Part shown: positions 1 to 50,723 of the stretch, in pieces
Layout of the letters: every line of letters begins with the position of its first letter
Position numbering within the stretch: the stretch's first letter is position 1
Source of the DNA: Kofleriaceae bacterium
GTDB taxonomy: Bacteria; Myxococcota_A; Polyangia; Haliangiales; Haliangiaceae
Length of the DNA: 50,723 bases
Assembly (NCBI GenBank): GCA_018058095.1
Contig: JAGPCO010000050.1
Span: 1-50,723, forward strand
Direction: 5' to 3'
Made by a program: the position numbers and the translations under genes
Notes under the pieces: generated by a model
Told to the model about the DNA's origin: nothing
The model's database searches: none
The model's input: only the letters and a program-made list of their open reading frames with translations

Positions 1-1161
1 CGCCCGCACCGACGCCAGCGCCGCCAGCTCGCGGTCGACGCCGCGCTCGAACCGGGCCGACGCCTCCGACAGGAGGCCGAGCCGGCGCGCGGTGCGGCGG
101 ATCGACCGCGGATCGAAGCTGGCGCTCTCGAGCAGGATGCGCCGGGTGCTGGGCCCGACCTCGCTGTTCTGCCCGCCCATGACCCCGGCCAGGGCGATGG
201 CCCGCTCGGGGTCGGCGATGACCAGGTCGGTCGCCAGCAGCTCGCGGTCCTGGCCGTCGAGGGTGACCAGGCGCTCGCCGGCGCGGGCCCGGCGCACGAC
301 GACGTGGCCGCCGGCGACGGCGCCGTGGTCGAACGCGTGCAGCGGCTGGCCCAGCTCGAACATCACCAGGTTGGTGACGTCGACCAGGTTGTTGATCGGG
401 CGCACGCCGACGGTGCGCAGCCGCTGCGCCAGCTTGCGCGGCGACGGCGCGACCACCACGCCGTCGATGACGCGGGCGACGTACCGCGGGCAGCCGTCGG
501 GGTCGGCCAGCTCGACGCGGACCAGGCCGGCGGCGTCGGCCTCTCCGACCACGTCGTCGTCGAGCAGCGCCGGCGGCGGCACCAGCCGGCCGGCCAGCGC
601 CGCGGCCAGCTCGCGGGCCAGCCCGAGGTGGCCGAGCACGTCGGCCCGGTTGGCCGGCGCGCCGACGTCGAGCAGGAAGTCGTCGACGCCGAGCGCCTGC
701 TGGGCCGGCGCGCCGAGCGGGGTCGGGTCACCCTCGGCCAGGACGATGATGCCGTCGTCGTCGTCGCCGATGCCGAGCTCGGTCTCCGAGCACAACATGC
801 CGGGCGAGTCGACGCCCTTGACCGGCTTGACGCCGAGGGTGATGCCGCCGGGCAGGCGGGCGCCCGGCTGGGCCCACAACACCCGCCGCCCCGGCGCCGG
901 CACGTTGGGCGCGCCGCACACCACCTGGGTGGCCGCCCCGCCCCGCTCGGTGATGACGTCGACCAGGTTGAGCTTGTTCGACTGCGGGTGCGGCCGCTTG
1001 TCGACCACCTCGGCCACCACCACGCCGGCGAAGGCCGCGCCGAGGTCGACCAGCGCCTCGATCTCCAGGCCGAGCCGGGTCAGCGCGTCGGCGCCCTCGG
1101 CCGCGGTCGGCACCTTGTCGAGGTCACACAGCTCGAGCAGCCAGTTCCAGCTCGCCTTCAT
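1..1161 (-). CDS. pheT: Phenylalanyl-tRNA synthetase beta subunit (partial, C-terminus outside window)
   Basis: Beta chain of the cytoplasmic alpha2-beta2 enzyme that charges tRNA-Phe. The 387 visible codons start MKASWNWLLELCDLDKVP, typical of PheT, followed by the EMAP/tRNA-binding domain (about residues 40-150, with CGAPNV and the later PGMLCSETELG) and a B3/B4-like editing region (RPINNLVDVTNLVMFELGQP, then a DGQ segment). The frame stays open to the window edge, so roughly the C-terminal half is missing. It lies 71 nt downstream of pheS in the same direction, as in the usual pheST operon. The ATG at 1161 fixes the canonical N-terminus. Function is secure. Confidence 0.96.
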   Translation of the reverse strand, partial: MKASWNWLLELCDLDKVPTAAEGADALTRLGLEIEALVDLGAAFAGVVVAEVVDKRPHPQSNKLNLVDVITERGGAATQVVCGAPNVPAPGRRVLWAQPGARLPGGITLGVKPVKGVDSPGMLCSETELGIGDDDDGIIVLAEGDPTPLGAPAQQALGVDDFLLDVGAPANRADVLGHLGLARELAAALAGRLVPPPALLDDDVVGEADAAGLVRVELADPDGCPRYVARVIDGVVVAPSPRKLAQRLRTVGVRPINNLVDVTNLVMFELGQPLHAFDHGAVAGGHVVVRRARAGERLVTLDGQDRELLATDLVIADPERAIALAGVMGGQNSEVGPSTRRILLESASFDPRSIRRTARRLGLLSEASARFERGVDRELAALASVRA

Positions 1162-1197
1162 CGGTCACTCCTCGCGCGTCGCATGCGGATTCGTCAG

Positions 1198-1225
1198 GTC
1201 GCGGATCTCGGGTCGCGGATCTCGG
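1198..1225. repeat. 14-bp tandem duplication in the pheS-pheT spacer
   Basis: GTCGCGGATCTCGG occurs twice back to back (1198-1211 and 1212-1225), followed by a partial third copy. It fills much of the 71-nt pheS-pheT gap. No function is apparent; slippage duplication is the simplest reading. Confidence 0.8.
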
Positions 1226-1232
1226 GGTCGGC

Positions 1233-2279
<1,047 letters not shown>

Positions 2280-2305
2280 CGGGGGACGCTCCGGTCAGGT
2301 GGCGC

Positions 2306-2400
2306 GAGGAGACGGGCGAGGAGGACGGGCGAGGAGGACGGGCGAGGCGACTGCGGGCGACTCCGGGCCGCGGGGCGCGGGCGCGGGCGCGGGCGCGGGC
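2306..2400. repeat. Short tandem repeats in the rplT-pheS spacer
   Basis: Three near-identical 12-13 bp units (GAGGAGGACGGGC; the first lacks one G) occupy 2306-2343. After a short break, about four GCGCGG hexamers run from about 2375 to 2400. Together they make most of the rplT-pheS gap. On the transcribed minus strand this is a C-rich, poorly structured leader ahead of pheS. No Phe-rich leader peptide is visible in it. Confidence 0.7.
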
Positions 2401-2402
2401 CG

Positions 2403-2440
2403 AAAACGAAAACATGCGACCCGGTCGGGCCGCATGCTTC
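2403..2440 (-). terminator. Terminator/attenuator-like hairpin after rplT
   Basis: On the minus strand CATGCG(G)CCCG pairs with CGGG(T)CGCATG around an AC loop (2413-2436), followed by TTTTCGTTTTCG. This fits a rho-independent terminator between rplT and pheS. A second perfect hairpin, ACCTCCC/GGGAGGT (2449-2464), sits just upstream after the rplT stop. In E. coli the same interval carries the pheST attenuator, but no leader peptide is recognisable here. Confidence 0.55.
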
Positions 2441-2470
2441 GCGAGCAGACCTCCCGAGGGAGGTGCGACC

Positions 2471-2809
2471 CTAGGCCTTGGCGATGGCCGCAAAGGCGAC
2501 CGGATCGCTGATGGCGATCTCGGCCAGCATCTTGCGGTTGATGTCGATGCCGGCCTTGTGCAGCTGACCGATCAGCTTGGAGTACGACACGCCGACGGTG
2601 CGCGCGGCCGCGTTGATGCGCGTGATCCACAGCGAGCGGAAGTCCCGCTTCTTCTGCTTGCGCGACTTGTACATGTGCATCCACGCGTGCTGGACCGCCT
2701 CGTTGGCGGCGGCGTGGCAGCTGCTGCGCTTGCCGCGGAAGCCCTTGGCGGCCTTCATGATGCGGTTGCGACGGCGACGGGCCTTGAATCCTCTTTTGGC
2801 GCGGGGCAT
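2471..2809 (-). CDS. rplT: 50S ribosomal protein L20
   Basis: Primary 23S rRNA-binding protein needed early in 50S assembly. The 112-aa product begins MPRAKRGFKARRRRNRIMK and contains the family's FRGKR segment, the YKSRKQKKRDFRSLWI helix and NRKMLAEIA. It is slightly shorter than the usual 117-119 aa. It lies 63 nt downstream of rpmI in the infC-rpmI-rplT cluster. In enterobacteria L20 represses rpmI-rplT translation; no equivalent RNA target could be identified by eye here. Confidence 0.97.
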   Translation of the reverse strand: MPRAKRGFKARRRRNRIMKAAKGFRGKRSSCHAAANEAVQHAWMHMYKSRKQKKRDFRSLWITRINAAARTVGVSYSKLIGQLHKAGIDINRKMLAEIAISDPVAFAAIAKA

Positions 2810-2872
2810 GGCACTTTCCTCGGAGTCAGTAGTCTCTGGCGAGCAGAAGCGGTTGACGCGGACGGCGAACGC

Positions 2873-3070
2873 TCACCCGTAGGGCAGCAGCACCGCGATC
2901 TGGTGGTGGTGCTCGGGGCCGACGATGCCGGCCTCGCGCAGGTGACGCTTCCGCTTGGTGGTGCGGTTGGTGAGCAAGTGCCGCTTGTTCGGCTTCTGGT
3001 ACTTGAACTTGCCCGACGCGGTCTTGGCAAACCGCTTCTTGGTGCCCGAGTGGGTCTTCATCTTCGGCAT
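2873..3070 (-). CDS. rpmI: 50S ribosomal protein L35
   Basis: Small basic 50S protein, 65 aa, beginning MPKMKTHSGTKKRFAKTASG and containing the conserved RHLLTNRTTKRKRHLR stretch. Length and sequence are typical. A good sigma-70-like promoter lies 36 nt upstream (3106-3134), so rpmI-rplT may be transcribed independently of infC. No strong Shine-Dalgarno is seen before the ATG at 3070. Confidence 0.97.
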   Translation of the reverse strand: MPKMKTHSGTKKRFAKTASGKFKYQKPNKRHLLTNRTTKRKRHLREAGIVGPEHHHQIAVLLPYG

Positions 3071-3105
3071 GGCTGGGATCCCGGACTAGGGTTACGGGAG
3101 GCGTA

Positions 3106-3134
3106 CTTATGCACCAAGGCGTGGGCCTCGACAA
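3106..3134 (-). promoter_or_regulatory. Internal promoter before rpmI with overlapping inverted repeat
   Basis: On the minus strand TTGTCG (3134-3129), a 17-bp spacer and CATAAG (3111-3106) match the -35/-10 layout. An 8-bp perfect inverted repeat (CTCGACAA at 3127-3134, TTGTCGAG at 3151-3158) covers the -35 box and could be an operator. Expected start is about 30 nt before the rpmI ATG. Confidence 0.5.
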
Positions 3135-3265
3135 GCCTTTTCGGGCGCGATTGTCGAGCGGATGGCCATGGGCCCCGCGTGCGGTTTCGGCCGCTTGCGC
3201 AGGGCGCGGCCGGGCGCCCGACCCGCGGGTCGGTGCGCCAGCCTCGCTTCCGGCACGGGCCGCCC

Positions 3266-3377
3266 TGGCAGGCTGCTGAAGAAGCAGCCTGCCAGTCATT
3301 TTCGATCTCGCAGGCCGCTGAAAACACAACGTCCCGTCGGCAGGAGCCGCCGGCACGGGTTTTTCAGCAGCCTGCCA
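3266..3377. mobile_element. MITE-like inverted-repeat element between infC and rpmI
   Basis: The 112-bp segment has perfect 15-bp terminal inverted repeats, TGGCAGGCTGCTGAA at 3266 and TTCAGCAGCCTGCCA ending at 3377. The left end also forms a perfect 13-bp-stem hairpin (3265-3277 with 3283-3295, loop GAAGA), and a degraded internal copy GCAGGCCGCTGAAAA lies near 3310. No ORF is inside. No clear target-site duplication is visible. A non-autonomous element or mobile terminator-like repeat is the most likely reading. With the promoter at 3106 it accounts for most of the 3071-3393 gap. Confidence 0.6.
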
Positions 3378-3393
3378 CGGGGCGGGCGCCGCG

Positions 3394-4134
3394 CTACTTG
3401 CCGTCGGCGGGGGCGTCGTCGTCGTCGTCGTCGCCGACGTCGGCGTTGATCTCGTCTTCGTCGAGATCATCGTCGTCGAGCTCCGGCGCCTCCGGCGGCT
3501 TCTCGCCACGGTTCTTGGCCGCGGCCAGCGCCTGCTGGTGGGCGATGATGGCCTGCTTGCGCATCTCCTGGGCCTTGCGCACCACGTTGGGCCGGGGCGA
3601 GATGATCATGATCATCCGGCGGCCTTCCATGTTGGGCGTGACCTCGACCGTGGCCAGGTCGTTGGTCGCCTCGACCACCCGGTTGAGCACGGCCATGCCG
3701 GTCTGCGGGTGGGTGATCTCGCGGCCGCGGAACACGACGGCGAGCCGGACCTTGTTGCCGGTCTCGAGGAACCGGCGGACATGCTTCACCTTGAAGTCCA
3801 TGTCGTGGCCCTCGGTCTTGGGCCGGAACTTGATCTCCTTGGTCTCCGACGTCGACGAGTGCTTGCGGGCCTGCTGCTTCTTCTTGGCCTGCTCGTACTT
3901 GTACTTGCCGTAGTCCATGATCCGGCACACCGGCGGGAAGGCGCGGGGCGAGATCTCGACGAGATCGAGCCCGCGCTCTTCGGCCAGGCGCAGCGCCTCG
4001 TGGGTCGGCAGGACCCCGAGCTGCTCCCCCTCGTCGGCGACGACGCGGACCTCGGGGACGCGGATGCGATGGTTGATGCGGAGACCGGTCTGCGGGCGAC
4101 GGCGATCGTCGCGACCCATGGGACGGCCGTTCAT
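3394..4134 (-). CDS. infC: Translation initiation factor IF-3 with acidic C-terminal extension
   Basis: IF-3 binds the 30S subunit and proofreads start-codon/initiator-tRNA pairing. IF3-N spans about residues 17-86 (RINHRIRVPEVRVV, PPVCRIMDYGKYKYEQ) and IF3-C about 93-178 (EIKFRPKTEGHD, RFRGRE-like VVFRGREITHP, EGRRMIMIISPRP). At 246 aa it is longer than the usual ~180: a charged tail (about 200-246) rich in Asp/Glu follows. The ATG at 4134 has no Shine-Dalgarno and overlaps the stop of a possible 9-codon upstream ORF. It is first gene of the infC-rpmI-rplT-pheST cluster. Confidence 0.97.
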   Translation of the reverse strand: MNGRPMGRDDRRRPQTGLRINHRIRVPEVRVVADEGEQLGVLPTHEALRLAEERGLDLVEISPRAFPPVCRIMDYGKYKYEQAKKKQQARKHSSTSETKEIKFRPKTEGHDMDFKVKHVRRFLETGNKVRLAVVFRGREITHPQTGMAVLNRVVEATNDLATVEVTPNMEGRRMIMIISPRPNVVRKAQEMRKQAIIAHQQALAAAKNRGEKPPEAPELDDDDLDEDEINADVGDDDDDDAPADGK

Positions 4135-4160
4135 GGCGTAGCAGTGCTCAGCGAATGCAT
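4131..4160 (-). CDS. Possible infC leader peptide (9 codons)
   Basis: ATG at 4160 encodes MHSLSTATP and stops with a TGA that overlaps the infC ATG (ATGA). A GAGGAG lies 13 nt upstream, while infC itself lacks a ribosome-binding site, so coupled translation is possible. It is very short and could be chance. Confidence 0.3.
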   Translation of the reverse strand: MHSLSTATP

Positions 4161-4247
4161 TGGTTCAGCGTGGCTCCTCGTAGGGGGCCCTGTTGTACCC
4201 CGAACCGACGGCGGATTGTCCAGCGGAACCGGCCGGGAACAGCCGCG

Positions 4248-4862
4248 TCAGACCAGCCACCAGGCCGCCAGGTTGACGCCGATCACCACCAGCACCGGCC
4301 ACCAGCGCGGGGCCGGCACCAGCGCCGGCAGCCGCTGCGCCAGCTCGGTCTCGATCCCGGCCAGCTGCGCCGCCGACGCGCCCTGCCCGCGCGCCGCCGC
4401 CACCAGCGTGGTGAGCGGGGCCAGCGCCTGCCGTACCGCGCCGAGGCCGAGCAGGCGCCGGATCGGCCACGGCAGATCGCTCGTCCACGACGACCGCGTG
4501 ACGGCCGCGCGACCGGGCCCGGCCGCGTCGTCGTCGTGCGGGCCGGGACCGAGCCGGCGGCTGGCGGCGCCGACCACGACCCGGGCCAGCGCCGCCGCCG
4601 CGGTCCGGGCCACGACGCGGGCGGCCCCGAGCAGGCCGGCCTGCCAGGTCAACCAGGCCGCCAGCGCCGGCGCCACGCCGGCCAGCCCGACCAGGCGCAG
4701 CGCGCTGCGGCCGAGGCTGACCTCGTCGGCGCCGCGCACGACGAGGACCAGGTTGACCAGCACCAGCACCAGGCCGACCACGACGGCGAGGGCGACCGCC
4801 AGCACCAGCCGGCGCGCCAGCGGGCCGACCACCTCGCGCGCGGTCGCCCGCCAGTCGGTCAC
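4248..4862 (-). CDS. Putative integral membrane protein, unknown function
   Basis: The 204-aa product is not recognised as a named family. It has a strongly hydrophobic segment at about residues 18-43, a second around 55-75, a polar Asp/Pro-rich middle, and a C-terminal hydrophobic segment (about 185-204, ending LAAWWLV). It stands alone between tRNA-Val and infC, transcribed in their direction. Codon use matches neighbouring genes, with strong G/C at third positions, which supports coding. A second frame in the same interval is less protein-like. Confidence 0.6.
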
Positions 4863-5001
4863 GGCCGCCCTGCGCGGATACCGAGGCGCTTCGATAACGG
4901 CTTCGGCATGGCGGGCTGGCGCGTGGCGCCGGGCGCCCTTCGAGCGTGGGCCGGGCGGTGGCGCTGGAGGTGTCCAGCGTGGCCCGGTGTCGTCGATGTC
5001 G

Positions 5002-5073
<72 letters not shown>

Positions 5074-5086
5074 GTTGCGGGCGCGT

Positions 5087-5115
5087 AGGTAACGCGGCCG
5101 GGCCGACGGTGTCAA
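5087..5115 (-). promoter_or_regulatory. tRNA-Val promoter
   Basis: On the minus strand a perfect TTGACA (5115-5110), a 17-bp spacer and TTACCT (5092-5087) lie 13 nt before the mature tRNA 5' end. Spacing fits a sigma-70-type promoter starting around 5080. Confidence 0.65.
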
Positions 5116-5149
5116 GGGCGCGGCGGCGGCGGATCGGAAACCCCGCGCC

Positions 5150-5215
5150 TCGCCGATGGTGCAGAAGCGTGGCCGTGATGGTGGCCGACCCCGTGATCGT
5201 GGCCGTTCACGATCA
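5150..5215. repeat. Dispersed GATC/GGCC intergenic repeat, copy 1
   Basis: A degenerate array built from GTGGCCGTGATGGT / CGTGATCGTGGCCG. The 14-mer CGTGATCGTGGCCG (5192-5205) recurs exactly in reverse orientation at 15856-15869. It lies just beyond the 3' end of the TPR gene. Confidence 0.6.
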
Positions 5216-5240
5216 CCTCGCAGCCGTGCTGGCGAGAGCG

Positions 5241-6254
5241 TCAGTACCCGAACACGGCGCGCAGGCGGCGCTTGGTGATGCGCCGGTCCTCGCCGGCCTG
5301 GCGCCGGGTCATCGTCGCCTGACCCTTGGCCCAGGCCGCGTCGAGCACCGGCGTGGCCTTGGCCCACGCGCCGATCGTGCCGGGGCCGTCGGGCTCGAGG
5401 GTGGGCGCGCCGGCGTTGAAGGCGCGGATGATCGAGGCGCGGATGCCGCCCTGCCCGGCTGCCAGCGGGTGGCCCAGGCGCTCGGCCTGGCGGAAGGCGT
5501 TCACGGCGAGCTGGCTGTCGCCGCGCGCGGCCAGGTTGTAGCCGAGCGCGAACCACAGGTGTGGGCTGCGCTCGCCGTCGCCGAAGCGGATGAGGCCGAC
5601 CAGCGCGACGACGTTCGCATCGAGCGCGGCGATCTCGGCCAGCTCGGCCGGCTTGGCCCCGACCGCGTTGCGGCCGCGCAGCGGGCGGGTGCGGACGCTC
5701 TCGACCATGCCATCGGTCGGCACGACCTGACCGAGGAAGGTCTCGCGCCGGACCAGCGCCGGGTCCTTGCCGAGGCGTCCCATCCACTCGAGCAGCTGGA
5801 TCTGGACGTGCTCGCGCCCGAAGTGCGCCTTGGGGTTGATGGCCACCGCGCGCCGCAGCTCGACCAGCGCGCCGGCCAGGTCGCCCTTGCCGGCCAGGAA
5901 CGTGCCGCGGTTGGCGTGGGTGGTGTACTGGCCGGGGAAGGCGCGCTCCTTGTCCGTCAGCACGATCAAGGCCTCGTCGAGCTTGCCGGTCTTGGCCAGC
6001 GCGACCGCGAGGTCGTCGTAGCGCTCGGCCGGGGCGCCGCCGCGGTCGATGAGGGCGCGGGTGTACGTGACCTTGGCCTCATAAAACGCCGCGCTGTGCT
6101 TGCCGAGGTCGCCGGTGACCACCGCCGCCACCTCGCGGTTGCCGAGCGACTCCTCCTTGAGGGTGTCGATGTCCCACAGGCACGCCGCGGCGGGTGCCGG
6201 GGCGAGGGTGGTGGTGGCGGCCAGGACGAGGGCGACGAGGGCGGCGCGCAGCAT
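5241..6254 (-). CDS. Secreted TPR protein
   Basis: 337 aa. The N-terminal signal peptide (about 1-24) ends before CLWDIDTLKEE; an AAAC could be a weak lipobox, so it is exported or lipid-anchored. Helical repeats follow with TPR-like spacing: YDDLAVALAKTGKLDEALIV, HANRGTFLAGKGDLAGALVE, then WFALGYNLAARGDSQLAVNAF. The CLWD..TL opening is shared with secreted TPR proteins of myxobacteria and planctomycetes as I recall them. The C-terminal 50 residues are basic. It is divergent from ubiB across 90 bp. Molecular role is unknown; TPRs suggest protein binding. Confidence 0.8.
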   Translation of the reverse strand: MLRAALVALVLAATTTLAPAPAAACLWDIDTLKEESLGNREVAAVVTGDLGKHSAAFYEAKVTYTRALIDRGGAPAERYDDLAVALAKTGKLDEALIVLTDKERAFPGQYTTHANRGTFLAGKGDLAGALVELRRAVAINPKAHFGREHVQIQLLEWMGRLGKDPALVRRETFLGQVVPTDGMVESVRTRPLRGRNAVGAKPAELAEIAALDANVVALVGLIRFGDGERSPHLWFALGYNLAARGDSQLAVNAFRQAERLGHPLAAGQGGIRASIIRAFNAGAPTLEPDGPGTIGAWAKATPVLDAAWAKGQATMTRRQAGEDRRITKRRLRAVFGY

Positions 6255-6344
6255 GGTGGCAGTGTGACACGGCGACGCCGGCGCTGTTGCCACACAGCGC
6301 GCGCCGCTCGTGCCCCGTCGCGCCGCCTGGTACGGTCCGGCCCG

Positions 6345-7637
6345 GTGACCGCCGTCCGACTCGTGCTGCGCGGCCTGTGGCTCGGCCTGCTCCTCCTCGG
6401 CCACGGCCTGTTCTGGCTGGTCGGCTGGCTGGTGCTGCTGGTCACCCTGCGCGGCAAGGCCCGGCGCCAGGCCTGGTTCGCCGCCCGGTTCACCGCGCTG
6501 CTGGTGGCGATGGGCGCGACCTTCATCAAGGTCGGGCAGATCATGTCGACCCGGCCCGACCTCTTGCCGCCGCACGTGATCAGCGCGCTGACCCGGCTGC
6601 AGGACGACGTCGGCCCGTTCGCCTACCGCCACGTCGAGCGCGCGTTCGTGGCCGACTTCGGCGCCCCGCCCGACCAGGTGCTGGCCCGGTTCGATCGCGC
6701 GCCGCTGGCCTCGGCCTCGGTGGCCCAGGTCCATCGCGGCCAGACCAAGGACGGGCGCGAGGTGGCGATCAAGGTGCGCCGGCCCGGCCTGCCGCACGTG
6801 GTGAAGTTCGACCTCACGCTGATGCGCAGCGTGGCCTGGTTGCTCGGCCTCATCCCGCCCATCCGCCTGTTCGCGCCGGTCGAGAGCGTCGACGAGTTCG
6901 GGCGCGCCGTCGCCGCGCAGATCGACTTCACGCGCGAGGCCGGCAACAACCGGCGCTTCGCCGCCAACTTCGCCGGCGACCGCGACGTACGCTTCCCCGG
7001 CCTGGTCGACGAGTTGTGCTCGGCCCAGGTCCTGACCATGGAGTTCATCGACGGCGTCAAGGTGCTCGACGGGCCGCGCCAGTACGGGCTCGACCCGGCC
7101 CGGCTGGCCCGCATCGGCTTCCGCACCCTGCTCAAGATGGCCTTCGCCGACGGCTTCGTGCACGCCGACCTGCACCCCGGCAACATCCTGGTCGACCGCG
7201 CCGGCACGGTGATCATCATCGACCTCGGCCTGACCGCCGAGCTCGACGATCACCACCGCCGCCACTTCGCCGAGTTCTTCGCCGCCTGGGCCGCCGCCGA
7301 CGGCGTGGCCATGGCCCGCGTCACCCGCATCCTGTCGCCGACCAAGGTCGTGCGCGACCCGGCCGCGTTCGAGCGCGACTTCTGCGTGTTCGCCGAGAAG
7401 TACAAGGGCAAGGCCCTGGGCGAGGTCTCCGGCGGCCGCGTCGCCCTCGATGCCTTGAACGTGCTGCGCAAGCACCGGGTCCGGGCCAACCCGACCCTGA
7501 CCATGTGCAACGTCGCCATCGCCCTGACCGAGGGCATCGGCAAGCAGCTCGACCCCTCACTCGACCTCATGCGCGAGGCCCTGCCCTTCTTCGCCGGCCT
7601 GGTCGCGCCCACCTCCTCCCCTCCCCGTCGACCCTGA
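6345..7637 (+). CDS. ABC1/UbiB-family atypical kinase
   Basis: 430 aa from a GTG at 6345. Hallmarks are the KxGQ motif in FIKVGQIMSTRPDLLP (about residue 59), the Ala-rich loop LASASVAQVHR, the kinase Lys in VAIKVRRPG, FVHADLHPGNILV (catalytic loop) and IIDLGLTAEL (metal-binding DFG equivalent). Two hydrophobic stretches at residues 5-35 suggest membrane association. UbiB/COQ8 proteins support quinone biosynthesis through ATPase/lipid-linked activity, but no ubi or men gene is nearby, so the gene symbol is withheld. TACGGT ends 8 nt before the start codon, a possible leaderless -10. Confidence 0.92.
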   Translation: MTAVRLVLRGLWLGLLLLGHGLFWLVGWLVLLVTLRGKARRQAWFAARFTALLVAMGATFIKVGQIMSTRPDLLPPHVISALTRLQDDVGPFAYRHVERAFVADFGAPPDQVLARFDRAPLASASVAQVHRGQTKDGREVAIKVRRPGLPHVVKFDLTLMRSVAWLLGLIPPIRLFAPVESVDEFGRAVAAQIDFTREAGNNRRFAANFAGDRDVRFPGLVDELCSAQVLTMEFIDGVKVLDGPRQYGLDPARLARIGFRTLLKMAFADGFVHADLHPGNILVDRAGTVIIIDLGLTAELDDHHRRHFAEFFAAWAAADGVAMARVTRILSPTKVVRDPAAFERDFCVFAEKYKGKALGEVSGGRVALDALNVLRKHRVRANPTLTMCNVAIALTEGIGKQLDPSLDLMREALPFFAGLVAPTSSPPRRP

Positions 7638-8010
7638 TCTTGACCTTGACGGCGACGTCGACGTCTACGTTTTCGTGACCCTTGACGGCGACGGCGACCT
7701 CGACGTCTACGCCACCGTTTGACGCCCCGGGAGACCGGGCCCCGGCTCCCTCTGCAATCGGCCGCCGATCGACGTCGATGGGACTGACGCAGACGTCAAC
7801 GTTCACGTCGCCGTCGCCGTCAAGGTCGTCGTCGAGGTAGACGTCGAACGATGACCGCGACGTCAAGGTCGTCGGCGCGGGGGCCCACCGTTTGACGCCC
7901 CGGCGATAGTGCCTGGCGTGGTGCCTGGGCGAGCGGTGCCTTTGTGTTTTGCAGCGAGCCCAGCGGCGTTCAAGGCCGCGTGACGTGGGACAGTCGGCGC
8001 CAGGCTGAGC
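7638..8010. repeat. Repeat-rich gap: 19-bp direct and 16-bp inverted repeats
   Basis: No credible gene. CCACCGTTTGACGCCCCGG occurs at 7712-7730 and 7885-7903. GACCTTGACGGCGACG (7642-7657) has a perfect inverted partner at 7812-7827. Both arms are made of GACGTCGACGTCTACG-type hexanucleotide periodicity, so antisense translation gives Val-Asp runs. The segment 7904-8010 is unremarkable. Confidence 0.7.
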
Positions 8011-8415
8011 ATGGACCAGCGCAAGCGAATGGAGAGCTTCCTGCGGGCTCCGCCCGAGGTCCGCTACGGCTCGTTCCTGAGCGCGGTGGCTGACCGGGAG
8101 GCCGCCATCGTGCCGTCGCGGGCAGCCGACGGTCGGGAGCTGGTGAGCAGCGTGGCGGCGGACGGGACGACCCAGGACGCCCTGCCGGTCTGGCACTGGC
8201 CAGAGCTGGCCGCCGCGTTCGGCCTGCCTGCAGCGGAGACCGAGGTCATGCCGCTGGCGGCATTCCTCGAGCTGCTCGTCGAGCTCGAGCGTGATGGCGT
8301 GCTCGTGGCCATCGCCCCGGGGCGGCCCAGCGGGACCAGCACGTGGATCGAAGCGCGCCTCCTCGCCGCTGACCTGCGGACCCGGGCGCTGGAGGACTAC
8401 GGCGAGACGTGGTGA
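8011..8415 (+). CDS. DUF2750-like protein
   Basis: 134 aa, soluble, no signal peptide. The order RYGSFLSAVADREAAIV, then LPVWHWPELAAAF, then VMPLAAFLELLVELERDGV, VAIAP matches my recollection of DUF2750 (RYxxFxxxVAD, PVWP, P...FL...L..dG..VAVfP). DUF2750 proteins are small and uncharacterised. It is isolated between a repeat-rich gap and the kinase operon. It ends WIEARLLAADL, consistent with the family's C-terminal helix. Assignment is moderate because it is by eye. Confidence 0.7.
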   Translation: MDQRKRMESFLRAPPEVRYGSFLSAVADREAAIVPSRAADGRELVSSVAADGTTQDALPVWHWPELAAAFGLPAAETEVMPLAAFLELLVELERDGVLVAIAPGRPSGTSTWIEARLLAADLRTRALEDYGETW

Positions 8416-8467
8416 CTCCCCCGCCCCGCCCCACCTCGGCGCCTGACAGGGCTGTCAGCCGCTGTTG

Positions 8468-8496
8468 TTGGCGCGGCGCGGAAAGCGGCGTAAGGT
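8468..8496 (+). promoter_or_regulatory. Promoter candidate for the kinase operon
   Basis: TTGGCG (8468-8473), a 17-bp spacer and TAAGGT (8491-8496) precede the kinase GTG by about 108 nt. This predicts a leader of roughly 100 nt. Confidence 0.4.
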
Positions 8497-8604
8497 TGGC
8501 CAGTTAGGGCGGCGGCGCAGATCACGCCGGGATGGCTCGATCCTGGCCTTCCGTCCTGACATGGTTGTCATGGGGTTCGTCATCGGGCCCGCCAAGAGCA
8601 CGCC

Positions 8605-10424
<1,820 letters not shown>

Positions 10425-10437
<13 letters not shown>

Positions 10438-11387
10438 CGCCTGTCGCCATCGCCGCGCTGGTGCTGGCCGTCGCCGGCGCCGCCCGCGCCACGCCGTCGG
10501 ACGACCTCGGCCGGGCCCGCGACGCCTTCCGCGCCGGCGACTTCGGCGGTGCGGTGCCGCAGCTCAACCTGCTCCTGTACCCGCGGCCGCGCCTGGCCCA
10601 GCCGCAGGACCTCATCGAGGCCCACGTGCTGCTCGGGGTCAGCCTGTTCGAGGTCGGCGAGAAGGACGACGCCACCCGCGAGCTGGAGGAGGCGCTGTAC
10701 CTGTCGGCCGAGCTCACCCTCGACCCCACGCTGTTCTCGCCGGCGGCGGTCCGCTTCTTCGACACCACCAAGCGCGCGCTCGAGGCCCGCAACAAGGCCG
10801 CGGCCGACGCCCGCCGCTACGCCGAGGACCTCGAGCGGCTGCGCGCGTACAAGGCCAGCCTGCGCGTCTACGAGGTGCGTCCGTACTACGTCAACTTCGT
10901 CCCGTTCGGGGCCGGCCAGCTGCAGAACGGCCACCGCGGCAAGGGCCTGTTCTTCGCCGCGTCGCAGGGCGTCACCGGCGCGGCCTCGGCCGGCATCTGG
11001 CTGTACCTGGTCTCGAAGTACGGGTTCGGCGGCCAGGTGCCGCCCGAGGACGCCAGCGACGTCCGCCTGCTGCAGCAGGTCGAGATCGGCACCGGCGCGG
11101 TGTTCCTCGGCCTGTACGTGTGGAGCGCGATCGACGCGATGGTCTACTACAAGCCACGCGCGCAGATCGGGGGCGACGACTCGCTCCTGCCCGAGGAGCT
11201 GCGCGACCTCGACAAGCCGACCGGCCCGGGCCCGGGCGCGGCGCCGGCGCCGGCGCCATCGCGGCGCGGCGCCGAGCTGCGCGCCCCGCGGGCGTCACGC
11301 CCGAGCTCGACGCCGCTGCTCGGCCCATCGATCGCCCCGCTGCTCGGCCCGTCCGCCGCCGGCCTGACCCTGACCTGGGAGCACTGA
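10425..11387 (+). CDS. Exported TPR-like protein of the kinase operon
   Basis: 320 aa from GTG at 10425, overlapping the kinase stop by 13 nt. Signal peptide about 1-22 (ending AARA). The N-terminal half has TPR-like helices (DAFRAGDFGGAVPQLNLLLY, EAHVLLGVSLFEVGEKDDA). A middle segment with VPFGAGQLQNG and GKGLFFAASQG plus two hydrophobic stretches resembles DUF5683-type membrane regions. The tail is Pro/Ala-rich. It ends 1 nt before the sigma-54 activator. It may sense or scaffold envelope components for the kinase; that is inference from operon position. Confidence 0.85.
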
Positions 11388-11388
11388 C

Positions 11389-13203
<1,815 letters not shown>

Positions 13204-13430
13204 CCCGATCTGTGCCGCCAGGCACCCCGCCACGTACGCCAGGGACGCCACCCGGCCGAGCGGCGTCGGCGCCGCGCCCTGGCCTGGTGTCGCGGCGTCG
13301 GCCCGGTCACGGTCCGGCCATGACGCCGCTGTCGGGCTTGGGGTCGGTCCAGATCCCGGCGCAGCGCGGCAACTCGTCGGAATCAAAGCACTTGGACCGG
13401 GTGGTCCACAACCTGCATAGGCTTCTGGGC

Positions 13431-13928
13431 GTGCGCCTGGCCCTCGCCGTCACCGTCTCGACCAGCCCCGCGTGTGTGGTGCCGCCGCCGCTGTCGCTCG
13501 AGCAGGCCGACGCCCGCGCCAACGCCGCCCCGGCCGTCGTCGGCGTGCGTGGTGACGACGCCACCGACCACCCGCCGGGCGACGTGCTCACGCTGTTCGC
13601 CAACCAGGGCACGCTGTCGATCACCGCCTACGACTCCGACCTCGAGGACACGCTGTTCGTGCGGGTGTTCGTCGACTACACGACGCTGGTGCCGACCGCG
13701 CCGCGCACCGAGTGCCAGGTCGCGCCGGCCACGCCCCGCCTGCCCGAGCGCACCGCGACCTGCGAGGCGACCACCCTCTGTGTCGAGGGCGGCGACCACG
13801 AGCTCGACATCGACGTGTACGACCGCGAGCCGGTCACGGTCGGTGCCGACCCGCCGTACCGCACCACCGCCGGCCTGACCGGGTCGCGCCACCTCACGCT
13901 GCAGTGCCTGCAGGGGCCGCCGTCGTGA
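13431..13928 (+). CDS. Putative small lipoprotein/exported protein
   Basis: 165 aa from GTG at 13431, where MRLALAVTVSTSPACVV gives a short signal with Cys15 as possible lipid site. An upstream in-frame region adds no plausible start. The rest is beta-rich with several Cys (TECQV, ATCEATTLCVEGG, LQCLQ) and no recognised family. It overlaps the next lipoprotein gene by 4 nt (GTGA), so the two are probably co-translated envelope proteins. A TAGGCT lies 7 nt before the start. Confidence 0.65.
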   Translation: MRLALAVTVSTSPACVVPPPLSLEQADARANAAPAVVGVRGDDATDHPPGDVLTLFANQGTLSITAYDSDLEDTLFVRVFVDYTTLVPTAPRTECQVAPATPRLPERTATCEATTLCVEGGDHELDIDVYDREPVTVGADPPYRTTAGLTGSRHLTLQCLQGPPS

Positions 13929-15697
13929 CCCGCCGCCTGCTGGCGCCGCTGCTGCTGGCCAGCCTGGGCGCGTGCCTGGGTGTGCCCGAGGGCGGCCCGG
14001 CGCCGATGTGCGTCGACACCAGCGAGTGCGAGGCCGCCGCCGGCGAGGTGTGCGCCGAGGGCGTGTGCTGGGGTGACCCGCCGACGCTGGCCATGGCGGC
14101 GATCGTCGGCCCGCCCGACGTGTCGGTGCTGGCCGGGGCCGAGGTGCCGAGCCTGAGCATCGCCCGCGACGGCTGGATGGCCGACCTGGTGCTCGACGCC
14201 GGGGTGCTGGTGGCCGGCCGGGTCCAGCCGGCGTGCGTGACCCAGCCGTGTGATCAGGCCTCGCTGGCCGCGCTCGTCACGGTGACTCGCGCCTCGCGTA
14301 TCCCGGGCGGGCCGACGTTCCGGGTCTCGACCCGGTCGACCGCTGGCGTCACCGACGCGACCCAGGCGTCGTTCCAGGTCCGCGTCCCGCGCAGCGAGCC
14401 GGGCGAGCGCTACATCATCACCGTGGTCGGGCTCGACGCCGACGGGGCCCGCCTGCCCGACCTGCCGGTCGACCGGCGCGAGCTCGAGCTGCCAGGCAGC
14501 ACGGTGCCGAGCCAGCTCCGCATCGAGCTCGGCGGCGCCTCGCAGCGCCTGGTCAGCGGCTCGGTGTCCGACGGTGCCCCCCTGGTCGGCTACCAGGTGG
14601 TGGCGCGCGCGCGCTGGAGCGCCGACGGCCCGCTCGAGGAGCTGTCGAGCATCGCCACCACCGACGCCAGCGGCGCCTTCACGCTCGGCCTGCCGCTGAG
14701 CGCGCAGGGCCCGATCGAGGTGGTGGCCCGGCCGCCCGAGGACGTGGTCGCGCCCAGCCTGCGCCGGCCCGACATCGAGCTGACCGATGGCGTGACCGCG
14801 CTGAGCCCGCTGCGGATGCCGGCCTACCCGGCCCCGGTGTCGCTGACCCTGCCGGTGCGCGGGCCGAGCTCGGACGGCGCGATCGAGCCGGTCTCGGGCG
14901 CGCGGGTCACCGCCACCACCACCCTCGAGCCGCCGGTCGGGCCGCTCACCTTCGTCGAGTTCGAGGCGTCGGCCGAGACCGATCCGTCCGGGGTGGCCCG
15001 GCTCCGCCTCATCCCGCCGTTCGCTGGCAACGTCCAGGCCTACCAGTTCCGGGTCGTGCCGCCGGCCGGGGCCAAGGTCGAGCTGGGCGCGGCGATGTCG
15101 GTCGCGCGCGACCTCGGCGCCATGCCGCTCCTGTCCGAGCTCATCCTGCCGCGCCGGGTCGCCATCCGTGGCCAGCTGGCGAGTGATCGCGACGTCGCCA
15201 TCGAGGGAGTCGCCGTGCGCGCCACCCCCAACCTCGGCTTCGTGTACGAGCTCGACCCCGAGCTGCAGCGCCTGCTCGGCGAGATCGCGGTCGGGACCGA
15301 CATCAGCCGGGCCGACGGTAGCTTCGTGGTGTGGGTCGAGCCGGAGATCGGCGGCCAGCGGGCCCGCTACGACCTGGTCATCGACGCGCAGGGGGTGGTC
15401 CAGGTCCCGAACTGGCAGGTGTCGGACGTGGCGGTGGCGGCCGAGGCCGGCGTCGATCTGGGCCCGGTCACGCTGCCGCCAGCGGCGTTCGTGCGCGGGG
15501 TGGTGACCGACGCCGAGGGCGTGGCGGTACCGGGGGCCGAGGTCCGGGTGCTGGCGCTGTCGGAGGCGGACCTGACCTGCCGCGCCAGCAACGCGCCGGC
15601 CAACTGCACCGCCCCGGCCGTGGTGCTGGCGCGCGGCGAGAGCGACGAGCAGGGCGTGGTCCGGCTGGTCCTGCCCGACATCGCCGCGGCGCCCTGA
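13925..15697 (+). CDS. Lipoprotein with carboxypeptidase-regulatory-like beta domains
   Basis: 590 aa. The signal MTRRLLAPLLLASLGAC gives lipid-anchored Cys17. A Cys-rich stretch follows (CVDTSECEAAAGEVCAEGVC), then repeated beta-sandwich units with DASGAFTLGLP, DPSGVARLRL and DAEGVAVPGAEVRVLAL, like CarboxypepD_reg/Ig-like folds. No enzymatic motif is seen. It overlaps the upstream gene by GTGA. A surface structural or binding role is likely. The dispersed repeat follows its 3' end. Confidence 0.8.
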   Translation: MTRRLLAPLLLASLGACLGVPEGGPAPMCVDTSECEAAAGEVCAEGVCWGDPPTLAMAAIVGPPDVSVLAGAEVPSLSIARDGWMADLVLDAGVLVAGRVQPACVTQPCDQASLAALVTVTRASRIPGGPTFRVSTRSTAGVTDATQASFQVRVPRSEPGERYIITVVGLDADGARLPDLPVDRRELELPGSTVPSQLRIELGGASQRLVSGSVSDGAPLVGYQVVARARWSADGPLEELSSIATTDASGAFTLGLPLSAQGPIEVVARPPEDVVAPSLRRPDIELTDGVTALSPLRMPAYPAPVSLTLPVRGPSSDGAIEPVSGARVTATTTLEPPVGPLTFVEFEASAETDPSGVARLRLIPPFAGNVQAYQFRVVPPAGAKVELGAAMSVARDLGAMPLLSELILPRRVAIRGQLASDRDVAIEGVAVRATPNLGFVYELDPELQRLLGEIAVGTDISRADGSFVVWVEPEIGGQRARYDLVIDAQGVVQVPNWQVSDVAVAAEAGVDLGPVTLPPAAFVRGVVTDAEGVAVPGAEVRVLALSEADLTCRASNAPANCTAPAVVLARGESDEQGVVRLVLPDIAAAP

Positions 15698-15939
15698 GCG
15701 CGGCGCCCTGAGCGCGGGCCTCGGTCGTCGACGTGATCGTGGTCGGCCTCCATGGCCGCTCGCTGCGGGTTGCCGCTTGCACCAACCCGGGGTGCGGCAC
15801 GACCCCGACCACGGGGATCGCCCATGATCACGGCGGGCGTTCCCGATCACGAGCACGGCCACGATCACGGCCACGGGCACGGCCACGGGGGGGCGGGTGT
15901 GGCTGCGACGGCCCCCCCCCGCCGGGCCGGACATTCGCC
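15698..15939. repeat. Dispersed GATC/GGCC intergenic repeat, copy 2
   Basis: Contains CGTGATCGTGGTCGGCC (about 15732) and, from 15826, GATCACGG..CGTTCCCGATCACGAGC..CGGCCACG. The 38-bp stretch 15826-15863 is closely matched at 39707-39743. CGGCCACGATCACG (15856-15869) is the exact reverse complement of 5192-5205. G7/C8 homopolymers sit just downstream. No gene is seen here. Confidence 0.65.
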
Positions 15940-15968
15940 TTGACCGGGCGGGCGTGGGCCACTATGGT
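15940..15968 (+). promoter_or_regulatory. Promoter of the DEAD-box helicase gene, long leader
   Basis: TTGACC (15940-15945), a 17-bp spacer and TATGGT (15963-15968) form a good sigma-70-type promoter. The next gene starts at 16353, predicting an mRNA leader of about 380 nt. Within it GCGAGCGC/GCGCTCGC (16094-16111) is a perfect hairpin. No known riboswitch is recognised. A 145-codon frame from 16004 runs into the helicase start in another phase and is not convincing. Confidence 0.6.
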
Positions 15969-16352
15969 TCGCGCGAAACATCTTCGATTGGACCGAGAGC
16001 GCAATGAATCCAGTGAGTTACCAGCGAAGTGAACGGGCCTGTCGCCCAGCTTCACGGCTGTTGGCGCACCCGCTGGTTCACCTGCTGGAGCCTGCGAGCG
16101 CCAGCGCTCGCCTGGATGTCGGATCGGGATCGCGTCACGAAGAGGCCCCCGCTGCCCGTGTTGGGCGCTGGGGCGACCGGCCGGCCGCCGTGATGGCGCG
16201 CCGGATCACGCCGGCGCCGGCGACCATGGTGGTCAGTCGGCGTCACGCCATCGACGAGGAACGTCGGCACGCCGTGCTGGAGGCCTGGGCGCCTCGGACG
16301 GGTGGCCGGGGCGATGGTGCAACGCAGAGTCGCCAGGACTGGAACACGGAAC

Positions 16353-19300
16353 ATGAACAACGAGATCACGCCGCGCGACGCCGCGGCCAACGACTTCCTG
16401 ACGCCGCCGGTGATCGCCCACGTGGCGCCGACCGTGGTTGATCCCGCCTCGCACGCGGTCGCCACCAGCGACTCGGCCGACACCCACCCGCCGGCCGCGC
16501 CCGAGCAGCTGAGCTGGTCCCAGCTCGGGCTCGAGGACAGCGTGCTGTCCGCGCTCGAGGGGATGGGTTACCTGCGCCCGACCGCGGTCCAGGCAACCGT
16601 GTTCGGCCCGGTCCGCGCCGGCAAGGATCTGCTGGTGCAGTCGCGCACCGGCACCGGCAAGACCGCCGCGTTCGGCCTGCCCATCGTCGCCGCCATCGAC
16701 ACCTCGATCCGCGAGGTGCAGGGCCTCATCCTCACCCCGACCCGCGAGCTGGCCCTGCAGGTCACGCGCGAGATCGCCGCCCTCGGCAAGGACAAGGGCG
16801 TCGTGGTCGAGACCCTGTACGGCGGCGCGCCCATCGGCAAGCAGATCGCGGCGCTGCGCGAGGGCGTGCACCTCGTCGTCGGCACGCCCGGCCGCGTGCT
16901 CGATCACATCGGCCGCCGCACCCTCGACACCAAGAACATCCGCATCTTCGTCCTCGACGAGTGTGACGAGATGCTGTCGATGGGCTTCCTCGAGGACATC
17001 GAGCGGGTCGTCTCGCACCTGTCCAAGGAGAAGCAGACCGCGCTGTTCTCGGCGACCATGCCGGACGAGGTCAAGCGCTACTCGCGGCGGCACATGAAGG
17101 CGCCCGAGCTGATCACCCTGTCGGCCGATCAGCTCACGGTCACCGACATCCACCACGCCTACTACATCGTCAGCGGCATCGCCCGCCCGCGCGACCTGTT
17201 GCGCGTGCTGTTCGCGGAGAACCCCGACAGCGCCATCATCTTCTGCAACACCCGCGACGAGACCGCCACCGTCGCCCGCTTCCTGCAGAAGCAGGGCCTC
17301 GACGCCGAGCCGATCTCGAGCGACCTGTCGCAGGCCGACCGCGAGCGCGTCATGCAGCGCTGCAAGGCCAAGAACCTGCGCTTCCTGGTCGCCACCGACG
17401 TCGCCGCACGCGGCATCGACATCTCCGACCTGTCGCACGTCATCAACTACTCGGTGCAGGACTCGGCCGAGGTGTACGTGCACCGCACCGGCCGCACCGG
17501 CCGCGCCGGCAAGAAGGGCACCGCCCTGTCGCTGGTCGGCCCGCGCGAGCTGGGCGCGTTCCGTTACGTCCGCCTGCAGTTCAAGATCAACCCGGAGGAG
17601 CGCATCCTGCCGCCGTGGTCGATCCTCGACGGCAAGCTCAAGGTGCCCCTGCCCGTGCTGGGCGCGCCGATCAAGCCCGACCCGATCGCCATCCTGGCCG
17701 AGGCCACGCCCGGCCCGGCCTCGCAGGCGCAGCTCGACATGGTCAAGGCCCTGCTGGCCACGCCCGACGGTGAGCGCGTGCTGGCCGTGCTGGTGGCCGA
17801 GCGCCTCAGCAAGGTGATGAAGCCGAAGGTGTCCCGCCCGGTGGTCGAGCAGCAGATGCCCGACGACCGCTGGGGCGCCGATCGCGAGCGCAGCGAGCGC
17901 GGCCGTGACGACCGCGGCCCGCGCGGCGGCGACCGCGACCGCGGCCCGCGCCGGGACGACCGCTTCGGCGGCCGCGACGATCGCGGCCCGCGCGAGGATC
18001 GCCATGGCGCGCGAGACGACCGCGGCCCGCGTCGGGACGACCGCTTCGGCGGCCGCGACGACCGTGGCCCGGCCCGCGACGACCGTGGCCCGGCCCGCGA
18101 CGACCGTGGCCCGGCCCGCGACGACCGTGGCCCGGCCCGCGACGACCGTGGCCCGGCCCGCGACGACCGTGGCCCGGCCCGCGACGACCGTGGCCCGGCT
18201 CGCGACGACCGTGGCCCGGCTCGCGACGACCGTGGCCCGCGCCGGTGGGAAGAGCGCGGCGACCGTGGCGACCGGCCGCGCTTCCGCGACGACGCCAGCG
18301 CCGGCAACGGCGAGGCCCGGACCGACGGTCAGCGCCGCTGGCCGCGTGAGGACCGGCCGCGCGACGGCGCCGACGCCGCCACGGCCACCACGGCCGGCGC
18401 CGCGCCGGCCGCCGAGGGCGCTCGCCCCGAGGGTGGTCGCCCCGAGGGCGGTCGCCCCGAGGGCGGTCGCGATCGTCAGGATCGCGACGGCGGGCGGCGC
18501 GACCGCTTCGAGGGTCGCGATCGTCAGGACCGCGATGGTGGGCGGCGTGACGAGCACGGCGGCCGGCGCGACCGGTTCGACGGTCGGCGCGACGAGCGCC
18601 CGGCGGTTCGCCCCGACGGTGACGCCGACGCCGGCATGGCTGTCAGCGTCGAGCCGAGCGCCACGGTGACCGAGCCGGCCACCGCTGCCGCCGCGCCGGC
18701 GCCGACCGCGCCGGTCTCGGCCGAGGGCCAGGACCGCGGTGGGCGTGACCGTGACCGTGACCGCGGTGGACGTGGCCGTGACCGCGACCGTGGCCGCGGC
18801 CGGCGCGACACCGAGACCTGGACGCCGCCGGCGCAGCGGGCCGCCGAGTCGGCGCCCGCGGCCACGCCGGACGACAAGCGGGCCGACGCACCCCGCAACG
18901 GCAAGACCGAGCAGCGCGAGTTCTGGGAGACGTGGGCGGACGCCAAGGCCGCGCGCCCGGCTCCGGCTCCGGCGCCGGCGCCGGCGCCCGCCCCGGTGGC
19001 GGCCGCGGCGCGCGACGAGGACGTCACGCTCGAGGCGACACCGGATGGCGGGGCGGCCAAGGGTAAGGGCAAGCGCGACGCCGGTCGTGGCAAGAAGGCG
19101 GCCGACAAGCCGGCCGAGAAGGTGGCCGACAAGGCGAGCGACAAGGGCAAGGCGACCAAGGGCCGCGACAAGGCGGCCGACAAGGCGCCCGCGGCGGCCC
19201 CGGCCGCGGCGGCCCCGGCTCGTCCCGCCACGGTGGCCGATCCGAGCGGGCAGGTTCGCCTGCACGTCGGCCTTGGCAAGCAGCACAGCGCCTCGGCCGG

Positions 19301-19478
19301 CGACGTGCGGACCTTCCTGGCTGGCTTCGGCATCGCCGACGCCGCCCAGATCGGCTCGGTCATGCTGCGTGACAGCCACAGCTACGTGAAGGTGCCGGCC
19401 GCCCTGGCCGACCAGCTCGTGGCCAAGGCCCACAACAAGAAGCACGGCACGACCAAGGTCACCGTCGAGAAGGCCTAG
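16353..19478 (+). CDS. DEAD-box RNA helicase (DECD variant) with long repetitive linker and DbpA-type RNA-binding domain
   Basis: 1041 aa, about twice a typical helicase. Core about 45-430: Q motif before [17 protein letters not shown], Walker [31 protein letters not shown] (DECD instead of DEAD), [14 protein letters not shown] and [10 protein letters not shown]. Residues about 505-955 are low complexity: RDDRG-rich, a block of eight RDDRGPA units, then Asp/Arg/Gly and Ala/Lys/Pro-rich linkers. The C-terminus (about 959-1041, [20 protein letters not shown]) resembles the DbpA/CsdA RNA-binding fold, suggesting ribosome or cold-related RNA remodelling. ATG at 16353 was chosen because upstream in-frame sequence is unlike the family; 16302 is an alternative. 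Confidence 0.94.
18060..18248 (+). repeat. 21-bp tandem repeat inside the helicase gene
   Basis: GACCGTGGCCCGGCCCGCGAC repeats eight times in frame and ends with a partial ninth unit, encoding RDDRGPA. The first six units are identical; the last two share a C-to-T change. Near-perfect DNA identity points to recent expansion, or an assembly-sensitive copy number. Confidence 0.9.
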
Positions 19479-19499
19479 CCACCTCGGCGGTCGACGCGG

Positions 19500-19527
19500 G
19501 CGGGCCGTCGGGGAACCGGCGGCCCGC
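19500..19527 (+). terminator. Possible terminator hairpin after the helicase gene
   Basis: GCGGGCCG (19500-19507) pairs with CGGCCCGC (19520-19527) around a 12-nt loop, 21 nt after the stop codon. Only GTTT follows, so it is weak as an intrinsic terminator. Confidence 0.35.
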
Positions 19528-19579
19528 GCCGCGTTTCGGGCGGGGTGCTGTGTTTCGAGATCGACGGCACCACCCCGGG

Positions 19580-19608
19580 TTGACGCCTGAACACCCGTTC
19601 CGTAAGGT
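19580..19608 (+). promoter_or_regulatory. uvrA promoter, apparently leaderless
   Basis: TTGACG (19580-19585), a 17-bp spacer and TAAGGT (19603-19608) are followed after only 8 nt by the uvrA ATG. Transcription would begin at or next to the start codon. No LexA-type palindrome was recognised nearby. Confidence 0.65.
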
Positions 19609-19616
19609 GTGGCGCG

Positions 19617-22574
<2,958 letters not shown>

Positions 22575-22653
22575 GCGACGGTGGAGGCCTGGTCCGGCGC
22601 ACCCCGACTCAGAGGTCGCCCGTCGCGTGCCAGTGGCGTGATAGATCTGAACC

Positions 22654-24118
22654 ATGCGAAAGCGCCTGGTGATCGCCGGAGGGTTGGCTCTTGCTTGCGG
22701 CGGCGACGACGCCGGGAACTCCGATGCGGCCCGCGGCGCCGACGGGCCCCGAGGCGCAGACGCGGCCGGCGCCGACGCGGCGCAGACGCGGCTCACGGTG
22801 CGGGTGCACCGGGTCGAGCCGCTGACACGACACGGTGCCCGGCCAGTTCCTGGTGTTCCAGGACGGCGATGGGCCGTGGCAGCTGCTCACTGGCAACGGC
22901 GGCGTGTACACCACGGAGGTGGTGAGCGACCGGTATGGCATCGGCCACGGCTGCGTGGTGCCGGCCCTGCGGTACACGCGCCTGCAGCTCATCCACGCCA
23001 CCACCGCCGAGCGGACCGAGATCGACCTCGAGGCCTGCGAAGGGCCGGCCCGGACCCGCCGCCTCGACGTGTCGGTGTCGGGCCTGGGCGCGGACCAGAC
23101 CGTGGCCGTGCGGACCCGGTTCGGAGGGTTGACGGCTCGCACCAACGGCGGTAGCTCGGTGCTGTTGCCGGCCGAGGCCACCGAGGCGGTCGCCGTGGTC
23201 ACGACCTCGAGCGTTCCGGTCCGCTACGCGCGCCTGGGCGCGCTGGCGGCCCAAGGTGACCTGGCCCTGAGCGTCGACGCCGCGACGGTGGGGATGCCAG
23301 CGCAGGCGGTCCCGCTGGCGGTGCCGGCGCTGGCGCCCGACGAGGCGGCCACCGTCGCCACCCACAGTGTCATCCTGGGCGGCGTCCCGTATGACCTGGT
23401 GACCGGCCGCCTCCGCACCACGGCGCCGACGTCGTACCCGGCGCCTCCGGTCGGGTTTCTCGCCGCCGGCGACCTGCAGGTCCGCCGCTACAACCTGCTG
23501 TCGGCCAGCCGGCAGCGCATGGTCACCGCCACGGTGTCGGAGGCCACGCCGTGGGCGCCCCAGTTGCCTGCGCCGTACACGGCGGCGGCGCCGACGTTGA
23601 CCGCGCAGCCCTTCCTGCGCCCGACCTTCGAGGTCACGCCGCTCGCCCCTGGCGGTGGGGCCATCACCAGCTACCTGCTGGCGGCCGAGTCGTCCAACCC
23701 GTCGGGGACCATCACCTCGTCGGCGATCGTGGTGGCGCTGAGCAGTGGCTGGGTCGGCGCCGGGCCGGTGACCTATCAGGTGCCCGACCTGACCGGCCTG
23801 CCGGGCTGGAACGCTGCCCTCGCTGTGCCCGCGCGCCAGGCCGTGTTCGCCTCGGTCGGTGTCCAGCTCGACACCGGCATGCCGGGCACCGATGGCCATG
23901 TCCAGACCCTCTCGTCCATGACTCACGTCATCGGCGAGTACTGCGGTGACGGCGTGACGACCAGCCCGGAGGCCTGCGATACCGGCGGCGAGAGCGCGAC
24001 GTGTGATGCCGACTGCACGACGGTGATGTGCGGCGACGGGACCATCAACGGCAGCGCCGGCGAGGACTGCGACCCGCCGGGCGGCGGCACCTGCTCCCCG
24101 ACCTGCACGCTGCTGTGA
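22654..24118 (+). pseudogene. Frameshifted lipoprotein gene with Myxococcales Cys-rich repeats
   Basis: The first frame (22654 to about 22825) encodes MRKRLVIAGGLALACGG, a lipoprotein signal with Cys15, then an Asp/Ala linker and LTVRVHRVEPLT. The continuation lies in another frame from about 22826: TVPGQFLVFQDGDGPW and 420 further residues ending in two Cys-rich units (CGDGVTTSPEACDTGG, CGDGTINGSAGEDC) typical of the myxobacterial disulfide repeat. A TGA at 22823 in the second frame blocks extension upstream. A 1-nt gain or 2-nt loss near GACACGACAC (22824-22833) explains the break. It may be a sequencing error, a real lesion, or two genes with a GTG start at 22835. Confidence 0.65.
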
Positions 24119-24273
24119 CGCGATCGACGTGGCCGTAGCACAGGCTGATCGCCGGGACTGGCGGCCGCGCTGCCCACGGCCAGGTGCAACCTGGGGCGCG
24201 CAGGCGCGATCGATCCCCACATGAATTCGCGAGGCTGCGCGCGCTGGAGCTGGCTCGCCGGTTGCGTGAGCGG

Positions 24274-25653
24274 ATGGCCATGCTGTCGCCTCGCGCGCTC
24301 GCGCTCCTGACCGTCGCCTCCACCATTGGCCTGACCGCCAGCGCCGCCTCGGCCCAGGACTGGCAGCCGCTCGCGCTCGGGGTCGACTACGCCACCCTGA
24401 GCAGCTTCGACTCGACGGTGTACGTGACCCGGGTCGACCTGTGCGCGCCCGGCGTGCGCATGCGGGCGACCGCGCCCGGCGAGGGGCCGCGCACGGTCAG
24501 CTCGTTCGCCGACCACGTCGGGGCGACGGTGGCCATCAACGGCGACTGGTGGGCGCGTGACGGCTTCAACCCCGACCTGCCACAGACCACGTTCCCGCGC
24601 GGGCTCGCGCTGGGCTTCGGCCAGCACTTCCCGGGCACGGCCGATCCCAACTTCTACGGCTTCATCGCCTTCGGCCAGCACCACACCGAGCACTCGCCCG
24701 ACGAGGCCGAGGTGGGTGGGCCGGCGCCGTGGATGTGGGAGGTGGTGTCGGGCCAGCCGACGCTGGCGTGGGACGGACAGCTGCGCAACAACCCCAACGG
24801 GCACTGCAGCGCGACCCGGGCCCGCACCGCGACCGGGCTGTCGGCCGACGGCCAGACGTTGTTCCTCGCCGTGGCCGACGAGATCGCCGGCAGCGCCGGC
24901 ATGACGTGTGACCAGTGGGGCCAGACCCTGCTCGGCCTGGGCGCGCACACCGTGATGAACCACGACGGCGGCGGCTCGTCGACGATGGTCGTGCAGGGCG
25001 CGGTGGTCAACCACCCGACCGATGGCGGCCAGCGCAGCGTGGTGACCCACCTGGCGCTGCTGGCCAGCAGCAGCGGCCCGGCCGCGCACTGCCGCGCCCA
25101 CGCCCTGCCCGGCCCCGACGGGCGGATCCGCCGGCCGATCGCCGACGGCGCGGCCTGGGGCCTGCAGCTGGGCGACATCCAGCTGGTCGACGGCGCGACG
25201 ATGACCAGCTTCGCGCCCGGCGCCGAGCTGCCGGCGACGGCGGCGCGGCTGGTCAGTGAGTCGGATCGGCCGCACGTGTACGTGCTCGACGGCGGCGTGC
25301 GCCGCCACGTCGTCGATGGCTACTCGATGGCCAACTGGCGCTTCGACTGGGCCCGCATCGAGGTCATGCCGCCGGGCGGGCTGGCCGGCGTGCCCGAGGG
25401 CGCGCCGTGGCCGCACTACCCGCACTTGATCTGGGAGGAGGCCCTCGGCCTGTTCCTGGTCGACGTCGTGCCGCTGGATCTCGGCGGCGGCGGCGGTGGT
25501 GGCGGTGGCACGCCGGATCCAGACGCGGAGGCGCCGGATGGCAGCGATCCGGGCGCGGCCGGGTGCGCGGCCAGCGGCGGCGGTGCGGGTGGCGTGCTGG
25601 TGCTGACGCTGGTCGGCCTGGTCGGCCTGGCCCGGCGCCGTCGGCGCCGGTAG
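24274..25653 (+). CDS. Phosphodiester glycosidase (NAGPA)-like protein with MYXO-CTERM tail
   Basis: 459 aa from ATG 24274 (24280 also possible). Signal peptide about 1-28, ending SAASA. The NAGPA-like domain covers about 35-270: TVAINGDWWARDGF, then LGLGAHTVMNHDGGGSSTM, the family's D-G-G-G-S-S active-site signature. A second beta region follows (about 290-400). The C-terminus has a Gly-rich linker, GCAASGGG, a hydrophobic helix and RRRRRR, a MYXO-CTERM-type surface-sorting tail. It probably cleaves sugar phosphodiesters at the cell surface; substrate unknown. It is convergent with epmA. Confidence 0.88.
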   Translation: MAMLSPRALALLTVASTIGLTASAASAQDWQPLALGVDYATLSSFDSTVYVTRVDLCAPGVRMRATAPGEGPRTVSSFADHVGATVAINGDWWARDGFNPDLPQTTFPRGLALGFGQHFPGTADPNFYGFIAFGQHHTEHSPDEAEVGGPAPWMWEVVSGQPTLAWDGQLRNNPNGHCSATRARTATGLSADGQTLFLAVADEIAGSAGMTCDQWGQTLLGLGAHTVMNHDGGGSSTMVVQGAVVNHPTDGGQRSVVTHLALLASSSGPAAHCRAHALPGPDGRIRRPIADGAAWGLQLGDIQLVDGATMTSFAPGAELPATAARLVSESDRPHVYVLDGGVRRHVVDGYSMANWRFDWARIEVMPPGGLAGVPEGAPWPHYPHLIWEEALGLFLVDVVPLDLGGGGGGGGGTPDPDAEAPDGSDPGAAGCAASGGGAGGVLVLTLVGLVGLARRRRRR

Positions 25654-25680
25654 CCGCGGGCGGCCGGCGCGGCGGGGCCC

Positions 25681-26844
<1,164 letters not shown>

Positions 26845-26851
26845 GCGCTGC

Positions 26852-27415
26852 TTACTGCGACACCCGCTCGACGTACTCGTGGGTGCGAGTGTCGATGCGG
26901 ATGGTGTCGCCGATCTTGATGAAGAGCGGGACCGCGATCTCGGCGCCGGTCTCGACCGTGGCCGGCTTGGTCACGTTGCCGCTGGTGTCGCCGCGCACGC
27001 CCGGCTCCGACGCCGTGACCTTGAGCTGGACGAAGGTCGGCATGCTGACGTCGACCGGCCGCTCGTTGAAGAACAGCACCGTACACGGCATGTTGTCCTT
27101 CATCAGGTCGTGGTTGGCGCCGACCATCGACTTCGACACCGACACCTGCTCGTAGCTCGACTGGTCCATGAACACCAGGTCGTCGGCCTCCTTGTAGAGG
27201 AACTGCATCTCGCGCTCCTCGACGTTGGCCGGCTCGAGCTTCTCACCCGAGCGGATGTTCATCTCCTTGGTCGATCCGTTGAGGAGGTTCTTGAACTTGG
27301 TCCGGGTGAAGGCTGCGCCCTTGCCCGGCTTCACGAACTGGAACTCGATGACCGTCCACGGATTGCCGTCCATCAGGACCTTGAGGCCCTTGCGGATATC
27401 GGAGGTGTCGTACAT
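26852..27415 (-). CDS. efp: Elongation factor P
   Basis: Ribosome factor that rescues stalling at polyproline; 187 aa, the usual length. It starts MYDTSDIRKGLKV; the tip loop VKPGKGAAF places the modified lysine at K32. The C-terminal OB domain ends GDTIRIDTRTHEYVERVSQ. Immediately followed by epmA, matching a beta-lysylation type. TCGACA-N18-TAAGCA ends 7 nt before the ATG, suggesting a short or absent leader. Confidence 0.97.
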   Translation of the reverse strand: MYDTSDIRKGLKVLMDGNPWTVIEFQFVKPGKGAAFTRTKFKNLLNGSTKEMNIRSGEKLEPANVEEREMQFLYKEADDLVFMDQSSYEQVSVSKSMVGANHDLMKDNMPCTVLFFNERPVDVSMPTFVQLKVTASEPGVRGDTSGNVTKPATVETGAEIAVPLFIKIGDTIRIDTRTHEYVERVSQ

Positions 27416-27422
27416 GTGGCGG

Positions 27423-27452
27423 TGCTTACCAGAGCGCGCCCCCGCTTGTCGA
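27423..27452 (-). promoter_or_regulatory. efp promoter candidate
   Basis: On the minus strand TCGACA (27452-27447), an 18-bp spacer and TAAGCA (27428-27423) lie 7 nt ahead of the efp ATG. Divergent from the FHA gene, which has its own TAAGGC 6 nt before its GTG. Confidence 0.35.
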
Positions 27453-27513
27453 GCCCGGGCGGCGCCGCGCCGGAGGGTGGTCGGGCCGGGCCGGGCCGTG
27501 GTAAGGCCACGCG

Positions 27514-28020
27514 GTGGACCCCACGGCGCACTACCGCCAGCTGGCGCGCCTGGGCCGGGCCGCCTTCCTCGGCGCCGCCGCCCCGGCCGCGCTGCTGCGG
27601 TACCGCACGCCCCGGCCCGGCGACGACCTCGACACCGCCGCCGCCACCCTGACCCTCGACGAGCCAGTCCGGGCCGGGGTCAGCGCGGGCGCGCCGGCGG
27701 CCGAGGCGGTGCTCGAGGTGGTGCCGCTGCTCAAGAAGCCGGGCGCGGCCTATCCGGATCGCATCACGGTCGGCCGCACCAGCAACAACGACGTGGTGCT
27801 GCCCGACCACGCGGTGTCGCGCCTGCACGTGTACTTCCGCGTGCGCGAGGGCCGCTGGTTCGTCGCCGACGCCGGCTCGAAGAACGGCGCCACCGTCGAC
27901 GGCGTGGTGCTGGCCCCGCGCAAGGAGCAGGCCCTCGTCGGCGCGGAGCGGCTGCGCCTGGGTGAGCTCGAGCTCCGCTTCGTCCTGGCCGAGGCGCTGT
28001 ACGAGCTGCTGCGGTCGTGA
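27514..28020 (+). CDS. FHA-domain protein
   Basis: 168 aa from GTG at 27514. A short helical N-terminus (about 1-75) precedes a forkhead-associated domain (about 80-160) with ITVGRTSNNDVVLPD, SRLHVYF and DAGSKNGATVDG, so the Arg-Ser-His phosphothreonine-binding residues are present. No catalytic domain. FHA proteins read Ser/Thr kinase phosphorylation; the partner is unknown, though a transmembrane kinase lies about 17 kb away. Divergent from efp. Confidence 0.9.
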   Translation: MDPTAHYRQLARLGRAAFLGAAAPAALLRYRTPRPGDDLDTAAATLTLDEPVRAGVSAGAPAAEAVLEVVPLLKKPGAAYPDRITVGRTSNNDVVLPDHAVSRLHVYFRVREGRWFVADAGSKNGATVDGVVLAPRKEQALVGAERLRLGELELRFVLAEALYELLRS

Positions 28021-28067
28021 CCTCACCTGCCGCGTCCGCGCCGACGGTGGTATGACTCGGGCCCACC

Positions 28068-28367
28068 ATGAGTGAATGGGACCACCGCCAGCTGTGCCCT
28101 GACGGCGCCTGCCTCGGCGTCATCAACACCGACGGAGCCTGCACGGTGTGCGGCCGGGTGGTGCCGGGCTGGGGCGACGAGCGCCAGCGCGGGCTGCGCG
28201 GGCCGGCCGAGGTCGAGGTCGCGACCCAGGAGGTCGCGGCCGCCGCCGCGGCCGTGGTCGACAGCGACGATCCGGACTGGGACCAGCGCCGGCTGTGCCC
28301 CGACGGTGCCTGCACCGGACTCGTCGGTTCCGACGGTCGGTGCGGTCGCTGCGGCGCCCGCGCCTGA
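28068..28367 (+). CDS. Twin zinc-ribbon-like small protein
   Basis: 99 aa made of two copies of one motif: WDHRQLCPDGACLGVI..DGACTVCG near the start and WDQRRLCPDGACTGLV..DGRCGRCG at the end, joined by an acidic/Ala linker. Each copy has a CPDGAC pair and a CxxC pair that could bind one metal. I recall the same LCPDGACxG motif from other myxobacterial proteins, without a function. No obvious operon partner; it is 47 nt after the FHA gene. Confidence 0.8.
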   Translation: MSEWDHRQLCPDGACLGVINTDGACTVCGRVVPGWGDERQRGLRGPAEVEVATQEVAAAAAAVVDSDDPDWDQRRLCPDGACTGLVGSDGRCGRCGARA

Positions 28368-28422
28368 CCCGGCCAGCCCGAGCAGCGCCGGGCCGAGCCG
28401 GCCGGCGCGGGTGTGGGATGGC

Positions 28423-28491
28423 TTGACTCCGGCCCCTGATCGGGCACAGTGAGAGCTCATTCCCGGTATTCCCGGTCGGCCCCGCCGGGAT
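28423..28491 (+). promoter_or_regulatory. Promoter/operator candidate of the cysteine cluster
   Basis: TTGACT (28423-28428) is followed after 16 bp by CACAGT (28445-28450), a weak -10. Immediately downstream ATTCCCGGT is repeated in tandem (28459-28467, 28468-28476) and the second copy forms an imperfect dyad with GCCGGGAT (to 28491). An operator here would block transcription of the regulator-first operon, so autorepression by the Rrf2 protein is plausible. Confidence 0.4.
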
Positions 28492-28510
28492 CAAAAGCGC
28501 GAGTCATCCT

Positions 28511-28981
28511 GTGAGGTTGTCAACCAAGACCCGGTACGGCGTACGAGCGCTGTTCGACCTCGCCTACCACGGCGAGGTCGGCGCCGGCCAGGATGCCAGC
28601 TCGGCCCAGGCCAAGGACATCGCCCGGCGCCAGCACATCCCGCTGCGGTACCTCGAGCAGGTGTTCCAGGACCTGCGCAAGGCCGGGCTGGTCGACTCCA
28701 AGCGCGGCCCGCGCGGGGGCTACACGCTCCGGCGTGATCCGGCCGAGATCTCGCTCGGCGACATCGTGCGCGCGCTGCAGGGGCCGATCGAGGACCTGTT
28801 CTCGACCGAGGACGAGCGGCCCGGCAGCGAGCCGCGCGGGGTGACGGTGGCGCTGTGGCAGGACCTGGCCCGGCACATGCGCGGCTGGTTCGACGGCGTG
28901 ACCTTGCTCGACCTGGTGCAGCGCGCCGAACAGGCCGGGGTGCCGCGTGCCGGCGCCGCGGTGCCGATGTACTTCATCTGA
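28511..28981 (+). CDS. Rrf2-family regulator (CymR-like, lacks Fe-S cysteines)
   Basis: 156 aa from GTG at 28511. The Rrf2 winged helix is clear: RLSTKTRYGVRALFDLA, AKDIARRQHIPLRYLEQV, RGPRGGYTLRRDPAEISLGD. The product has no cysteine at all, so it cannot carry the IscR/NsrR cluster. It therefore resembles CymR-type regulators of cysteine metabolism, which act with CysK and O-acetylserine. cysK begins 21 nt downstream, in agreement. Direct and inverted ATTCCCGG repeats precede the gene. Confidence 0.9.
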   Translation: MRLSTKTRYGVRALFDLAYHGEVGAGQDASSAQAKDIARRQHIPLRYLEQVFQDLRKAGLVDSKRGPRGGYTLRRDPAEISLGDIVRALQGPIEDLFSTEDERPGSEPRGVTVALWQDLARHMRGWFDGVTLLDLVQRAEQAGVPRAGAAVPMYFI

Positions 28982-29002
28982 ACCGCTGACCCCCGAGGAA
29001 CC

Positions 29003-29976
<974 letters not shown>

Positions 29977-29980
<4 letters not shown>

Positions 29981-30687
29981 GCCGCGGCGGCTGCGGTGGC
30001 GAGCTCGTCCTCGTCGGCGCCGGCGGGCTGGGCGGCCCGCTCGCGCTGGTGCTCGGCGCCGGCGGCCACCCCCTGCGCATCTACGACCCCGACGTGGTCG
30101 AGCTGTCGAACCTGCAGCGCCAGGTCCCGTTCACCGCGGCCGACCTCGGCCAGGCCAAGGCCGAGCGCCTGGCCAGCGTGGTGCGGGCCCGCGGCGGCGT
30201 GGCGACCGGCCACGTCGGGCGCTGGACCGCGGCCGAGCCGGCCGCAGGGGTGGCGGTCATCGTCGACGGCAGCGACGACCCGGCGACCAAGTTCGCGGTG
30301 GCGGCGTGGGCGGCCCAGCACGGGGTGGCCTCGGTCATCGCCGGCGTGCTGCGCTACCACGGCACCGTCGTCGCCAGCGCCCCCGGCGCCGGCTGCTATC
30401 GCTGCCTGTTCGAGGCGGCGCCGACCGACGAGCCGAGCTGCGCCGACGCCGGCGTGTTCGGCCCGGCCTGCGGCGTGGTCGCGGCCCACGCCGCCGCGCT
30501 GGCCGCCGCGCTGGCCGCCGGTGATCGCGCCGAGGCCGGCACCGCCTGGTCGTTCCCCGACCTGCGCACCGGCGCGGCACCGCGCCGCCTGCACATCCCG
30601 CCCCGGGCCGGCTGTCCGTGCCTGGCCGCCGCCCCGCTCGTCTCGCTCGCCCCGCCTGCCCCGCCCGCGCTCTCGCCCCAGGAGTAA
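29977..30687 (+). CDS. ThiF/MoeB-family E1-like enzyme, lacks N-terminal Arg motif
   Basis: 236 aa from GTG at 29977 (GTGA overlap with cysK). Adenylating E1 of ubiquitin-like sulfur carriers: ATP loop VGAGGLGG (residues 13-20), IYDPDVVELSNLQRQ, the DGSDDP region, CYRC (Cys140/143) and a C-terminal CPC (213/215) as likely zinc ligands. MoeB/ThiF normally begin with about 25 residues containing RYxRQ, whose Arg reaches the partner's ATP site; here only 8 residues precede the first strand. The next gene encodes a CysO-like carrier, its probable substrate. No rhodanese domain is present. Confidence 0.9.
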
Positions 30688-30689
30688 CC

Positions 30690-30962
30690 ATGGCCACCGT
30701 CCGCATCCCCACCCCGCTGCGCAAGTTCACCGACGGCAAGGAGGCGGTCGTCGCCGCCGGCGCCACCGTCCGCGCCGTGCTCGACGAGCTCGACCGCCTG
30801 CACCCCGGCATCAAGGGCCGGGTCTGCGACGACAGCGGGGCGGTCCGCAAGTTCATCAACCTGTTCGCCGGCGACGAGGACATCCGCCACCTGGGCGGGC
30901 TCGACACGCCGATCGCCGAGGCCACCGAGCTGTCCATCGTCCCGGCCATCGCCGGCGGCTGA
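30690..30962 (+). CDS. cysO: CysO-like sulfur-carrier protein (MoaD/ThiS family)
   Basis: 90 aa ending AIAGG, the di-glycine that is adenylated and thiocarboxylated. The core matches mycobacterial CysO as I recall it: VRIPTPLRKFTDG, RKFINLFAGDEDIR, GGLDTPI, SIVPAIAGG. GGAG lies 5 nt before the ATG and overlaps the E1 stop region. In M. tuberculosis CysO-thiocarboxylate donates sulfur to O-phosphoserine on CysM, and Mec releases cysteine; CysM- and Mec-like genes follow here. Confidence 0.92.
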   Translation: MATVRIPTPLRKFTDGKEAVVAAGATVRAVLDELDRLHPGIKGRVCDDSGAVRKFINLFAGDEDIRHLGGLDTPIAEATELSIVPAIAGG

Positions 30963-30971
30963 ACACGCACC

Positions 30972-31493
30972 ATGCCTCCCGCCGCGACCCCGACGCCCGC
31001 GCTGCGGCCCGACCAGGTCCGTCGCTACGCGCGCCACATCTTGCTGCCCGACGTCGGCGGCGTCGGCCAGGCCCGCCTGCTGGCGGCGACCGTGGCCGTC
31101 GTCGACGGCGACGCCGGCGCGGTCGCGTTCGACTACCTGGCCCGGGCCGGGGTCGGGGCGCTGGTGCTGGTCGGCGATGGCGGCGCGCCGCTCGACGCGG
31201 CGGCGTGCGCGCGCCGGCCGTACCTGCTCGACCCGGCCGGGGCAGCTGGCCAGCCGCGGGCGGCGCTGGTGGCGGCCTGGCTGGCCCAGCTCGGGCCCGA
31301 CGTGACGGTGACCTGGGCGCCACACCCGCCGGCCGGGGTCCCGGTGGCCACGCCCGACGCCGACCTGTCGGTCGACGAGGCGACCGATCCAGCCGAGGTG
31401 CTGCGGGCCGGCGCGCGCGCGGCGATCGCCGTGCTGCACCGGCTCGTCGCGGCCGGCGCCGGGCCCGGAGCTGGGCCCGGAGTCGGGCCATGA
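30972..31493 (+). CDS. Degenerate ThiF/MoeB-like protein (E1 pseudo-subunit candidate)
   Basis: 173 aa. The N-terminus is canonical for MoeB/ThiF: VRRYARHILLPDVGGVGQ then ARLLAATVAVVDGD and AFDYLARAGVGALVLVGDG. The ATP loop GxGGxG is replaced by DGDAGA, and the LSNLQRQ, D-x-x-D and CxxC zinc motifs are absent. It ends in a Gly/Pro tail. It therefore carries the Arg-containing N-terminus missing from the 29977 protein while lacking everything that protein has. It overlaps cysM by ATGA and appears intact, not decayed. Catalysis alone is unlikely; a partner role is inferred. Confidence 0.78.
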   Translation: MPPAATPTPALRPDQVRRYARHILLPDVGGVGQARLLAATVAVVDGDAGAVAFDYLARAGVGALVLVGDGGAPLDAAACARRPYLLDPAGAAGQPRAALVAAWLAQLGPDVTVTWAPHPPAGVPVATPDADLSVDEATDPAEVLRAGARAAIAVLHRLVAAGAGPGAGPGVGP

Positions 31494-32431
31494 TCGTGAG
31501 CCGCCCACAGGCGGCCACCTCGGTGGTCGACCTCATCGGCAACACGCCGCTCATCCGCCTGCGCTCGGTCGAGCGCCAGGCCGGCACCGGGGCCGAGGTG
31601 TGGGCCAAGGCCGAGTACGACAACCCGGGCGGATCGGTCAAGGACCGGGCCGCGCGCGAGATGATCCAGACCGCCCTCGCCGACGGCCGCCTGGCGCCGG
31701 GCCAGCGCTTGATCGACTCCACCTCGGGCAACACCGGCGTGGCCTACGCGATGATCGGCGCCGCGCTCGGCATCCCGGTCACCCTGGTCATGCCGGCCAA
31801 CGTGTCGGCCGCGCGCAAGCGCATCACCGCCGCGTACGGGGCCGAGCAGATCTTCTCGTCGGAGCTGGAGGGATCCGACGGCGCCATCCGGCTGGTGCGT
31901 GAGCTGGTGGCGCGCGACCCCGACCGCTACTTCTACCCCGACCAGTACGGCAACCCGGCCAACCCGGGCGCCCACACCCGCACCACCGCGCCGGAGATCG
32001 TGACCCAGACCGAGGGCCGGGTCACCCACTTCGTCGCCGGCGTCGGCACCACCGGCACGGTGATGGGCACCGGGCGCGGCCTCAAGCAGCTCGTGCCCGG
32101 GGTGCGGGTGGTCGCGGTCCAGCCCGACGACGCCTGGCACGGGCTCGAGGGGATGAAGCACCTGCCGTCGTCGATCGTGCCGGCCATCTGGCAGCCCGAC
32201 GGCGTCATCGACGAGATCGTGTGGATGCCGACCGACGAGGGCTGGGCGGCGTCGGAGGCGCTGTGCCGCGACGACGGCCTGTTCGTCGGCCACTCGTCGG
32301 GCGCCAACGTGGCCGGGGCGCTGCGGCTGGCGCGCGCGGCCGGCCCGGGCGCGGTGGTGGTCACCATCCTGTGCGACCGCGGCGATCGCTACTTCGCGCC
32401 GATGGCGTGGGACCGGGCCTACCAGTGGTGA
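31490..32431 (+). CDS. cysM: Cysteine synthase B / CysM-like
   Basis: 313 aa PLP enzyme, start ATG at 31490 overlapping the previous stop (ATGA). Motifs: SVVDLIGNTPLIRL, NPGGSVKDR (Lys51), STSGNTGVAYAM, VGTTGTVMG, SSGANVAGAL. Beside a CysO-like carrier and Mec-like protease it most likely uses CysO-thiocarboxylate and O-phosphoserine, as in Mycobacterium. Substrate choice was not verified from specificity residues; O-acetylserine use remains possible. A second, different synthase (cysK) lies in the same operon. Confidence 0.92.
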   Translation: MIVSRPQAATSVVDLIGNTPLIRLRSVERQAGTGAEVWAKAEYDNPGGSVKDRAAREMIQTALADGRLAPGQRLIDSTSGNTGVAYAMIGAALGIPVTLVMPANVSAARKRITAAYGAEQIFSSELEGSDGAIRLVRELVARDPDRYFYPDQYGNPANPGAHTRTTAPEIVTQTEGRVTHFVAGVGTTGTVMGTGRGLKQLVPGVRVVAVQPDDAWHGLEGMKHLPSSIVPAIWQPDGVIDEIVWMPTDEGWAASEALCRDDGLFVGHSSGANVAGALRLARAAGPGAVVVTILCDRGDRYFAPMAWDRAYQW

Positions 32432-32439
32432 CCCCAGCC

Positions 32440-32949
32440 ATGCCGGTGCCGGTGCACCTGCCGGCCGCGCTGCTGCACGTGGTGGCGGCCGAGGCGCGCG
32501 CCGCCTTCCCGGCCGAGTGCTGCGGCTGGCTGGTCGGCGATCGCGCCGACGCCGCGCTCGCCGCCCACGCCGTGCGGGCCTGCCGCAACGCCCAGCTCGA
32601 CGGCGGCGCCGGCGCCGATCACCCGACCGCGCCCGAGCGCGGGGCCGACACCGCCTACGTCATCGCCGGCGACGATCTGCTGGCGTTCGCGCGCGGCTTC
32701 GACGCCGCCACGCCGCCGGTGGTGATCTATCACTCGCACCCCAACGGCCGGGCCTACTTCTCGGCGACCGACCGTGCGGTGGCGCTCAGCCCGTGGGGCG
32801 ACGGCCCGGCCTACCCGGTCCAGCACCTGGTGGTCGGGGTCAGCGCGAGCGCGGGCGGCCCGGTGGTGACCGAGATGGCGCTGTTCGCCTGGTCCGACCA
32901 GCACGCCGACTTCGTCGAGCTGGCGCGCTGGGCCGGGATCGAGCCATGA
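32440..32949 (+). CDS. mec: Mec-like JAMM metalloprotease (CysO-cysteine hydrolase)
   Basis: 169 aa MPN+/JAMM protein. Glu26 (AECCG) and HSHPNGRAYFSATD (His98, His100, then 10 residues, Asp111) form the complete zinc motif E...HxHx10D. VVIYHSH is as in mycobacterial Mec, which frees cysteine from CysO. ATG at 32440 chosen; a GTG at 32428 would add four residues and give a GTGA overlap with cysM. It overlaps the next gene by ATGA. Confidence 0.9.
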   Translation: MPVPVHLPAALLHVVAAEARAAFPAECCGWLVGDRADAALAAHAVRACRNAQLDGGAGADHPTAPERGADTAYVIAGDDLLAFARGFDAATPPVVIYHSHPNGRAYFSATDRAVALSPWGDGPAYPVQHLVVGVSASAGGPVVTEMALFAWSDQHADFVELARWAGIEP

Positions 32950-33275
32950 CCGCGGCCGTGACCACCGTGCGCTTCGCCATCGTCGTCGCTCGCGCCGACG
33001 ACTGGCCGACCGCACGGGCGCTCGGGCTGGCGGCGCGCCGGCAGGACCACGAGGTGGCGCTGTTCGTGATGGCCGACGCCGTCGGCGCCCTGGCCGGTGA
33101 TGGGCCGGGGCGTGAGGCCCTGCTCGACGCCGACTGCGCGCTGGTGGCGTGCGCGACCTCGGCCCACGGCCTGGGCCTGGGGCCGGACCAGCTGGGCGAC
33201 GAGGTCCTCCTCGGCAGCCAGGACGACCACGCCGCCATCCTGGCCCGGGCCGATCGCGTGGTGGCGCTGACGTGA
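32946..33275 (+). CDS. DsrE/TusD-like protein
   Basis: 109 aa, ATGA overlap with mec. DsrE-fold pattern: VRFAIVVARADDW, RRQDHEVALFVMADAVGAL, then ALVACATSAHGLG, whose Cys sits where TusD/DsrE carry the persulfide, and ADRVVALT at the end. DsrE-family proteins relay sulfane sulfur. In this operon it could supply sulfur for CysO thiocarboxylation; this is inference. Confidence 0.75.
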   Translation: MTAAVTTVRFAIVVARADDWPTARALGLAARRQDHEVALFVMADAVGALAGDGPGREALLDADCALVACATSAHGLGLGPDQLGDEVLLGSQDDHAAILARADRVVALT

Positions 33276-33547
33276 GCGCGGCCGAGGCTCCGCCCGGGCC
33301 CATCGACGCCGCCGTGGTGGTGGTGTGCCGGGCGCCGGCCCGCGTCGCCGAGGCGGTGCGGGCCGCGGTCGGGCTCACCCTGCGCGGCGGCTCGGTTGCG
33401 CTGATCGTCGACGATGCCGCGCTGCCGCCCGGGTCGCCGGCCCGGCGCGGCGCCGACACCCTGCGCCTGCTCGGCCACGCCGTGGTCGGGCCAGGCGCAC
33501 TGGCCGCGACCCTGGCCCGGGCCCGCGCGGTCGAGGTGTGGACGTGA
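33272..33547 (+). CDS. Small DsrF/TusC-like protein
   Basis: 91 aa, GTGA overlaps at both ends. AAVVVVCRAPARVAEAVRAA, then LTLRGGSVALIVDDAALPPG and a C-terminal AVEVWT fit a short DsrE/DsrF-type alpha-beta fold, similar in order to TusC. Sequence identity to TusC looks low, so family is tentative. Its position between the DsrE-like and TusA genes supports a sulfur-relay role. Confidence 0.6.
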   Translation: MSAAEAPPGPIDAAVVVVCRAPARVAEAVRAAVGLTLRGGSVALIVDDAALPPGSPARRGADTLRLLGHAVVGPGALAATLARARAVEVWT

Positions 33548-33747
33548 TCACCCTCCACCTCGAGCGGCGGGCGGTGGCCCCGGCCGCGGTGGTCGGCGCC
33601 GCCGACTGGCGGGTCAGCACGTCGTCGGAGCCGCGTCCTGGCTGGACCTTGCACGGGCACGGCGGTCCGCCCCGCCCGGCCGGGCCGATCGACGACGACA
33701 CGCTGGTCGCGCTGATGGCGGCGGCCGACCGCGTCATCGTCTGGTAG
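33544..33747 (+). CDS. Small unassigned protein, possibly TusB/DsrH-like
   Basis: 67 aa, GTGA overlap with the preceding gene, 10 nt before tusA. Not recognised: LHLERRAVAPAAVVG, a Pro/Gly-rich middle, and DDDTLVALMAAADRVIVW. The end recalls TusB/DsrH, which finish with a hydrophobic strand and Trp, but the rest is too short for that fold. The gene order D-C-?-A makes a diverged TusB attractive. Confidence 0.45.
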   Translation: MITLHLERRAVAPAAVVGAADWRVSTSSEPRPGWTLHGHGGPPRPAGPIDDDTLVALMAAADRVIVW

Positions 33748-33757
33748 CGTGCGCGCC

Positions 33758-33991
33758 ATGACCGTGCCGGTGGTGCAGCTCGACCTGACCGGCGAGGTGT
33801 GCCCGTTCACCTTCGTGCGCACCAAGCTGGCCCTCGAGCCCCTGCCGGCCGGGGTGGTGGTGCGGGTGGTGGTCGACCACCCGGCGGCGGCGCGCAACGT
33901 GCCGCGCAGCGCCGCGGAGTGGGGCCAGGACGTGCTGGCGGTGCGGGCCGAGCCGGGCGGCTGGGTCATCGTCGTGCGCCGGCGCGGCTGA
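33758..33991 (+). CDS. tusA: TusA-family sulfurtransferase
   Basis: 77 aa. VQLDLTGEVCPFTFVRTKLALE carries the TusA/SirA active-site Cys-Pro, with CPFT in place of the usual CPxP. The beta strands VVVRVVVDHP and GGWVIVVRRRG complete the two-layer fold. TusA proteins pass persulfide sulfur between partners. It closes the row of small sulfur-relay genes, 67 nt before larE. A GTG at 33749 is an alternative start. Confidence 0.85.
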   Translation: MTVPVVQLDLTGEVCPFTFVRTKLALEPLPAGVVVRVVVDHPAAARNVPRSAAEWGQDVLAVRAEPGGWVIVVRRRG

Positions 33992-34057
33992 CCGGGCGGC
34001 CGGTCGCCCGCGCTTGCGTATCGCCGCCGGCGTCGGCTCTGCTATCCTGGAGGCACC

Positions 34058-35586
<1,529 letters not shown>

Positions 35587-35649
35587 TCTCGCCGGCCGGT
35601 TGGCCGGCGGCGTGACCTGGCGGGCCGGCCGAGGCCCTATGCTGGCGCC

Positions 35650-37227
35650 ATGTCCTTCTTCGGCCTCTCGCTGGGCCTCTCGCTCGGCGCCTCGATCGCC
35701 CTGGCCGTGCTCGCCCTGCTGGTCGTCGTCGCGATCTACGACGTGACCCAGCGGCGCCACGCCATCCTGCGCAACTTCCCCATCATCGGCCACTTCCGCT
35801 ACTGGATGGAGGCGGTCGGGCCCGAGCTGCGGCAGTACATCGTCACCTCCAACGACGAGGAGCGCCCATTCTCGCGCGACCAGCGGCGCTGGGTTTACTC
35901 GTCGGCCAAGAAGGAGAACGCCTACTTCGGCTTCGGCAGCGACAACGACCTCGACGACGCGCCCGGGCACATCATCATCCGCCACAGCGCCTTCCCGCGC
36001 CACGTCCCGCACCCGGGCGAGCCGGGCTACGACCCGACGTACGCCCTGCCGTGCGCGCGGATCCTCGGCGGCGTGCGCGGCCGCAAACACGCGTTCCGGC
36101 CCAGCTCGATCGTCAACACCTCGGCCATGAGCTACGGCTCGCTGTCGTCGGCGGCGGTCGAGGCCATCAACCGCGGCGTCGCGCTGGCCGGCGCGCTGCA
36201 GAACACCGGCGAGGGCGGCATCTCCGACTTCCACCGCAAGGGCGGCGAGCTGATCTGGCAGATCGGCACCGGCTACTTCGGCGCGCGCGATGCGGCCGGG
36301 CGGTTCTCCCTCGAGCACTTCCGCGCCAGCGTCGCCTCGGCCAAGGTCCGGGCCATCGAGCTCAAGCTGTCGCAGGGCGCCAAGCCGGGCATGGGTGGCC
36401 TCTTGCCGGCGGCCAAGGTCACGCCCGAGATCGCCCGCATCCGCGGCATCCCGGTCGGGCGCGACTGCGTCAGCCCGGCCGCGCACAGCGAGTTCTCCGA
36501 CGTGTCGAGCATGCTCGACTTCATCGAGCGCCTGGCCGACGACAGCGGCCTGCCGGTCGGCATCAAGTCGGCGGTCGGGCAGCTGCCGTTCTGGCGCGAG
36601 CTGGCGATCGCCATTCGCACCACCGGGCGCGCGCCCGACTTCATCACCATCGACGGTGGCGAGGGTGGGACCGGGGCGGCGCCGCTGGTGTTCACCGACC
36701 ACGTCGCCCTGCCGTGGAAGGTCGGCTTCACCGAGGTCTATCGCATCTTCGCCGAGGAGGGCGTGGCCGAGCAGGTGGTGTTCATCGGCTCGGGCCGGCT
36801 CGGCTTCCCCGACGCGGCGCTGCTGGCGCTGGCGCTCGGGTGTGACCTCATCAACGTCGCGCGCGAGGCCATGCTGGCGATCGGCTGCATCCAGGCCCAG
36901 CGCTGCCACAGCGGCCACTGCCCGACAGGGGTGGCAACCCAGAACCGCTGGCTGGTGCGCGGGCTCGACCCCACGCTCAAGGCGGCCCGCCTCGCCAACT
37001 ACGTCATGTCGCTGCGCAAGGATCTGCTGCAGCTGGCCGGCGCCTGCGGCCACGCCCACCCGGCCCAGGTGCCGCTCGACGCGCTCGCCATCCTCGGCCA
37101 GGAGCACCAGGCCCGCTCGGCCCGCGAGGTGTTCGGCTACCAGCCGGGCTGGGGCGCCCCGCCGGCGGCCGACCTGGCCGAGATCGCGCGGGTCATGGCC
37201 GGGCCCGCCGCCGCCGCGGTGGCCTGA
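35650..37227 (+). CDS. FMN-binding glutamate-synthase-like protein, membrane-anchored
   Basis: 525 aa. An N-terminal TM helix (about 5-30) precedes the GltB central/FMN barrel: NTSAMSYGSLSSAAVEAIN, NTGEGGISDFH, KLSQGAKPGMGG, ITIDGGEGGTGAAP, and GCIQAQRCHSGHCPTG, the C-x5-C-x4-C motif of the [3Fe-4S] cluster. The glutaminase domain of GltB is absent. It belongs to the stand-alone glutamate-synthase-like family (YerD-type), whose substrate is not established. TATGCT ends 6 nt before the ATG. Confidence 0.92.
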   Translation: MSFFGLSLGLSLGASIALAVLALLVVVAIYDVTQRRHAILRNFPIIGHFRYWMEAVGPELRQYIVTSNDEERPFSRDQRRWVYSSAKKENAYFGFGSDNDLDDAPGHIIIRHSAFPRHVPHPGEPGYDPTYALPCARILGGVRGRKHAFRPSSIVNTSAMSYGSLSSAAVEAINRGVALAGALQNTGEGGISDFHRKGGELIWQIGTGYFGARDAAGRFSLEHFRASVASAKVRAIELKLSQGAKPGMGGLLPAAKVTPEIARIRGIPVGRDCVSPAAHSEFSDVSSMLDFIERLADDSGLPVGIKSAVGQLPFWRELAIAIRTTGRAPDFITIDGGEGGTGAAPLVFTDHVALPWKVGFTEVYRIFAEEGVAEQVVFIGSGRLGFPDAALLALALGCDLINVAREAMLAIGCIQAQRCHSGHCPTGVATQNRWLVRGLDPTLKAARLANYVMSLRKDLLQLAGACGHAHPAQVPLDALAILGQEHQARSAREVFGYQPGWGAPPAADLAEIARVMAGPAAAAVA

Positions 37228-37242
37228 GCGTCGCCGGCCGGG

Positions 37243-37271
37243 TTGCGTCGCGGCCGGCGCCGGGGCAACGT
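37243..37271 (+). promoter_or_regulatory. orn promoter candidate, leaderless spacing
   Basis: TTGCGT (37243-37248), a 17-bp spacer and CAACGT (37266-37271) end 8 nt before the orn ATG. The -10 is weak, but the geometry is identical to that at uvrA and at 45197. Confidence 0.35.
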
Positions 37272-37279
37272 GTCGCCCC

Positions 37280-37840
37280 ATGGGCGATCGCCTGCTGTGG
37301 ATGGACATGGAGATGACCGGGCTCGAGCCCGACCGCGAGCGCGTCATCGAGATGGCGACGATCGTGACCACCGGCACGCTCGAGCTCGTCGCCGAGGGAC
37401 CGGAGCTGGTGATCCACCAGCCCGAGGTGGTGCTGACGGCCATGGACGAGTGGAACCGGACCCACCATGGGGCGTCCGGCCTGATCGACCGGGTCCGGGC
37501 CTCGACCGTGAGCGAGGCCGACGCCGAGGCGGCGACGCTGGCGTTCATCGCCGCCCACTTCGACGACAAGGACCGCCCGGTCCTGACCGGGAACTCGATC
37601 CACCAGGACCGTCGGTTCATCCGCCGCTACATGCCGGCGCTCGACCGCCGCCTGCACTACCGGATGGTCGACGTGTCGACCATAAAGGAGCTGGGCAAGC
37701 GCTGGTACCCCGGCCTGATGGACGCCCGCCCGGCCAAGAACGAGACGCACCGGGCCCTCGACGACATCCGCGAGTCGATCGCCGAGCTGCGGTTCTATCG
37801 CGACCGCATCTTCGCCCCGGCCGGCCTGCCGCTCGACTGA
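37280..37840 (+). CDS. orn: Oligoribonuclease
   Basis: DEDDh 3'-5' exonuclease that degrades 2-5 nt RNAs and pGpG from c-di-GMP turnover; 186 aa, family norm about 180. LWMDMEMTGL (catalytic Asp/Glu), TGNSIHQDRRFIRRYMP (Asp), YRMVDVSTIKEL and AKNETHRALDDIRESI (His/Asp) are in place. Start ATG at 37280. Confidence 0.96.
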   Translation: MGDRLLWMDMEMTGLEPDRERVIEMATIVTTGTLELVAEGPELVIHQPEVVLTAMDEWNRTHHGASGLIDRVRASTVSEADAEAATLAFIAAHFDDKDRPVLTGNSIHQDRRFIRRYMPALDRRLHYRMVDVSTIKELGKRWYPGLMDARPAKNETHRALDDIRESIAELRFYRDRIFAPAGLPLD

Positions 37841-38005
37841 CGCGGCGGCGGCTCGATCCCCTGCCGCCTCTGCCGCCGCCGCTAGGCTGGGCTCGGCGCC
37901 GGCTACTGGACCTGCCGGAGCCACCGGACGCCGCCCGATCCCGGGCGCAAGACCGCGTCCTCGCAGGGGCTTCCGGCGGCATGACCGTTGCTCGGACAGG
38001 CCGGC

Positions 38006-39640
38006 ATGCGGACCGCCCTGGTGACCACCCTCGCCTCCACCCTCCTCGCCGCCGCCCTCGTGCCGGCCGGCCTGACCGGCTGCGCCAGCGAGGGCGACGA
38101 GGGTGACCCGGAGGACGGCATCTTCGTCGACGACGGCAAGGAGGACGACTTCCTCAGCCTGTCGGCCCAGGAGTACCTGATCGAGGGCACGACGTCGATC
38201 ACCCTGACCGGGGCCGACGCCGCCCTGACCGGGGCCGCGCGCGACGCCCGGGTCCGCGAGCTGGTCGGCTACAAGCAGATCGCCATCGCCTGGTTCCTGA
38301 CCCAGTACCTGGTGGCCAAGGAGGCCGACTCCCCCAACCACGCGTTCGGCGGCTTCGGCGGCATCGCCAAGGCCGGCGCGTTCGAGGACCTGCAGGTGCG
38401 GGCCACCGGCGCCAACACCTACGAGTTCAAGTTCCGCCAGCTCGCCGCCGGCACCCGCGAGCTGCTGTCGCTGCTGCCGCTGCGCAGCGCGGGCGGCGGC
38501 CAGGTGTTCGACCTCGAGGTCGGCCGCCCGAGCAACGAGGAGCTGGGCCGGCTCGAGACCAACAACGAGTGGTATCGGCAGGCGCCGTGGGACGGCTGGA
38601 ACCCCGCCAACGTCCCGGCCGCGCAGAAGGAGGCGCTCACGTTCGCGATCAAGCCGGAGCGGGCCTCGCCCGACGCCTGGCTCGACGTCAAGCGGCTCAT
38701 CGCCGACGGCGTGCTCGACATCGACGTGCACATGGGCTGGGACTACCACGCGGCCTTCCACGTCCAGCACGCGCGCGCGCTGTTCGGCTGGCTGCAGGAT
38801 CAGGGCTTCCGCGCCCCGGTCGCCGGCTTCGACGCCCTGACCCGGACCTCGGGCGACTTCACCAAGCGCATCAGCGCCGACGGCCGGCCGCTGACGGTCA
38901 AGGTCCGCCTGTTCTACGGCAAGACCGGGTCCGACACCGACCCCGACACCGACGCCGGCGGCATCCAGCTCGAGAACGACATGCGGGCCTCCCTCAAGAC
39001 CCGCGACGTCATCGTCTACTCCGGTCACTCCGGGCCGTTCTACGGCTTCGCGCTCGGCAACTGGCGCAAGACCTCCGAGGGTGACCTCGACGACACCGAC
39101 ATGCGCAGCGCCGACATGCCGGCTGACCGCTACCAGGTCATCCTGGCCGAGGGCTGCGACACGTACCAGATCGGCCAGGCCTTCAAGGACAACCCCAGCA
39201 AGGCCGGCAAGAACGTCGACGTCATCACCTCGACCTCGTTCTCCAACGCGTCGACGCCGGACACCGTGCAGGATTTCATCAGCTCGCTGATCGAGCGCGA
39301 CAGCGCCGGCAAGCTGCGCCCGCGCACGATGAAGGCGCTGCTGACCGACCTCGACTCCAACTCGCCGTGGTTCCACACCATGTACGGCATCCACGGCATC
39401 GACGACAACCCGACGCTGCACCCGTTCGCGGTCACCGCCAACATCGGCAAGACCTGCCGGGTCAACGCCGACTGCGGCGGCATCGGCAACCTGTGCGTGG
39501 CGACCGGCGCGGCCGGCGGCGGCAAGGCCTGCACCGCGGCGTGCAGCGCCGACGCGGGCTGCCCGACCACCCACGCGTGTAAGCCGGTGGCGTCGAGCTC
39601 GTCGCGGACGATCTACGCCAACGCCTGCCGCAAGCGGTAG
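38006..39640 (+). CDS. Lipoprotein with caspase-like (clan CD) His/Cys pattern
   Basis: 544 aa from ATG 38006. Signal ending PAGLTGC gives lipid-anchored Cys26, followed by an acidic stretch with DDGKEDD. The central region contains DVIVYSGHSGPFYGF (His341) and YQVILAEGCDTYQIG (Cys384). Each residue follows a hydrophobic strand and they are 43 apart, the arrangement of caspase/gingipain/clostripain-type cysteine peptidases. The C-terminal 60 residues are Cys-rich (CRVNADCGG, CTAACSADAGCPTTHAC). No caspase family is recognised by sequence, so peptidase activity is a hypothesis from motif layout. Confidence 0.75.
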   Translation: MRTALVTTLASTLLAAALVPAGLTGCASEGDEGDPEDGIFVDDGKEDDFLSLSAQEYLIEGTTSITLTGADAALTGAARDARVRELVGYKQIAIAWFLTQYLVAKEADSPNHAFGGFGGIAKAGAFEDLQVRATGANTYEFKFRQLAAGTRELLSLLPLRSAGGGQVFDLEVGRPSNEELGRLETNNEWYRQAPWDGWNPANVPAAQKEALTFAIKPERASPDAWLDVKRLIADGVLDIDVHMGWDYHAAFHVQHARALFGWLQDQGFRAPVAGFDALTRTSGDFTKRISADGRPLTVKVRLFYGKTGSDTDPDTDAGGIQLENDMRASLKTRDVIVYSGHSGPFYGFALGNWRKTSEGDLDDTDMRSADMPADRYQVILAEGCDTYQIGQAFKDNPSKAGKNVDVITSTSFSNASTPDTVQDFISSLIERDSAGKLRPRTMKALLTDLDSNSPWFHTMYGIHGIDDNPTLHPFAVTANIGKTCRVNADCGGIGNLCVATGAAGGGKACTAACSADAGCPTTHACKPVASSSSRTIYANACRKR

Positions 39641-39685
39641 CGCGCGGAGGAGCGCCGCGCCGCGTCGCCGCGGCTGCGGCGGGGG

Positions 39686-39790
39686 CCGGCCACGGGGGGC
39701 GGCCAGGATCACGGGGCCGTTCCCGCTCACGAGCGCGGCCACGGGCGTCCACGAACACGTCCACGACCACGTACACGTTGGGGCGCGCTG
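39686..39790. repeat. Dispersed GATC/GGCC intergenic repeat, copy 3
   Basis: 39707-39743 (GATCACGG..CGTTCCCGCTCACGAGC..CGGCCACG) aligns with 15826-15863 with few differences. It continues as CACG-rich periodic sequence to about 39778. It follows a lipoprotein gene 3' end and precedes glgC. No gene is seen between 39641 and 39884. Confidence 0.6.
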
Positions 39791-39884
39791 ACGTTCCCGT
39801 AGTCCAGGGCCAGGGCCGCCCAGGTCGCGCGCGGACGGCCGCCGGCCGTGTGTGCCGGACCAGGCTGGCGTATCCTCGCCGTCG

Positions 39885-41354
39885 ATGAAGGACACGCTCG
39901 TGATGGTGATGGCCGGCGGCAAGGGATCCCGGCTGGGCCCGCTCACGGTGCACCGGTCCAAGCCGGCCGTGCCGTTCGCGGGGCGCTACCGCATCGTCGA
40001 CTTCGTGCTGTCGAACCTGGTCAACTCCGGGTACCGGCGCATCTACGTGCTGACCCAGTACATGTCGTCGAGCCTCATCAAGCACATGTCGCGCAACTGG
40101 CGGCTGTCCGGCTTCGGCGAGTACATCGAGGTCGTGCCGGCGCAGATGCGCGTCGGCGAGTTCTGGTACCGCGGCACCGCCGACGCCGTGTACCAGAACC
40201 TCAACCTGGTGCGCGACGCCCGGGCCTCGACGGTCGGCGTGTTCGGCGGCGACCACATCTACAAGTTCGCGATCGACCAGATGGACGAGGCGCACCGCGA
40301 CCGCGAGGCCGACCTGACCGTCGCCGCCATCCCGGTCCCGCTGGCCGAGGCCCACCAGTTCGGCTGCATCGACGTCGACGCCAGCGGGCGCATCGTCGGC
40401 TTCGTCGAGAAGCCGGCCAACCCACCGGCCATGCCGGGCCGGCCCGGCTTCGCCCTGGTGTCGATGGGCAACTACATGTTCCGGCGCGACGTGCTCGAGC
40501 AGGCCCTGGTCGAGGACGCCGCCCTGCCCGCCTCGCGCCACGACTTCGGCCGCGACATCATCCCGCGCCTGCTCGCGGGCGGGGCCCGGGTGTACGCCTA
40601 CGACTTCTTCGCCAACCGCATCCCGGGTGACCCCGAGGAAGCCACCCCGTACTGGCGCGACGTCGGCACCATCGACAGCTACTTCACCGCCAACATGGAG
40701 GTGCGGGCCCGGGTGCCAGCCATCGACCTGTACAACCGGCGCTGGCGCATCCGCAGCGCCGACCGCGACTACCCGCCGGCACGCTTCGTTCGCGCCGGCG
40801 AGGCGTTCGGGCCGGCCTCGGTCGACGACAGCCTGATCTGCGAGGGCACGATCATCTCGTCGGCCCGGGTCGCCGACGTCGTGCTCGGCTACGACTGCTT
40901 CATCCACGCCGGCGCCGAGCTCGACGAGTCGGTCATCCTGTCGGGTTGTGACGTCGGCGCCGGCGCGCGCCTGCGCCGGGTGCTGCTCGACAAGAACTGC
41001 AAGATCGAGCCCGGCTGCGTCATCGGCGAGGACGCCGAGGCCGACGCGGCGCGGTTCCCGTTCGTGACCGAGTCCGGCATCGTCGTCGTGCCCAAGGGCA
41101 CGGTGGTGCCGGCGACGGGCCCGATGATCCTCGCCAACGACGTGGTCGAGCTGCTCCACAACGAGCCCGAGCTGCGGGCCCAGCTGCGGCCCGACAGCTA
41201 CGCTATCGCCAGCCACCAGCGCCACAGCTACGAGTCGGCCGGGCCCCGCTTCAAGCGCTACGGCGCCGACGGCGCGCTGCGCCGGACCGAGCTGGCGCCT
41301 CACGCCGACGTACGCGGGCCGGGCGCCGGCGATCTGGTCGACGAGCCGTCGTGA
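39885..41354 (+). CDS. glgC: Glucose-1-phosphate adenylyltransferase
   Basis: Makes ADP-glucose for glycogen synthesis; 489 aa, longer than the usual ~420-430. N-terminal nucleotidyltransferase: VMAGGKGSRLGPLTVHRSKPAVPF, YRIVDFVLSNLVNSG, GTADAVYQN, GDHIYK, IPVPLAEAHQFGCID, MGNYMF, and EATPYWRDVGT. A left-handed beta-helix domain follows from about residue 305. ATG at 39885 with TATCCT 8 nt upstream. glgA overlaps its stop (GTGA), so synthesis of donor and polymer are coupled. The C-terminal 50 residues look lineage-specific. Confidence 0.96.
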   Translation: MKDTLVMVMAGGKGSRLGPLTVHRSKPAVPFAGRYRIVDFVLSNLVNSGYRRIYVLTQYMSSSLIKHMSRNWRLSGFGEYIEVVPAQMRVGEFWYRGTADAVYQNLNLVRDARASTVGVFGGDHIYKFAIDQMDEAHRDREADLTVAAIPVPLAEAHQFGCIDVDASGRIVGFVEKPANPPAMPGRPGFALVSMGNYMFRRDVLEQALVEDAALPASRHDFGRDIIPRLLAGGARVYAYDFFANRIPGDPEEATPYWRDVGTIDSYFTANMEVRARVPAIDLYNRRWRIRSADRDYPPARFVRAGEAFGPASVDDSLICEGTIISSARVADVVLGYDCFIHAGAELDESVILSGCDVGAGARLRRVLLDKNCKIEPGCVIGEDAEADAARFPFVTESGIVVVPKGTVVPATGPMILANDVVELLHNEPELRAQLRPDSYAIASHQRHSYESAGPRFKRYGADGALRRTELAPHADVRGPGAGDLVDEPS

Positions 41355-42880
41355 GCCTGGGCTCGCTCCGCGTCCTGCACGTCGCCAGCGAGGTCGCGCC
41401 GTGGGCGCAGACCGGCGGGCTGGCCGACGTGGTGGCGGCCCTGCCCAGGGCCCAGGCCGCGGCCGATCCGGCCGGCCAGGTCGCGGTGCTGGCCCCGCTG
41501 TACCGGGCCGCGGCGGCGGCGCTGGACCAGGCCGGCGTGACCCCGGTCGTGGTGGGCCCCGATCGCACCCTGGTGGTCGGCCAGCACGTGGTGCGCGCGC
41601 GCCTGCTCCGCACCGACCACGATGGCCTGGCCATCGGCTGGCTCGACGCCCCGGCCCTGTACGATCGCGACGGCCTGTACGGCGCGCCCGGCGGGGCCGA
41701 TCACCCCGACAACCACGTCCGCTTCGCGGCGCTCGGCCTGGCCGCGGTCCGACATGGCGCCGAGCTCCTCGGCGGCAAGCTCGACCTGGTGCACGCCCAC
41801 GACTGGCAGGCCGGGCTGGCCCCGCTGCTGCTGCGGCTGGATCCGGCCCGGGCCAGCGTGGCGGTGGTGACCACGATCCACAACCTGGCGTTTCGCGGCC
41901 TGTTCCCGCGCGCCGTGGTCCCGGAGCTGGGCCTGCCGTGGTCGGTGTTCGATCACCACCACGCCGAGTTCTGGGACCAGCTGTCGTTCCTCAAGGCGGG
42001 CCTGGCCTACGCCGACGTGGTGACCACGGTCAGCCCGAGCTACGCGCGTGAGATCCAGGAGCCCATCGCCGGCCATGGCCTCGACGGCTTTCTGCGCTGG
42101 GACGTGCCGCGGGTGGTCGGGATCGTCAACGGCATCGACGACGGCAGCTGGGATCCGGCGACCGACCCGGCCCTGGCCGCCTCGTTCACGGTCGAGCGGC
42201 CCCAGGGCAAGGCGCGCTGCCGGCACGCCCTGGCCGCCGAGCTCGGCCTCACGGTCGACGATCACACCGTGCTGGCGGCGGTGGTGGCGCGCATGAGCGA
42301 GCAGAAGGGCCTCGACCTCGTCGCCGATGTGGTGCCCGACCTGCACGGGCTCGGCATCAAGCTGGTCGTGCTCGGCGCCGGCGAGCCGGCTCTCGAGGGC
42401 CGCTTCCGGTACCTGGCCGAGGTGTTCCGCCAGCACCTGGCCGTCCGCATCGGCTTCGAGCCGGCGCTGGCCCGGCGCATCTACGCCGGCGCCGACTTGT
42501 TCGTGATGCCGTCGCGGTTCGAGCCATGTGGCCTGGGCCAGCTGTACGCCATGCGGTACGGGGCGGTGCCGGTCGTACGCGCCGTCGGCGGCCTGCGGGA
42601 CACGGTGATCGACACCCGCGCCGACCTCGGCCACGACCGCAGCGCCGACGCCAGCGCCGATGCCAGCGCCGACGACGGAACTGGCTTCGTGTTCGACGCG
42701 CCGACGGCGGCCGCGTTGCGCGCCGCCCTGGGCCGCGCGACGCGGGTGTTCCGGACCGCGCCCGCGGCGTGGGCCGCGCTGCGGCGGCGCGCGATGGCGC
42801 GGGACTCGTCGTGGACGGCCAGCGCGCGCGAGTACCTGCAGGTCTACCGCGCCGCCGTTCGTCACCGCCGCGGCGCCTGA
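41351..42880 (+). CDS. glgA: Glycogen synthase (GT5) with Lys-to-Gln change in the KTGGL motif
   Basis: 509 aa, GTG at 41351 overlapping glgC. GT-B fold with VHAHDWQAGLAPLLL, TIHNLAFRGLFP, YADVVTTVSPSYA, GIVNGIDDGSWDP, SRFEPCGLGQLYAMRYG and VGGLRDTV. The N-terminal ADP-glucose motif is WAQTGGLADVV, with Gln20 where E. coli GlgA has Lys15; Lys15 is known to contact the nucleotide-sugar phosphate. The rest is intact. A small insertion of Asp/Ala repeats (about residues 430-440) lies near the C-terminus. Likely an active synthase with altered substrate affinity. Confidence 0.94.
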   Translation: MSLGSLRVLHVASEVAPWAQTGGLADVVAALPRAQAAADPAGQVAVLAPLYRAAAAALDQAGVTPVVVGPDRTLVVGQHVVRARLLRTDHDGLAIGWLDAPALYDRDGLYGAPGGADHPDNHVRFAALGLAAVRHGAELLGGKLDLVHAHDWQAGLAPLLLRLDPARASVAVVTTIHNLAFRGLFPRAVVPELGLPWSVFDHHHAEFWDQLSFLKAGLAYADVVTTVSPSYAREIQEPIAGHGLDGFLRWDVPRVVGIVNGIDDGSWDPATDPALAASFTVERPQGKARCRHALAAELGLTVDDHTVLAAVVARMSEQKGLDLVADVVPDLHGLGIKLVVLGAGEPALEGRFRYLAEVFRQHLAVRIGFEPALARRIYAGADLFVMPSRFEPCGLGQLYAMRYGAVPVVRAVGGLRDTVIDTRADLGHDRSADASADASADDGTGFVFDAPTAAALRAALGRATRVFRTAPAAWAALRRRAMARDSSWTASAREYLQVYRAAVRHRRGA

Positions 42881-43556
42881 GCCAGCACGGACCGCGTCCG
42901 ACCGCGTCCGACCGCGTCCGACCGGCAGACAGCGCCCATCGTCGTCCGGGGCGCCGGACATCCGGCGTGTCGGACGCCGACCTGTCCGGTCCGGGCGTCG
43001 GCTCCGGCGCCCGGGTGACCTGGGCCTGGCCTCGGCGTCCTCCCGGATCCCGGCGGGCGCTCCGTCGAGCCGCTACGATCCAGGGGCCCGTCCGGTCGCC
43101 GTTGCGGCCGGCCCGACCGGGGCAACCCGGCCGGACCGGCGGCGACGGCCCGGCCGCGTGTCCGCCCATCCGGACGTGTCGCTGTCGGAGAACCGGACAG
43201 CCGGGTCCGCCAACCCGGACGCCGGCGTCCGCCAGCCGGACCGGCAGAGGGGCCTGTGTGCGACATCGCGCACACGCAGCACGCCGGTCACCACCCTGCT
43301 TCCTGGGTGTGAATCTCCTGTCAAGAAAGCCGACAAAGCGACTGGTTATTCACAGGTGAACAGGTCCCGGGAGTGACCTAACAGCCCGATTGTGTTCGCC
43401 TCATGGCCACCCTGGTGGCCGGCTGTGGAGAACCTGTGAAGTGCGTGTGCTGGGCCGAAATGGAGCGGCGTGTCATCAGGCACTTACGCGCCGAGTGTTG
43501 TCCATCCGGACACCCGGACGCCCGCCACCCAAGCCCACCTGTCCCTGTCCGGATGA
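42881..43556. other. Repeat-rich intergenic gap with DnaA-box-like sites
   Basis: No credible gene. 42891-42924 is a 10-bp tandem repeat (ACCGCGTCCG x3 plus a partial). CCGGAC/GTCCGG words are abundant to about 43260 and again at 43500-43555. A less G+C-rich patch at 43300-43440 holds TTATTCACA (43346-43354), TGTGGAGAA (43424-43432) and the dyad TTCACAGGTGAA. Frames across this region change composition abruptly and lack protein-like sequence. Confidence 0.6.
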
Positions 43557-45197
43557 TCAGGTCGAGGCGTCGGGTGGTGCTGGCTCACTCGCCGCGTGGT
43601 GGTGCCGACGCCAGGCCCAGCCACCCGCGCCGAGCATGGCCAGCATGATCCCCAGCAGGCTCAACCCGGTGGTGGTCGTGCCCTTGCCGTCCTTGATCCA
43701 GAGGAGTCCCCACCAGTCGAGGCGGGCGCGGTCGTAGCTGCCGCGCAGCTCGAGCGGCAGCGTGCTGTAGCGGCGCCAGGGCGCGCGCGCCACCGCCGCG
43801 CGCGCATCGTCGCCGCGCGCGAGCGAGGTCAAGAGCCACCAGTGGCCGCGGATGGGCTGGAACGGCGGGTTCCACAGCAGGCCGTACATGTCCTCGTAGC
43901 AGGAGTCGCAGTGGCCGCGGCCGCGCTCGGGGATGTACGAGCCGGCCCGGTTGGGCTTACCCAGCCACTGCGTCTTGGCGTCCATCGTGATGCGGATGAA
44001 GTGGTCCCAATAGAACGCGTTGCCCAGCGTCTGCACCGCGATCCCGCTCACCAGCGCGCCGGCGATGGCGGCGCGCGCCAGCCAGCGCGGCCAGGTCGGG
44101 GCGACCCGATCGAGGAAGAACGCCAGGCCGAGCGCGACCACCGGCACCGCGAACACGAAGAAACGCGGGCCCCAGGCGTAGTCGCCCGACCACGAGCGAT
44201 AGCTGGCGTAGACGAGGAAGAGCGGGACGACCGTGACCAGCAGCGTCAGGCCCAGGCGCGGCCGGGCCCGGATCGCCGCCGGCAGGCCGATGGCGGCCAG
44301 CACCAGCGGAGGGCTGTACAGGAAGGCGCTCTTGTTGGGCGAGGCCAGCATGCCCCACGCGCCGTCGAACACGCTGCCGCCGAAGTACGCGGCCAGGTAC
44401 GGGCCGTAGCCGGTCTCGGTGATCGCGCCCCAGCGCAGCCAGTTGTAGAACAGGGCCAGCACCACGAACGGCAGGAACCCGGCCACGGCCCATCCGGTCA
44501 GGCGCAGCAGCGCGCGCAGGTCGCGCCGCCACAACCAGGCCGCGCACAGGCCGACCAGGACGACGCCGCCGCCGTACACGAACTTGCTGTTGAGGACCAG
44601 GCCCGACCACACGCCGAGGGCGATGGCGTCGGCGCGCACGACCCGGGTGCCGGCCTCCTCGATCACCGCGACCGAAGCGGCGAAGAACCCGAGGAAGGCC
44701 GCCGCCTGCAGGATCTCCGAGTACGGGTAGCGCGCGTAGACCCAGATCGTGGTGCCGAGCACCAGCAACGCGGTCGCCGCCGAGGCGGCGCGGGCGCGCA
44801 CGCCGAGGCGGCGGGCCAGGCGGAAGAACAGCACGGCGATGAGCGCCCCGAGCGCGGCCGGGCCCAGGTGCACGGCGAGCGGGCGCCACAGCCCGTCCTG
44901 GCGCGGGCTGGCGGCGTGGCCGGCGGCGCCGACCACCAGGCCGGGCACGTGCACCAGCGAGGTCAGGATGGGCGCGATGCAGTAGTACTTGCCGCCGCGC
45001 CCGGCCGGGATGTCCTCGGGCCAGCGAAACCCGATCGACACGTCGCCGTCCTTGAGCAGGTGATCGGCGGCGTCGACCATGCCGTTGGCGTCGCCCCACT
45101 CCGGCTCGCGGCTGCCCGACGCCAGGTACAGGCCGAACACGGCGAGGAAGATGGCCGCGGCCCAGGGCAGTCGCGGCGGGCGGTGCGGCTCGGCCAT
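43557..45197 (-). CDS. Polytopic membrane protein, GT39/PMT-like glycosyltransferase candidate
   Basis: 546 aa with about ten TM helices. A first TM (about 12-27) is followed by a periplasmic loop with EWGDANGMVDAADHLL, similar in place to the acidic first loop of PMT/ArnT-type enzymes that use polyprenyl-phosphate sugars. Other loops hold ARYPYSEILQA and SYRSWSGDYAWGPRFFVF. A Cys-containing loop (GHCDSCYEDMYG) precedes the last helix. ATG at 45197 has TTGAGT-N17-TAACGT 8 nt upstream. It diverges from two methyltransferase genes, suggesting a cell-surface glycan theme. Substrate unknown. Confidence 0.75.
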   Translation of the reverse strand: MAEPHRPPRLPWAAAIFLAVFGLYLASGSREPEWGDANGMVDAADHLLKDGDVSIGFRWPEDIPAGRGGKYYCIAPILTSLVHVPGLVVGAAGHAASPRQDGLWRPLAVHLGPAALGALIAVLFFRLARRLGVRARAASAATALLVLGTTIWVYARYPYSEILQAAAFLGFFAASVAVIEEAGTRVVRADAIALGVWSGLVLNSKFVYGGGVVLVGLCAAWLWRRDLRALLRLTGWAVAGFLPFVVLALFYNWLRWGAITETGYGPYLAAYFGGSVFDGAWGMLASPNKSAFLYSPPLVLAAIGLPAAIRARPRLGLTLLVTVVPLFLVYASYRSWSGDYAWGPRFFVFAVPVVALGLAFFLDRVAPTWPRWLARAAIAGALVSGIAVQTLGNAFYWDHFIRITMDAKTQWLGKPNRAGSYIPERGRGHCDSCYEDMYGLLWNPPFQPIRGHWWLLTSLARGDDARAAVARAPWRRYSTLPLELRGSYDRARLDWWGLLWIKDGKGTTTTGLSLLGIMLAMLGAGGWAWRRHHHAASEPAPPDAST

Positions 45198-45205
45198 GGC
45201 CGGCC

Positions 45206-45234
45206 ACGTTAGGGCCCGCGCCGGGGCAACTCAA
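45206..45234 (-). promoter_or_regulatory. Promoter of the GT39-like gene, leaderless spacing
   Basis: On the minus strand TTGAGT (45234-45229), a 17-bp spacer and TAACGT (45211-45206) end 8 nt before the ATG at 45197. The upstream palindrome touches the -35 box. Confidence 0.55.
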
Positions 45235-45251
45235 TCGTTCGCGCGAACGAT
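45234..45251. promoter_or_regulatory. Perfect 18-bp palindrome (operator candidate)
   Basis: ATCGTTCGCGCGAACGAT is fully self-complementary and abuts the -35 box of the minus-strand promoter in the divergent 45198-45450 region. The position suits a dimeric regulator controlling both directions. No regulator gene is adjacent. Confidence 0.5.
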
Positions 45252-45450
45252 CCATCCCTGGGGGCAACGTGGCTCCAAGCGGGTAGGCTCCCTCGACGCG
45301 CCTTGCCCGCGGGGCGCCTCGTTCGCGCGCTCCGACCGACGTGCGCCTTCGCGGTCGCTTACCGCAACGGCGCGCGGCTGGGCCATGCTAGCGTGCCGGC
45401 CCTGCCGGGCCGGCGCCACGCCACCTGGCACCGACCGCCAGGCCCACCTC

Positions 45451-46416
45451 ATGCTGGAACCGTCCATGCCGCCCGCCTCCCGTCCCGGCTCCGCCCCTCA
45501 GCCCGACCCCGACGCCGCGCGCGCGGCCGCCGCCCGCGCCGTGCCCCTGCCCGACCCGACCTCGCCCGAGCAGGTCGAGGCCTGGGCCCGGGCCTACCTG
45601 CGCCACGCCCCGCTGTCGCTGTGCCTGCGCGAGCTCAACCGCCTGCTCGCCATGGTCGCGGTCGACGCCGCGCTCGGCGTGCCGGCCGGCCCGGTGCTCG
45701 ACGTCGGCTGCGGCGACGGCTTCTGGTGGACCCAGCGCCACGCCGACGGGCGCGAGATCTACGGCATCGACATCTCCGCCGGCGAGGTGGCGCTGGCGCA
45801 GAAGCACATCAAGGCCGAGGTCGCCGACGTCTCGGTCGAGGTGCCCTTCGCGGCCCGGTTCGGCCAGATCATCGGCAACTGCTCGCTCGAGCACGTGCGC
45901 GAGATCGACGGCGCCCTGCGCGCGCTGCGCCGGGTCGCCGCGCCCGACGCCCGGCTGGTCCTGTTCGTGCCTGCGCCGCAGTGGGCGTTCCAGGGCCGGC
46001 TGCAGTCGCTGCTGCTCAAGCGGGCGCCGCGGGTGGCCATGGCGGTGGCCGGCGCGCTCAACGGCTTCTTCCAGCACTGGCACCTGTACGAGCTGCCGGT
46101 GTGGCGGCAGATCCTGGCCCAGAACGGCTGGTCGGTGTCGTGGAGCCGGGGCCTCGGCAGCGAGCGGTCCGAGCTGATGTTCCGCCTGTTCCTGCCGCCG
46201 TCGTTCGCCAGCTTCGTGGTGAAGAAGGTGACCGGGCAGTACCCGAGCGCGCTGCTCAAGTACCTGCCCGACGCCGCCCTCACGCCGCTGGCCAAGCTGG
46301 TGCGGTGGGCGGTGACCGGTCCGCTGGTCGCGCCCGACTCGCCGCACGCCTACGAGTACGTCCTGGTGGCCGAGCCCGGACCGCTGCCGGCCGCGCCCGA
46401 CGGAGACCTCGGCTGA
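45451..46416 (+). CDS. SAM-dependent methyltransferase (class I)
   Basis: 321 aa. Motif I VLDVGCGDGFWW (about 89-100), YGIDIS (acidic SAM contact), and the NCSLEHVREIDGALR segment are typical of Methyltransf_11. The long C-terminal part (about 190-320) has FFQHWHLYELP and hydrophobic patches but no recognised domain. ATG at 45451 taken, with 45466 also possible. Its stop overlaps the next methyltransferase start (TGATG), so they form a two-gene unit. Confidence 0.85.
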   Translation: MLEPSMPPASRPGSAPQPDPDAARAAAARAVPLPDPTSPEQVEAWARAYLRHAPLSLCLRELNRLLAMVAVDAALGVPAGPVLDVGCGDGFWWTQRHADGREIYGIDISAGEVALAQKHIKAEVADVSVEVPFAARFGQIIGNCSLEHVREIDGALRALRRVAAPDARLVLFVPAPQWAFQGRLQSLLLKRAPRVAMAVAGALNGFFQHWHLYELPVWRQILAQNGWSVSWSRGLGSERSELMFRLFLPPSFASFVVKKVTGQYPSALLKYLPDAALTPLAKLVRWAVTGPLVAPDSPHAYEYVLVAEPGPLPAAPDGDLG

Positions 46417-47105
46417 TGACGACCGCCCCGACGCAGGTCGATCCGGCCCTGGATCCGGCGCTCGATCCCGGCCACGGCGACTACTTCGCCAACCACCAGA
46501 ACGCGCGCCGGCTGCCGTGGTCGCTGTACCACCAGCCGCTCGAGCGCGACCTGGTCCGCTTCCTCACCACCCGGCCGCCACGGGCGCGGGTGCTGGTGGT
46601 CGGCTGCGGCCTCATGCAGGAGCTCGACCGGGCGCCGCGCGACCTGCGCTTCGTCGTCGCCGACGTCGACGCGCGCGCGGTGGCCGCGGTCATGGCGCGT
46701 GGTGACGCCCGCATCGAGCGCGGCGTCGTCGTCGCGCCCGATCGCCCGCTGTCCGACTACGAAGGCGGCCTCGACGGCATCTACGCCAAGGAGGTGATCG
46801 AGCACATCATCACCTGGCCGGCCTGGCTGCTCGGCGCCTACCAGGCGCTGGCGCCCGGCGGTGCGCTGTGGCTGTCGACGCCGAACTACGGCGAGCCGTG
46901 GCTGCCGGCCATCGAGTACACCGCGCTCGAGCTGGTGGCCCGCCGCGGCGGCTTCACCCGCTTCGGCCTGCACCCGGCCAAGTTCAGCCGGCGCCGGCTG
47001 GCCGACGGCCTGACCCGGGCCGGGTTCGAGCGGGTCCGGGTCCGCCCGACGTTGCACCGGCTGGCGCTGACCGCGTGGGCCGTGCGGCCCGCGCGCGCCG
47101 CCTGA
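46416..47105 (+). CDS. SAM-dependent methyltransferase, second of pair
   Basis: 229 aa. Motif I is VLVVGCGLMQELD, followed by VVADVDARAV, DGIYAKEVIEHIITWP and LAPGGALWLSTPNYGEPW, as in Methyltransf_23-type enzymes. Starts by a 1-nt overlap with the upstream methyltransferase. Together with the divergent membrane glycosyltransferase-like gene it may modify a surface polysaccharide or lipid. Substrate is unknown. Confidence 0.85.
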   Translation: MTTAPTQVDPALDPALDPGHGDYFANHQNARRLPWSLYHQPLERDLVRFLTTRPPRARVLVVGCGLMQELDRAPRDLRFVVADVDARAVAAVMARGDARIERGVVVAPDRPLSDYEGGLDGIYAKEVIEHIITWPAWLLGAYQALAPGGALWLSTPNYGEPWLPAIEYTALELVARRGGFTRFGLHPAKFSRRRLADGLTRAGFERVRVRPTLHRLALTAWAVRPARAA

Positions 47106-47357
47106 GTCTCGCCGAGATCTCCGCCGGCGGCGCTGGGCTCGCGCGCCACCCGCGCCATCCGCGCCATGCGCGGGAGGTCACGCGCCGGTCAGTCGACCCG
47201 CCAGGGCCCGGCTAGTGCGCTGGCCTGGATCGCTTCGCGGCCACACGTGACCCGCCATCGTTGTCGCGCGAGGTGCAGCCGCCGCCGCAAGTGGCGGCAC
47301 CGTGGTCACCACGTGCCTGGCTCGCGGCCTGCACTGCCTCCGGGTCAGGAGCACCCC

Positions 47358-48305
47358 ATGATCACCAAGCCCACCCTGCGTACCGTTCTTCTGTCCGCCG
47401 CCCTCCTGTCGTCGCTGACCCTGCCTCTGGCCACTGGCTGCGTCGCCGGCGGCGAGGACCAGGTCGAGTTTGCCGAGGAGGGCGCGCTCGACGACGGCGG
47501 CAAGGCCGATCGGCCCGACCTCGCGCTGACGGCGATCGAGGGCTACGAGCCGATCGATCGGACCGAGGCCAAGGTCGGCGTCATCAAGAGCGCCGCGGCG
47601 TGGGAGGACGTGTTCGGGGTCGAGCCGCCGGCCGACCTCGACTTCGCCAAGCACTGGGCCGTGTACTACGCGGCCGGCGCCCGCTCGTCGGGTGGCTACC
47701 AGGCCCGGGTCGACCGGGTCCGCCTGTCCGACACCGGCGGCACGCTCAAGATCGCCACCGTTCTCGACAGCCCTGGCCGGACCTGCCTGGTGACCCGCCA
47801 GGTGACCTTCCCGTCGACGGTCGTCCGCATCGACCGGCCGGCGCGGGCCCCGGGCGCCAACCGCTACGCCCGCAGCACCAACGTGGTGGAGTGCGGCGGC
47901 GACGACACCTGCGCCGACGGCACCCTGGTGACCGAGCCGGGCTACGTCGACGGCCCGGACGCGATGGAGTGTGCAGCGCCGGTGACCCACTGCCTGACCC
48001 GCGACCCTGGTGCGTGCCCGCAGATCAGCCCGCTGCCGCCTGGCTTCTGCGCCGACGGCACCGTGCGCCCTGGCCCGGCCCGCTACGTCGCGTCGGCCGA
48101 CGGCATGGAGTGCTCGATGCCGACGGTGCACTGCCTGACCCGCGACCCTGGCGCGTGCCCGCAGATCAGCCCGCTGCCGCCGACGTTCTGCGCCGACGGC
48201 ACCGTCGAGACCGAGCCGCGCTTCGTCGCCTCGGCCGACGGTCACGAGTGCTCGCTGCCGCGCATCCACTGCGTGGCCGACGCCGCGTCGTGCCCGGCCC
48301 CGTGA
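47358..48305 (+). CDS. Lipoprotein with PrcB-like domain and Cys-rich repeats
   Basis: 315 aa, AGGAG 6 nt before the ATG. Signal ending LPLATGC gives Cys28, then an acidic tag with DDGGKAD. About residues 60-160 resemble the PrcB C-terminal domain: WAVYYAAGARSSGGYQARV, LKIATVLDSPGRTCLVTRQ, TFPSTVVRIDRP. The remainder has nearly identical Cys-rich units (HCLTRDPGACPQISPLPP followed by FCADGTV) in two full copies plus partial first and last ones. Function unknown; PrcB in treponemes is part of a protease complex. Confidence 0.8.
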   Translation: MITKPTLRTVLLSAALLSSLTLPLATGCVAGGEDQVEFAEEGALDDGGKADRPDLALTAIEGYEPIDRTEAKVGVIKSAAAWEDVFGVEPPADLDFAKHWAVYYAAGARSSGGYQARVDRVRLSDTGGTLKIATVLDSPGRTCLVTRQVTFPSTVVRIDRPARAPGANRYARSTNVVECGGDDTCADGTLVTEPGYVDGPDAMECAAPVTHCLTRDPGACPQISPLPPGFCADGTVRPGPARYVASADGMECSMPTVHCLTRDPGACPQISPLPPTFCADGTVETEPRFVASADGHECSLPRIHCVADAASCPAP

Positions 48306-48315
48306 CCGCGTCACC

Positions 48316-48648
48316 TCACGGAAGCGGGCCAGGGCAGCCGCTGTCCTGGCAACCAGGCCCGGGTGGGCCGCACGGCTCGACGCAGCGGTCGACGCAGTCG
48401 GGGATCCCGCACGGGTAGCAGCACACCAGGCCGGCCCGGCACGGCAGCGCGCCGGCGTCGAGGTCGACCTCGGAGCTCCCGCAGGCGCCGCCGACGTCGG
48501 CACAACCACCGTCGCAGTCGACCGGTGCGGCGTCGACCGTGGCGCCGTCGCCATCGCGCCTGGCGGCGTCCGGGCGAGGCGCGTTGTCGCCGCAGGCCGA
48601 CGCGGCCAGCGGGGCCAGCGCGGCGATGACGAGCAGGTGGCGGTACAT
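48316..48648 (-). CDS. Small Cys-rich lipoprotein
   Basis: 110 aa. Signal MYRHLLVIAALAPLAASAC sets Cys19 as the lipid site, followed by an Asp-rich linker and about 14 further cysteines (CDGGCADVGGAC, GLVCCYPCGIPDC, CVEPCGPPGPGC). No recognised family. Convergent with the PrcB-like gene; 39 nt downstream of the PHP lipoprotein gene, in the same direction. Confidence 0.75.
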   Translation of the reverse strand: MYRHLLVIAALAPLAASACGDNAPRPDAARRDGDGATVDAAPVDCDGGCADVGGACGSSEVDLDAGALPCRAGLVCCYPCGIPDCVDRCVEPCGPPGPGCQDSGCPGPLP

Positions 48649-48687
48649 GGGGCGATGGTAGCAGGCCCCGATCCGGCGCGCGGACGC

Positions 48688-50276
48688 CTACCGCGACAAG
48701 GCGAGGTCGGCCTCGCCACGGCGCCAGCGGCCATCGCCGTCGGCGTCGATCAGGATCGGGTTGATCAGCGCGGCCGGCATGGCGCCGGGGCGCCCCTTCT
48801 CGCGCTGGTAGCTGCCGGCGATGGCGTCGGGCAGCGGGGTGGCGCCGGTCGCGTCGACGCCGATCCAGGTGTCGGCCGAGCCGATCGCCACCGGCAGGCT
48901 CAGGGTGGATCGGCCGACGGGCACGGCGCGCCGGTGCACCACCGTCGGGCCAGCGCCGGTGCCGACCAGCACGCGCAGCGTGTCGGCCCGGACGTAGTCG
49001 GCCTGGTGCACCACCACGTCGAGCACGACCTGGCCGGTCGGCGCGCTCACGTGCTGGCCAGGGCCGGCGGCGGCGGCCTGGCCGTCGGTGCCGGCGCGGA
49101 CCACGACCTCCAGCAGCGGGCCGGCCGACACCATGACCCGGCGCGCCTTGATCGCCCGCACCAGGCCGGGCTCGTCCAGGGGCGCGGTGCGCGTGTCGTC
49201 GACGTACACGTAGTTGCGGGCCAGGCCGTCGCGCACGCCGTTGAGGTGGTGGGTGTCGCTGTTGCCGAGCGCGGTCACCAGGCGGCCGTGATCGATGAAG
49301 GTGTAGAAGTCGCGCAGCGAGTCGTCGATGCGCCGGTCGTCGGGCTGGTTGACCAGGGTGTGGCCCGACAGCACCTCGACCGCGTCGAAGTCGGTCGGGA
49401 ACGGGGGCGGCCAGCGCACGCCATCCCAGCCGACCGCGTCGTACAGGGCGGTGACCCGGAAGCGCGGGTGGTTGACCTGGATGATGGGATCGCCCGGGAA
49501 CTCGCGGGCGATCGCGAACAGCTGCTCGATCGACGCGTCGACCACCCGGGCCGGGGCCGGCGCCGCGCCCGGCGCCGTCGGCACCGGGTACACGCCGAGG
49601 TGGGCAGGCACCGCGGTCAGCTCGTTGGAGGCGATGGAGGCGACGACGTCGCCGAGGCCGAGGGCGGCGATGGCGGCGTCGAGGTCGCCCGAGGCGTTGT
49701 GGTCGGACAGGCCGATCACCTCGATGCCAGCGGCGACCTGGGCGATGACCCGGGTGGTGTTGGCGACCAGCGAGTCGTTCGACGCGGCGGCGTGGACGTG
49801 CAGGTCGGCGATGAGGGTCCCCGGCGGGCGCCAGACCCGGCGCAGCGGGATGACGGTGTCGACCCGGCCCCGGCCCTCGCCGAGGTCGACCTCGCCGCGC
49901 CACGTGTCGTGCTCGAGGCCACGCCAGGCCAGCACGCGGTAACGGCCGGGGCGGATGGCCGGGGTCGGCGCGCAGGGGTCGCGACCGATCGGCACCTCGC
50001 CCTGGCCGCGCGCGAGCAGGATGCCATCCCAGGTGCCGATGACACCCGGGCCGAACACGCAGTAGTTCCGGGTCTGCCGCTTCTCGTACAGGTCGATGCT
50101 GCCGATGTGGACCGGGGTGCCGTCGGCCAGCTGCAGCAGGACGTGACCGGCGATGGGTGGGCCGCCGTCCCCGTCGGTCAGGGTGACGGCCCACGTGGTG
50201 TGGGCCGCCTGCCACCACGTCGACGCTGGCTCGCCGCAGCCCAGCGCGCCGGCGAGCGCCGCCAGCGCCACCCGCT

Positions 50277-50280
<4 letters not shown>
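48688..50280 (-). CDS. CehA/McbA-like PHP-domain metallohydrolase, lipoprotein
   Basis: 530 aa from GTG at 50280 (GTGA overlap with the upstream Sel1-like gene). Lipoprotein signal ends AGALGC (Cys15). An N-terminal beta region (about 25-155) precedes the PHP fold: LIADLHVHAAASNDS, VIGLSDHNASGD, SNELTAVPAHLG, IIQVNHPRF, ALGNSDTHHLNG, the metal ligands of CehA/McbA-type hydrolases. A C-terminal beta domain follows, and the end, DADGDGRWRRGEADL, resembles a calcium-binding or dockerin-like loop. Substrate unknown; CehA itself hydrolyses carbaryl. Confidence 0.85.

Positions 50281-50723
<443 letters not shown>

Follow-up and report, generated by a model that had tools for sequence, protein, structure and literature searches.

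A truncated E1 and an arm-bearing pseudo-E1 encoded on either side of a CysO-type carrier gene: a probable heterodimeric activating enzyme in bacteria

The window analysed here, a stretch of 50,723 nucleotides from a Kofleriaceae bacterium, encodes two E1-like proteins, hereafter tE1 (truncated) and pE1 (pseudo), which probably form a heterodimeric E1 for a CysO-type sulfur carrier: tE1 would be the active subunit, and pE1 an inactive subunit that donates an arginine finger to it. As far as sequence and gene linkage can tell, the plan of an active subunit without an arm and an inactive subunit with one fits this pair, which many myxobacteria appear to share. We also lean towards regarding tE1–pE1 as an independently evolved bacterial counterpart of the eukaryotic SAE1–UBA2, in which one subunit would have been whittled down to a finger-donating scaffold and lost in about four lineages.

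RESULTS

The two E1-like genes belong to a sulfur-carrier operon

A CysO-type sulfur-carrier operon is present in the window, with the order Rrf2–CysK–tE1–CysO–pE1–CysM–JAB–DsrE–TusA–LarE (Table 1), a small conserved protein (orf91) sitting between DsrE and TusA. The GTG start codon of tE1 (29977) lies inside the CysK stop, the carrier gene begins 2 bases 3' of tE1, pE1 begins 9 bases 3' of the carrier, and the start of CysM overlaps the stop of pE1 by 4 bp. The carrier gene is thus found between the two E1-like genes, where an earlier sequence-only reading of this DNA had placed it.

Table 1. Features of the operon, with positions in the window
Feature	Position	Strand	Basis
Rrf2-type regulator, operon head	28511..28981	+	Pfam Rrf2 115.6 bits
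CysK, cysteine synthase A	29003..29980	+	TIGR01139 405.9 bits, cut-off 350.95 exceeded
tE1, truncated ThiF/MoeB E1-like subunit, catalytically intact by sequence, without RYxR arm	29977..30687	+	Pfam ThiF 118.5 bits
CysO-type ThiS/MoaD sulfur carrier, Gly-Gly end	30690..30962	+	Pfam ThiS 46.1 bits
pE1, pseudo-E1 subunit with RYARH arm, reduced E1 fold (predicted), C-terminal helix	30972..31493	+	Pfam ThiF 26.3 bits
pE1 Arg21 codon, register of MoeB Arg14 / ThiF Arg11 / Tcd1 Arg59	31032..31034	+	alignment and fold offsets
CysM-type cysteine synthase	31490..32431	+	TIGR01138 335.7 bits (below cut-off, 394.2); Pfam PALP 233.4 bits
JAB metalloprotease, Mec+-like position	32440..32949	+	Pfam Prok-JAB 62.7 bits
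DsrE-like protein	32946..33275	+	Pfam DsrE 31.7 bits
orf91, small conserved protein	33272..33547	+	no family above cut-off; near the same place in relatives
TusA sulfurtransferase	33749..33991	+	Pfam TusA 68.3 bits
LarE, ATP-dependent sacrificial sulfur transferase	34058..34933	+	TIGR00268 277.3 bits, cut-off 150 exceeded

The PDB match of the carrier is 3dwg_C (cfp10A, E 1.3e-18), which we take to be CysO of M. tuberculosis. The chains nearest to CysM are annotated as O-acetylserine sulfhydrylase B / cysteine synthase B (2jc3, E 2.8e-69), with the O-phosphoserine sulfhydrylase 3dki behind them (E 2.7e-53), and a single-sequence PDB search with JAB returned 2kcq alone (E 0.019). No family of the Pfam and TIGR profiles matched orf91 above cut-off; in most of the loci where it was seen, it lies between DsrE and TusA. 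The genome also encodes, on another contig, a full-length rhodanese–ThiF E1 with its own RYSRH arm. On the minus strand of the window (25684–27415), EF-P adjoins a class II lysyl-tRNA-synthetase-like protein, presumably of the EpmA kind.

tE1 retains the catalytic features of an E1 and lacks the N-terminal arm

tE1 consists of 236 residues forming one ThiF domain, which scores 118.5 bits against a gathering score of 28.1 and covers positions 24–220 of the 238 of the profile. Its motifs comprise the ATP loop G14-A-G-G-L-G19 (codons 30016–30033), SNLQRQ, K61, D100, C140/C143, C155 and C213. Residues G14/G16/G17, R48, K61, D100, C140 and C143 are found in 87 of 87 aligned tE1s, and C155 in 85 of them; the equivalents of MoeB Arg73, Lys86 and Asp130 (residue names from the available part of PMC12355090) were matched by motif. 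The GAGGLG loop, LSNLQRQ and the zinc Cys ligands, all noted in the sequence-only reading, are therefore retained. The AlphaFold2 model of tE1, computed with 87 aligned relatives, has a pLDDT of 91.9 and matches UBA3 (1tt5_D, Z 26.7) and UBA2 (9dqb_B, Z 25.6), as well as ThiF and MoeB.

The same reading held that tE1 starts only eight residues before the first strand and is devoid of the RYxR segment. Indeed, predicted strand 1 spans residues 9–13, and no RYxR is present in the 50 in-frame codons upstream of the start. The sequence alignment with UBA2 begins at UBA2 residue 19. An RHRRA stretch is visible upstream of tE1, and it corresponds to the overlapping end of CysK read out of frame. In the 16 loci with an adjoining CysK (L103 excluded), the distance from the CysK stop to the first matched tE1 residue ranges from -1 to 23 codons. 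This short spacing, together with the absence of an upstream RYxR, led us to reject a mis-called tE1 start. Similarly, a pattern search found no RYxR arm in the 113 truncated loci described below (L158 and L244 being judged by eye). Neither tE1 nor pE1 gives a rhodanese match in Pfam.

pE1 is a degenerate E1 that carries the arm

The N-terminal arm of pE1 reads RRYARHILLPDVGGVGQ. The place of the ATP loop (residues 45–50) is occupied by DGDAGA, and the sequence contains no Cys-x-x-Cys, no catalytic motif and no catalytic cysteine, so the sequence-only reading was accurate for this protein too; its Pfam ThiF score of 26.3 bits falls under the cut-off of 28.1, the match covering profile positions 1–93 of 238.

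Despite this divergence, pE1 is predicted to have a reduced E1 Rossmann-type fold. Its AlphaFold2 model (80 aligned relatives, pLDDT 87.8) aligns over about 145–163 residues with MoeB, ThiF, Uba4, TcdA, SAE1 and NAE1; the matches include ATP-bound MoeB (1jwa_B, VIA Z 15.3, rmsd 2.8, 152 residues), ThiF (1zud_1, Z 15.4), Tcd1 (9hmp_B, Z 12.7) and SAE1/NAE1 (Z 12–14). By sequence, the pE1 profile reaches subunit 1 of the SUMO E1 in the PDB (E 1.3e-4).

The superpositions set the register of the arm. The first aligned residues are pE1 9 on MoeB 2 (1jwa_B), 11 on ThiF 1 (1zud_1), 11 on Tcd1 49 (9hmp_B) and 8 on TcdA 2 (4rdh_A). If the arm is ungapped, these offsets put pE1 Arg21 on residues 14, 11, 59 and 15, respectively, and the same register for Arg21 is seen when the pE1 profile is aligned by sequence with ThiF, from ThiF residue 1 onwards. 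According to the available part of PMC13139853, the arginine fingers are MoeB Arg14, ThiF Arg11 and Tcd1 Arg59, and TcdA carries Gly15 at the finger position.

Fission of a single E1 gene was ruled out as the origin of the pair: tE1 and pE1 both cover profile positions 24–93, which indicates a duplicated E1 with complementary erosion rather than a split one. No open reading frame holding both proteins occurs in the set, i.e. there is no natural tE1–pE1 fusion in it. In one locus (L099), the pE1 frame is 554 codons long and stays open into a long downstream region, which may be either a fused part or a neighbouring gene.

The arm is kept under constraint

Arg21 is present in 78 of 80 aligned pE1s (His replaces it in L081 and L085) and is the most conserved residue of the arm; the first arginine, R18, is found in 71 of the 80. 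The residue after Arg21 is His or Gln in 79 of 80 pE1s, and Gln33 is kept in 76 of 80. By contrast, the columns of the former ATP loop are poorly conserved, with 1.59 bits per column versus 2.55 for the arm and 2.7 for a YLAxAGVG helix. Among congeneric species (11 pE1s and 10 tE1s, the window, L070, L074 and L078 being excluded), pN/pS was 0.23 for the arm, as against 0.61, 0.78 and 0.50 for the three successive stretches that follow, the range for tE1 in the same genus being 0.33–0.48. In these sequences, no other part of the pE1 gene is as constrained as the arm. pE1 is often reduced to about 90–110 residues in family f14, which clusters with named Polyangiaceae, and it retains an xSRQ or RYxRQ arm there; in some members of f14 the arm is cut to xSRQ, the second arginine being kept.

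pE1 accompanies truncated E1s across relatives

We collected loci from 56 relatives, from 377 genomes of the phylum and from a scan of named genomes limited to the best 80 of 492 loci, which gave 278 loci and, together with the window, 157 distinct E1 genes. A pE1 was counted when it lay on the strand of the E1 and no more than 3.2 kb away, and E1 loci were retained when more than 1450 bases followed downstream; 12 loci with 1450 bases or fewer were dropped, six of which show a pE1. The profile used, A3, comprises 80 rows found with a first model, A1; many of these rows come from the loci that were counted, and some scored 13–36 bits with A1 and were included for their position and arm. The pE1 rows of L070, L078, L154 and L182 were left out of A3 (partial or containing unknown bases), and that of L099 was trimmed.

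A pE1 was found beside 101 of 113 truncated E1 loci and 0 of 32 full-length ones, many of the latter with only about 1.7 kb of downstream sequence; because A3 was built from overlapping loci and weakly scoring rows, the count of 101 is not a blind one. These figures follow the reclassification of four loci by eye, the script having returned 99 of 113 and 2 of 32: L158 and L244 were moved to the truncated class (RYxR-like letters precede the gene start), and L251 (LYSRN arm) and L274 (cut by a contig edge) to the full-length class. The complementary pattern described in the sequence-only reading thus recurs in about 100 related loci. Among the best 80 of 492 loci of the named-genome scan, the rows from Hydrogenedentota, Planctomycetota and Nitrospirota are full-length E1s (L274, a Nitrospirota row, being cut at its contig edge), and some rows titled Proteobacteria (e.g. 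L226, L254), a title that may be an old name, have the tE1–pE1 pair.

In a tree built by a quick method, with many weak forks, 31 of the 32 full-length E1s form one group (support 88) that is separate from the truncated ones; the remaining one, L228, lies elsewhere on a long branch. The contrast between the two classes therefore goes back to one or two independent events. Its Fisher value of 1.5e-22 is neither a probability nor independent evidence; a test on independent pairs, of which there were one or two, was uninformative. The evidential weight lies instead in the long retention of pE1 with few losses.

The pairing extends to loci without a carrier. A carrier gene is near 96 of the 113 truncated E1s, and pE1 is kept in 16 of the 17 loci in which none was found between 3.5 kb upstream and 4.5 kb downstream of tE1 (some of these contigs end early). 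The two genes are directly adjacent in 16 cases, 15 from the set of 113 and one from the cut locus L214; in 12 of the 16, a start codon is available for pE1 that overlaps the stop of tE1 by 4 bp. Overlaps of this kind commonly mark partners whose translation is coupled. A mirror-tree analysis of 28 loci gave a weak signal that is not specific to the pair, with a partial r of 0.18 for tE1–pE1 beyond the operon background and of 0.51 for tE1–JAB.

Some truncated E1s have no pE1

Homologues that keep the truncated E1 without the degenerate gene, which the sequence-only reading regarded as telling against the pairing, do exist (12 of 113, four of them examined closely), against 101 paired loci. 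These are L097, L100, L180 and L198 of family f10, with L219 grouping alongside, L163, L170 and L271, L252, L258 and L260, and L216. They are placed among paired loci in the tree, where they require about four changes, and would most simply represent losses of pE1. When seven whole genomes were searched with the profile (six with a pE1-less locus, the seventh, G178, from the same family; one of the seven is a single contig), only full-length E1s and weak hits came up, and no pE1 elsewhere. pE1 is therefore usual and not indispensable. Truncated E1s that persist on their own either work without a finger, in line with what is reported for MoeB and ThiF, or receive one from another E1.

DISCUSSION

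Proposed mechanism

Our reading starts from the anatomy of the two proteins, their conservation and linkage, and the folds predicted for each chain on its own. From these we infer a physical heterodimer, the placement of the finger, a stabilising effect, the chemistry and the sulfur donor, as follows. As sole active subunit, tE1 would bind ATP and the Gly-Gly tail of the carrier and form the carrier acyl-adenylate. pE1 would take the place of the second subunit of MoeB or ThiF, stabilise tE1 and insert its N-terminal arm (RYxRH, with Arg21) into the ATP site of tE1. The charged carrier would then take up sulfur, probably through the linked TusA and DsrE, because tE1 has no rhodanese domain; their linkage makes these two the likely donors. 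The sulfur would be passed to CysM for cysteine synthesis, JAB acting in the release, and LarE may be a further recipient.

The proposal in the sequence-only reading that an active subunit is combined with a pseudo-subunit is strongly, if indirectly, favoured by the pairing (101 of 113 versus 0 of 32), the near invariance of Arg21 (78 of 80), the constraint on the arm, the register given by the folds and the persistence of the pair without a nearby carrier (16 of 17). Support for it is partial, as 12 of 113 truncated E1s do without pE1, which speaks against strict dependence.

How pE1 contributes can be read differently. It could be a structural or regulatory partner, acting on stability, carrier specificity or contact with CysM or JAB, whose arm serves dimer packing rather than catalysis. 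The available part of PMC13139853 reports that the finger is non-essential in MoeB and ThiF and that R59A has little effect in Tcd1, which speaks against a strict need for the arm, and that Tcd2 requires Tcd1 for solubility; the YLAxAGVG helix is as conserved as the arm, and two pE1s have His for Arg21. Against a role confined to packing, Arg21 is the most conserved residue of the arm and persists in proteins that have lost the Arg-Tyr before it. We therefore consider this account unlikely, though credible.

Other alternatives question the partnership itself. The full-length E1 of the genome could do the job of tE1 and pE1, and pE1 might pair with this rhodanese–ThiF protein, or with another E1, rather than with tE1. 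Such a pairing we regard as very improbable, since pE1 stands beside truncated E1s and beside none of the 32 full-length ones (with the short downstream sequence of many of them), and since 16 loci have tE1 and pE1 directly side by side, mostly with an overlap. Still harder to believe is that pE1 is a functionless, decaying, pseudogene-like duplicate: its rapid divergence outside the arm, its shrinkage in f14 and its losses in about four lineages would be compatible with decay, but the arm pN/pS of 0.23, the confidently predicted fold (pLDDT 87.8) and the retention of frame and position in 101 of 113 loci within a single phylum speak against it. A finger-donating pseudo-subunit paired with tE1 remains the reading that we favour.

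Comparison with known E1 systems

Both SAE1 and NAE1 supply an arginine from their N terminus. In the heterodimeric E1s to which they belong, SAE1–UBA2 for SUMO and NAE1–UBA3 for NEDD8, one adenylation subunit is active and the other inactive (PMC12355090, available part). The likeness extends to both partners, pE1 matching SAE1 in the profile search and both SAE1 and NAE1 in fold, and tE1 matching UBA2/UBA3; unlike the eukaryotic enzymes, however, tE1 has no second catalytic-cysteine domain and no ubiquitin-fold domain, and the carrier is of the CysO type. In the absence of these extra domains, tE1–pE1 is not a member of the canonical eukaryotic E1s, and the common plan is most simply explained by convergence.

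A further parallel is yeast Tcd1–Tcd2, in which an inactive ThiF-type subunit gives its Arg59 finger to the active one and receives none in return; that pair is a single eukaryotic case, acts on tRNA ct6A and has a further C-terminal domain in both subunits (PMC13139853, available part). With the MoeB and ThiF homodimers, tE1 shares the catalytic residues and pE1 the arm, but both subunits of these enzymes bind ATP and carrier (PMC12355090, in the part available), whereas here the features are distributed over two genes.

At the level of the pathway, the closest likeness is to the mycobacterial CysO–CysM–Mec+ system, with which the window shares CysO, a CysM-type synthase and JAB, here in one operon; as described in the available part of PMC3227635, that system has a single rhodanese-fused MoeZR, in place of which two small E1-type proteins are found here. 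From gene content, the window is best accounted for as a putative pathway of the CysO–CysM–Mec+ kind in which tE1–pE1 would replace MoeZR. Operons 4b–4d of Iyer et al. 2006 (PMC1779556), with ThiS, E1, JAB and cysteine synthase, belong to the same class of neighbourhood, but in the part of that source available the E1 of 4b and 4c is rhodanese-fused, 4d lists no E1, and no degenerate second E1 appears. Likewise, none of the matches listed in our literature search, as far as their text was available, describes a bacterial pseudo-E1 subunit.

Canonical eukaryotic E1s combine one live and one dead adenylation half, and the bacterial MoeB and ThiF are symmetric homodimers (PMC12355090, available part). 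If our reading is true, the live/dead asymmetry can arise outside the eukaryotic lineage. Relatives in which pE1 is complete, shortened or absent would then offer a natural series on the role of an inactive half and of its arginine; they include the named strains Sorangium cellulosum So ce26 and Minicystis rosea DSM 24000. For annotation, pE1 accounts for a gene that is easily missed, as it scores under the ThiF cut-off.

Variation of the neighbourhood

In the genus of the window, none of the 14 loci (L065–L078) has CysK or CysM beside the pair, so the link between the two E1-like genes and cysteine synthase is not obligatory. Twelve of them reach JAB and LarE, the other two being cut short; DsrE, orf91 and TusA lie between in seven of the twelve and are absent in five. 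This gene order suggests that sulfur may be relayed to LarE and not to cysteine. In L179, L186, L226 and L255, TusA lies between tE1 and pE1, which may be a further sign that TusA serves the pair.

Several loci depart from the window in other ways. In L079 (G017, about 3880–4821, minus strand), tE1 and the CysO carrier share a single open frame, which contains an ATG where the carrier begins; the carrier ends in GGN. Other carriers run past Gly-Gly by a few residues (e.g. AGGSGA, AGGAQR; L248, L143, L146, L040, L208, L210 and others), so that exposure of the tail would require a protease, for which the linked JAB is a possible candidate. Finally, L095, L098, L101, L103, L252 and L258 encode a third PALP-fold protein of about 430 residues between tE1 and the carrier; in L103, L252 and L258 it has, by eye, a zinc-ribbon-like start and the look of a threonine synthase.
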